DNA from: Quercus robur
Taxonomy: Eukaryota > Streptophyta > Magnoliopsida > Fagales > Fagaceae
Direction of reading: 5' to 3'
Assembly: GCF_932294415.1 (NCBI RefSeq)
Contig: NC_065542.1
Coordinates: 48,139,942 to 48,203,941, forward strand
DNA length: 64,000 nt
The position numbers and the translations under genes are program-made. Shown piece after piece: positions 1 to 64,000 of this stretch; position 1 is the stretch's first letter, and every line of letters starts with the position of its first letter. The notes under the pieces are model-generated. The model was given only the letters and a program-made list of their open reading frames with translations, had not been told where the DNA came from and did not search any database.

Positions 1-1130
1 AATGAAAAATTAAGAATTAGTGGTTATAAATAAGAATAAAAATGTGAACTTAAATACCATACTAAAGAAAACCATTTATTTCATTCAAAACTTATAATTA
101 TATGCCACGTTTCTAGTATTATGGCAAACATATTGACATTTACATATGATTTTTTGTCATGTGGCATTGTTTGTCCATATCATACCAATTAAATATAGAA
201 ATTTGTCACATGTCATTGTAATATGCTTTGAAAATGAATAAGTGTCATTATAGGATGCATCCACCAGTTATGAAATCCAAATTTTATAATATATTATTGA
301 CAGATAGATGTGCTATATAATTAAAGTTGGGTTATAGTAGTTGTGGTTGCACTAAGTGACTCGACTAGCTACACTTTCGAAAAGAAACCTTAAAGTATCC
401 ATTAAATTTTTATCTCTTCCATCTCTTCACATTTACATAGTTTCAAACTTTTTTAGTCGCTCTTTGTTTTCTAAGGTTAGCCACGCTAACTCCTAGACCA
501 GTGGAGCTTTTATGTTCTTCTCCACATACAAGTCTTAGTAGTAGTGAAGTCAATTTCGTACCATACCGGCCGATACGACTGGTATTTACTGTGCCGGTAT
601 TGAAACAAGGTTGTTTCGTGCTGAAAAAAATACCGGCCCATATCGGGTCATTTCGTCCATATCGAAGAAGATATTGGATTTTGGCCAGTAAATACATACT
701 AGACTTGGGAAAAAAAAGTGTTTCTTTCTCACTCTCACCTTCCACCGACAACGATCTCTACATTCTCAACCTCAAGTCAGTGTCATGGACTAATTTTGGC
801 TGTTGCTACTACATCTTCATCTTCTTCTCCTCTCTCTCTATCCGTCTAACTTTCTCTTTCCTCTCCCTTTTTCTCGATTTTTCAAAACTTTCAAACTGAT
901 ATTTACTGCTTATTTTGCACGCCCAAGAAATAGATAGCAGATAGTTATTACTTTACATCTAGCATGTTTTGACTTTTTTTACCAAACTGATTAAATATTT
1001 AAAAGCCTTCTTATCACTTTTAATAAAATATTAATTTGATTGTTATTATTTTTTAATAAACGTATCTCTATTTTTTTATTAGTCTTGGACTAGAATTTCA
1101 GGTTAAGAATAGGGTCATTGATAATATAGA
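1..1130. other. AT-rich spacer with a degenerate repeat block
   Basis: No coding region is supported here; the open frames around 443-899 have no family resemblance and overlap on both strands. At about 555-680 there is a GC-richer block with several CGATA/CCGGTA-type words (for example ataccggccgatacgac). Related wording recurs at about 1450-1510, 31560-31650 and 31905-31985, so it is probably part of a dispersed repeat whose family I cannot name. Confidence 0.5.
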
Positions 1131-1148
1131 ATTTCGATTAACCAACAT

Positions 1149-1370
1149 TCGGGTGGCTTAGTTGGTAAGATACCGGGCCGGCAAGTCTCACTAGCTGTGT
1201 ATTGGTGCTCCTTATATCCCATCTCCATTCCAAACGGTCCAAAAGAATAATAAGTGAGTTTCTCACAGACTGGGAGTATGGAGTCTCGCTCGGAAGCTGG
1301 TAGGGTGCTACTATGGTCACGTCCAGGTAGGGAAGTCACATTGGTCGCCCCCCTCTACCCATTTTTTTTT
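1149..1370 (+). mobile_element. tRNA-derived SINE-like repeat, degenerate
   Basis: The left end carries TGGCTTAGTTGGTAAGA, which fits a pol III A box (TRGCNNAGYNGG), followed by a short T-rich right end (positions 1362-1370). The B box is weak (around gagtctcgctcgg, 1278-1290), and the A-to-B spacing is longer than in a tRNA, which would fit an internal insertion. It does not fold as a tRNA gene. Other possibilities are an unrelated repeat with a chance A box. Confidence 0.4.
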
Positions 1371-1638
1371 CACCTAAAAAAAAATTATGAGATTTAATCA
1401 ATAAAATTTAATTAAATGAATATATATTTATTTTTAGCGGTAATTCTGTAATGGTACACCGGTATTGACCGATACCAAAATATTTCGTTTCCATGACCAA
1501 ACCGAAACGGGCTCTGATATAAATTGACTCACTTGCTTAGTAGCCCTTAGTGGCTGACTGCTTAGTGAATTTTTTTTTCTTCTTATTTTTAAGCCATTTT
1601 TCTTTTTCTTTCACGCTTTTTCAGTACCATAGACTATC

Positions 1639-2770
1639 CATGGAAGCACTAGAAGGCCTAGGGAACAAGTTTAACCTTTCAAACAATGCGGAGAATGGTG
1701 TGAAATGTTTTAAGGAATCAATTTCCCCTTGTCTCCTACTAGTTGCTAAATTTGTGACCAAGGGGCCAGGTGGCAAACATTAAATAAGTGGCTACTTTTC
1801 GTCCCCTCTAGATAACACAAAAAAAGATTTTGAGATCAAAGACATGGGAGAAAATAAATTGTTCTTTGATTTTGAGGAAGAGTATGATCTTGTGCGAGTT
1901 TTGAAATATGAGCCATGGTTGTACAATAAACATCTAGTTATTCTCGAGAGGGTGGTAGAGAATGTTTGTATCTCTGCTCTTCCCTTCCAATTCTCTTCCT
2001 TTTGGGTACAACTTCATGATCTCCCAATCCATTTTCTGACTCGGGAGATTCGTGACTTAATAGGAAATTCGCTAGGAACGCTCCTCCATAGGACGGAATC
2101 CAAAGAGGAGAGTGGCAAAGGTAACTACTTACCAGTGAGAGTTCGAATTGACATCTCTAAACCTCTTAGTCAAGTTTGGAAAATATGGTCAAATGGTAAG
2201 AGCATTCTCATTGGTAATTATAAATGGTATATGTAGGGAAAATTTAGCATAAAGGCACAAAAAGAGTTCAATAGCCGGACTTGTAAAATCTTACAATTGC
2301 AATTTTTACATTTTAGTAAAAATTATAATATATTTAATTGATAAAGTGGAAGAGAGATGGGGAGAAGAAAGAGAGAGAGTTGTGTTGGAATATATTATAT
2401 TATTTTAGTGGGTAATATATATTATTTTAATGAGTAGAATAGGAAAATAAAAATTGGGATACTGGTTGTGTTGTAAAATAGTATGGTATAATTGATAAAG
2501 TAGCTTCTTAAGATGATAAAATATAGTAGAATAAAAGTTGCGGATGCGAATGCTCTAAGGTCATTGGATGAGTTGCCTTGAAGTATGAATGATTACCCAA
2601 TTTTTGCTACTGGTTTCAGAATGTAGCTTACGATGATCGAGACTCTGAATGTTGGCTAAGGAGCAAGGGAACTTTGAGAAAAGAAGACCGGAAATATGGG
2701 GAATGGCTATGAGTCAAGGTCGAATTTTCAAACAAGAAAACTTCTGTCCTTGTATTCGAGGCTAAACCTA
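1639..2770 (+). pseudogene. LINE (L1-type) ORF1 relic, DUF4283 plus zinc-knuckle region
   Basis: The reading starts MEALEGLGNKFNLS, typical of the beginning of plant L1 ORF1, and after an interruption continues from about 1823 as KDFEIKDMGEN and the DUF4283-like stretch EYDLVRVLKYEPWLYNKHL, FWVQLHDLPIHFLTREI, and VRVRIDISKPL (to about 2190). A MITE (2200-2555) splits it. The LINE then resumes with LKYE-LPNFCYW (about 2578-2615) and a decayed form of the CCHC knuckle and the DRDSECWLRSKGTL / YGEWL block. Stops and frame changes occur in several places, one of the knuckle cysteines is replaced (YWF for YWC), and no reverse transcriptase follows. ORF1 is an RNA-binding protein of non-LTR retrotransposons; this copy is dead. 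The 3' limit is unclear and may reach about 3130. Confidence 0.7.
2200..2555. mobile_element. Harbinger/Tourist-type MITE nested in the LINE relic
   Basis: The ends are inverted repeats: GAGCATTCTCATTGG on the left and, read on the other strand, GAGCATTCGCATCCG on the right (12 of 15 match). A TAA trinucleotide flanks both ends (2197-2199 and 2556-2558), the three-base target duplication of the PIF/Harbinger group. The interior is AT-rich with no frame. LINE ORF1 coding similarity stops at the left end and resumes to the right, which supports an insertion of 356 bases. Confidence 0.75.
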
Positions 2771-2779
2771 CTAGCTTGG

Positions 2780-4160
2780 GATTATCTGCAAAAGCCCATG
2801 CAAGTGCCACCCCCAGCAAGTCGGGCCTCCTATGCTGATTTAGAAATAGTGTGAGAACTCCAAAACTAAACTTCTAGTAACGTCGACTACAGTAAGCTCA
2901 TCGACAGAGTCATTCCTCCTTAGGATGTGGATTCTAGTTTCCTTTATGAGACAGTCTAGCGTAGCTTGTCCAATGAGGGCCACCTTCCCCTCATAGCCCA
3001 AAAAAAAAGAAAAAAAAAAAAAAACGAAAAAACAAAAACCCTCCCAAACATGGGTTGCCTTTGGATGCAAAGCCCAAGGAAACCACCAACTATCTGTCTA
3101 GAGGTCCTAAAGCTATTGGGTTAGGTATATTCTGGGTACAACACAAAGCATTCAGGAAGTTGTTATAATAGACTTGAGGCCTAAAGATGCACATAAAAGA
3201 TGGCATGAAATTAAAATAGCAAGAAAAATGATCTATGATGCATTAAATTTCTAATTCTTCTGTTAATTACTTTAAGACTCAACTCTCCTTTTTCATTCTT
3301 TACTTCTTTATACAGTCTATTGTCTGGCATTAATTCTGGATGCTTGGGATTTTCCAATTCATGAGTTTATGGTGCAAAGCTACTGGCAGAGCTTATAACA
3401 CTACAAGTAAGAAAAAGGTGTGTAGCAAGCAAATAATTAAATTGAGACAAGTGTCTTGCTGTCAAGTAAACATAGGTTTTGTCTTCTATATTGGGTGCTT
3501 CTATTAAATTGTGACCATCATTTTCTTTCTTTTCCTTCTATGTACCACTACAATTAAGAGTCTTGTTCTTGTAATGATATAATTATAGTGATAAAATATA
3601 TTAGCTATTTTGTGTAAATAAGATAGGGAACTGAGATGTGGGTACCCCACTTATTTTGCAATTAATTTTTTTTAATAATGAAATATTATTTAGGAAAGGA
3701 AAATATACATGTGTTGAGTTTAAAATTACCCCCCTTTCTCTTGTTCATTTTTTATACCATCGCTTCTTGGTAGTGTGTGCTTTAAAAGTTTAATAAGAAG
3801 CATGATACTGACCGTATGCTGAAGGCATTGGACTACAAATTTCCAAAAAGGCCAGAAACTGGGCGGTGGAGATGGGCAGTGGCCCTTCCATAAGGTACAA
3901 AGTTTTGCATTTGGCTTCTCATGCAGCCATTTTTGGATGTTAGTAATGACGAAGACAGTTTGGAGCTTGATGGAGATGGGCGGTGGCCCTTCCGTAGTTT
4001 TTTTTGAGTAACTCATCCTTGATATGTTTGATCCAGGAAAGTGACTTTTTACCCCTTCTGTCTTTTTCTTTTTGGTTGGGGAAGGGGGGTTTGGTTCACA
4101 AGATGTAGATCTTTCATCAGGGTCATTATGCTTCTTATAATCTTGTTATTTCTTTTCATT
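2780..4160. other. Spacer without recognised gene
   Basis: The first part may be the far 3' end of the LINE relic. The rest has a poly-A tract at about 3001-3023, AT-rich sequence, and a duplicated phrase ggtggcccttcc / gtggcccttcc near 3888 and 3981 inside minus-strand open frames that resemble nothing known. No gene is supported. Confidence 0.5.
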
Positions 4161-4177
4161 TTCAAATGACAGTTTGG

Positions 4178-4965
4178 GAGGTTCGCCGCGGTAGTGTCAT
4201 GGCCTTGAGGGAATTTTTAACTCATCAAGGTGCTTCTGCTGGGGTGTTTATGCCTGACTTGAGCTGGGACGGTGCACTTTTTCTTGAACTAGAAGATAAA
4301 GGTATATCAAATACAATGGGGGAGTGAGAGAGAGATTGATTTGAATATGCAAGTTTCATCGGATGGGCTTCGGCCAGATCTGAAGAGGCCTAAGTTTGAA
4401 GATGTCTCATCCTCAGCAATGGCCAATATTGTCTCTTCCAGTGAGGTTGGCAATTTTGATGTCTGCATGAAGGTTGATCATGGGTGGAACTTACCTTCTG
4501 GGCTGGGTAATGGCCAGTTGAATGCGACTTCTGTTAAGGTGGATCTGGAATCTTTTCTTGATGGTGTATGCTATTTATGTAAAGATGCTGCTGATACTGC
4601 AGAGATGAAGGGTTATGCTGAGGACAAGGTTTCCATTGGAAAAGCAGACATGCTGAAATATATTCCCGAAAATTGTGAGCTGATGAACTTGGTTAAACTG
4701 GCTAGGCATTCTTGGCTAAAAAACTGTGAATTTCTTCAAGAATGTGCAATTCGTCTATTGTGTGTGTTGTCTCTTGATCAGTACTATATATGTATACTTT
4801 TGCTTCGTTGGTGATTTGGTTTCCTCTTAATCTATATATTTCTGATACATGTTTGGGTACTCATATATTAGTAAATTCAAAATTTATTTTATTTATTTAA
4901 TTTTTTGCAGATTTGCTCCTGTACGGGAGACCTGTGCACAAGCATTAGTTCATGAAAGCTTAAAT
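4178..4965 (+). pseudogene. BTAF1/MOT1-like (TBP-associated Snf2 ATPase) gene fragment
   Basis: After an acceptor-like ttcaaatgacag, the translation reads WEVRRGSVMALREFLTHQ, GASAGVFMPDLSWDGALF and LELEDK, then in another frame REIDLNMQVSSDGLRPDLKR, PKFEDVSS and later LVKLARHSWLKNCEFLQECAIRLLCVLSLDQ (to about 4777). This matches the N-terminal HEAT-repeat half of plant BTAF1/MOT1, the ATPase that removes TBP from DNA. A second piece follows an intron-like stretch and a cag acceptor at 4910: FAPVRETCAQAL, then VHESLNIL, so the codons normally between them are missing. At least one frame change (near 4320), the missing segment and absence of the rest of this very long gene (about 2,000 residues) make it a dead fragment. 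Intron sequence is retained, so it arose by DNA duplication, not retroposition. Confidence 0.75.
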
Positions 4966-6064
4966 ATATTAGTAGGCAACAGCCCTTTTTTGTGATGAAC
5001 CACCTCCACAGTTTCAAGTAGGCCACAGCAATTGCCTCCCTGCGAAGAGCCCACTCTAGATGAACTACCTCTAAAATAGTCAAGAATCTCCTATGATGGA
5101 AACAACAATGTCAACATCACATAGCGGCTTGGTTCCATTAGACAAATTAACAAAAATGTAGAATGTTGTGCATCCCAAACACCCGGAAATCATGCTGTAT
5201 CAATTCATTTTAAATGGAATTTTTCTGCTGAAAAGGTCTCTAGTCAACAATCAGAGGCTTAGTGGTAGAACAAAAAATACTACTAATCACATCAAATTAA
5301 TACATCCTGTAAAAGATATACAACTAATTTCTCATCCAAAATTTTAATCAACAGCAGAGAAAATCTATTTTCGCAGAAGTGGAATTTAGCAACAGAAATA
5401 GCAGCTCCATTCCCTTCTGGCTACATGCTCTAAATTCCGCACGAAATATTAGTACTTCAGCTAGATTGATGTTTCTCCCTTTCACTTGTTAAGTTCAACA
5501 AAAAAAAAAAAAAAGGGGAGTGGGAGGGTTGTGTATTAACTGTTAAACAAACAGGATCAAAGTGGTAACACCAAATTTCATATTTTGGCATGTGAATTTT
5601 TTATTGTAACATATCCAATCAAATAGGGACACCTGTAATTTAAATCAAACCATACTTATTCACTTAGAAGTCACAAAAGTCACAACATAGTATACCACAT
5701 GAAAGTCATTAGAGAAGCTTATCAATGAATTAGAGTCTGAAAAATAGGAATTCCCGGAGTACTAGATACAGAAACATTCATTATGCGTCTAGGCTGTCTA
5801 GTGCAAATGCGAGCATATCTAAAGACCACTATTGCAAATCCTTGTGCTTATACTTTCGACCCCATAATAGAAAACAAGAAAAGAAACTAAAGTTCCAAGT
5901 ACAATCTTATCCGATACAGATTCATTTCATGAAAGCACCAGAACCAATAAAATAAACTTACTGGAGAGACTGAATTGGGCAGGTAATTATCTAACAGAAA
6001 GAAAGGGAAAAGAACACAATGAAACACTGTATAAATTTGTAGTGTAAAACTGAAGGAACAAAAA
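4966..6064. other. Spacer downstream of the RABA gene
   Basis: No gene recognised. It contains an A-run at 5501-5515 and low-complexity AT-rich sequence. The last few hundred bases before 6065 are expected to contain the 3' untranslated region of the minus-strand RABA gene, but I see no firm poly-A site. Confidence 0.45.
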
Positions 6065-8293
6065 TCATTTAGCACAACAAGAGAACATCTGACTTTGCTT
6101 TGATGAATCTCCATTAACCAGGCTTACTCGATTCCCAGATAACTCAGCCTTATAAGAATCGGAATTAATGACTTTTCTGCTGATATTGTTGTAAATCTCC
6201 CGGATGACAACCTCAAATGCAGCTTCAACATTAGTGGAATCAAGTGCAGATGTCTCCATAAAGAACAGTCCTTCTGCTTCTGCTAGGCTTTTGCCGTCCT
6301 CTACACTTACAGCTCTAATATTCTCCAAATCACACTTGTTCCCAACCAGCATTCTTGCCATTGTGGTATCACAATGAGCTGCATTAATCCAATTAAAAGT
6401 TCACTTAGTTCACTTTAGAGTTGAACATACAAGAAACTATCTTCATATTACAAATCAAGGGCCACAAATGGAAGAAAAAAAACATATGATAAACATAAAA
6501 GATTGCAAAACAATGGCATCATAGAGAGAGAGAGAGAGAGAAGTGGCACGGCACAAATTCTAGAAGGGAAACAATTGAAACAATACAGAGTTTCGTTTGA
6601 AGTAAAATCTATAAATCCTGTGCTAAATTTGTTGTGGCCTTCCTTCAACTGAGATAGTATGTTAGGCCTAAATTCTAGTTGAAAATTTATATGCCTCAAT
6701 GAAGCAAGGTTTAATAGAAAGTTAAACAAAAACCAAGGGATATGCATTTTAAAGTGACTAACATATCCAAGAGTAAGATCATCACACTTCACTAAGGAGA
6801 AAAGTTGGCTCATAACCCTCAAATTTCCACTTAGAAATAGGAATGCTCCTGAAACAAGATTTTCAACACAGTAAAGGAAAACTGGCCACAAATATATGCA
6901 GTCACCAAGACACCAACCTAATGTAACAAAACTAGATGCAACACCTTAAGTAATCTATCCAGCAGTAATGGAATTTTAGATTAACAGCTTTATTGTCTTG
7001 ACATTCAATATGTTTGCATGATGAATATCCAGAAGCTCCAACTACAACCTAATAGCTAAAAGTTTTGTCACTTTAGTTTTTAATCTGTTTCCAGCTTTTT
7101 TCCACTTGCCTTGTTCATGTTCCAATACAGATTTGGCCAGAAAAACCATTAGTTTTGCAAGGATGCTTGTTTTGTATACAAAAGCCCAATATAGTGTTTT
7201 TGATAGCTGTGCTAACATTTTCATGAGCATTAATAAAACTACTGGTGAAAAACATTCTTCATGGTGTAGTAGAAGGCATGGACTCAAAGAAAACTAATGT
7301 AAGGGGAGTATAAAATAAGGGGGAAAAGCTAACCACCAGTGTTTTTCATCTTTGCTATTGGACCTTGTAAGTTTCTAATACAATGCAGCTTGCACCAGAA
7401 AAGAATACCAATATGAAAATTTGCTGCTTATAGAGTCATTTCCAGTAGAATTATGAAGATTTGTTTTAACAGAGAAACACATTGAAGATTCCTGATCTAA
7501 GCAATGTTAGTCATGAAAATAGAGACCAAAAAACAGATTTACATGGTTCGGCAGTCTGCCTACATTTACGGGAGCAAGCATATTTATTTGTGCCCAAGAA
7601 TCCTAACTCGGTGCATTGAATTTCCCAACTACTTAAGGACACTAGTTAATTCAAAAGCTTAAACTTATGGATTTGGGCTCACTTATTCTTGTTAATTCCT
7701 CAACTCCTTTACTTTTTCTCCATGTGAGACCCAACAGATAAGTCAATCTTTCATTACACAATCTATAATCAGCCATTCATATGAAACCTATGATTTAGTG
7801 TTTTACTTAAGTACTAAGCAAGGCATCAATATCAAATCACCCATTTTCAATACCCAAAATGAATCATCAGCAGCAAAGCAAGCTCGTTATAAATCTTAAT
7901 TCGATAAAAAAGCAGAGACCCAATAAAGATTTACACAAATCAAGAAAGAAAAACCATACTTGTGAGTTCATCGAGCCATCTTTTGACACTGTCAAAAGTG
8001 GTGGTACGAGTGATATCGTAGACAATGAGAGCACCCACAGCGCCTCTATAGTAAGCAGAAGTGACAGCCCTGAAACGCTCTTGCCCAGCAGTGTCCCAGA
8101 TCTGGGCTTTCACCTCCTTCCCATCGATTTCCACAGCCTGGGTCTGGAACTCGACACCAATGGTGGCCTTGGAGTTAGTATCAAACTCGTTTCGAGCGAA
8201 GCGTGACAGCAAGTTGGACTTGCCAACAGCAGAGTCACCAATGAGAACTATCTTCAACAAGTACTCCTCACCGCCTGAAGAATGCTCATCCAT
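6065..8293 (-). CDS. RABA5-like Rab11-family small GTPase, two exons
   Basis: Exon 1 is 8293-7960 (334 bases) and exon 2 is 6378-6065 (314 bases), joined through a 1,581-base intron with GT at 7959 and AG at 6379. The join reads [14 protein letters not shown], the conserved RABA intron position, and gives 215 residues. Seen motifs: P-loop GDSAVGKS (residues 19-26), TIGVEF switch I (44-49), WDTAGQE (66-72), NKCD (125-128), ETSA (153-156) and a C-terminal CC at 212-213 (CCAK) for geranylgeranylation. The sequence [20 protein letters not shown] and the Rab11 core place it in the RABA5 subgroup. By family it cycles GTP/GDP on trans-Golgi and endosomal vesicles in polarised secretion. I chose the ATG at 8293 because [12 protein letters not shown] aligns with family N-termini, ignoring an upstream in-frame ATG (8317). 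The gene looks fully intact. The exact RABA5 member cannot be settled here. Confidence 0.95.
7500..7736 (-). mobile_element. LTR-like relic in the RABA intron
   Basis: The right edge, read on the minus strand, starts TGTTGGGTCTCACATGG, and the interior has the phrase acatggttcggcagtctgcc, a wording common in Copia-type LTRs. It is a short broken remnant; the other end is not clear and no coding part remains. Alternative: an unrelated intron repeat. Confidence 0.35.
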
Positions 8294-11200
8294 TTGTAAT
8301 GTAAAAATATCAATCAATGGATTCTCAAATGTTATCAGTATAAATTGTGTGTGCGTGACTATAAAAAGTCTTGGGTCTTTCTTTGCTTGCTTTTTTTTTT
8401 GGTTGTGGAGATGGGGAGTTGGGAAAGGAGAAATGCGTGTAAATGGTAAATGAGAAGTTTGTTTTGTTATGTAATGAGTTGGAGGAGTGGAGGAAAGGTA
8501 ACCGACTAATCAATCAATCATAGACAGTGGAATTAATGCAGACAAACTGCGTAATTGCCGGGCAAAAATTAATGAGAAAGTCTATACATATAAAAATAAA
8601 AATGTTTGTTTTACGCGATTTTAGTTTATAATTTTTTTTTTGGATTTTACTAACGTGTGTTCTAAGACACATATTAACCGGATTTTTTTTTTTTTTTTTT
8701 TTTAAGTTTTAACTTATAGATTCTGCTACTGAGATAGCTATATATCATTGCATCAAAGTATAAATAAAGTTCATATCATCATACTGCAACAAAAATTTTT
8801 GTTAGTTAAACTAATTAGAACTCACTCGGTTCATAAAATTGAAGTGTGTATTGTGTTTATAGAGTGTGTGTGATAAATATTTTCAAAAAAAGTTTTGCAT
8901 CGACTAACATGGTTGATTGTTAATAGTAGGTGCAAGACTGGCCCAAGGTATTGTGGGATATAAGGTGATAACTTTAAGTGAAGTCTATTTTTATACTTTG
9001 AATATTAATAGAATATTTATTTAACTTTTGTTTTTTTTTTTTTCCATTTAAAATCTATTTTTTTTTAAATACAAATTAAAACGAATTCATTGCATTACTC
9101 AATAACTATACAACTAAAATAAATACTATTTATTGAATGAAGTAACCAAATATTGAAAAATTATGATTGAAAAGTGATGTTTCTATATAGAATTTGAGTA
9201 TCAATTTATTTACTAGTGTAAGATTAATGAGTACTTTTAACATTTATGTGTTAGAGATTAAATGATTGACCCATCCAATGGAAAAAAAATTTCTTCAACT
9301 AGTTTTTTTTTTAATAATAAAAAGCAACTACTCTTTATTTATTGGTGAATATTTAGGATTTAATTAATACTTCTATTAGTATAAGAATATCTTTATTGGT
9401 AAAAATTTAGGGGCCTTTTTCATTGGAGGCCTTAGGCAGTTGCCTATTTAACTCACTCATTGAGCCGGTAGTGAGTAGGTAAAACAGTGATATTAGTGGT
9501 GAGTTCAGATAAAAACTAATAAAAAATTACTAACTCAATTATTTTATATATATATATATAAATAAATGCTCTTTTATGTTTGTTTGAGACTGGAGTCTAG
9601 ACTCTAGAACTTAATGCTGGTCCAAAGACACTTAATAGCATTCACACCTTATATAGTAAGGTTTGGATAAATTCCCCCCCCCCCAAAAAATAACAGATTA
9701 AAAGAAGTCATTTTTTATCTATTTGTTATAGAAAAATAGAAGTAATTCTTTTTATTTTTCCCTCCATCCGCCAATAGTAAATTATTTTATGATGACTCGA
9801 AATTAAGCTACTCAATTGAGAAACCGTTAAAAAAAAATAGGGACATTGGCCATCATTAATTTTGTTCTTGAGATACTCCATGCCTAGATGGATAATTGTG
9901 ACACCCATAACCAATCGGCTGCCCACAACCATATCAATCACCACAAAAGCAACCTTGATGCCCATCAACGTCGGATACACTCGACACCACCTAAAACTCA
10001 TGGCCAACACCTTCCCATGGTGTGTGTATGAGAGAGAGATGAATAAAAAAGTAACAGAAAATTTTTATAAAAAGCTACCACACTATGCATTTAAAAAAAA
10101 ATTGAGCTTCCCTTTGGTAACGGCATTTTAATAATGAAAATTGTTATTTAAATATAACAATACGTATTTTTATATATATATATATATTTTTTTATATATA
10201 TATTTTCATAAAACTTAAACAATATATTACTACAGATCTTTTATCAAAGAGGACCTGAAAACAAGAGTCAAATGGAGGAGCTTTTAAGGGTGATTTTGTA
10301 TACAGTACTCTATTTAAATTTTTGAAAAGTCGAATACAAATGCACTAATAAGTGAGGAAATTCTTTCATATGAAAATAATGGATGATATGGTTTACACCT
10401 CAAAAGTTCATCATCGTAATGTGTGGTAGGGATTTTCTAAAGAATAGTGCTATGTAGGCGGCCGGGAAAAGACAACTTCAGTCTTGTCAGTCTCAAAACC
10501 TAGGAATGAAAATGAGAGCTAAGAGAATATACTCTGTCCGGATGCCAGTAAAAAATAAAAATATTTTAATATTCAGTTTATTTTTATTATTATTTATAGG
10601 TCCGATTATTTTTTTTGATAATATTCAAGAGTATAAGTTTTTAGTTTCAGTGAAATAAATTATATTTAAACTTACCCTTATTACCAAAAAAAAAAAAAAA
10701 AAACAGAACGTCACAACTGCTATTGTCTACTCTACTGTTTAATAGAATTCTTTTGTTTAGAATATTTTTTTTAGTTCAAAAATGTTTTTATATCTTTATA
10801 TTTAAGTAGAGATAAGGATTAGGGTTATTTTCATGTAGATTTTTAAATTATTTTATCCACTTATAAATTAGATTCTTAAAAGAAAAAAAAAATAGAAATA
10901 TTTTTTTTTGCCACAAAATAGGACCACTAAAAAAAAAATTTTATTGCATTTGCAAATCGCGTGTAATAAGGCTAGTAACTTTTTACTACATTAAATTTAC
11001 ATATTGATGTGTCACCAATCATAAAGAGATAATTTGAATATTTATTTATAAGGTTGTTAAGACCCACTAATCACTTTAATTGTCACATTAGTTTGTAAAT
11101 TTTATGCAATAAAATTTGTAATACTTTTAGTGTTTTCCTTTTCTAAATTAGTTTAGAAGAAAATTTTTGTCTAAAAGATTTGACTTATTATGTGCATATA

Positions 11201-11739
11201 TATATATATATATATATTATACAAGATAAAAAATTTCTACTCTAGTCTAATCTAAGTCTAATCTAATTTCTACTTCACAAATATTTATACTTGTATAATG
11301 ACTATCACACCAAGATTACGAATATGTGCATATTTTAAGATGCTTGTTAGGAGCATTTGTCCAGTCATGTGCGGTATCTTATCTCACAGGCATTAGGAAG
11401 TTATCAGAATATATAATACGTGTATGGTGATCTGAGAAGTTAACTGTACGTGCTTTTATTCAATAGCTTTTAATTGCATTCATATGAGGGTTCATGAAGT
11501 TGGTTCGGTATGCACTTCTATTGAAAATGGATTCCATCAACAAAGCTGATTAGGTGGATCTGTCTTGTAACTCTCACTGTCTTCAATAATGAATCACCAC
11601 AAACAAACTGTAAAACTTCTTTAGCCAATAAGGGCATTTGTTAACATGAGTCGATATGCTTTCAACAAGGTGGTATTTACTGAGTGCTGAAAAGTAATAA
11701 AAACAAACAAATAAATATATTTTTAATTGATTTATTTGT
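8294..11739. other. AT-rich spacer; RABA 5' region then no genes
   Basis: About 8294-8520 holds the 5' flank of RABA, including a T-run at 8391-8400 and a CAAT-rich stretch near 8508-8520. From about 8935 (gactggcccaagg) to 9475 (ttgagccggtagtgag) a degenerate dispersed repeat is likely, with GGCCC- and GGCTC-type edges. TA microsatellites lie at about 9545-9560, 10171-10203 and 11195-11217, and A-runs at about 10686-10703. No open frame here resembles a protein family. Confidence 0.5.
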
Positions 11740-13309
11740 AACTGCATCTAAAAAAGTGATTGATTACAATAAAAAAAAACTCAACTTTTTTCACCGCCTT
11801 CGTACAGTTGTTAATCGGTTCTAGCATTACTCAAATATATTAGATTCCCCAATTATACTAGAAGACTATTTGTTATCTTGATAGATATCCATCCATTCCT
11901 TCCCTATGTTCTTAGATTTCCTCCTTGTGTTTGTAACTCGTATCAGAGTTTTATACCTACTTATCTAAAGAATAAAAATCTACTACTATCTTTTAGTGTT
12001 TGTAAGGTAAGCTTGTACTATATTTGCCCATATAAATACTTCATGTTTTACTAAGTCTTATATACGCTCCTCAAAAAAAAAAAAAAAAAAAAGTCTTATA
12101 TATTGTTGAAAATTAATGTTGTGTGTTGTTTCATTTCTAATAAACTGTAACTAATGTTTACCCATCTCCAATAATTACTTAAATTTACCCAAAAGTAAGG
12201 ACTTAAGGAGAACAACTTAGTAGTTGATGCTTGGAAGTTAAAGGTCGGCAAGCTCTGCACTAGAAACTTTGTACACGCCTCAAGTACTTCTTCCTAGACC
12301 TGTTAAATGGGTTAGATTGATTGGGTCCGGGTGTGAGATGAGTTGTAAAACTTATGAACCTTACGTGATCTTTTTAGGTTGGATCAAACCCGTAATTTTG
12401 TTTTTTTCATATGCAAACAATAATAATATAAAATAAAAATGAAACATAATAATATTATGTTTTTCTTTTTCCAAATATAAAAATGCTAAAAAAATAAAAT
12501 TTATAAACATAAATTCTTAAGTTTACACCATCCAAAATTCATTAGATTGCCTTCAAGCATCAACCTTGTTAAGAAAAAAAATCTGCAGTGTCTATTAGAA
12601 GAAAAGAACTAAGAAAAGAAAGGAAGTAGAGAATATATGCAGTGAAAGTGTGAAACATGTTTACAAAGAGTTAGAAAGCCAAAGCAAGCAAAAAAGCAGC
12701 AAATAAATTCCATTTGAAAAAAAAAAAGGGTTAAACTTGTGTGACCCGTGGGGTAACCTACACATAATTTCAACGGATTAGCTTCGGGTCAACTCATTTT
12801 TTCACGGGCCAAAAATATCTCTATATATACCCATATTTTTTGACTTGACATCATTTCAACAGGTTGGCTATAGGTTGACCCTTTTTTACAGGTAAAAAAT
12901 ATCTTTATCTATACCCATATTTTTCCTTAGGGTTCAGATAGGTTATTGAGTCTGGGTCCAATTTTTCTAGGTCTATATTCCAAAGTGTTATTTTGGATAG
13001 TCTTATCCCCACTTTATTTATTTCAAACATTTTGTTTGAAGATTGATGCTTTTATGGTTTGTTTGGAAATAGAATTTTCTAATTCCTATGTGTGGTATTA
13101 CAATTTCTATGTCTATGAATCCTTTGTTCAAGTTGAGCAATTTTCCATTTCTCTCGTAACAAAAGCTTGGGTTTGTCAATTTGATTCGGGGCCCCTCCTC
13201 TGAAGCTAAGCACTAGCTTTTCTAAGAGAAACCATATGTCATATGTGCAATAGAAGTTAATTTGAGATGAGTAGTTTTTGAAAGAGACTTAATAGGTGTT
13301 TAGACAAAT

Positions 13310-13512
13310 TTTTTTTTTGGTTCATTGGGAGTTGGAATGAGCTAGTACACTATGAGATGGGGCTTGAATTGTAACTGGTTTGGGCCGGTCCTGATCTCAG
13401 CTTTGCCCTCTGCTCTGATTAGAGCTGGGCTCGGGCCCATGCCTTAATGTATCCCCCTCTCCTTTTGTGTAATAAACTTAATGATTATTCAGAAGAAAAA
13501 AAAAAAAAAAAT
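13310..13512 (+). repeat. Retroposon-like block ending in poly-A, in the tail modules
   Basis: The block runs from about ggttcattgggagttgg to aataaacttaatgattattc followed by an A-run. Equivalent copies lie at about 22430-22620 and 43670-43868 with their own A-runs. The AATAAA followed by an A-tail resembles the 3' end of a retroposed sequence. No family assigned. Confidence 0.4.
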
Positions 13513-14207
13513 CTACTCATTGACATTTGACACATTCAACGAGCTTCATTCAAACATAGAATGGATTATGTGCTTCATCAATCTTTTTGTTGATGTTACT
13601 TCTCTTGGCCAACTGTCCTTAACTTTTCAAAATTAATGTTTCATTTGTTTTGACAGAAAACATTTTTTGGAAAAAAAATTACATGTTTTATTGAAAATAT
13701 TATTTGAACTTTTTTTCTTGTATTAGGTTGCAAGCCAGAGAAAAAGTTAGAAAACGTTTTCTATTGTGTTGGATTGTATGAGAAATCATTAATATTTCTT
13801 GTAACCCCAAATAAAAATATGAATAAACACTTTTATTTATGAAATTAGACTCTAGATATTTGGGAGTCTCAAATGGGAAATCACATCACAAATTCTGGAA
13901 TTTATATGAAAAAGTGGGAAAGTGGTTGGTTTGAGCAAAATAGGTTATTTGGAAAAAGAAAAGAAAAAAAAGAACAATGGTTAATCAAATGATCTATCAA
14001 TAATAGATCAATGGTCGGTTTGTAGAGAAAGAAAAAAGGAGTTAAGAGGGATTGAGATTTGGGGCAATATCGTGCACGTGCAATACCACTTTCAATGGTT
14101 GAGATTAAAAACACCTTTAATCTCAACCTTTGGAATATTTTTAGGTCAATCATACGAGTGCGTGTGTGTATATACATATTAGTTTGATATTGTTAGAATA
14201 CTATTCA

Positions 14208-14520
14208 GATTGCCCACAATGGAGTCTTTCACGAGTATACCAAACATATTAAAATTGACTGCCACTTAATTTGTCATTATCTACACTTTGCCTTATTGTT
14301 GCAATAAGTTTCTTCCCAAGATCACCTTGCAGACATGTTCACTAAGCCTCCTCCACTAGGGCGCTTTCGTGCTTTGACTCCTATACTCAAGTTGACATCA
14401 TTTCACCAATATGAGTTTGGAGGGCTGTTAGAATACTTAGGTCCATAGTTGTAAGTTACTTGTACAACACACCTTATCTATCGATATATAAGACGTACTC
14501 TTGTACTTTTAACTGATATT
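14208..14520 (+). mobile_element. Copia RNase H end plus start of 3' LTR, fossil fragment
   Basis: The translation shows wording of the end of Copia pol: TKHIKIDCHL and DHLADMFTKPPPLGRFRALTP, followed by the start of an LTR at TGTTAGAATACTT (about 14427). This is the standard order RNase H, then 3' LTR, for Ty1/Copia. It is broken and truncated on both sides. The other tail modules lack it, so it entered only the T0 copy. Confidence 0.7.
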
Positions 14521-14559
14521 ATAATGTGGCCCCAAGTAAAAATTCTTAGCAACACCTAC

Positions 14560-14935
14560 ACCCCTGGTTGGTTAATGCTACCTTTTCATCTGCTTCATCA
14601 CTCCACGACATCTCTTCATTGAATCTAGAAACGTAGTCTCGTAAACACTCAATCTTCTTTCTTGCTTATCAGTTTTGAGGTATATATGTAGTTGGTTTCA
14701 TGTTTCTCCATCCCCCTATGGAGTGGCTGATAGACAATCTGCTCAACTTGGCAAATGAACCCACTATGCTTTGTTTCAACTTATTGCACACTATTATTGC
14801 CGACCCCTTCAATGTGGTTTGAAACATCCGGCACATTATCTCAACAAGCACCACTTGTAAATGGGTCTTTGGTTTCGTCAATGGCTTTTAATTGGGGCAT
14901 CTTGAATTTAGGATATCCCAGATTCCCATGACTTT
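14560..14935 (-). mobile_element. Ty3/gypsy gag fragment (antisense), fossil
   Basis: On the minus strand the frame resembles the retrotransposon gag domain: FQTTLKGSAIIVCNKLKQ, SIVGSFAKLSRLSISHSIGG. The same fragment sits at about 23370-23740, 44610-44985 and 46795-47160, so it predates the array multiplication. It is a broken piece; neither pol nor LTRs accompany it. Confidence 0.5.
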
Positions 14936-15164
14936 GGCATCGTGTTTGAGTTTTGTGTTTATTGATGATGTTGTGTTTGGTTGGCAAGAAAATTTAAGAA
15001 AAATTGAGAAAGCTACTACAAGTTTTTTTTCTTAATCTTTAAAACTAAAAAGAAAAAAAAAGTTCTTCGCTTTTTTTTTTTTCCAATTTAAATTAAATTT
15101 ATTTGTTTTTTATTTTTTAATTAAAATGTTGATGTGGCATTTTTAAATGTCAATTTTGTTTGTA

Positions 15165-16797
15165 TATTCAATAGAATTATGATCATGACTGGTGCCTCGT
15201 GGTTGGAGTACACTGCTACTATGAAATGGACCCTTTGGTCCAAATCACCTCTATGATTTGTCTCAGAATTGTACGTCTGAAATTCTTTGAAAAAACAGTA
15301 ATCATAGTTAACTTTTCATCATGAAATTCTTTGTGCCACTCAAACAAAAAGATATGTATTAAGGCACTAATTATTTTTTAAGATTGAAAAATACAGATTT
15401 GGCAGAAGTCGATAAGTTTATCCTACTGGCTGCTAATCAATTAAAAATTTGTAAAACATTTGGTGGGGGAATTTTTTTGAGTTCCAATGACCAAATAGCT
15501 AATAAAAGGCACTAGTGGTGTTGTTTTGTGACGTTAGAGAGCTAATCAATTAATTGGAAATCTTTCAAATTTGTTAACTTTTTCTATCGTGAAATTCTTT
15601 GTGCTACTCAAACAAAAAGATATGTATTAACGCACTAATTATTTTTTAAGATTGAAAAATACAGATTTGGCAGATGTCGATAAGTTTATCCTACTAGCTG
15701 CCGCTAATCAATTAAAAATTTGTAATACATTTAGGGTTCGTTTGGATACAACTTATTTTTACTGAAACTGAAAACACTATAGCAAAATAATTTTTTAATG
15801 TGTGAATAGTGCCGTGAGACCCGTGAACAGTGCATTTTGTCTCCTACATAGTGAACTCATGTGATGTTACTATTCACGCACTGGGAAGAAAAAAAAAAAA
15901 AAAGCCAGAAAATGCAAACGTGTATCCAAACCCTCACTTAGTGGGGGAATTTTTTTGAGTTCCAATTACCAAATCGCTAATAAAAGGCACTAGTGGTGTT
16001 GTTTTGTGTCGTAGTGGTGCTGTTTTGTGACGTCAAATAGCTAATTAATTAATTAGAAATCTTTCAAATTTGTTAAAAGTTTTGTAACTCAATTACATTC
16101 AGTGTTCTCTCTCTATAGAGAACATAGGTTTGAATTTCCTTTTCCCGCTTTTAATAAGAAAAAAAAAGGATTTTTGATTTATTTTTTTAGATATGATAGG
16201 ACAACTGTAGCATCCGCTATATAATGATTGCTCGTCATCTTATGCTAAGATATTAATTAATGGGTTTATTTTTTTTCTAGATAGGGTTTGAATCTAGCTC
16301 TCTTGTCCAATGACAAAAAACTTTTTGGTTGAGTTAACTGTAACTTGCAGGAATCTTTGAACTTTGATAACACTCTTGTTTTCTTACAGTCAGCTTTTTC
16401 CAAGCATAGTCTGACATATGCCTTTTACATAAACATTCAACGGTCATTATTAGGGGCTAGCTATAACTAAAAACCAAAGAGGGACGACCTTCTAGAAAAA
16501 ATATCTTATTTTTTTTACTCACAAGTCACAAGGTGAGTCCAACATTCTCTAAAAGGAGTGTCTTTATGGTTACGCCCAATGGGTTGAGTCAAACATGGTC
16601 ACCCCCGCCCCCCTTTCATTCAGCAACCAAAAAAAAAAAAAAAATGCCACAAGGTGGTAGTAACCAAGCAAGTCAAGAATGTCTGCTAGATGTTTTATCC
16701 TCACATGCATTCACTTACCAAGTCCACTTCTCAGCCTAATTAAAAAGACCTTATGAAATGAAACTTTACGTGAGCTTGCTACGTACAAAGGAGAAGT
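15165..16797 (+). repeat. 5' flank of type II unit, copy II0
   Basis: This segment is related to 29.25-30.23 and 47.77-48.74 kb, the upstream regions of the other type II DUF26 genes. A local tandem duplication of about 266 bases (15307-15572 and from 15573) is seen here only. A MITE (15734-15937) sits in the second copy. A tRNA-derived SINE-like block lies at about 16075-16160 (box B-like aggtttgaatttcc). Confidence 0.75.
15734..15937. mobile_element. Tourist-like MITE
   Basis: The termini contain inverted repeats, GTTTGGATACA on the left and TGTATCCAAAC on the right, and TTA flanks both sides (15731-15733 and 15938-15940). Sister copies without the element (near 15450, 29520 and 48030) read directly across the site. 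It has no frame; 204 bases. Superfamily assignment to PIF/Harbinger is inferred from the TTA duplication. Confidence 0.7.
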
Positions 16798-16811
16798 ATG
16801 AATTTGAATTA
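16798..16811 (+). pseudogene. Remnant start of a type II DUF26 gene (copy II0)
   Basis: The upstream region with its TATA-like box (cagcctaattaaaaagacc, from 16732) and leader is well preserved, and the coding sequence begins ATGAATTTGAATTA as in the other type II genes (M-N-L-N-Y). At 16811 it passes into a fragment of the relic Copia element; the remaining 250-odd codons are gone. The join falls in a short A-rich stretch shared by both sequences, which suggests a deletion between the gene and the element that follows it in the other units. Confidence 0.8.
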
Positions 16812-17600
16812 AAAGAGAGCAAGGACTTACAATCTCTTAAGATAGATGAACTTGTAGGGTCTTTGCAAACCTATGAAAAATAAGAAAAATAAGAACATGG
16901 TCCTAAAAACTGTTAAAGAAGAAGACTCCTACTCATCCAATGATGATGACGTTGAGGAAAACCTAGTTCTGTTAGCAAAGAACTTAAAAAATTTTCTGAA
17001 GTTAAAGAAGAGTCAAGGGTGTTCTAAGGAACTAAAGGGTAAATAGTTTAGGAAAAAGTCCAGTGGGAGTTCTAGAGTTAAGAAAGACTACGTAAAAGAC
17101 TGTGAAAGAGTTGTAATCTCAAGTTTTAAAGTGCTTTGAGTGCAATGTCAATAGACACATCCGTAAAAAAGTGACCAAATTATATCAAGTCCAAACGTAA
17201 AGCTATGAATGCTACTTTGAGTAACACTAAGAGTTCTAGTTCTGAGGACAATAGTGATAGAGAAGGAAACTTCATAGCTTCTACTGCTATAGCTGAAGTT
17301 GTTGGTGGGAATTATGGAGAAACCTCTGATGTAGATGATAAGGAAGACATATAGTTTAAGGCTAGTGAGGGATTGGAAGATGAATCCAAAGGTAAGAAGG
17401 ATCTTCAAACGGCTTACAATGAGCTGATGAGGATTGTTCTTATTATGCTAAGGCAGCTAAGGTAGCCCTTAAGAAGTTAAATAAGTCTGAAACAGAGAAC
17501 GCAGTTGTTGTGGATCAATTAAAAGTGGCGAGGAAGGGAATAAAGAAGCTAAAGACTGATCTTGCTAGTTCTGTTGATAAATTCATAAAAAACAAAAATT
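16811..17600 (+). mobile_element. Copia (SIRE-like) gag fragment, unit 1, fossil
   Basis: The same gag-derived sequence occurs at 33.9-34.9 and 53.8-55.1 kb, best preserved in the last, where a CCHC knuckle and a serine/aspartate-rich tail are readable. Here it is more decayed and shortened. It sits between the II0 remnant and type I copy I1, matching the order in the other units. Confidence 0.75.
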
Positions 17601-17936
17601 GTAATCATAGTTAAATTTTCACAATGAAATTCTCTATGCAACTCAAGGAAAAAAAAGTGTTTTGCTGCACTAATTACTTTTACAGATTGACAAGTACAGA
17701 TTAGGCATAAGTTGATAAGTTTATCCTTGTGGCTTCTGCTAAAGCTAATAAATTTTTTTTAGCAAATTAGACTGCTAATTAGCCAATCATAAATCTTTGA
17801 ATTTTTCAAGAGTGTTTCAGTTTGGTGGCATTTCTTGACTCTCTCTATCTGGAAAACCTAGGCTTGAATCCCCCTCCCCTACTTATTGCAAGAAGACTGT
17901 ATCATAACGTTCAAAAAAGTCTTTATTATGAAGCAA

Positions 17937-17975
<39 letters not shown>

Positions 17976-18141
17976 AAAGAGGGGCCATCTTCTGGAAGAA
18001 AATGTCTTATTATCTCCACTAACAAGGTGGTAGTGAGCAAATAAGTCAAGAAATGAATCCACTTGCCAAGTCCACTCCTCAGCCTATTAAAAAGGGCCTT
18101 ATGAAATGAATCTTGGTGTGAGCTTGCTACAAAGGAGAAGT
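17601..18141 (+). promoter_or_regulatory. Upstream region of DUF26 gene I1
   Basis: It contains a tRNA-derived SINE-like block at about 17805-17895 (box B-like ggcttgaatcc), a long A-run at 17940-17973, and a TATA-like cctattaaaaagg (18084-18096) about 50 bases before the chosen start. This TATA-like phrase with its flanks (cagcct...ccttatgaaat) is kept upstream of every DUF26 copy in the window. Confidence 0.5.
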
Positions 18142-18903
18142 ATGACTTTGAATTACAAAATTCTTCTCTTCCTAGCTCTATGCATTTGTAATTCTGAATC
18201 TGCAGATCCCTTGGGGCAGTTTTGCAATATTGGTAGTGGTAGCCAAATATCAGCTAATATTGATCGCTTATTAGCTGAATTGGTTTCCAAAACCCCCTCC
18301 TATGGTTTTATTGCTACTTCATATGGTAAAAACCCATATCAAGTTTTTGGCCTGGCTCAATGTAGAGGTGATGTGAGCAGTACAGACTGCTCAAGTTGCA
18401 TCCAAGATGCAGCAAAGCAAATCCGCCAACGTTGTCCCTACCAAGCCGATGCAAGAATTTGGTATGACTATTGCTTTTTACGTTATAACACTAAAAACTT
18501 CACTGGAGAAATTGATACATCTAATGGTATATTATATGGGAATGTGGAAACTGTAACTGATCCTGATACTTTTAACAAAGAACTAGAAACTCTGTTTGAT
18601 CAGATTAGAGCACAAGCTGTTGAGACTAGGAATGAAGGGCTTGGGAAAGGTAAGACCAAGTTGTCAACATTTGTGACACTCTATGCATTGGTGCAATGCA
18701 CAAGAGACCTGGCTTTGGTAGATTGTGCGCAGTGTCTGGCTGTTGCTGCGGGAAATTTTGAAAAATTTTGCAAAGACCGTAAAGGATGCAGAGTTCTATA
18801 TAGCAGTTGTTATGTCCGATATGAGCTCTATCCATTCTTCTTTCCTCTTATTTTCAAGCCAAACCATACTCTGGCTGATACTGTTATGGCCATACTGCCA
18901 TAG
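18142..18903 (+). CDS. Cysteine-rich repeat secretory protein (DUF26/Gnk2), type I copy I1
   Basis: Single exon, 253 residues. A signal peptide (MTLNYKILLFLALCICNSES) is followed by two DUF26 domains with the C-X8-C-X2-C signature: CRGDVSSTDCSSC in the first and CTRDLALVDCAQC in the second. There is no transmembrane or kinase part, so it belongs to the secreted CRRSP38-like class, not the CRK receptors. Gnk2 proteins act in the apoplast; ginkbilobin binds mannose and inhibits fungi, but the role of this one is unknown. An ATG 12 codons upstream (18106) is in frame, but type II copies lack it, so I take the inner ATG, which gives a clean signal peptide. Compared with copy I3 it lacks a few residues after the first cysteine (FCN-IGSGS). 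The frame is intact. Confidence 0.92.
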   Translation: MTLNYKILLFLALCICNSESADPLGQFCNIGSGSQISANIDRLLAELVSKTPSYGFIATSYGKNPYQVFGLAQCRGDVSSTDCSSCIQDAAKQIRQRCPYQADARIWYDYCFLRYNTKNFTGEIDTSNGILYGNVETVTDPDTFNKELETLFDQIRAQAVETRNEGLGKGKTKLSTFVTLYALVQCTRDLALVDCAQCLAVAAGNFEKFCKDRKGCRVLYSSCYVRYELYPFFFPLIFKPNHTLADTVMAILP

Positions 18904-21900
18904 TCCCTATGCCAAATCAGCCCTTGTTAAGGAAATAAGGATGTTGCAATAACTCCTTGAAAGTTCCATTTGAATAAGTATTGCCATTTGTGACATTTAC
19001 ATGTTTGAATTGAAGCCACGGGCACGAGGGCTTCATGTTAAGTGGCAGTTCCTTGTGTTTCTAACGTGCCAAGGTCTTTTGTTAAATATTTTTATGTTAT
19101 AATTCCAAGTATTTGTGTTTACTTCTTTGTTTAAAAGTGACTGTATCTAAAAAGCCGATTAATTGCAATAAAAAACTCAACCGTACTTGCTGCCTCCATG
19201 CACTTGTTAATCGGTTCTAGTATTACTCAAATATATTAGATTCTCCAACTATACTAGAAGATTCTTTCTTATTTTGATAGACTTCTTTAGTCTTCTCCAT
19301 CTTTTTTTTTGTATTTTGTCTTGATGCATCTTCTTTTCTTAGGAAAATACTTGGGTACTTTTAGACGCTTTATTTGTTTTAATGGAAAGTCTTGTATATA
19401 GATAGTTTTCTATGTTATTCAGTATTTGGTAACATTAGAAAAAATGAATCAAAGGAAAATTATCTTTGCTCAACATAAAAATATGACTTATTTTTTAAAG
19501 ATTTTTTTTTAATTAAATTTTTTTGGGAAAACAACTTTATTTTACAGTAAACTAAATAAGAGAAGTTCGGAGATTATTTTTTAACTCATTTAAGATTGCT
19601 ACCAAACATAGGAAAACGATATAGATTTATAGAAAATACTTTTTGGAAATTGACTCATTTTTTAGAAAACATTATCACTAAAACAAACATAGTGGGAGTA
19701 TAGTGAAATAGTACTCTATCCTCTCCCATTCATGATAGACCACACCATAAATCTAATGACTGGACTCCACCATGAATATGAGAGAAGATAACATCATTCA
19801 CCATGTTCTAAAAATACCTAAAAATGACTCATTTTCCTATACTAGAGAAGCCATTCATTTGGAAAGAGCTACAAATGCAATAATATTACTTCCTTCCATA
19901 TGATCTTAAATTTCATCTTTGGGGGTTGTAACTGGTATTGGAGTCTCTTACCTACTTATCTAATGAATAAAAATCTACTACCATATTTTAGTGTTTGTAA
20001 AGTAAGTTTGTAAGTGTGAATTAGTCTACCTACTATCTTTTAGTGTTTGTAAGGTAAGCTTGTATTATATTTGTACATATAAATATTTCATTTTTTACTA
20101 AATCTTATATACTGTTGAATATTAATATTGCACGTTGTTTCATTTTTAATGTACTATACCTAATGTTTACCCATCCCAATAATTACTTGAATTTAGCCTA
20201 AAGTTAGGACTTAAGGAGAACAACTTAGTGCTTGATGGTTGGAAGTTGAAGGTCGGCAAGCTCTACAATAGAAACTTTGTGCACGCCTCAAGTACTTCTT
20301 CCTAGACCCAGTAAACGGGTTGGATCGATTGGGTTCAGGTGAGAGACCGGTTGTAAAACCTATGGCCCTTATGCGGTCTTTTTAGGGTGGGTCAAACCCA
20401 TAATTTTCTTTTTCACATGCAAACAACAATAATATAAAATATAATGAAACATAATAATATTATATTTTTGATTTTCCAAAAACAAATAAGAGAACAAATG
20501 AGCAAGAATGCTAAAAAAATAAAAGTTAAACACATCAATTCTTCAGTTTACATAACTGAAGGTTCATTAAACAGCCTTTAAGCATCGATCTTGTTAAGAA
20601 AAAAAATTCTATAAGTGTCTGTAAGAAGAAAAGAACTAATAAAAAAAGGCAATAGAAAAAAGAAGTGGTAAAAGTGTGAAACATTTTTACAAAGAGTTAA
20701 AATCGAAAACAAGCAAAAAAGCGCAAAATAAATTCTGGGTAAACTTGTGTGACTCGTGGGTGACCTAACCTAACTCAGCATTTCAACGGGTTTAGCTTCA
20801 AGTCGATACATTTTTCACGGGGCAAAAATATCTCAATCCATACCTATATTTTCTTATTCGACTTCATTTCAGCAGGTTAGCTTCAAGTTGACCCGTTTTT
20901 TCCCAGTTTAAAAAAATATCTCTAGCCATATCCATATTTTTCCTTCGAGTTTAAATATGTTATTGAGTTCGGGTCCAATTTTGCTCCATCTATGTCCCGA
21001 AGTGTTATCCTAGATAGTCTTATCCCCACTTTATTTATTTATCTATTATTATTTTTTTTTTGAGAAACAAACAGGCACACAAGGGAGAGGGGAAGGAAAT
21101 AAAACTCACTTTCTTTATTTCAAATGTTTTATTTGGAAGATTGATGCTATTATGGTTTTGAAAGTTCAATTAGTGTGTAAAACACTAGTGAATGTTTAGA
21201 TCCCCAATTTCAAATTAACTAACACAAGCTTATATTCAAATAATATATGTGCGGAAAATGAAATATAAGCAATATCCAATTTGGAAAACTACTTTAACAT
21301 TTAATTAATCACAAACACAATAGCAATTAATGGTTAATGAGTAAGGGAAGATTGATGCAAACATAAGGATAACACCGGCATGTATTATTGAAGAGGAATT
21401 TGAAGAACTCATCGAAAAACCTCTTCGCCACCCTCCAAGTAGTAAAATGATCCACTAAAGAATAAAGTTGGGATACACGAATAGCAATAGACCCTCCAAG
21501 CCTAATTTACCCAATGCACCTAAGTCCTCTAAGCTTCTTGCTCCAATAAGGTTAAGCCTAATCATGTCTTCTTTAGCTTTTTGGATCCCACAATAAGCTC
21601 CATATTGCATCCGCCATCCTTGGCATCTTTTAATGCTTCCCAAGCTCCAAAAACACGTAGTGTTTGGGTACAAATCTCCTCTCAAAGAGTATAACAATGG
21701 GAAAGGAATGAGAAGAGACTACAAAGATTTCTCTCTAAGAATGAGTAGCTCTCTCTCTAATAAGGTGGGTGTGTTGTAGAAACCTTTCTTAGGGTTTTTC
21801 TCTTAATAGGCTCTGTGCCATTTCTGTGGATAATGAGAGTATATATAGTATAGGTGATGGGAAAATAGGTCACACTCAAAAATCCTCAAACTAGTGTTTT

Positions 21901-24040
21901 TCACGGGTCACTGGCGAGTTGATTGAGTTGCGAAAATAGCTAGCACAACTGGCACATGACTCTTCAACTTCCATAGCTGGCACTTGAATCTTCAGCTTCT
22001 GGCATGTGCTCCTTAGTGACTGTTAGTTGTCTTGATCAAATCTCCACCACTTAATACTAAACCCATTACAAATAAATCTCACAAAAATACAAGGAAATAA
22101 ATTTATGCAATTTCAACAATTTTTGTCATGGAATAAGCCAATACTAATGTTATGAAAAAAATCATAACTTAACAAGTTTGTTTGGAAATAGAATTTTCTA
22201 ATTCCTATTTGGGGTATTACAATTTCTATGTACGTGAATCATTCATTCAAGTTGAGCAATTTTCCCTTTCTCTCATAGCAAAAGCTTGGGTGTATCAATT
22301 TGATTTCGGACCCCTCCTCTAAAGCTAAGAACGAGCTTTTCTAAGAGAAACCATATGTCATATGTGCAATGGAAGTTAATTTGAGATGAGTAGTTTTTGA
22401 AGGAGACTTAATAGGTGTTAGACAAATTTTCTTTTGTTCATAGGGAATTGGAATGAGCTAGAACACTACGAGATAGGGCTTGAATTGTACCTGGTTTAGG
22501 CCAGTCCATATCTTAATTTTGCCCTCTGCTCTAACTAGAGTTGGGCTCGAGCCCATGCCTTAATGTATCCCTTTCCTTTTGTGGAATAAACTTAATGATT
22601 ATTCAAAAAAAAAAAAAAATCTACTCATAGCAAAAAGAATATAGGTTGACACATTTAATGATGAAAAATTCTTAGGTAATCTTAGAGTATGGTGAAATAG
22701 ACCCTACCATGAGTGTGAGGGGAGGAAGCACTGTTTTTCGTGCTCTAGGAGTACCTAAGTATTACTCTTCAATAAGCTTCATTCAAACACAAAATGGATT
22801 ATGTGCTTCATCAATCTTTTCATTGACTTTACTTGTTTTTGCCAACTATCCTTAACTTTTCAAAATTAATATTTCGTTTGTTCTTATAGAAAACGAACTT
22901 GTTTTCTTGTATTAGGTTGCATGCCGGAGAACAAGTTAGAAAACATTTTTTATTGTGTTGGATTGTATGAGAAAATCATTGATATTTCTTGTAATCCCAA
23001 ATAACAATATGAATATTTTATTAACAAAAATAAACTCTAGATATTTGTGAGTCTCAAATGGGAAAACACATAACAAATTTTGGAATTGATACAAAAAAAT
23101 GAAAAAGTGGTTGGTTTGAGCAAAATAGGTTATTTTTTTGGGGGGGGGGGGGGGAGGGGGGAGTCAATGGTCAATAAAATTATCAGTCAGTAATAGATCA
23201 ATGTTTGGTTTGTGGAGAAAGAGAAAGGGGGCCAAGAGAGATTAAGAAAGGGTGCAATATTGTGCACATGCAAATCACTTTCAATGGTTGAGATTAAAAA
23301 CACTTTTAATCTCAATCTTTAGAAGGATCTATATATATATATATATATAATATGGCTCCAAGTAAATATTCTTGGCTACACTCCTAGTTAATGCTACCTT
23401 TTCATTTGCTTCATCACTCCGTAGAATCTTTTCATTGAAACTAGAGACGTAGCCTAGTAAATACTCAAACGTCTTTCTTGGTTATCATTTTTGAGGTATA
23501 TATGTAGTTGCTAGTTGGTTTCATGTGTCTCTATCCCCCTATGAAGTGATTGACAGACAATATGCTCAATTTGGCAAATGAACCCACCATGCTTTGTTTC
23601 CACCATATTATTGCTAACCCCTTCAATGTGATTTGGAACATCCAACACATGATCTCATCAAGCACCACTTGAAAGGTCTTCGGTTTCGTCAACGGCTTTT
23701 AATTGGGGCATCTTGAATGTAGGATATCCCATGACTTCTTATGTAAAGGGAAGCAAGTAATGTTTATAACACCAAGTTGTTTTACACAGTTTTGTATACA
23801 TGTGAAAAAAAACCTTTAAGTCAAGAGACTTTAAGTCACTATTACAGTTGCTTTTTCATGTGTGTATGTGTGTGTGCACACGCAACCGGTGTAAACTTAG
23901 AAACATGAATTTAAATCATAATGTTAGTTGTTTTTTTGTGTGTGTAAAACTGAGTAAAATAATGACTGTGCAACAAGTTTAACCCTAAGGTTAATAGTAA
24001 TGCGTCATAATAAAACTAGGCATTTGTTACCCTTAGGGCA
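18904..24040. repeat. Array tail module, copy T1
   Basis: This matches the segment after gene I3 (36.85-45.24 kb) and, for its central part, T0. It holds the 3' region of I1, repeats with gacccgttttt-type words (20306-20990), a solo LTR (21159-22174), the retroposon-like poly-A block (22430-22620), a G-run (about 23140-23161), the gypsy gag fragment (23370-23740) and a TG-rich patch (23850-23885). No intact gene is seen. Confidence 0.8.
21159..22174 (-). mobile_element. Solo LTR (probably Copia), fossil
   Basis: On the minus strand it starts TGTTAAGTTATG and ends TTGAACTTTCA. Near-identical five-base target duplications flank it (GGTTT at 21154-21158, AGTTT at 22175-22179). The gene-free module T0 has the uninterrupted target (ggtttgtttgg). 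The 1,016 bases contain no coding domain, so only a single LTR is left. The assignment to Copia rests on general wording and is uncertain. Confidence 0.75.
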
Positions 24041-24495
24041 CATGGTTATGCCAATGATAGTGGTGGCCCTTTGCATAGAAACTTGAAAAAAGCTGAAAAA
24101 GGAGTACTTGTTTGATCTTGCCAATAATCTTTTGATATGGCCGGATCTAACAAAACAAAATGACAATATTGTCCTCCAAGTTTTTTTAACAAGACAAAAA
24201 TGCTTTTTTGCAATTTCCCTCCATTTCCTATTTCATCTCCCACCAATACTTACTTTACCAATATTTACTTTTTCTTCTCCTCCACTTTACCAATATCATA
24301 GAAAAAACTAAAAGATGAGTTCAATGTTCAAAAGAAGAGTTCAATGAATGATCAAAGAATGTTTACAAGAATATAGTGTTCAAGAAATTATAAATAAGGT
24401 ACTTATATTTCTTTTGTTCTTAATTTATTTTTCAAATATATTGAAATATGATGTTAATATTTATTTATCATTTTTGTTAAATTATTGTAGAATCA

Positions 24496-27008
24496 ATGGA
24501 TGAGAATTTTGTTGCAAGTGAGATTCATCAATTAGTTTCAATGAGTTGTTTTGACTTAAATGAATTGCCTCAAGAAGGTATACTATTTTATTTTATTTAT
24601 AGTTTATATTTCACTTATAATTGAATATGGTGTTTATTTTTTTATTTTTATTTTTTACAACATAAAACAAATGAATGATATTGTAATTGCAAGTGAGATT
24701 TATCAAAGTGTTTCAAGGAATTGTGTTGACTTGAATGAGCTTTCAAATGATGGAGAAAATAATGACATTTGTGGGGAGGAATTAGTGATTTGGAATGAAT
24801 ATCCAATGGAAGAAATAGGAGTTATTGAAGAAAATGAAGATATTAATTCAATAGAAAATGAGTTTGAACTTTTTGTTGGTCAATGTTTTCTTAGTGAAGA
24901 AAAGGCTTTCATTTTCTATAAAAATTATGCAAATTGGTATGGTTTTACAATTCAAAAAGGTCGTTTTGTCACAAAAAATGGAGAAAATGTAAGACGTGAT
25001 TTCTTTTGTCACTGAGAAGGTAGACAACAATTAAAAAGAGTAGATTCATCTAAGGAGCAACGAAATAGGATATCTACAAGATGTGGATGCAAAGCTCATC
25101 TAAGAATCTCATTGTGAAAGTCATTTGACATTTTTCCACGAGAATGGCATGTCACTAAATTTGTTATAGATCATAATCATGAATTGTTGTCCCCTTCGGA
25201 AGTGAGATTTCTTCTAGCCAATCGAGTTAACACTAAAGAAGATAAAGATCGCATTCTCTTATTGAAAAAGGGTGGACTTTCGGTTAGGCAAATAATATAT
25301 GTCATGGAGCTTGAGAAAGGTGTGAAGCATGGAGATCTTCTATTTTTTAAAAGAGATATCCATACTCTTTATGTGAAAATGAGAAGGATGCATGCAATGA
25401 ATGATGCTATGGGTCTCTTACAATTGTGCAAAGTTGCTAAGGAAAATAATTTTAAATTTCAATATGCATATACAACTGATGAAGAGAGTAGGTTGGAGCA
25501 TATTTTTTGGGTGCCTACTCCTTGTTTTGATTGGTACCAAAAATATGGAGATGTTGTTTTTTTATACTACTTACAAAGTAAATGCATATGACATGCCTTT
25601 TGGTATTTTTTTTGGTATCAATAATCATGGAAAGACAATTCTCTTTGGTTGTACACTTTTTCGAAATGAAACAACTAGTAGTTTAATAGTATATATCCTA
25701 CTATATTTTTCATGTGCTAATAACTTTGTATTTGATTAATAGACTTTTGCAAATTTAATGAAGTCACCTAAGGCAATTTTAACAGACCAAGATCCATGGA
25801 TTATAGAGGCAATATTAAAAGAATTGCCATCCACAAAATATGTTTTTTGTATATGGCACATTACTGCTAAATTTAGTGGTTGGTTTACGGCAATTCTTCA
25901 TAGTCAATAATCAAATTGGTGCACAGATTTCTACAAGCTATATAAGTTAGACTCATGTGAAGAATTTGAGCATCAATGGTCTCAAGTTATGGCAAAATAT
26001 GACATGCTTACTAACAAGCATGTAAGTGGTTTATATCAAATCAAGCATTCTTGGGTACCATGTTACCTTCGTGACTATTTTTTTTGAAAATATAAATGCA
26101 TTTATCAAACGGTTTGTTAGTTCCCACATAAACTAGATGCAATTTATTGAACAAGTAGTCATTATTTATCATTGCTTTCTTTTATTGTAGAATTTGATTT
26201 ATTTTTTTATTTGTTAATATTTGTAGTCTTTATGTGTCTTTAAATTATTTACAATTTGTAATTTTAGGTTGACCTTGCCATTGAAGATATTGAGCAATCA
26301 CAATCACATGATACAATGTTGGAGAAATATAGAGGTTCTTCTTTAAGAACACTGTCATTGATAGAAGAACAAGCACATAGTGTGTTGACACCCTATGCTT
26401 TCAAAATTTTTCAAGAGGAGTTTGGAAGAGCCACACAATATTCTGTGCTTCAAGAAAACGGTATTGAATTTGTGTTGCAATATTATGAAGAAAAAACTAG
26501 TCAAAAGCACTTGGTCTTATGGGATGGTGAGATGACTAGTTGTAGTTGCAAGAATTTTGAATTTTGGGGTATACTTTTTCGTCACACACTTAGTGCATTC
26601 ATTCACAAAGATTGTTACTGAATTCCATCTTTGTATCTTCCACCACGTTGTTGTTGCGAAACATCATTAGGTGGAAAAGAATTGATAGTGTTGAGTGATG
26701 AAAATTTAGTGGACAAGGAAAATATGGTTGGTGCTAATGCTAATGATGCTATTGATGGAGATTGTTTTGTTCGTTGTCCTCCACTCTCACAAACGAAAGG
26801 TCGCCCAAAGCAAAAAAGAATGAAAGGTGGAAAAGAATTGGGAAAGCAAAAGAGAACTTATGGGTTTTGTAAGCATGTTGGTCATAACATCTCTACATGT
26901 CCTGAGAAGGAGAAGGAAAACTCAATTTTCTCAAATGGTGCAAAGAAAAGAAAAAATTGTACTTCAATAGATATGGGATTGAACCCAGTATTTTATTTGA
27001 AATGTTAG
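24496..27008 (+). pseudogene. FAR1-RELATED SEQUENCE-like gene (Mutator-derived), broken
   Basis: FAR1/FHY3 proteins are transcription factors derived from Mutator transposases. A first exon-like piece (24496-24577, MDENFVASEIHQLVSMSC) ends at a GT donor; a second (from 24671) repeats much of it (ASEIYQSVSRNCVDLNEL), so an N-terminal exon is duplicated. Then come the FAR1 zinc-finger domain (ELFVGQCFLSEEKAFIFYKN ... CGCKAHLRI ... WHVTKFVIDHNHEL), the MULE transposase domain (MPFGIFFGINNHGKTILFGC, then AILTDQDPWIIEAILKELP and FCIWHITAK), a SWIM-like motif (CSCKNFEFWGILFRH, with the third cysteine replaced by phenylalanine) and a C-terminal knuckle-like CKHVGHNISTC. Stops lie near 25014, 25116 and 25907, with a frame change near 25560. 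No TIRs are visible. It may be a decayed domesticated gene or a MULE remnant. Confidence 0.85.
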
Positions 27009-29009
27009 GTGTTTTGCTTAAAAAGTCACCAATATGATGTTTGTCAACTTTTTATTTTTGTCGGTGTTATATTATCATCTTGACAATATTATGCCAATGA
27101 ATATCATGCATTCTTGAAAAAATAGAAAAATTTTCCATAGAAATAATAGTGTTTCACTTAAATTGAAATCTAATGTCCCATATCATATCATGTATTATGA
27201 CGCTTTTTTAGTCCAAAGCAAACCGTTCTTCTCACGACATTTGAAACACAAAATTGCGAGGTACTATTTTTAAACTTAAAATAATTTTAAAAATTACTAT
27301 TTATGTTTTATTGTCTTAGGACACTAAATCTCTAACACCTTTAACCCACTACTAATCAATAAAATATTTTTATTTCTTTCATTTTGGATTTTATTATTTT
27401 TACCATTTAAATAAAATAAATGTCAACTCAATGTAAAACCCTAAATCTTTGGGGAAATATAGCGGGACACCAACACAACCGCACCAATTCACGCGGGTTT
27501 GTCCCAACAAAAAGTTGGTGGATTGAGGGTAGGGCCTCTCACATACTTACTCTGATAGGGCTAGTGGTACAGGATTAGAAAAAAAAAAATGCAATGTCTC
27601 AAGCTCGTGCCATCACATATACAAATAGAAATTGCGGACTCAAAAGGAATTGGTCATTGTTGCAAGAAACAAGATTTTATTGTCATGATACTTATTGATC
27701 TCATATCATCTTGAAATGTTACAAGCATAGAGGTTATAAGAAGAAAATGTAGTGCGAATGTGTATTTGTCAAAATTCACACTCAATAAAAACTTGAAATT
27801 TAAAGATTTTATTGATGTGATCTTTATTTTTCCTAGAGTTTTAAAATTTTGATTTTACCTCTTGAAGATGTATATTGTTTACATTAGTAGCCTCTTCATT
27901 TATACTTTTTCACTTAGTGTCACAAAATAATGTTACATGTGTTTAGTTTGTCCAATAAAATAATGTCACGTGACAGAATAAAAATGACGTGAATAATAGA
28001 CACAATTGATACTTATAATAAATTTCGCAATAAATTTAGTTTTTCACAAATACTTATAATAAATTTCACAATAAATTTCATTATAATTAAAATAATTAAT
28101 TGTGATATAAATACTTAAATAATTTCACAAATACTTATAAAAAGTTGCATTGGTAGCTTTATTTAATCATTAAACTTAGATAATTGTTTGTAGCAAGGAG
28201 CCAAGGATGGATCCATAGTCAAAAAGTTATTTACTATGTAAACCTTTACGGAAAAAAAAAAAAAATTGTTGTGTGGCTCTTTGTTTACCACGTATCCAAA
28301 TGAGGACAACAGGTAGAACTTTGTTTTAGAAATCTTGTCTTCCTTTCAACTACTACACCGCTATAAGGGAGGGAAGTCTTGGTCTTCAATGGTAGTGTTT
28401 CTTCTCTTTCAGTTTCACTACATTTTTCTTTCTTTCTTTCTTTCATTCCCTCAATAGACAGAGACCACTGAAATCAAAGAGAACTCAAGCACGAAATGGG
28501 GATGGCTTCAAGGAACACCCAATCATGAACCACGACTAGCCGACGCACCCATTTCAAGGCCCCTCCTGTTGTCGGCAACAAATAGTTGTTCAACTTTGAA
28601 CAGTTCCGGTGCCAAAATTCACAACTATTTAAAACCAATATCGATTTCTTTTAAAAAAATATTTAGGTCATAATTTTTTTTTTATTGATTATATGTTCTG
28701 GTTTTGTTCTAGTAACATTTGAAATTTGTATGAGTTGTAACTTTTGTAAGAGGATTTTTTTTTTTTTTTTTTTTTTAATGAGAATTTTTGTAAGAGGTTG
28801 TTTGGTGGTAGAGTGTTGTTTTTGGTTAACTTGTTAACTTGTGTTTCAACTTTCAAGGAGGAGGAGAAATGAGTGAAGGGTAGTTTAGTCTTTTCAAAAA
28901 AATATAATTTGTCAAATGCTTTTCTCTTAATCTTAAAAAAGTCATCGCTGTCTTGTAGAAAAGCAAAACAAAATTAATAAACTATTCCCTTATATGTACG
29001 GCGGACCCA
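27009..29009. other. AT-rich spacer between FAR1 relic and type II unit
   Basis: No protein-coding similarity is seen. Short tandem-like AT repeats (aatacttataataaatttcac) occur at about 28010-28140, a TTTC run at about 28428-28444 and a T-run at 28758-28776. The stretch 28300-28600 is of higher complexity but gives no family match. Confidence 0.5.
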
Positions 29010-30231
29010 TAAAACTAGACCTAATAGTACACGTAGAAGTTATGATATTCATTCAACAACTTTGGCATTCCCTGGTAACACGTATGGTAGCGTCTAGTCA
29101 AAATTATACACGGCCATGGACCATGGTTTGCACAACAGTCAGCACCATATAATTAATCAATGATCTGTGATTGACATCAATTGTGCATTCTGAACCGCCG
29201 AAAAAATCAATCACTTTTAAGACTAGATTGGTCTTCTTACGTGATTTTTCAAATTTTGTTTGTATGTTCAATAGGATTATGATCACCTCAATAATTTGTT
29301 TAAGAACTAACTGTACATGTGAAATTCTTTAAAAAAAAATAGTAATTATAGTTAACTTTTCAATGTTTTCATCATTAAATTATTTGTGCCACTCAAACAA
29401 AAAGATACGTTTTGGGGCACTAATTATTATCATTATTTTTAATTAACAAGTACAAATTTGGCCGAAGTCAACAAGTTTATCCTTCTGGCTGTCGCTAATC
29501 TATTAAAAATATGTAATATATTTTGTGGGTAATTTGTTTGAGTTCCAATGACTAAATAGCTAAAAAAAAGGCACTAGTGGTGTTGTTCTGTGACATCAGA
29601 GAGCTAATCAACTACTTAGAAATCTTCAAATTTGTTAAAAGTTTTGTAGCTCAGTTGCATTAAATGGTTCTCTCTATGTAGTGAACATAGGTTTGAATTC
29701 CTTTTTCCTGCTTATAGTAAGAATTTTTTTTAAATTTATTTATTTTTGTTTTTAGGTATGATAGGACAATTGTAGAATTTGCTATATGATGATTATTCAC
29801 CATCTCATGCAAAGATATTAATTAATGGGTTTATTTATTTTATAGGTAGGGTTTGAATCCAACTGGCTCTTGCTCAATGACAAAATAACTTTTTGATTGA
29901 GTTAACTGTAACCCGCAAGAATCTTTGAACTTTGATAATGCTCTTGTTTTCTTGCAGCCAGCTTCTTCCAAGCATAGTCTAACATATGACTATTACATAA
30001 AAATACAACGGTCGGTATTAGGAGCTAACTATAACAAAAAAAACTAAGAGGGACGACCTTCTAGAAAAAGTATCTTATTTTTTCCACTCACAAGGTGGTA
30101 GTAAGCAAACAAGTCAAGAATGTCTGCTGTGGTATCCTCACATCACATGAATGATGCATCCACTTCTCAGCCTACTAAAAATAGGACCTTATGAAATTTA
30201 ACTTTACGTGAGCTTGCTACAAAAGAGAAGT
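29010..30231 (+). promoter_or_regulatory. 5' flank of DUF26 gene II2
   Basis: This is closely matched by 47525-48742 upstream of II4 and, in part, 15165-16797. It includes a tRNA-derived SINE-like block (29641-29725) with an A box-like TAGCTCAGTTGC and a B box-like GGTTTGAATTC about 32 bases later. A TATA-like cctactaaaaatagg lies about 60 bases before the start codon. Confidence 0.55.
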
Positions 30232-31008
30232 ATGAATTTGAATTACAAAATTCTTCTCTTACTAGCTCTCTGCATTTGCAATGCTGAATCTGAAGACCCC
30301 TCGGGTCAGTTTTGCAATACAGACACTAATATTGGTAGTGGTAGCCCAATATCAGCTAATATTGATCGCTTATTAGCTGAATTGGTTTCCAAAACCACCT
30401 CCAATGGTTTTATTGCTACTTCCTATGGGAAAAACCAATACCAAGTTTTTGGTCTTGGACAATGTAGAGGGGATGTGAGCAGCACAGACTGCTCAAGTTG
30501 CATCCAAGATGCAGCAAAGAAAATCCGCCAACGCTGTCCTAACCAAGCTGAAGCAAGAATTTGGTATGACCATTGCTTTTTACGTTACAACAATAAAAGC
30601 TTCCTTGGAGAAATTGATACATCATTTGGTATATTCTATTGGAATGTGGAAAATGTAACCGATCCTAAAAATTTTAACAAAGAACTAGGTACTCTGATGG
30701 ATCAGATTAGAGCACAAGCTGCTGAGACAAAGAATAAAGGGCTTGGAAAAGGTGAGGCCAAGTTGTCATCATTTGTGACACTATATGCATTGGTGCAATG
30801 CACGAGAGACCTATCTCAGATAGATTGTGCACAGTGTCTGGCCATTGCTGTGGGCAATTTTGAAACCTTTTGTAAAGACCGGAAAGGATGCAGAGTTCTA
30901 TATAGCAGTTGTTATGTCCGATATGAGCTCTATCCATTTTTCTTTCCTCTTGATTCAAAGTCAAACAGTACCATGGCTGATACTCTTATGGCTATAGTTT
31001 ATCCATAA
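30232..31008 (+). CDS. Cysteine-rich repeat secretory protein (DUF26/Gnk2), type II copy II2
   Basis: Single exon, 258 residues: signal peptide (MNLNYKILLLLALCICNAES), first DUF26 domain with CRGDVSSTDCSSC, second with CTRDLSQIDCAQC, and a tail ending MADTLMAIVYP. Type II hallmarks against type I are ESEDPSGQFCNTDTNIGSGS, YDHCFLRYNNKSF and LSQID. No kinase or membrane segment follows, so the product should be secreted to the apoplast, as in the CRRSP38-like group. The only in-frame ATG near the 5' end is 30232; the sequence upstream of it differs from type I. AATAAA at about 31091 is a likely poly-A signal. It is the only intact type II gene in the window. The relic Copia LTR starts about 120 bases after the stop. 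Confidence 0.93.
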   Translation: MNLNYKILLLLALCICNAESEDPSGQFCNTDTNIGSGSPISANIDRLLAELVSKTTSNGFIATSYGKNQYQVFGLGQCRGDVSSTDCSSCIQDAAKKIRQRCPNQAEARIWYDHCFLRYNNKSFLGEIDTSFGIFYWNVENVTDPKNFNKELGTLMDQIRAQAAETKNKGLGKGEAKLSSFVTLYALVQCTRDLSQIDCAQCLAIAVGNFETFCKDRKGCRVLYSSCYVRYELYPFFFPLDSKSNSTMADTLMAIVYP

Positions 31009-31397
31009 AACTTCCAAGCCAAGTCCTTATACCAATGAGCCATGTTAAGGAAACATATATGTTGCAATAACTCCTCGAAAGTTTTATTTCAATAAATACT
31101 TCTATTTGTGAAATTTACATGTTTGCATTGTTAAGGATCGGATTTTCTATTTCCTACTTTAATTTAAAACAATAATATTTTTTGTTGGATTGTTAAGCGT
31201 TGGCTAATTCCATAAGCAAAGTAATTGTATTGCTGAGTATTGATATTGTAATGTAAATAGTGGTAATGAAGGCTGAAGGTTGAAGCTTCTGTTCATTGTG
31301 CAAGAATGACAAGCTCGGTCGTGCAAGAATGAAGGATTGGCCTTGCGAAATTGAAAACCAAATAAAAAACTTTCGGTAGTCTTAGTACACTCTTGGT

Positions 31398-32780
31398 AGT
31401 GGCAAATCCAGAAATTTTTCTCAGGATGTTCTTGGGTGGGCTTGCTCTGTTACAATTTTTTTTTTCTTCAGATTCTCTATTACAATTTTTTCTTTTTTAG
31501 ATTTTAGTTCAATTTTTTTTTTTTAGCTTTTTCTTTTTGCTTGAAAGCAATGTTATGAATACTGTTTTGGACCCTGTTTCGGTTTGTTGAGTGAAACAAA
31601 ATATTTCAATACCGATCTATTTCGACGTACCGTTTCAAGGTGTTTCGGAGTTTCTAAAAAAAATTAAAAATAATATATATTTATATTTTCTTATACAACA
31701 TAAAATTATCGATCCAAATAAGTAAATTTCAAATAAAACAAATCGTTTAGTTTTTCTTTTTTGACACTCAAATCATTTAGTTATTACATAACAATTACTG
31801 TTTTAGAATATTAAAACATAAATATTTAATTAAATAATGAAAAACAACAACAAAAAATAGTACAATAAAAGTGTATATATGTATATCAAGGGAGTCAATA
31901 CCATACTAGAAGCCGTTTCGATTTAGTTAAAGAAGTGAAATATTTCGATACCGATTAATACTGGTGTACCATTTCGAAATTACTACTAATTATATATATA
32001 TATATATATATATATAATTATTTAAAATGATAAATTTACATTTTATATATTTTTATTTTTAGAATACATATATATGTAACCTATTGAATCAATCAATAAT
32101 AATAATAATGGTAATCTATGATTTCAAAACTTAAAAAACTAATATATATATATATATATATATTTATATGAAAATATGGAACGTTTAGAGCATTCTCATA
32201 AGCTCTCTCATAAAAAATGCCATTTTGACACACCAAAAACTTACTTTATCATTTTAGCAAATCATTTTACAATTCACCATTTATCACATCTTCTATTCTT
32301 GAATTCTATATATTAAAATAATATATTTCAATATTAAAATAACATTAAAAAAACCAACAATATATAAAAATACAAAATAAAAAAACCAACTGCCCCCACC
32401 ACAACCCACAGTCCACCCCCGCTGCCAGCAACCATCAACGCCCCACCCACATCCCACCCACCACCGTCTCACACCAAAAATAACACAGTAGAACACCAAA
32501 ACCAACACCATAGAAAAACAAAAACAACAACAAAAAACACAACCCAACCGCATCCCACACACCCACCCACTGCTGCTGCTAACCCACCCACCCATCAACA
32601 CCTCACATCCCACCCCACCACCGTCTCACACTAGAACCACCACAGCAGAACACCAAAACCACCACCACAGAAAAACAAAAAAAAACAATAAAAAACACAA
32701 AGATCGGCATCAGGTGGCGCGGTGAGACTGAATGGAAGAGAGAAAAGCCACCCACTGTCGAACCTACCCATCAAATCACT

Positions 32781-32823
<43 letters not shown>

Positions 32824-33741
32824 CACGGCAGCAGAGATTGGCATCAGGTGGCGCGGCGAGGCTGAACAAAAGAAAGAAAAGCAACAACAATGAGAAGAAA
32901 AAAGAGTGAAAGAAGAGATGGGTTGATAGGAATGTCTGAGGAAGAATAAGAGAGGAGAGAGAAAGATGAATAAAAAAAATAAATGGAAATGGCATTTTCA
33001 TCCGTATGCTAAGAGAGCGTACTATAGCATGTCTCATAATTTTAGCACATTTAGCACACCTCATGATGCTTTGTTTTTGGTGTTTGGTGTGCCAAATGCC
33101 AAATATTTGGCATTTGACACACATGATGAGAATGCTCTTATTACAATAGGTGAATATAAGTACATTGATGTGAGAATGGTACAGAGGGAACCATTTACGA
33201 GGACTTGAATCACTTGAGTGAAAGGCTGAAAGCTTGCCTCATGACCATCTGTCCAAAGCTTTAACCCATATGTCTTTTCACTTGGTCACATGACCATGTG
33301 GGGGTAAAGAGTGAAGATAAAGACAAAGTCCTCTCACTTCCCATCTCAATTTAAATTTCCATCAGAAATTCACGTGGGGTGAAAACCAAAAGGTGAAATG
33401 GAAAAAAGAGAAGAGGCTTGACAGATGTGTTGGTGAGAGCGAGACCGAGAAGAAGAAGAAGCAAAAGTAGCAGCAATAGTGTTCTGCAGCAACAACATCT
33501 GCTAAATCTGGTTTTACAAAACCCTCTTCTTCTTACTCTACTTCTTTTCAACCCTCTTGTTTCCCAAAAATTTGCAAAGAAATCAAAACTTTTGTTTCAC
33601 TCTGGTATCCAGTTACCGGCCGAAACCCTTTTTTTTTTTTTTTTTTTTGCTTGAAAATGGAACAAATAATTTTATTTATTTATTTGAGGGTGTTCCTAAT
33701 TTTTCTTTTGGAGGGTAAACAAATAAAAAAAATTGAATTAT

Positions 33742-33775
<34 letters not shown>

Positions 33776-33830
33776 TTTCAGGTCAGGGTGTTCTTGGGAA
33801 CACCCTGACATGAATGTGGCGTCGCCATTG
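31398..33830. mobile_element. Non-autonomous MULE-type DNA transposon with 9-base target duplication
   Basis: Identical nonamers ACTCTTGGT flank it (31389-31397 and 33831-33839). The matching place in the sister unit (about 49859-49869) has a single near-identical copy, agtcttggt, and no insertion. The outer ends carry imperfect inverted repeats, with a GTGGC/GTCGCC-type edge and a TGTTCTTGGG word on both sides. Nine-base duplications are typical of Mutator-like elements. No transposase frame is present; 2,433 bases, of which 950 are a nested MITE. Within it are CGATACCG-type repeat words (31560-31990) and TA microsatellites (31990-32015, 32143-32162, 33743-33775). Confidence 0.65.
32188..33137. 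mobile_element. Harbinger-type MITE nested in the MULE element
   Basis: Perfect 12-base terminal inverted repeats GAGCATTCTCAT, with TTA on each side (32185-32187 and 33138-33140). The TIR matches that of the MITE in the LINE relic (2200-2555). The interior is unusual for a MITE: a C/A-rich stretch repeated with changes (about 32390-32540 and 32560-32680), a duplicated gcatcaggtggcgcgg phrase (32707 and 32843), and a 40-base A-run (32781-32820). It could contain a captured host fragment. Confidence 0.75.
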
Positions 33831-34925
33831 ACTCTTGGTCAACCAAAACACTATTACAAAAACTTTGAGATTTGCTTCAAGATTTGGTTGTCCCCAGATG
33901 AGTTTAGGGTGATTTTGAATGTAGAAACTACTAGGTAAGCCTGGTCTATCCTAGAAACTACTCATGAAGACACTAAAACAGTCAAAAAACCCCGAACTCC
34001 ACATGTTAACCACCAAGTTTGAAGCAGTGAACTCAAAGTTCAATCTAAGTGAAAAAATCAATGAACCTAAGATAGTTAGGAAAGTCTTGAGAACTTTGCT
34101 TGAGAGGTCCCCTTCTAAGGTTATTTCCGTAAAAGAGAGCAAAGACTTATATCTCTTAAGATAGAAGAACTTGTAGGGTCTTTGCAAACCAATGAACTCA
34201 CCCATGCCCACAGTTAGAAATATAAGAATATAGTCCTAAAAGCTGTTAAAGAAGAAGACTCCTACTCATCCAATGATGATGACGTTGAGGAAAACCTAGC
34301 TCTTTTAGGAAAGAACTTAAAAAAATTTCTGAAGTTAAAGAAGAATCAAAGGTGATCTAAGGAACTAATGGGTAAATAGTTTAGGAAAGAGTCCAGTGGG
34401 AGTTCTAGAGTAAAGAAAGACTAAATAAAAGACTATGAAAGAGTTGTAATCTCAAGTTTTAAAGTGCTTTGAGTGCAATGTCAATAGACACATCCGTAAA
34501 AAAGTGACCAAATTATATCAAGTCCAAACGTAAAGCTATGAATGCTACTTTGAGTAACACTAAGAGTTCTAGTTCTGAGGACAAAAGTGATAGAGAAGAA
34601 AACTTCATAGCTTCTACTGCTATAGCTGAAGTTGTTGGTGGGAATTATGGAGAACCCTCTGATTTAGATGATAAGGAAGACATATAGTTTAAGGCTAGTG
34701 AGGGATCGGAAGATGAATCCAAAGGTAAGAAGGATCTTCAAACGGCTTACAATGAGCTGATGAGGATTGTTCTTATTATGCTAAGGCAGCTAAGGTAGCC
34801 CTTAAGAAGTTAAGAAGTTAAATAAGTCTGAAACTGAGAACGCAGTTGTTGTGGATCAATTAAAAGTGGCGAGGAAGGGAATAAAGAAGCAAAAGACTGA
34901 TCTTGCTAGTTCTGTTGACAAATTC

Positions 34926-36084
34926 ATAAAATAAAATAAAAAAATAAAAAAATTGTAATCATAGTTAAATTTTCACAACGAAATTCTCTATGCAACTCAA
35001 GGAAAAAAAAGTGTTTTGCTGCACTAATTACTTTTACAGATTGACAAGTACAGATTAGGCATAAGTTGATGAGTTTATCCTTGTGTCTTCTGCTAAAGCT
35101 ATTAAAAGTTTTTAAACACATTAGATTGCTAATTAGCCAATCATAAATCTTCGAATTTTTCAAGATTGTTTCAGTTTGGTGGCATTTCTTGGCTCTCTCT
35201 ATCTGGAAAACCTAGTTTTGAATCCCCCTCCCCTACTTATTGTAAGAAGAAATCCTTGATTTATTTATTTATTTATTAGATCTGGATCCATTTGGATTGA
35301 ATTTATTGTTGCTGAAACTGAAAACTGAAAACACTGTAACAAAATAATTTTTAAATGTGTAAATAGTAACGTGAGACCCATTTTTAATATTTTTTTCTGA
35401 ATAAAGTGGCTGTGGGTCCCATGAACAGTATATAAACAGTACTGCTACAGTGTATGAACAATACTGTTACAGTGTTAATTGTCCCCTGCCTTTCTGCAAA
35501 ACGCGTGAAATGATGAAAAAAAAAGAAGAAAAAAAAAGGGAGGAACACAGACACAGACGTAGCTTTCAGCCCAATCCAAACGGCACCCTGATAACATATG
35601 ACATTTGCTTCATAATGATTGCTCATTATTATTAGACTAAAACACTATGAATTTATTTTTGGTGTTGGTGGAATTTGAACCCAACCACCCTAGGCACTTG
35701 TTTGATGGCAAGAAATTTTACTAGTTTTTCTTTGAGATGATAGACTTTACTGGTTAGCTAATTGAAACATGCAAGAATCTTTGAATTTTGATAATGCTCT
35801 TTTTGATGGCAGCCAGCTTCTTCACAGCATAGCCAACTTAAGACTGTATCATAACGTTCAAAAAAGTCTTTATTATGAAGCAACTATAACAAAACAAAAA
35901 CAAAAAAAACAAAGAGGGGCCATCTTCTGGAAGAAAATGTCTTATTATCTCCACTAGTGAGCAAATAAGTCAACAATGTCTGCTTTGGTGTCCCCATGCA
36001 TCCACTTGCCAAGTCCACTCCTCAGCCTAATAAAAAGGGCCTTATGAAATGAATCTTGGTGTGAGCTTGCTACAAAGGAGAAGT
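34926..36084 (+). promoter_or_regulatory. Upstream region of DUF26 gene I3
   Basis: Holds a tRNA-derived SINE-like block (about 35165-35255), a MITE (35284-35588), and a TATA-like cctaataaaaagg shortly before the leader. The leader keeps the ATGAATCTTGGTGTGAGC upstream in-frame start seen before I1 and I5. Confidence 0.5.
35284..35588. mobile_element. Tourist-like MITE upstream of I3
   Basis: Imperfect inverted ends: GGATCCATTTGGATTG on the left, CAATCCAAACGGCACCC on the right. The interior shares tgctgaaactgaaaac and cgtgagaccc words with the MITE at 15734-15937. The sister unit I5 (near 55510-55530) reads across without it. The target duplication is not clear. Confidence 0.55.
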
Positions 36085-36852
36085 ATGACTTTCAATTACA
36101 AAATTCTTCTCTTACTAGCTCTATGCATTTGTAATGCTGAATCTGCAGATCCCTTGGGGCAGTTTTGCAATACAGACACTAATATTGGTAGCCAAATATC
36201 AGCTAATATTGATCGCTTATTAGCTGAATTGGTTTCCAAAACCCCCTCCAATGGTTTTATTGCTACTTCATATGGTAAAAACCAATATCAAGTTTTTGGC
36301 CTGGCTCAATGTAGAGGGGATGTGAGCAGAACAGACTGCTCAAGTTGCATCCAAGATGCAGCAAAGCAAATCCGCCAACGTTGTCCCAACCAAGCCGATG
36401 CAAGAATTTGGTATGACTATTGCTTTTTACGTTATAACACTAAAAGCTTCATTGGAGAAATTGATACATATAATGGTATATTATATGGGAATGTGGAAAA
36501 TGTAACTGATCCTGATACTTTTAACAAAGAACTAGGAACTCTGTTTGATCAGATTAGAGCACAAGCTATTGAGACTAGGAATGAAGGGCTTGGGAAAGGT
36601 AAGACCAAGTTGTCAACATTTGTGACACTGTATGCATTGGTGCAATGCACAAGAGACCTGGCTCTGGTAGATTGTGCACAGTGTTTGGCCATTGCTGCGG
36701 GAAATTTTGAAAAATTTTGCAAAGACCGGAAAGGATGCAGAGTTCTATATAGCAGTTGTTATGTTCGATATGAGCTCTATCCATTTTTCTTTCCTCTTGA
36801 TTCAAAGCCAAACGATACTCTGGCTGATACTGTTATGGCCATACTACCATAG
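36085..36852 (+). CDS. Cysteine-rich repeat secretory protein (DUF26/Gnk2), type I copy I3
   Basis: Single exon, 255 residues. Signal peptide about residues 1-21 (MTFNYKILLLLALCICNAES), first DUF26 domain with C76-X8-C85-X2-C88 (CRGDVSRTDCSSC) and further cysteines at 28, 100 and 113, second domain with C188-X8-C197-X2-C200 (CTRDLALVDCAQC) and cysteines at 212, 218 and 225. Possible N-glycosylation sites are N139 (NVT) and N243 (NDT). No membrane anchor or kinase is present. The protein is very close to I1, differing in the loop after the first cysteine and at scattered positions, so both derive from one recent duplication. By family it is an apoplastic protein, possibly carbohydrate-binding or antifungal; this is not shown by sequence. 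The inner ATG is preferred over the one at 36049 because type II genes share only the inner one. Confidence 0.93.
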   Translation: MTFNYKILLLLALCICNAESADPLGQFCNTDTNIGSQISANIDRLLAELVSKTPSNGFIATSYGKNQYQVFGLAQCRGDVSRTDCSSCIQDAAKQIRQRCPNQADARIWYDYCFLRYNTKSFIGEIDTYNGILYGNVENVTDPDTFNKELGTLFDQIRAQAIETRNEGLGKGKTKLSTFVTLYALVQCTRDLALVDCAQCLAIAAGNFEKFCKDRKGCRVLYSSCYVRYELYPFFFPLDSKPNDTLADTVMAILP

Positions 36853-39158
36853 TCCTATGCCAAATCAGCCCTTGTTAAGGAAATAAGGATGTTGCAATAA
36901 CTCCTTGAAAGTTCCATTTGAATAAGTATTGCTATTTGTGACATTTACATGTTTGAATTGAAGCCACAGGCATGAGGGCTTCACGTTAAGTGGCACTTCC
37001 TTTTGTTTCCAACGAGCCAAGGTCTTTTGTTAAATATTTTTATGTTCTAATTCCAAGTATTTGTGTTTACTTCTTTTCTTAAAAGTGAATGCATCTAAAA
37101 AGCCGATTGATTGCAATAAAAAACTCAACCTTACTTGCTGCCTCCATGCACTTGTTAATCAATTCTAGTATTACTCAAATATATTAGATTCTCCAACTAT
37201 ACTAGAAGATTCTTTCTTATTTTGATAGATATCCATTCATTAAATATTAAGGTCACCTATTGTCATAGACTCATAATAGACTTCTTTAGTCTTCTCCATC
37301 TTTTTTTGTATTTTGTCTTGATGCATCTTCTTTTCTTAGGAAAATACTTGGGTACTCTCGGACGCTCTATTTGCTTTAATGGAAAATCTTGTATATAGAT
37401 AGTTGTCTATGTTTTTCAGTATTTGGTAACATTAGAAAAAATGAATCAAAGGAAAATTATCTTTGGTCAACATAAAAGTATGACTTATTTTTTTTTTTTT
37501 TTTAAATTTATTAAATTTTTTTGGGAAAACAACTTTATTTCACAGTAAGCTAAATAAGAGTAGTCAGGAGATTGTTTTTTAACTCATTTAAGATTGCTAC
37601 CAAATATAGGAAAATGATATAGATTTATAGAAAATATTTTTTGGAAATTGACTCATTTTTTAGAAAACATTATTTCTGAAACAAACAGAGCGGGAGTATA
37701 GTGAAATAATGCTCCATCCTCTCATATTCATGATAGACCATACCATAAATCTAATGAGTGGACTCCACCATGAATATGAGAGGAGAGAACATCATTCACC
37801 ATGCTTTGAAAATACCTAAAAATGACTCATTTTCCCTATACTAGAGAAGCCATTCATTTGAAAAGAGCTACAAATGCAATAATATTACTTCCTTCCATGT
37901 GATCTTAAATTTCCTCTTTGGGGGTTGTAATTGGTATCAAAGTCTCTTACCTACTTATCTAATGAATAAAAATGTACTACTATGTTTTAGTGTTTGTAAA
38001 GTAAGTTTGTAAGTGTGAATTAGTCTATCTACTATCTTTTAGTGTTTGTAAGGTAAGCTTGTATTATATTTGTACATATAAATATTTCATTTTTTACTAA
38101 ATCTTATATACTGTTGAATATTAATACTGTGTGTTGTTTCATTTTTAATGTACTATACCTAATGTTTACCCATCCCAATAATTACTTGAATTTAGCCTAA
38201 AGTTAGGACTTAAGGAGAGCAACTTATAAGTGCTTGATGATTGGAAGTTGAAGGTTGGCAAGCTCTACACTAGAAACTTTGTGCATGCCTCAAGTACTTC
38301 TTCCTAGACCTAGTAAACGGGTTGGATCGATTTGGTTCAGGTGAGAGACTGGTTGTAAAACCTATGGCCCTTATGCAGTCTTTTTAGGGTGGGTCAAACT
38401 CATAATTTTTTTTTTCACATGCAAACAACAATAATATAAAATAAAAATGAAACATAATAATAATATGTTTTGATTTTCTAAATACAACTAAGAGAACTAA
38501 TAAGCAAAAATGCTAAAAAAATAAAAGTTAAACACATCAATTCTTCAGTTTACATAACCGAAGGTTCATTAAACAGTCTTCAAGCATCGATCTTGTTAAG
38601 AAAAAAAAATCTATAAGTGTCTATAAGAAGAAAAGAACTAATAAAAGAAAAGCAATAGAAAAAAGAAGTGGTAAAAGTGTGAAACATTTTTACAAAGAGT
38701 TAGATATCAAAAACAAGCAAAAAAGCGCAAAATAAATTCTGGGTAAACTTGTGTGACCCGTGGGTGACCTAACCTAACTCATCATTTCAACGGGTTTAGC
38801 TTCAAGTTGACACATTTTTCACAGGGCAAAATTATCTCCATCCATACCTATATATTTTTTTACTTGACTTCATTTCTGCGGGTTAGCATCAGGTTGACCC
38901 GTTTTTTCACGGGTAAAAAAATATCTTTATCCATACCCATATTTTTCCTTTGAGTTTAAATATGTTATCAAGTTCGGGTCCAATTTTGCTCCATCTATGT
39001 CCTAAAGTGTTATCCTAGATAGTCTTATCCCCACTTTATTTATTTATTTATTTAATTTTTTGAGAAACAAACACGCACACAAGGGAGAGGGGAAGGAAAT
39101 AAAACTCACTTGCTTTATTTCAAATGTTTTGTTTTGAAGATTGATGCTATTATGGTTT

Positions 39159-40265
39159 TGAAAGTTTAATTAGTGTGTAAAACACTAGTAAATGTTTAGA
39201 CTTCCAATTTCAAATTAACCAACACAAGCTTATATTCAAACAATATATGTGCGGAAAATGAAATATAAACAATACCCAATTTGGCAAAACTACTTTAACA
39301 CATAATTAATCACAAACACAGCATCAATTAATGGTTAAAGAGTAAGGAAAGAGAAATGCAAACACAAGGATAACACAGGCACGTGTTATCGAAGAGGAAA
39401 TCGAAGAACTCGGCGAAAAACCTCTCCACCGTCCTCCAAGCGGTAAAATGATCCACTAAAAAATAAAGTTGGGATACATGAATAGCAATAGACTCTCTAA
39501 GCCTAATCTACCCAATGCATCTAAGCTCTCTAAGTTTCTTGCTCCAACAAGGTTAAGCCTAACCGTGTCTTCTTCAGCTTTCCGATTCCCGCAATAAGCT
39601 CCATATTGCATCCGCCATCCTTGGCATCTTCCAATGCTTCCTAAGCTCCAAAAACACTTTCAACACTCTAAATGGGTGTGTGTTGTGTTTGGGTACAAAT
39701 ATCTTCTCAATGGGTATAACAATGGGAAAGGGAATGAGAAGAGACTACAAAGAGTTCTCTCTAAGAATGAGTAGCTCTCTCTCTAATAAGGTGGTTGTGT
39801 TGTAGAAACCTTTTTTTAGGGTTTTTCTCTCAATAGGCTCCTTGCCATTTCTGTGGATAATAAGGGTATATATAGTATAGGTGATGGAAAAATAGGTCAC
39901 ACTTAAAAATCCTCAAACTAGTGTTTTTCGTGGGTCACTGGTGGGTTGACTGAGTCGCAAAAAATAGCTGGCATAGCTATCACATGACTCTTCAACTTCC
40001 ATAGCTGGCACTTGACACTTCAGCTTCTGGCATGTGCTCCTCATGTGACTTTTAGCTATCTTGATCAAACTTCCACCACTTAATACTAAATCCATTACAA
40101 ATAAATCCCACAAAAATACAAGGAAATAAATTTATGCAATTTCAACAATTTTTCTCATGGAATAAGCCAAATTAGCCAATACTAATCAATATATTACTAA
40201 AAGCTGAAGCGTAGCGTTTAATGCTGCTGCGCTCACGTTGAGCCACGTCAACGTCCACGTCATCA

Positions 40266-40301
<36 letters not shown>

Positions 40302-40581
40302 CATTTTCTTATAATTATTTATAATTTTTTTTATTTCATATTTACACTTCTCCAACCTTTCTTCTTCCCTTACCTTTTCATCTCCCCACTACTTCTCTAA
40401 CCTTTCTCCTTCTCTCATTCTCTCACCTTCTCATCTCCCCACTACTCTTTACATTAATATCATTCTTCATCTTTCCCTTCATCTTCCTCTATTTTTGTCT
40501 CTTCTTATTCACACTTTCTTACTATAAATTTGTCACTATCTCATTCATTCCATGCATAATTTTTCCTTACAAAAAAAAGGT

Positions 40582-40632
<51 letters not shown>

Positions 40633-41659
40633 ATTTTTGAGTGGATTTTTATTTTTTATTTTTCTTGCATCTTCGTTTTAGGTTGATAATTTTTTATATT
40701 CTTTAATCTACTTTAGGTTAATGCGATTCAGTTCTCTCTCTCACTCTCTCTCTCTTAGATTGTCAAATGTTATCCTATTGCATTATAAAGGATTAAATAT
40801 AAAAATATAATATTATTCTAATACATAGCATGATTTGGATAATTTAATTTGGTAGCTACTGTAATTTGATAGCATGATTTTTATAGTGCTCAATTTAGAT
40901 GTTAAACAATGGGACTTTAATCATTTTTGTTTATTTTTTAATCCTTTGTGGTAGACAAAGTACTCTATAATGCAATTTATTTAGAGAAAAGCAAAGGTTG
41001 GCTAAACAAAAGTTATTGGATGAGAGACAAATTTTATCTTTCGCAATTTTACTTTAATTATTATTATTATTATTTTATAACAATGCATATATAAAAATTT
41101 AATTCTTAGATTTTGCTAATAATTGATTATTTGATAATATGTTTTGGGTGGACGAAATTACAATTTCCGCAAAGAAAATAACCTTAGTAGATTATAAATA
41201 ACAATTATTTTCCTAATTGGTTCAATTAATCATAGTTAAGTTTTATTAATTTTTTTAGTTACTTTTTTCAGTGTTTTGGATTGTAGGCAGAAAAAATAAG
41301 TTTGAGAAAGTTTGTTTAAAACTAAAAGAATAATTTCTAAATTTTATTTTCTTTTTAATGATTCACAAAATGTTATAAATAACTTTTATTAAAAAATAAA
41401 TATTTTCGTTAAATTGCCTTTTGAATTTTTGAGAAAAATTGCATATTTTTTTTCATTTTAGTACGACAAAAATTATTAAATTTATGATTTATGATTTATG
41501 ATTGTTTCTATATTACATTTATGATTATTCTTATAATGAATAAAAATATAATTACAAAATACATTACTCTTTATTAAATTAGTTTAAATTGTATAAAAAA
41601 AAATTAATAAAACTACCATAAAAATTATTATCATGCGCAACGCGCAGGTTTGTGGCTAA

Positions 41660-41690
<31 letters not shown>

Positions 41691-43421
41691 CCGAAACCTT
41701 TGGAGTTCCCACAATTTTCCACGTCATCACTATTTTCTTTTTCTTTTTATTTTAGATTCTTTTTATTTTTGGTTTAATTTTCCACGTCATCACTATTTTC
41801 TTTTTCTTTTGGATTCTTTTTATTTTTGGTTTTATATCTTATCAAGTATTACAATAGTTTAGTTTAAATAAAATTCTATTAGATATATGTTTCAAAAGCT
41901 TGAAAATAGCCTTTGGAGCTCCCATAATTTTCAACGTCATCACTATTTTCTTTTTCTTTTTCTTTTTCTTTTAGATTCTTTTTATTTTTGGTTTTATATC
42001 TTATCAAGTATTACAATAGTTTAGTTTAAATAAAATTCTATTAGATATATGTTTCAAAAGCTTGAAAATTCTATTTCAACTAAAATTCTATAACAAAAAT
42101 TTTCACAAATATAAACTTCTGCCAAGGTCGAAACCCTTCATACTCACTCAAATTTTCACAAAGAAAACACACATATCAAATTGAAGCCATAGCAGGAAGC
42201 AAGTTGATTCTTCAACGAGAACAAATCCTGTAGTACAAAGGCCACCTAATTGCTTTTAGTTTTGAACTTGATTGTCTTATTAACAACAAAGTCTATGAAT
42301 TGCAGTGATGGACAGCCGTCCACAAATAACATCTACGCAAGGGCTTGATGTTCTTCTTAATTATCTCATATAATTCTAGGAATTATTTTATTTAATTTTT
42401 TTTTGGAATTAATATATTTAGATGGTTGGCATAGCAGACAACGTAAAAACAATTTTCTGTCATTTATATTGCCTTCTGCATAACCCTATATCAATGTTGA
42501 AATGTTGTGTTTTACAACCATCTAATCTTAGTAACCAAACCCTGCACCTATGATTGTTTATGATTATTTTTGTTCATTGTTTGTAGTTTAAACCCATTAA
42601 AACTTATTGGCTGATGGTATTTCATGGTTTTTTTTTACCTTTACCTTTACTTTCAAGGTTGCTAGGAACACAACCTAACATGTGATTTTTTTTCATTGTT
42701 TAAAGTTTAGACCCATTAAAATTTAAAACTAATTACTTTATAGGTTCATGTACTTTTTTCTTCTTATTTTTCTCTTTTGAATAGTCATATATTTTGTGTT
42801 AGTTTTTGCAATATTTGAACATGTTTAGCAGATTTCAACAACTATACCATGTATTGTTCTTTTGAAGGTAATCAATTTTTCTTTTATATTTCTCTATTAT
42901 AAAATCATATATATATAGTTTTGTTTCAATAATTTATAGGATGTAAATCTTATGATTCCTTAATATTTTTTGGCCTTTTGGAAGTTTTAACATCTGACTT
43001 TTTGAGTTATATTTTTCTAATATCCAAAACTATCTGGAAAATTTCAATAATTATAACCATGAATTATTATTTTGAGTGTAACAAATTTTTCTCTTATATT
43101 TCTCTGTTGTGTAGTCACACACACACATATATTTTTATAATTTTTAAGCTCTTAATCTTTTGATTCTTTTCAATAGTTATAAGTTTATAGTCATGAACTA
43201 TTCTTTAATATTTTTCGTAAGTCATTGCACGTTCAAACAATGACTTCTTTATCAAATTGTAACACAAATTGAAGTTATACAAGAGCAATTCATGCAATAA
43301 TATAGTTTCTTAATCAATTTAAAATTTTATAAAATCAATTTAGTTTACCACATAAATAGGTAGGTTCCCGTGCATAGCACGGGTTGGCGACTAGTGTTAT
43401 GATAAAAATCATAACTTAACA
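39159..43421 (-). mobile_element. Solo LTR (probably Copia) holding a nested Helitron, fossil
   Basis: This is the sister of the solo LTR at 21159-22174, with the same flanks (ggttt before, agttt after). Without the Helitron it is about 1,054 bases. It contains no coding domain. Sharing the insertion site with T1 shows the LTR entered before T1 and T3 separated. Confidence 0.75.
40186..43394 (+). mobile_element. Composite non-autonomous Helitron, copy 1
   Basis: Starts TCAATATATTACTAAAAGC and ends TTGGCGACTAG, with a 7-base-pair hairpin (43367-43383, CCCGTGC-ATA-GCACGGG) 11 bases from the CTAG end. It sits between A and T; the sister LTR in T1 (22148-22150) reads actaatgttatg without it. It is two Helitrons joined tail to head. 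The first part (40186-41659) has its own hairpin (41634-41646) and CTAA end; the second (41660-43394) starts TCTATATAT and contains the phrase ccgaaacctttggagttccc. Microsatellites (CT, CA) lie at about 40583-40631 and a T-run at 40268-40301. About 81 bases are directly repeated (41826-41905 and 41989-42068). No Rep/helicase frame, so it depended on an autonomous partner. Confidence 0.9.
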
Positions 43422-45240
43422 AGTTTGTTTGGAGATAGAATTTTCTAATTCCTATTTGGGGTATTACAATTTCTATGTACGTGAATCCTTCGTTCAAGTT
43501 GAGCAATTTTCCCTTTCTCTTATAGCAAAAGCTTGGGTGTATCAATTTGATTCCGGACCCCTCCTCTAAAGCTAAGAACGAGCTTTTCTAAGAGAAACCA
43601 TATGTCATATGTGCAATGGAAGTTAATTTGAGATGAGTAGTTTTTGAAGGATACTTAATAGGTGTTAGGCAAATTTTCTTTTGTTCATAGGGAATTGGAA
43701 TGAGCTAGAACACTGCGAGATAGGGCTTGAATTGTACCTGGTTTGGGCCATCCATATCTCAACATTGCCCTCTGCTCTAACTAGAGTTGGGCTTGGGCCC
43801 ACGCCTTAATGTATCCCTTTCCTTTTGTAGAATAAACTTAATGATTATTCAAAAAAAAAAAAAAAATCTACTCATAGCAAAAAGAATATAGGTTGACACA
43901 TTCAATGATGAAAAATTCTTAGGTAATCTTGGAGTATAGTGAAATAGACCCTACCGTGAATGTGAGAGGAGGAAACACCATTTTTTGTGCTCCGGGAGTA
44001 CCTAAGAATTACTCTTCAATGAGTTTCATTTAAACATAGAATGGATTATGTGCTTCATCAATCTTTTCATTGACTTTACTTGTTTTTGCCAACTATCCTT
44101 AACTTTTCAAAATTAATATTTCATTTGTTCTTATAGAAAACGGACTTGTTTTCTCGTATTAGGTTGCATGCCGGAGAACAATTTAGAAAACATTTTTTAT
44201 TGTGTTGGATTGTATGAGAAAATCATTGATATTTCTTGTAATCCCAAATAACAATATGAATATTTAATTAACAAAAATAAACTCTAGATATTTGGGAGTC
44301 TCAAATGGGAAAACACATAACAAATTCTGGAATTTATACAAAAAAAAAGAGTGAAAAAGTGGTTGGTTTGAGCAAAACAGGTTTTTTTTTGGGGGGGGGG
44401 GGTGTGGGGGTGGAATCAATGGTCAATAAAATTATCAATCAATAATAGATCAATGGTCGGTTTGTGGAGAAAGAGAAAGGGGGCCAAGAGAGATTAAGAA
44501 AGGGTGCAATATTGTGCACATGCAAATCACTTTCAATGGTTGAGATTAAAAACACTTTTAATCTCAATCTTTAGAAGGATCTACATATATATAATGTGGC
44601 TCCAAGTAAATATTCTTGGCTACACTCCTAGTTAATGCTACCTTTTCATTTGCTTCATCACTCCGCAGAAATTTTTTCCTTGAAACTAGAGACATAGTCT
44701 AGTAAATACTCAAACGTCTTTCTTGGTTATCATTTTTGAGGTATATATGTAGTTGCTAGTTGGTTTCATGTGTCTCTATCCCCCTATGAAGTGGTTGACA
44801 GAAAATATGCTCAATTTGGCAAATGAACCCACTATGCTTTGTTTCCACCATATTATTGCCGACCCCTTCAATGTGGTTTGGAACATCTGACACATGATCT
44901 CATCAAGCACCATTTGAAAATGGGTCTTCGGTTTCGTCGATGGCTTTTAATTGGGGCATCTTGAATGTAAGATATCCCATGACTTCTTATGTAAAGGGAA
45001 GCAAGTAATGTTTATAGCTCTAAGTTGTTTTACATAGTTTTGTTTACATGCGGAAAAACAACTTTAAGTCACTATTACAGTTGCTTTTTCGTGTGTGTAT
45101 GTGTGCGTGCACACGCAACCAGTGTAAACTTAGAAATCATGACTTTAGATCATAATGTTAGTTGTTTTTTGTGTGTGTAAAACTGAGTAAAATAATGACT
45201 GTGCAACAAGTTTAACCCTAAGGTTAAAAGTAATGCATCA

Positions 45241-45803
45241 TAATAAAACTAGGCATTTGATAGTGGTGGCCCTTTGCATAGAAACTTGAAATAAGCTGAA
45301 AAAGGAGTACTTGTTTGATCTTGCCAATAATCTTTTGATATGGCCGGATCTAACAAAACAAAATGACAATGTTGTCCTCCAATTTTTTTAACAAGACAAA
45401 AAAGCTCTTTTTGCAATTTCCCTCCATTTCCTATTTCATCTCCCACCAATACTTATTTTACCAATATTTACTTTTTTTTTTCCTCCACTTTACCAATATC
45501 ATAGAAAAAACTAAAAGAAGAGTTCAATGTTCAACAAAAAGACAAGAAAGAAAGAAGAGTTCAATAAATGATCAAAGAATGTCTACAAGAATATAGTGTT
45601 CAAGAAATTATAAATAAAGTACATATATTTCTTTTGTTCTTAATTTATTTTTCAAATATATTGAAATATGATTTTAATATTTATTTATCATTTTTGTTAA
45701 ATTATTGTAGAATCAATGGATGAGAATTTTGTTGCAAGTGAGATTCATCAATTAGTTCCAATGAGTTGTTTTGACTTAAATGAATTACCTCAAGAAGGTA
45801 TAC
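45241..45803 (+). pseudogene. 5' fragment of the FAR1-like relic, second copy
   Basis: Collinear with 24040-24580: the same upstream region and the first exon-like piece with ATG at 45716 (MDENFVASEIHQLVPMSC) up to the gaaggtatac donor. It ends where an LTR-like block begins (45804). The rest of the gene is missing from this unit. Confidence 0.8.
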
Positions 45804-46543
45804 TGTTCATTTTTAGATCCCTTAAAACACAACTAGATTAACCTAGTTAATTAGCCAAGTGATTACTTAGTCAAATTATCAAATCTAGGTTAACACAAAT
45901 ATATCTTATCATTGTAAAGTGTGGAAAATAAAGAACGCAACAATATGCTAACCTAGGAAAACCAAACCGGTAAAAAACCTGGGGAGGATTTAACCTAACT
46001 ATACTCAAGGTAAAACGAATCCATTATGAAAGAATTGAAATTTACACAATAGCAACTTAGACCACTAACATCCTATTGCTACCTCGAGTATGAAACTTAT
46101 TACAACGACCACGTGACAGCTCCGAGTCTACGGACTACTTCTTTCTTGGATTCATAGGAAGCACAAGCGCTCTCGCTTGTATATCTTTAAGCTCTTGAAA
46201 CAACAACTGAATTAATCATCAAGTTCTTGACATAATCTTGATTCTTGATAACCCTAAGTGTATGTGAAGGCAAACACATCTAGATCTCACAAAAGATTCA
46301 CACACACAGCATAAAGAGCAACCTGTAAACGTGGCTAGGGTTTTTCCTTTTATACTTAAGACAAAACATAAAACCCTACACGTTAAACGAGCTTAGGCTG
46401 AGTTGGAAACTTCTGCAAAAAAACAATTTGCACGAGCTTCAATCAATCGAGTCTAATTTTCGATCGATTGAGCCAGGCAGATTTACACAGTAAATCCTAC
46501 AAAACACTCGATTCCAACTTTACATATTAACACACTTTGAGCA
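45804..46543 (-). mobile_element. LTR-like insertion, probably Copia, fossil
   Basis: The unit similarity to 24.5 kb stops at 45804 and tail-module similarity resumes after 46543. The segment begins TGTTCATT and ends GAGCA on the plus strand, so it is bounded by TG...CA. It includes acctggggaggatttaacc and atcgatcgattgagcc-like phrases familiar from plant LTRs. No matching target duplication is seen, and the right flank belongs to another part of the tail module, so rearrangement followed or accompanied insertion. Confidence 0.45.
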
Positions 46544-46546
46544 AGT

Positions 46547-47524
46547 TTAGATATTTGGGAGTCTCAAATGGGAAAACACAACAAATTCTATAATTTATAC
46601 CAAAAAAAAAAAAAGGTGAAAAAGTGGTTGGTTTAAGCAAAATAGGTTTTTTTTTGGGGGGGGGGGGGGGGGAATCAACGGTCAATAAAATTATCAGTTT
46701 CACTTTCAATGGTTGAGATTAAAAACACTTTTAATCTCAATCTTTAGAAGGATATATATGTGTGTGTGTGTGTGTGGGGCTCCAAGTAAATATTCTTGGC
46801 TAGACTCCTAGTTAATGCTACCTTTTCATCTGCTTCATCACTTCGCAGAATCTTTTCATTGAAACTAGAGACGTAGTCTAGTAAATACTCAAATGTCTTT
46901 CTTGCTTATCATTTTTGAGGTATATATGTTGTTGGTTTCATGTGTCTCTATCCCCCTATGAAGTGGTTGACAGACAATATGCTCAATTTGGCAAAGGAAC
47001 CCACTATGCTTTGTTTCCACCATATTATTGCCAACCCCTTCAATGTGGTCTGGAACATTCAACACATGATCTCATCAAGCACCACTTGAAAATAGGTCTC
47101 TGGTTTCGTCAATGGTTTTTAATTGGGGCATCTTGAATTTAGGATTTCCCATGACTACTTATGTAAAGGGAAGCAAGTAAAGTTAATAACACCTAAGTTG
47201 TTTTACACAGTTTTGTATATACACAAAAAAACAACTTTAAGTCATGAGGCTTTAAGTCACTATTACAGTTGCTTTTTCGTGTGTGTATGTGTGCGTGCAC
47301 ACGCAACCAGCGTAACTTAGAAATCAGGACTTCAAAATTTAAATCATAATGTTAGTTGTTTTTTTGTGTGTAAAACTGAGTAAAATAATGACTGTGCAAC
47401 AAGTTTAACCCTAAGCTCAATACCTCAACATGAAAGATTCCTCCCTATTACATTGCGGGTTGGGTTTCCCTAACAGATTTCCCTATGTGCTCTGTTTGTT
47501 AGACAATAGTAATGCATCATAATA
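46547..47524. repeat. Partial tail module, copy T4
   Basis: A second, shortened copy of the end of the tail module (compare 44285-45240): G-run at about 46658-46672, TG repeat at 46758-46778, gypsy gag fragment at 46795-47160, TG-rich patch at 47280-47300. It leads into the 5' flank of II4. No gene is supported. Confidence 0.7.
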
Positions 47525-48348
47525 AAACTATACCTAATAGTACGCGTAGAAGTTATGATATTCATTCAACAACTTTGGCATTTTCCCTGGTAACACGTTC
47601 GGTAGCATCTAGTCAAAATTATACACAGACATGGACGATGGTCTGCACAACAGTCAGCACCATATAATCAATCAATGATCTGTGATTGACATCAATTGTG
47701 CATTCTGAACCTCCGAAAAAGTCAGTCACTTTTAAGACTAGATTGGTCTTCTTACGTGATTTTTCAAATTTTGTTTGTATGTTCAATAGGATTATGATCA
47801 TCACCTCAATGATTTGTTTAAGAAGTAACTGTGCATCTGAAATTCTTTAAAAAAACAGTAATTATAGTTAACTTTTCAATGTTTTCATCACGAAATTATA
47901 CGTGCCACTCAAACAAAAAGACATGTTTTGGGGCACTAATTATTATTATTTTTTAAATTAACAAGTACAGATTTGGCAGAAGTCGACAAGTTTATCCCTC
48001 TGGCTGCCGCTAATCTATTAAAAATTTGTAATATATTTTGTGGGGGAATTTGTTTTGAGTTCATCCAATGACTAAATAGCTAAAAAAAGGCACAAGTGGT
48101 GTTGTTCTGTGACATCAGAGAGATAATCAACTATTTAGAAATCTTCAAATTTGTAAAAAGTATTGTAGCTCAGTTGAATTAAATGGTTCTTCTCTCTGTG
48201 TAGTGAACATAGGTTCGAATTCTCTTTTCCCGCTTATAGTAAGAAATTTATTTTAATTTATTTATTTTGTTTTTAGATATGATAGCACAATTGTAGAATT
48301 TGCTATATGATGATTACTCACCATCTCATGCCAAGATATTAATTAATG

Positions 48349-48389
<41 letters not shown>

Positions 48390-48742
48390 TAGTAGGGTTT
48401 GAATCCAGCTGACTCTTGTTCAATGACAAAAAAAAATTTTGGTTAACTGTAACCCGCAAGAATCTTTGAACTTTGATAACGCTCTTGTTTTCTTGCAGCC
48501 AGCTTCTTCCAAGCATAGTCTAACATATGACTATTACATAAACATACAACGGTCAGTATTAGGAGCTAACTATACAAAAAAACAAAGAGGGACGACCTTC
48601 TAGAAAAAATATCTTATTTTTTCCACTCACAAGGTGGTAGTAAGCAAACAAGTCAAGAATGTCTGCTGTGGTATCCTCACATCACATGAATGATGCATCC
48701 ACTTCTCAGCCTACTAAAAAAAGGACCTTATGAAATTTAACT
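47525..48742 (+). promoter_or_regulatory. 5' flank of DUF26 pseudogene II4
   Basis: Matches 29010-30231. It contains the SINE-like block with a good B box (aggttcgaattc, about 48210-48221), a long T-run (48352-48388) and the TATA-like cctactaaaaaaagg. About 28 bases of the leader just before the ATG are missing compared with II2. Confidence 0.6.
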
Positions 48743-49519
48743 ATGAATTTGAATTACAAAATTCTTCTCTTACTAGCTCTCTGCATTTGCAATGCTGAAT
48801 CTGAAAGACCCCTCGGGTCAGTTTTGCAATACAGACACTAATATTGGTAATGGTAGCCAAATATCAGCAAATATTGATCACTTATTAGCTGAATTGGTTT
48901 CCAAAGCCACCTCCAATGGTTTTATTGCTACTTCCTATGGTAAAAACCAAGACCAAGTTTTTGGTCTTGGACAATGTAGAGGGGATGTGAGCAGGACAGA
49001 CTGCTCAAGCTGCATCCAAGATGCAGCAAAGCAAATCCGCCAATGCTGTCCTAACCAAACCGATGCAAGAATTTGGAATGACCATTGCTTTTTACGTTAC
49101 AACAATAAAAGCTTCATTGGAGAAATTGATACATCTTTTGGTATATTCCATTGGAAATTGGAAAATGTAACCGATCCTGCAAATTTTAACAAAGAACTAG
49201 GTACTCTGATGGATCAGATTAGAGCACAAGCAATTGAGACAAAGAATGAAGGGCTTGGAAAAGTGAGGCCAAGTTGTCATCATTTGCGACACTATATGCA
49301 TTGGTGCAATGCACAAGAGACCTATTTCAGATAGATTGTGCATAGTGTCTGGCCATTGCTGTGGGCAATTTTGAAACCTTTTGTAAAGACCGGAAAGGAT
49401 GCAGAGTTTTATATGGTAGTTGTTATGTCCAATATGAGCTCTATCCATTTTTGTTTCCTCTTGTTTCAAAGTCAAACAATACCATGGCTGATACTCTTAT
49501 GGCTATAGTTTATCCATAA
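48743..49519 (+). pseudogene. DUF26 (CRRSP) pseudogene, type II copy II4
   Basis: Type II by sequence (closest to II2 at 30232). The signal-peptide codons are kept, but an extra A near 48808 shifts the frame just after CNAES, a missing G near 49266 shifts it again after GLGK, and in the original frame the second cysteine motif carries a TAG (gattgtgcatag, near 49341). It also has C-for-R at RQCCPNQ and N-for-Y at IWNDHC. The first CRGDVSRTDCSSC motif is intact in its frame. Three independent lesions mean no functional secreted protein. The Copia relic LTR begins 120 bases after the stop. Confidence 0.9.
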
Positions 49520-49639
49520 AATTTCCAAGCTTAGTCCCTATGCCATTGAGCCATGATAAGGAAACATATATGTTGCAATAACTCCTCGAAAGTTTTATTT
49601 CAATAAATACTTCAATTTGTGAAATTTACATGTTTGCAT

Positions 49640-51825
49640 TGTTAAGGATCGGATTTTCTATTTCCTACTTTAAAAACAATAATATTTGTTGTTAGGATTT
49701 TTAAGTGTTGGCTAATTCCATACCCAATGTAATTGTATTGCTGAGTTTTGATATTGTAATGTAAATAGTGGTAAGAATGACAAGCTTGGTTGTGCAAGAA
49801 TGAATGCTTGGCCTTGCGAAATTGAAAACCAAATAAAAACTTTCGGTAGAGTTTCTGTAGAGTCTTGGTCAACCAGAACCCTGTTACAAAAACTTTGATA
49901 TTTGCTTCAAGATTTGGTTGTGTAACCGCCTCTAACCCAAACCCTACTTATATAAAAACCCTATACCAACCCTAATTTTTTGAGAAGGAAGATTGCTATT
50001 AAAAAACAAAGAAAAATTATCTGTGAGTGTTCTTTATCTTCCAACTATCTCCAATTGAATTATTTATGAGAGGAGATTTCCACCCAAACACTAAGATCAC
50101 CTATTAAGTGTACTAGTCGCCAACCCATGCTATGCACGGGAACCTACCTATTTATGTGGTAAACTAAATTGATTTTATAAAATTTTAAATTGATTAAAAA
50201 ACTATATTATTGCATGAATTGCTCTTGTATAACTTCAATTTGTGTTACAATTTGATAAAGAAGTCATTGTTTGAACATGCAATGACTTACGAAAAATATT
50301 AAAGAATAGTTCATGACTATAAACTTATAACTATTGAAAAGAATCAAAAGATTAAGAGCTTAAAAATTATAAAAATATATGTGTGTGTGACTACACAACA
50401 GAGAAATATAAGAGAAAAATTTGTTACACTCAAAATAATAATTCATGGTTATAATTATTGAAATTTTCCAGATAGTTTTGGATATTACAAAAATATAACT
50501 CAAAAAGTTAGATGTTAAAACTTCCAAAAGGCCAAAAAATATTAAGGAATCATAAGATTTACATCCTATAAATTATTGAAACAAAACTATATATATATAT
50601 GATTTTATAATAGAGAAATATAAAAGAAAAATTGATTACCTTCAAAAGAACAATACATGGTATAGTTGTTGAAATCTGCTAAACATGTTCAAATATTGCA
50701 AAAACTAACACAAAATATATGACTATTCAAAAGAGAAAAATAAGAAGAAGAAAAAAGTACATGAACCTATAAAGTAATTAGTTTTAAATTTTAATGGGTC
50801 TAAACTTTAAACAATGAAAAAAAATCACATGTTAGGTTGTGTTCCTAGCAACCTTGAAAGTAAAAGTAAAGGGAAAAAAAAACCATGAAATACCATCAGC
50901 CAATAAGTTTTAATGGGTTTAAACTACAAACAATGAACAAAAATAATCATAAACAATCATAGGTGCAGGGTTTGGTTACCAAGATCAGATGGTTGTAAAA
51001 CACAACATTTCAACATTGATTTAGGGTTATGCAGAAGGCAATATAAATGACAGAAAATTGTTTTTACGTTGTCTGCTATGCCAACCATCTAAATATATTA
51101 ATTCCAAAAAAAAATTAAATAAAATAATTCCTAGAATTATATGAGATAATTAAGAAGAACATCAAGCCCTTGCGTAGATGTTATTTGTGGACGGCTGTCC
51201 ATCACTGCAATTCATAGACTTTGTTGTTAATAAGACAATCAAGTTCAAAACTAAAAGCAATTAGGTGGCCTTTGTACTACAGGATTTGTTCTCGTTGAAG
51301 AATCAACTTGCTTCCTGCTATGGCTTCAATTTGATATGTGTGTTTTCTTTGTGAAAATTTGAGTGAGTATGAAGGGTTTCGACCTTGGCAGAAGTTTATA
51401 TTTGTGAAAATTTTTGTTATAGAATTTTAGTTGAAATAGAATTTTCAAGCTTTTGAAACATATATCTAATAGAATTTTATTTAAACTAAACTATTGTAAT
51501 ACTTGATAAGATATAAAACCAAAAATAAAAAGAATCTAAAAGAAAAAGAAAAAGAAAAAGAAAAAGAAAATAGTGATGACGTTGAAAATTATGGGAGCTC
51601 CAAAGGCTATTTTCAAGCTTTTGAAACATATATCTAATAGAATTTTATTTAAACTAAACTATTGTAATACTTGATAAGATATAAAACCAAAAATAAAAAG
51701 AATCCAAAAGAAAAAGAAAATAGTGATGACGTGGAAAATTGAACCAAAAATAAAAAGAATCTAAAATAAAAAGAAAAAGAAAATAGTGATGACGTGGAAA
51801 ATTGTGGGAACTCCAAAGGTTTCGG

Positions 51826-51856
<31 letters not shown>

Positions 51857-52887
51857 TTAGTCACAAACCTGCGCGTTGCGCATGATAATTATTTTTATGG
51901 TAGTTTTATTAAATTTTTTTTTATACAATTTAAACTAATTTAATAAAGAGTAATGTATTTTGTAATTATATTTTTATTCATTATAAGAATAATCATAAAT
52001 GTAATATAGAAACAATCATAAATCATAAATCATAAATTTAATAATTTTTGTCGTACTAAAATGAAAAAAAAAATGCAATTTTTCTCAAAAATTCAAAAGG
52101 CAATTTAACGAAAATATTTATTTTTTAATAAAAGTTATTTATAACATTTTGTGAATCATTAAAAAGAAAATAAAATTTAGAAATTATTCTTTTAGTTTTA
52201 AACAAACTTTCTCAAACTTATTTTTTCTGCCTACAATCCAAAACACTGAAAAAAGTAACTAAAAAAATTAATAAAACTTAACTATGATTAATTGAACCAA
52301 TTAGGAAAATAATTGTTATTTATAATCTACTAAGGTTATTTTCTTTGCGGAAATTGTAATTTCGTCCACCCAAAACATATTATCAAATAATCAATTATTA
52401 GCAAAATCTAAGAATTAAATTTTTATATATGCATTGTTATAAAATAATAATAATAATAATTAAAGTAAAATTGCGAAAGATAAAATTTGTCTCTCATCCA
52501 ATAACTTTTGTTTAGCCAACCTTTGCTTTTCTCTAAATAAATTGCATTATAGAGTACTTTGTCTACCACAAAGGATTAAAAAATAAACAAAAATGATTAA
52601 AGTCCCATTGTTTAACATCTAAATTGAGCACTATAAAAATCATGCTATCAAATTACAGTAGCTACCAAATTAAATTATCCAAATCATGCTATGTATTAGA
52701 ATAATATTATATTTTTATATTTAATCATTTATAATGCAATAGGATAACATTTAACAATCTAAGAGAGAGAGAGAGAGAGAGAGAACTGAATCGCATTAAC
52801 CTAAAGTAGATTAAAGAATATAAAAAATTATCAACCTAAAGCGAAGATGCAAGAAAAATAAAAAATAAAAATCCACTCAAAAATTGT

Positions 52888-52947
<60 letters not shown>

Positions 52948-55090
52948 CTTTTTTTTCTAAGGAAAAATTATGCATGGAATGAATGAGATAGTGACAAATT
53001 TATAGTAAGAAAGTGTGAATAAGAAGAGACAAAAATAGATGAAGATGAAGGGAAAGATGAAGAATGATATTAATGTAAAAAGTAGTGGGGAGATGAGAAG
53101 GTGAGAGAATGAGAGAATGAGAAAGGTTAGAGAAGTAGTGGGGAGATGAAAAGGTAAGGGAAGAAGAAAGGTTGGAGAAGTGTAAATATGAAATAAAAAA
53201 AATTATAAATAATTATAAGAAAATGGAAAAAAAAAAAGAAAAAAAAAAAAGAAAAAGATGATGACGTGGACGTTGACGTGGCTCAACGTGAGCGCAGCAG
53301 CATTAAACGCTACGCTTCAGCTTTTAGTAATATATTGATTGGAGTGCTTTGTGAAACCACAGAGAAGGAAAAAAAACTTCAAGTAGCCTTGGAGTAATTT
53401 AGAGATTGGTTTTTTGGTTGGTGATCGACTTGCAGCGTTGGATTACTGTGAATATATGGTCTGGTTCAGCAGTTGCAGTAGGAGTGGGAAGCTCATATAC
53501 AATTTCTATTACATGCACTTGAGGGTCTTGTAGGTTAGCTTGTATCACAACTTCTTCATAGTGAATTTAATGAACTGGAGTAAGCCCCAGAGTGTTTTTC
53601 CTTATTGGGTTTTCACTTTGTGAACAATCTCTCGTCTCTTGTGTGTGACTGATAATTTAATTCTTTATCCACATTACAATTGTAATTGGTTAATTGATTA
53701 ATCGGACTATTAATTGCAAAATTAATAAAATTTGTTGTAAGCCGTACTTAGGGGTCTAAACACATTTTTCTATTAGTATCAGAGCTTAGGTTCAACTGTT
53801 AGGATTTATTTCCTCTGTGTGATCCTTAAACCCAGTTTGTCATGGATAAAGACAATCTTTGACTATCCTGCCATACTTTGACAGCAATTTTATGCATATT
53901 AGAAGTTTCGCATGTGTGCGGTCCTGAAATCCATTAATGATAGAGTTTGATTGTCAATGGATAAAGGGTGGACCAAACTAAGACACCCACTGAAAAGTAG
54001 AAGAAAGAAGAATCTGCTGAGTCTAATTTTAACAACAAGGCCGTGAATGCAGTATACAATGTCGTGTCCACAGATGAGTTAAGGATGATTTCGAATGTAG
54101 AAACTACTAAGCCTGGTCTATCCTAGAAACTACTCGTGAAGACACTAAAGCAGTCAAAAACTCCAAACTCCACCTGTTAACCACCAAGTTTGAAGCAGTG
54201 AACTCAAAGCTCAATCTAAGTGAGAAGATCAATGAACCTAAGATAGTTACGGAAGTCTTGAGATCTTTGCTTGAGAGGTCCCTTTCTAAGGTTATTACCG
54301 TAAAAAAGAGCAAAGACTTACAATCTCTTAATTTGTAGGGTCTTTGCAAACCTATGAACTCACCCTTGCGCCTTGCCCACGGTATGAAAAATAAGTCTAT
54401 AGTCCTAAAAAAAGTTAAAGAAGAAAACTCTGATTCATCCAATGATGATGGTGCTGAGGAAAACCTAGTTCTGTTAGGAAAAAACTTTAAAAATTTTCTG
54501 AAGTTCAAGAAGAATCAAAGACGATCTAAGGAACAAAAGGGTAAATAGTTAAGGAAAGAGTCCAGTGGGAGTTCTAGAGTTAAGAAAGACTCTAATTAGA
54601 GAAAGACTGAAAGAGTGGTACTCTCAAGGTTTGAAGTGCTTCAAGTGCAATGTCAATGGACACATCCATAAAAAGTGCCCAAATTATATCAAGTCCAAAG
54701 GTAAAGCTATGAATGCTACTTTGAGTAACTCTAAGAGTTCTAGTTCTGAGGACAATAGTGATAGTGAAGGAAACTTCATAGCTCCTACTGCTATAGCAGA
54801 AGTTGGCGATGGGAATTCTTGAGAATCCTCTAATGTAGATGATAAGGAAGACATAGTTTGAGGCTAGTGAGGGATCAGAAGATGAATCCAAAGGTAAGAA
54901 GGATCTTCAAATGGCTTACAATGAGCTGCTTGAGGATTGTTCTTATTATGCCAAGGCGGCTAAGGTTGCCCTTAAGAACTTAAATAAGTCTGAAACTAAG
55001 AACGCAGTTGTTGTAGATCAACTAAAACTGGCAAGGAAGGGGATAAAGCAGTAAAAGACTGATCTTGCTAGTTTTGTTGATAAAATTCAT
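49640..55090 (+). mobile_element. Copia (SIRE-like) relic, unit 3: 5' LTR, primer site, gag, fossil
   Basis: LTR from TGTTAAGGATCGG (49640) to about 53764, with a Helitron inside (50113-53338), so the LTR itself is about 900 bases. A primer-binding site of tRNA-Met type (TATCAGAGC) follows near 53777. The gag region (about 54060-54830) shows the UBN2-like wording KFEAVNSKLNLSEKI and a CCHC knuckle CFKCNVNGHIHKKC with a tail rich in S, E and D. No pol or 3' LTR remains. It is broken in many places. Age is greater than the array multiplication, as all three units have a piece. Confidence 0.8.
50113..53338 (-). mobile_element. Composite non-autonomous Helitron, copy 2 (opposite orientation)
   Basis: On the minus strand it begins TCAATATATTACTAAAAGC (53338) and ends GTTGGCGACTAG (50113), almost identical to copy 1 in its 3.2 kb and with the same internal tail-to-head junction (CTAA at 51860-51857, TC at 51856). 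The flanks are A on the 5' side and T on the 3' side, the usual AT target. Differences from copy 1 are mostly in repeat tracts (TG and AG repeats at 52885-52945, A-rich tract near 53228-53254). In the 3' hairpin one stem base differs (GCATGGG for GCACGGG). No coding capacity is seen. Confidence 0.9.
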
Positions 55091-56022
55091 AAAAAAAAAC
55101 AAAAACGGTAATCATAGTTAAATTTTCACAATGCAATTCTCTATGCAACTCAAGGAAAAAAAAGGTGTTTTTCTGCACTAATTACTTTTAGAGATTGACA
55201 AGTGCAGATTAGGCATAAGTTGATCAAGTTTATCCTTGTGGCTGCTGCTAAAGCTATTAAAAGTTTTTTAACACATTAGGTGGTGGAATTTGATTGAGTT
55301 CCAATGACTAAAGAGCTATTAAAAGGCACTGTGATGTTATTTTGAGTTTTGTGACATTAAACTGCTAATCAGCCAATCATAAATCTTTGAATTTTTCAAG
55401 AGTATTGCAGTTCGGTGGCATTTATTGCTTCTCTCTATGTGGAAAACCTAGGTTCGAATCCCTCTCCCCCCACTTATTGTAAGAAAAAATCCTTTATTTA
55501 TTTTTTTTGTTTAGATAGGATTTGAAACATATGACATCTGCTTCATAATTATTACTCATTATTATTAGAGTAAGATACTAATGAATTTCTTTTTGGTGTT
55601 GGTGGAATTCAAACCCAACCAACCAGGTCACTTGTTCGACAACGAGAGATTTTACTAGTTTTTCTTTGAGATGATAGACTTTACTGGTCAAGTTAATTGA
55701 AACATGCAAGAATCTTCGAATTTGTATAATGATCTTTTTGCTGGCAGCCAGCTTCTTCACAGCATAGTCAACTTAAGACTGTATCATAACGTTCAACAAA
55801 GTCTTTATTATGAAGCAACTATAACAAAAATCAAACACACAGGGATCGCATTCTAGAAGAAAATATCTTATTTTCTCCACTCATAATGTGGTACTGAGCA
55901 AATAAGTCAAGAATGTATGCTTTGGTATCCCCACATTATCCACATACCAAGTCCACTCCCCAGCCTAATGAAAAGGACCTTATGAAATGAACCTTGGTGT
56001 GAGCTTGCTACAAAGGAGAAGT
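55091..56022 (+). promoter_or_regulatory. Upstream region of DUF26 pseudogene I5
   Basis: Collinear with 34.93-36.08 kb but without the MITE. It contains the SINE-like block (about 55390-55490, B box GGTTCGAATCC) and a degraded TATA-like cctaatgaaaagg, in which the A/T run seen in the other copies is interrupted by a G. Confidence 0.5.
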
Positions 56023-56754
56023 ATGAATTTGAATTACAAAATTCTTCTCTTACTAGCTCTATGCATTTGTAATGCTGAATCTGCAAATCCCTTGGGGCAG
56101 TTTTGCAATACAGACACTAATATTGGTAGTGATAGCCAAATATCAGCTAATATTGATCGCTTATTAGCTGAATTGGTTTAAAAAACCCCCTCCAATGGTT
56201 TTATTGCTACTTCATAGGGTAAAAACCAATATCAAGTTTTTGGCCTGGCTCAATGTAGAGGGGATGTGAGCAGAACAGACTGCTCAAGTTGCATCCAAGA
56301 TGCAGCAAAGCAAATCCGCCAACATTATCCCAACCAAGCCGATGCAAGAATTTGGTATGACTTTTGCTTTTTACGTTACAACATTAAAAGCTTCATTGGA
56401 GAAATTGATACATCTTATGGTATATTATATGGGAATGTGGAAAATGTAACTGAACCTGATACTTTTAACAAAGAACTAGGAACTCTGATTGGTCAGATTA
56501 GAGCACAAGCTGTTGAGACTAAGAATGAAGGGCTTGGGAAAGGTAAGACCAAGTTGTCAACATTTGTGACATTATATGCATTGGTGCAATGTGCTGTGGG
56601 CAATTTTGAAAACTTTTGCAAAGACTGGAAAGGATGCAGAGTTCTATATAGCAGTTGTCATGTCCGATATGAGCTCTATCCATTCTTCTTTCCTCTTGAT
56701 TCAATGTCAAACCATACTATGGCTGATACTGTTATGGCCATAGTTTATTCATGA
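56023..56754 (+). pseudogene. DUF26 (CRRSP) pseudogene, type I copy I5
   Basis: The signal peptide and N-terminal part (MNLNYKILLLLALCICNAES) are intact, but two stop codons interrupt the first domain: TAA at about 56178 (LVSK position) and TAG at about 56215 (the tyrosine of TSYGK). The second cysteine motif is lost by an in-frame deletion of 15 codons (LVQC joined to AVGNF), and a domain-1 cysteine is changed (RQHYPNQ for RQRCPNQ). The downstream frame from 56266 is open but lacks a signal peptide. The open remainder is therefore unlikely to make a functional secreted protein. Decay differs from that in II4. Confidence 0.9.
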
Positions 56755-57479
56755 AAATTCCAAGCTAAGTCCCTATGCCAAATCAGCCCTTGTTAAGGAA
56801 ACATAGATGTTGCTCTAACTCCTTGTAAGTTTCATTTCAATAAGTATTGCTATTTGTGACATTTACATGTGTGAATTGAAGCCACAGGCATGAGGCTTCA
56901 CGCAAATAATATAGTCATGTATATGTAGTATATATGCATGTGCAGCCAATGACCTTTAGTCAAGTGGCACTTCCTTGTGTTTCCAATGGGTCAAGGTCTT
57001 TTGTTAAATATTCCTAATTCCAAGTATTTGTGTTTACAGCTTTGCTAAAATGGACTTGCATGCATGCCTTTCTTTGTTCCCAATCTGTTATGTAAAAAGT
57101 GTGTGAGCCCTCAAATAGAGATTTGAAACCAAAGAGAGAATTTATTTTATTTCCACAAGTACTTGGAATTTTCATGTGGCTGTTGACACAACTTACATAC
57201 ACTACAGCAATGCTAAATCCTTTTTAAAAAAAGAAAAAATAAATAAATGCGTGCAAACTTAGGGAGTATTCCCCTTTTTAACATGATATTTGGTCATACA
57301 CATTTATGCATTCATGTGAACAACCAAGCATTCAATTGCACAAGTATAAACTCTGAATATAGGATACACTTTTCACATATGTACACAAGATATTATTAGA
57401 CTTCTTCATTCCATAACAAATAAATAATTTAATGTAGAAGATCTTCATTTAGGAAATGTCTCCTTTGCCTGAAACCTGA
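56755..57479. other. Spacer between DUF26 pseudogene and AsnRS gene
   Basis: The first part (to about 57030) is the 3' region shared with the type I genes; the tail module then stops rather than continuing as it does after I1 and I3. The rest should contain the 3' untranslated region of the minus-strand AsnRS gene. No gene is seen. Confidence 0.6.
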
Positions 57480-60400
57480 TTAGTTGTTGGCTTTGCCACA
57501 GCATCTAGGAAAAGGGATAACATCTCTAATATCATTCAGCCCAGTGGCAAAGAGAACCATATGATCGAACCCAAGACTGAATCCAGAGTGCTTGACTGTT
57601 CCATGCCTGCGAAGATCTAAGTACCACTCATACTGCTCTCTTGGCAAACCCAATTCCTTTATTCTGTCAACAAAAAAATATGATGTTAATATTTGCAGTT
57701 TTATGAGAAAACAGGAACAAGTTTGAGGCCATTACACTATATAACCATCAATATTAGCCACAAATTGATTGAGCAGACAGTAAACATAAATACATAATTA
57801 TGCTCTATAAGTGTGACTACGAATTCTTCTTGTCATCATGTGATTTATAGATGCAGTTGTAAACTTCTACAACATCTGCTTCAATGAATTTACCAGATGT
57901 AATGCCCTTAAAAATGGCTAGATAAGGGTAAACTAGAATGTCATTACCTTGAACTTAACATATCAAAACGCTCCTCATTTTGGCTACCTGAAATTAAAGT
58001 TCCAGCCTGCAAGACAATTTATACAACCAGCCTAAATAAAAACTTGAATTTTATTCAAATGAGGAAACCTCAGTTAAAGGTCATTCATGATCTCATAGGC
58101 GCACAAAAAAACTCATTCTGGGCTTACGTTTGGTACAACCATATCAAATGCTGCAACTGTTTTTCTGTCATCATTCAAGCGAGCATAAAAGGGCTTAACT
58201 TCTTTTGGATAGTTGTATATTATTACAGGCTTCTTGTAGATCTCCTCAGCCATGTAACTGTTATGACATGAAAAGAAGGTGAGTACTTGCAGTAAGTAGA
58301 GGCCTCACTTCCTACATTTCAAACGTTGGCAAATCCAACAATGAAAAAAATAGGTGTACCTTAGATGATCTGCTGTAAGAGCATCACCCCACTCAAGTTT
58401 CTTTTCAAATATATTATCTGCAACCTGGGAGGCAAATTTCAATATAAACATAAGTTAAAAATTGCTTTGGGTGAAAATGATTGTCAGGATAACATGCCCA
58501 AGGAACTAATAGTGTGATCTACCTGTTTAAAAGAATCTACTGCATCAGTGTAGGAAATCTTTTCAATTGTAGTTGATATCATTGATTGAAGGTGAGCAAT
58601 GCAGGGTTTGTCAATTCGTTTTGAAAGAAATTTCAAATCTTCAGAACAGTTGTCCAAAATCCATTTGCAAAGGAACTTGAAAAAGTCATCCGCACAGCTC
58701 ATGGCATCCTGAAAATTTCACAATCATTTATAATTATATGAAAAAAGAATATAGAAGTATAGACATTTTCTACCGTGGAGATCTGGTAATAATACATTGC
58801 AAGTCTGAAACTTGTTCAAGTCCAAATTAAACATAATGACATTATCACAATAGGGAGGTCGTGAGAAGGATGTGCTGAATAAATTATCAACCTATGGACT
58901 ACATTTGACGTACAAACTATATATTATGAAGACCAATAGAAATACTTAAAATGCTGGGTAAGAGGAGCTTATACCTCTAACTGTGAAAAAGCCATTTCAA
59001 TGTCAACCATTGACATCTCTGCCACACGTTCTGTAGAATCTGCTCTAAACCTGGGTCCAACTGAGTAAACATTTCCAAGGGCGCATGCATGGCTCTCCAG
59101 ATGTAGGCGACCAGAAACAGTTAGGTAAGTTTGGCGGGCAAAGAAATCTTCAGAAAAGTTAATATCAGCCTTCAGTGAAGTTCCAGGTTTTGGTTTTTCT
59201 CTTGCTTCTAACTGTGATGCTAGTTCATTTGTTTTATGAAAATCTTGAACTGCAACTGTCAGTGCTTCCTTGTTGCTTTCACTCCTCTTTAGTTCTTCAA
59301 TTACCTTACTTTTCTCCTCTACAGCAGACTTAATAACTTCAGGGCTAACTCCATCGGTGTCATTACGGGTGTTTGGCTTCACCTTTATATCTGCTTTTCC
59401 AAGAAGAGTTGTAACCTGGAATTTTTCACTAAATCCTTCACAGTCTGTGGTCGTGATAATGGGTACTTGCACATAAAGGAAGCCATGGTTTTGGAAGAAT
59501 GTGTGAGTCGCGAAAGTCAGGGCATTGCTGATTCTCACGACAGATGCCACCTAGATAATGTGAAACATGTCAAATAAATAAAACTTAGATACAGTTTCGT
59601 AAGTGTAATCAAGTTTCAATATGATTGCTATAGTATAATGTAAGTGCGAGCCTTTAATAAGGCTTCAAAAATGTGATGACAACATTAATAAGTTATATTA
59701 CTATAGAATTTGTGTGATACAAGATATAATCAGCTCATTGACAAATTCTATTTCCAAGAAGTAGCACTCCAAAAGTAATAAAAGAAATTGAAATACTGCA
59801 TTTAGAATATAGGTATAGTTATTATGATTTACCCTATTGAATATCCGTAAGTGCACAGATCCATACCAGTCAAAAACAATTATGTATCTCAGCACTGGGT
59901 GGGGAAAAAAGAAGAAGTAAAATTGGATTACCTCTAGAAGTCACGTGGTAGTACATACTATGGGTTCAAAAATTATAGATACATACTAAGAAAAACCCAG
60001 AAAGGACTAAAATAAATTCAATAAAATTGCAGTGTCCTAGGTAACTTACCGTGGTTGTCCGAGGTCGAAACTGGGAATAATTCCTTAACATTTCAAATGG
60101 TACTTTTTTCTTTGATAATGGATACTTATCATGTTCCACTGTCCCTATATGAAGAATTCTCTCCACTTTAAGCTCGATAACATGTTTTCTCAGTACCGAT
60201 GGCTGCATCAATACACCTTCTACCAATATACAAGTTCCAATAGGCAGGAGCTGGCAGGGAGGAGCTATACTGGAGGCTACAAGAACCTGATAGATTTTAA
60301 TTTTAGTTAGAATATGATATAAAAGTCCTAAGATCTGGTACGAAACTCTTATTGATCAATAAATGATTTGAAACTTGTTATGATAGATGTGCCTTCAATA

Positions 60401-61438
60401 AGGAATGAATATGCAATTCCACCAAAAAGAAAATAAAAAAGGTTGGAATTTATGCTCAATACCTTGAGTTTCAAAGTGCAGCCAACAACTTAGAAAGATT
60501 TTTTTGGGGGTAAGGCTGCCTACCAATCACCTCTCACGAAACCCGCAAAAATGAGAGTTTTGTGCAATAGGTACAGTTTTTTTTAGGGTCCTGGCCTCTA
60601 GTTTATAGAGTCATTTTATTTATATTCTCCAAGTCTATACTATAATAAAATTTTGGGGTTTAATTTTTATGAGAGCAAAGCTCAAAACCTCTGAATTCTT
60701 CTCTAAACTAGTGGTTTTGACCCATGACAAGGGCATGATTAGCCAAACTCTAAAACTATTAATCGATTTGCATAACAACAAGCATTTAGAATGCATAGTT
60801 TATATGAACAAAATATAGTAACCAAAAGGCCTCTATGAAAAATAAAGAAGACCCCTTTTAATTCTCCTAAATATGAAGCTAACTTGATGTGTAATCAATC
60901 ATCATATTTTTCCATAGCAAAATATAAGCTATTGTTCCACATAACTGAATGTATATACCTGAAGAGTTGCAACACATGAACCATCACTAACTCGCAAGAA
61001 AGCAATGGAAGGCAGTGGTGGCGTCAGCGGCCTAGGAGCCGGCTTCTCCAACTTCTCACGAGCATGGTAATTTCCAATCCCCAAAACATTTATGATGGAC
61101 CGGAAAAATGGTATCCGAGTCTGAATCATTTCGACACAGCTAATTTCGACTTTAGACTCTTTTTCAACAGCTTGTGGTGGCGGTGGCAGTTGCGGTGGCA
61201 CGGGCTCTTTAGTCTTCTCTTTAGAAGACTTGACCCACCCCCCTATCAAAACTCTCTCACCAACCAATCCCACACCACCATCATCACGCTCCAATATGGT
61301 TTTCAATAAGACCCGGTTGGAGTACTTGCAAGTAGTCACTGCAACCAGCATGGCTGCAGCTTCTTCTTGTTGTTTTTGTTGTTCATGTTGTGGCTGCTCT
61401 TGTTGTTGTTGTTGTTGTTGTTGTTGTTCGGTGGCCAT
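57480..61438 (-). CDS. Asparaginyl-tRNA synthetase, cytosolic NS2 type, eight exons
   Basis: Exons: 61438-60959, 60286-60050, 59550-58975, 58708-58523, 58424-58360, 58257-58128, 58006-57948 and 57663-57480. All introns are GT-AG and the join is 1,917 bases, 638 residues. It attaches asparagine to tRNA-Asn in the cytosol. Seen: a poly-Q N-terminus (residues 5-13), OB-fold anticodon-binding region (about 40-230, with a proline-rich insert), class II core from SVVRISNALTFATHTFFQNH, the signature DFFARQTYLTVSGRLHLESH, and the end GLNDIRDVIPFPR. A charged, WHEP-like insert (about 309-357) marks the NS2 branch. Oddities: motif 2 reads FRAD (407-410) and lacks the usual SNTSRHLAEF wording, and motif 3 reads LGFDHM with His612 where class II enzymes carry arginine. 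The frame is otherwise fully intact. Identity is certain; catalytic competence is less so. Confidence 0.95.
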
Positions 61439-61493
61439 CTGGAGATGAAAAGATAGGAAAATAAGAAGAAGAAGAAGAAGAAGAAGAAGATGG
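61395..61493. repeat. CAA/poly-Q and GAA microsatellites at the AsnRS start
   Basis: On the minus strand, CAA-rich repeats (about 61397-61426) code for the poly-Q just after the start codon, and a TTC repeat (about 61466-61490) lies in the 5' untranslated region 28-52 bases before it. Both are of a kind that varies in length between individuals. Confidence 0.8.
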
Positions 61494-62350
61494 TTGATGG
61501 GTTTTTGGAGGCGAGCTTAAATAGCATGGCGGAGATACCTTGAGTGAGAAGTGATGCAGAGGAGGGAGAGGTTGAAGGAGAAGGAAAGGGATTGTCTGCG
61601 AGTTTTGGTTTGTGCAACATTGGATAGCATTAGAGAGAAACAGAGAGAAAGAGGTGGGAGGCTTTGTTTGGTTTGGAATCTTTTCAAGCGTTGGGTATTC
61701 GCGGGAAGGAGGAGTTCTCAACTTCCAATTCTGCCTAATCTTTAAATTTGGCAACGTTAAGAGAAACCCAACTTGAAAGGAATGCTAATAAAGGTTGTAT
61801 TATTTATTTATTTATTTATTTTTGGATAACCTACATTTTTTCATTCTAAACTATTACCTCGATTATACTTACCTTATAAATTATTGAAATGCATGATTAA
61901 CCCTTCAAGTTATAACTCGGTTACATTGTCCCCTCTGCTGTTTGCTTTGGTGTTATGTTAGATGAAATTTAACATCAAAAGATCAAATTACCCATCTTCA
62001 AATCAAATGACTTATGGGTAAATTGGTCTCTCAATACTAAATTTTGTCGGACTTAATAGCAAAACATACCACATGTGGTTAAGTGTAATGTGTTTTTAAA
62101 ATTGGGGGAGGGAGGGGTCAATTATGCATTTTGATAGTTCAAGGGGTTAAGTATGACTGGGCGATGATTTATGATAATAAAAAAAAAAAAAAAGTAATTT
62201 TTCCTTTATTTTTTTATACGATAGTTATAATAATAGTGGAAAGAGATCCAAACCCAACAATTAATCTGATAAGGGTCATATTCATATCAAGGGTTATAAT
62301 TTACACGAATTTGTATTTTGAAACTTGTAAGGAGTGTCTTAAAAAACGCA

Positions 62351-62390
<40 letters not shown>

Positions 62391-63062
62391 AGAAAGCTTA
62401 AAAACACAAGTTAAAAATGAAAAGTTAAAAAAAAAAAAACACAAAAAAAATGCATTTAAACCTAACATTTTAGGGGTAGCAATTTAAACCGTTGAGCCAC
62501 AAACTTCAAAAAATAATAAATTAAATCTCATAGCTTCAAAATAATTAATTAAACTAAGGTTTCAAAAAGTAACAAATTAAACTTTCAACATATATTAAAT
62601 CTCAAAACAATGTTGTTCCACGTTAGTGAAATAAGATTTAATTTGTTACTTTTAAAACTATAGAGTTTAATATATATATATATATATATATTAAACTCTA
62701 TAGTTTTAAAAGTAACAAATTAAATCTTATTTCACTAATGTATATATATATATATTCTAATTATGAAATAGTATACATTCAAAAATTATTTATCAATAAT
62801 TTATTGGAGTAAATGCACTAATTCAAAATGTTTGGATGTATTTTTCTTGATTTTCATAATGTGATAGCAAGTTCCTTCTACTCAAAGCAACATTTTGCAG
62901 CTTCGAGTTAAAGAATTAGCTTTTTCAAAAATAAAAAATGGGAGTAACATTTCTTACCAATCACCTTTTCTATATCCTGCAAAAAGGGTAGTTTGGTGCA
63001 CCAAGTACAATTTTTTTTTAAAAAAAAAAATTAAAAGAAAAATCATTTCATAGAATAGTAAA
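61494..63062. other. AsnRS promoter side and AT-rich spacer
   Basis: The first 300 bases are the 5' flank of the AsnRS gene. Beyond about 61790 the sequence is AT-rich with a T-run at 62351-62388 and a strong inverted repeat at 62633-62738. Open frames here are low-complexity and unsupported. Confidence 0.5.
62633..62738. repeat. Long near-perfect AT-rich inverted repeat
   Basis: The left arm (from ttagtgaaataagatttaat) and right arm (to attaaatcttatttcactaa) pair over about 47 bases with a short TA-repeat loop around 62685. A transcript would fold into one long hairpin. It may be a fold-back MITE; no target duplication is clear. Confidence 0.8.
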
Positions 63063-63764
63063 TGTAAGGACTCGATTTGTAACGACCCAAAATGATGTTG
63101 GGTTCGCACGTAAAAAGGCCCAAACAATATCACTTATAGAGCGTGAATTTGAAAGGCTAGGCCTTGGTCACCGGATGAGGGTTAGTCGTCTTGTTCGTAC
63201 AGAATTAGGCCGTGTTCGCTCGAGGAGTCTTTCTCCTTAAGGCAGTCTGGGAGGCTCTAGTTCTTGGCCTTTTTTCCTAGCCTCCCACCGTGGGGCATCA
63301 ACCTTCACATTATATAGCCCTTCTTGGTTGATCTTAGCCCTCCATTTGTTGATCAGGCAGGTGCCTACTTCAGTACCCGTCCCATCAGCTGCCTCCCCTT
63401 ACTTTTTGTTAGTTGTGATGATCGAAGTCACCCTGTTCAGGCGTCTTTTCTCATTAATATGGTTAGGACGTTGGCGGGTGCAGTTAATGTGGAGGGGACA
63501 TATTTACTTTGAGCCAGTTTTGCACCGTACCCCCACGTGGGTCCCATTCTACTCTCCTCTCCTTCAGGGGACTTTTTGGGGGCAGCTTTTCAATGAGATG
63601 TTGCTCTTCCCTTTGAAGTCTTGGAGTGCCGAGGACAGGGTCATCCTCGGCTGTGCCCTCGGCACTTCAGTCTTTCCCTATTCGTCCTCGGCAAATACCC
63701 TTCTCGGCACGGGCCCTGGGCCCTAGTAGCGCGTGGGCCGGATTATAAGTTCCCTAACCCCACA
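63063..63764 (+). mobile_element. Solo LTR, probably Ty3/gypsy, fossil
   Basis: Begins TGTAAGGACTCG and ends CTAACCCCACA, flanked by GTAAA (63058-63062) and ATAAA (63765-63769), a five-base target duplication with one difference. The 702 bases are much richer in GC than the surroundings, with repeated cctcggc-type words near 63640-63710. Open frames in it are chance frames. No internal coding part is attached. Confidence 0.7.
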
Positions 63765-64000
63765 ATAAATATTTTTATAAATTACTTGTCAATTAAACCA
63801 TTATTTTTATTATTTATGTGTTGATTAAATAATTTATTTCCAAACGTGTCACTTGATTTTTTGTTTGTGAATGTTATGCCAACTCACCTTTAAGTTTGGC
63901 TTAGTTAGGTGGCAAATTGGAAAAATTATTCCCCACATGTATTATACCTTCATTTGAATCATCTCATATAAATGTGATTTTATGTGCGAGACGTGATTCA
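63765..64000. other. AT-rich flank, nothing recognised
   Basis: Only AT-rich sequence after the solo LTR; no gene or element end is visible before the window stops. Confidence 0.4.

Follow-up and report, generated by a model that had tools for sequence, protein, structure and literature searches.

Within the window, the whole 64,000-nucleotide stretch of Quercus robur DNA that was analysed (C38:48139942-48203941), the block at 40186-43394 carries the terminal signals of a Helitron twice, one set directly behind the other. Is this block a single element with misleading signals inside it, or are two elements travelling together? The explanation that we regard as highly probable is that two Helitrons, here called E1 and E2, were fused once, tail to head, and that the pair was then amplified from the 5' end of E1 to the 3' end of E2 with the inner terminator ignored. 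The ends are precise, the junction is precise, the two halves have a joint history, and the joined copies lie at many unrelated sites.

Structure of the Joined Elements

In copy 1, E1 (40186..41659, plus strand) opens with A|TC at 40186 and runs to CTAA, and E2 (41660..43394, plus strand) runs from TC to CTAG, with no base between the two. E1 was delimited by its ends and its relatives in the genome, and E2 by its ends, its relatives and a solo copy with empty sites. The inner 3' hairpin (TGCGC-AAC-GCGCA, 41634..41646, plus strand) precedes CTAA at 41656-41659, and the TC of E2 starts immediately afterwards at 41660, which places the tail-to-head junction CTAA|TC at 41656..41661 (plus strand). 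The outer hairpin (CCCGTGC-ATA-GCACGGG, 43367..43383, plus strand) precedes CTAG|T ending at 43394. The two complete sets of ends announced by a sequence-only reading of this DNA, including hairpin, CTAA and abutting TC at the inner boundary, could therefore all be read. The inner hairpin is the weaker of the two: its 5-bp stem has a DNA fold of -5.5 kcal/mol, equalled by 24/200 shuffles, while the 7-bp stem of the outer one reaches -8.4 kcal/mol, equalled by none of 200. Within the window there are two occurrences of the inner hairpin core (0.00 expected) and three of the outer motif (0.19 expected), the latter being the two copies and one reading of the same palindrome on the opposite strand. 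The 5' subterminal part of E2 also contains repeats with CCACGTCATCA-like motifs, in three partial copies (41697..42069, plus strand).

Copy 2 lies on the minus strand at 50113-53338, with E2 at 50113..51856 and E1 at 51857..53338. Aligned end to end, the two copies are 98.39% identical over 3231 columns; the inner CTAA|TC is retained, as had been claimed, the similarity stops exactly at the outer ends, and the flanks differ. The precise empty site noted for copy 1 in the T1 paralogue was also found, where the undisturbed target reads AATACTAA|TGTTATG with its junction at about 22147/22148 (22140..22155, plus strand). The window yielded no empty site for copy 2. In a BLAST comparison, E1 and E2 shared short stretches only, the longest of about 63 bp at 78%; they are different elements.

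The composite is a non-autonomous Helitron. Both window copies have a 5' TC and a 3' CTRR, the outer hairpin stands about 10 bases before the 3' end, and the empty site of copy 1, together with the outer flanks of the genome copies, shows that it inserts between A and T and leaves no target-site duplication. No Rep-helicase coding was found in the composite, the longest stop-to-stop frame of which is 118 aa; the Helitron Rep domain PF14214 is plentiful elsewhere in the host genome, with 126 matches, and could supply a helper. An inner 3' terminus with an altered CTAG inside a multi-copy element, the mark of the multiple termini known from maize, is present. E1 and E2, with their short shared stretches, do not form a tandem multimer of one Helitron.

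The window itself is a plant gene array. Three of its long frames match Stress-antifung/DUF26 (PF01657), other frames match Ras and tRNA synthetase, and the tandem gene array has duplicated units.

Joined Copies in the Host Genome

The host genome (785,749,727 bases in 42 contigs) was searched with the DNA of each part, giving 49 matches for E1 (best 40 of 2632 candidates) and 48 for E2 (best 40 of 1572). E2 lies downstream in 29 of the 30 E1 loci extracted, the remaining one (L046) being followed instead by another E1 in a tandem array. E1 lies upstream in 29 of the 30 E2 loci extracted and is missing in L091. The two locus sets (L041-L070 and L071-L100) overlap, and many copies belong to both. 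L046 and L057 represent the same tandem array.

A second count started from the E1-type 3' end, searched as a pattern with up to 3 mismatches, and E2 adjacency was judged by position relative to E2 5' ends. Of 62 such places, at least 43 are followed by E2 (42 with CTAA, 1 with CTAC), at unrelated sites on many contigs, which supplies the further joined copies that the sequence-only reading had called for. None of the 17 CTAG ends is followed by E2, and CTAA stands without E2 at two places. One of them, in an E1 array at C2:74173546, has eight bases of the E2 start and then a further E1 unit; at the other (L107) the next base is T, and L107 resembles E1 at about 91% over 213 bp. The link between CTAA and E2 is complete within this sample, but it goes back to a single ancestor, and the individual copies are not independent evidence for it. 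With the same tolerance of up to 3 mismatches, the E1-like 5' end was found at 574 places, the E2-like 5' end at 485 and the E2-like 3' end at 1775, making the E1-like 3' end the rarest of the four; reversed control patterns of these three other ends had no match in the genome.

Many joined copies have lost the inner TC and read CTAATATATA instead. The idea that the inner end decays selectively was considered and found unsupported, as the exact end is kept inside in 25/43 and outside in 32/43 joined copies (Fisher p 0.17), a result that weighs against the preferred reading. The pattern ATGCGCAACGCGCAGG was also tried in viral contigs and rejected: it matched 40 contigs, and the 40 contexts held no Helitron sequence around the match. 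Further scans of viral contigs, and one of genome contigs, gave no matches.

Movement as One Unit

That the pair moved as a unit, as had been proposed, is borne out by its outer flanks. A T follows the 3' end in all 30 E2 loci (29 composites and 1 solo element), and the 3' end itself reads CTAG in 29 of them and TTAG in L076. The base before E1 is A in 27/30 E1 loci, the three exceptions being E1 units inside tandem arrays. The flanks of the 30 E2 loci have no common stretch over 150 bp at E<=1e-20, and sharing among the flanks of the 30 E1 loci is limited to tandem-array E1 sequence.

The histories of the two halves were compared in 26 copies, with L087, L091, L096 and the partial L088 left out of the 30 E2 loci. 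E1 and E2 have the same nearest neighbour in 11/26 copies, a value reached by 0/10,000 permutations, and two mutual nearest-neighbour pairs are common to both halves (reached by 18/10,000). The correlation of E1 and E2 distances in a Mantel test was r 0.32 with n=20 (201/10,000 permutations) and r 0.20 with n=26 (987/10,000, not significant). The nearest neighbours point to a joint history of the two halves of a copy; the Mantel results are mixed. By substitutions alone, copies differ pairwise by a mean of 1.4% in E1 and 1.3% in E2, and the composite family is young and star-like. In the E1 tree, 30 copies of the composite lineage stand apart from six CTAG-ending relatives with a support of 0.793. 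The star-like tree, a clade support of just 0.79 and the weak Mantel correlation count against the composite reading.

The Two Parts on Their Own

The sequence-only reading expected each part to exist alone with A/T flanks. This holds for E2 and is reflected in the CTAG ends of E1-type elements, but a solo E1 of the composite's own CTAA lineage was not found among the 62 E1-type 3' ends (up to 3 mismatches), and in that lineage the inner 3' end was never observed to terminate.

L091 is E2 alone (C40:20687068-20688814, minus strand, 1747 bp), with A|TC at the inner start and CTAG|T at the end. When its two flanks are joined, they match uninterrupted sequence at three places in that region (92, 89 and 84%). 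Two paralogues were read as empty sites, one exactly AATTTAA|TTAAGAC and the other one base off beside the junction. The 5' end of E2 is real, since the solo element has an exact empty site, and the inner TC, which the sequence-only reading had made decisive, does serve as an end elsewhere. Among ten other E2-type 5' ends that were read, A|TC is at the same place in seven. The solo E2 differs from the composite E2s no more than they differ among themselves, and it may therefore have arisen from the composite rather than be its parent; L091 could represent either the parent type or an element released from the composite.

E1-type 3' ends are real ends elsewhere. T follows in 14 of the 17 CTAG ends that were read; among these 14, the T belongs to the TC of an E1-type Helitron in L106 and L110, and L104 and L134 run into a similar-looking repeat (many-copy in the case of L104). 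Solo E1-type elements are 92–94% identical to E1 and carry CTAG, not the CTAA of the composite. Two of them, L103 and L104, have both ends and CTAG (1443 and 1464 bp, 92-93% to E1), but they are imperfect solo examples, as L103 lies behind another E1 piece and L104 enters the many-copy repeat; a clean solo twin of the composite's E1 was not found.

Three further candidates for a solo E1 (L101, L102 and L105) were rejected and assigned to a bypass lineage. Each has an intact CTAG followed by common downstream DNA of at least 1 kb at about 99%, the far end of which was not reached, and their 5' flanks upstream of TC differ. E1-type ends leak in this second bypass lineage as well.

Proposed Origin and Amplification of the Composite

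We propose that E1 and E2 met once, when one inserted directly beside the other. Canonical insertion of E2 behind E1 is conceivable, because a CTAA end followed by a host T forms an A|T target; an equal option is that E1 inserted into the A|T between a host A and the TC of E2. The founding locus of the fusion was not found among the genome matches examined. A Rep-helicase supplied in trans would then nick at the 5' TC of E1, and the strand would be peeled off through the weak 3' signal of E1 and stop at the strong hairpin and CTAG of E2. The resulting 3.2-kb circle would insert at A|T sites, and every joined copy seen would descend from a single fusion event.

The inner terminator appears to have little or no activity, because 43 joined copies stand beside no CTAA solo E1, and in consequence the block now behaves as one element. 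These counts set an upper bound of about 7% on the share of solo products (95%; 0 beside 43), provided that solo products persist and are detected with equal ease. Read-through of the first 3' end with the second used as terminator, as put forward in the sequence-only reading, is supported; the view of a join that is read through occasionally fits less well.

Alternative Explanations

The simplest alternative is a single Helitron with chance signals inside it, the inner CTAA/TC never having been an end. The numerical dominance of the joined form (43 against one solo E2 and no solo E1 of the composite lineage) and the frequent loss of the inner TC, leaving CTAATATATA, speak for this view. However, the solo E2 starts exactly at the inner TC and has empty sites in two paralogues, which refutes this explanation for the E2 5' end, and A|TC in 7/10 other E2-type 5' ends and T after 14/17 E1-type CTAG ends also oppose it; we consider it very unlikely. 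A further possibility is that both Helitrons still work and that an active inner terminator has to be bypassed anew for every new composite. Intact ends can be bypassed, according to the work on Helraiser (PMC4778049), and the inner hairpin and end are exact in 25/43 joined copies. Yet with stopping at the inner end as frequent as in Helraiser (about 88%), CTAA solo E1 elements should outnumber the 43 joined copies, and none was seen, which leaves this explanation improbable though worth keeping in mind.

The joint might instead be a circle junction, left by a single element that was copied round more than once. Helitron circles do make perfect head-to-tail joints (PMC4778049), and tandem E1 arrays are present in the host genome, but E1 and E2 are dissimilar, with separate relatives and separate ends; for E1/E2, and for this pair only, a rolling-circle multimer is excluded, and we give this origin of the joint very little credence. 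Spread by segmental duplication rather than transposition would suit a tandem gene array with duplicated units like that of the window. It is hard to reconcile with the empty site of copy 1 in T1, with flanks that have nothing in common beyond tandem-array E1 sequence, and with copies on many contigs, and of the explanations considered it is the one we find least credible. A single fusion followed by amplification as one unit is therefore preferred.

Relation to Known Composite Helitrons

Stacked Helitrons, bypass of ends and damaged inner 3' ends have already been described in bat and maize. In maize, 28.7% of helAs were reported to have multiple terminal structures, and movement through inner pseudo 3' ends, their CTAG damaged, was proposed for the multi-copy helitron_mc2 (Dong et al. 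2011, PMC3288121). The composite resembles helitron_mc2 in being multi-copy, with one 5' start and passage through an altered inner 3' end (here CTAA). In the available account, the path of helitron_mc2 was reconstructed through nested insertions and involves three 3' ends, whereas E1 and E2 are complete and abut exactly, a solo copy with empty sites establishes the inner 5' end as real, and the joined family was counted genome-wide. At maize r1, an adjacent head-to-tail pair was explained by consecutive insertions (Du et al. 2008, PMC2267711). There too, dissimilar Helitrons abut, the TC of the second directly after the CTRR of the first, but the pair is a single locus, is not described as moving together in the account of that locus, and has the junction CTAG|TC (G/T) in place of CTAA|TC (A/T).

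Helraiser bypasses an intact end in about 11.7% of events (Grabundzija et al. 2016, PMC4778049). End bypass that takes up downstream DNA, natural copies of bat Helitrons whose 5' end abuts the 3' end of another Helitron, and an AT-rich target bias that is strongest on the 3' side are all features with parallels here. The DNA taken up by Helraiser bypass is host DNA or a marker, and an amplified two-Helitron unit is not described in the available text of that study. For the Fusarium FoHeli elements, self-insertion was proposed as a source of composites, and several 5' ends per element recall the E1 arrays; as presented there, these are fungal, non-canonical Helitrons with mostly short 5' duplications, unlike the composite in the window (PMC5148889). 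In the literature covered, which was open access and largely without subscription papers, no case just like the E1-E2 composite was found. The composite is a well-resolved example of a known route of Helitron growth.

Its value lies in being a fully resolved natural case of bypass in which the captured downstream DNA is itself a Helitron and a stable family has resulted. One genome offers solo elements, empty sites and joined copies for counting, and these yield the rough limit given above, on the assumptions stated there, for the frequency with which transposition stops at the inner end. For annotation, Helitron finders halting at the first hairpin and CTRR would split the composite family in two.

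A more general idea, which we put forward tentatively and think rather doubtful, is that CTAA ends act as docking sites, at which the next Helitron lands exactly tail to head, and that the pair is copied as one because the CTAA end, with its short hairpin, terminates poorly. A CTAA end would re-make an A|T target with the host T, with the AT-rich motif on the 3' side still behind it. If this were true, Helitrons would grow by whole-element concatenation under a one-base switch from CTAG to CTAA. L106, L110 and L128 are joined at CTAG|TC, and together with the bypassed CTAG end these joins imply that CTAA is not required. In L048, a composite sits directly behind another CTAA end.

A Second Bypass Lineage of E1 and Rearranged Composites

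The first Helitron of the composite, E1, has passed beyond its own 3' end in a second lineage. At three loci of the host genome, L101 (contig C2, position 80418548), L102 (C2:80503525) and L105 (C3:2851646), an E1 ending in CTAG is followed by downstream DNA that is common to all of them for at least 1 kb, while the 5' flanks differ among the three sites; these loci are a second bypass lineage of E1, which extends at least 1 kb beyond CTAG. Exact tail-to-head Helitron joins were also found at L048, where CTAA|TC lies upstream of a composite, and at L106, L110 and L128, each with CTAG|TC.

Composites with extra E1 units are present at C37:2736572-2742403 and C4:81815058-81819603. The added units are cut at base 1360, and the next E1 is joined near its start. 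The E1-E1 joint is identical at both places and the number of units differs between them; they represent a further rearranged composite, which has apparently transposed. Other 5' duplications of E1, upstream of the composite, at C2:74169391-74175028, C40:8972078 and C37:55183029, take the form of E1 arrays or of 315- and 355-bp pieces. In this they resemble Fusarium Helitrons, in which one element can have several 5' termini (PMC5148889).

Flanking Host Sequences

Among the 30 loci of the second Helitron, E2 (L071-L100; 29 composites and one solo E2), ATAA starts 5-10 bases past CTAG in 22, compared with 0-4 of the 30 in each of 15 control windows farther from the element. This excess marks a 3'-side target preference that is more sharply defined than the bias towards AT-rich sites reported for the bat Helitron Helraiser (PMC4778049). 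On the 5' side, the host sequence directly upstream of the element is often TCAATCAA (L057, L064, L067, L068, L104), which repeats TCAA, the four bases with which the element itself begins; either a biased choice of target or 5'-end slippage may account for this.

The window also carries a tandem array of cysteine-rich DUF26 (Stress-antifung) genes at 18091-18903, 30202-31008 and 36034-36852.
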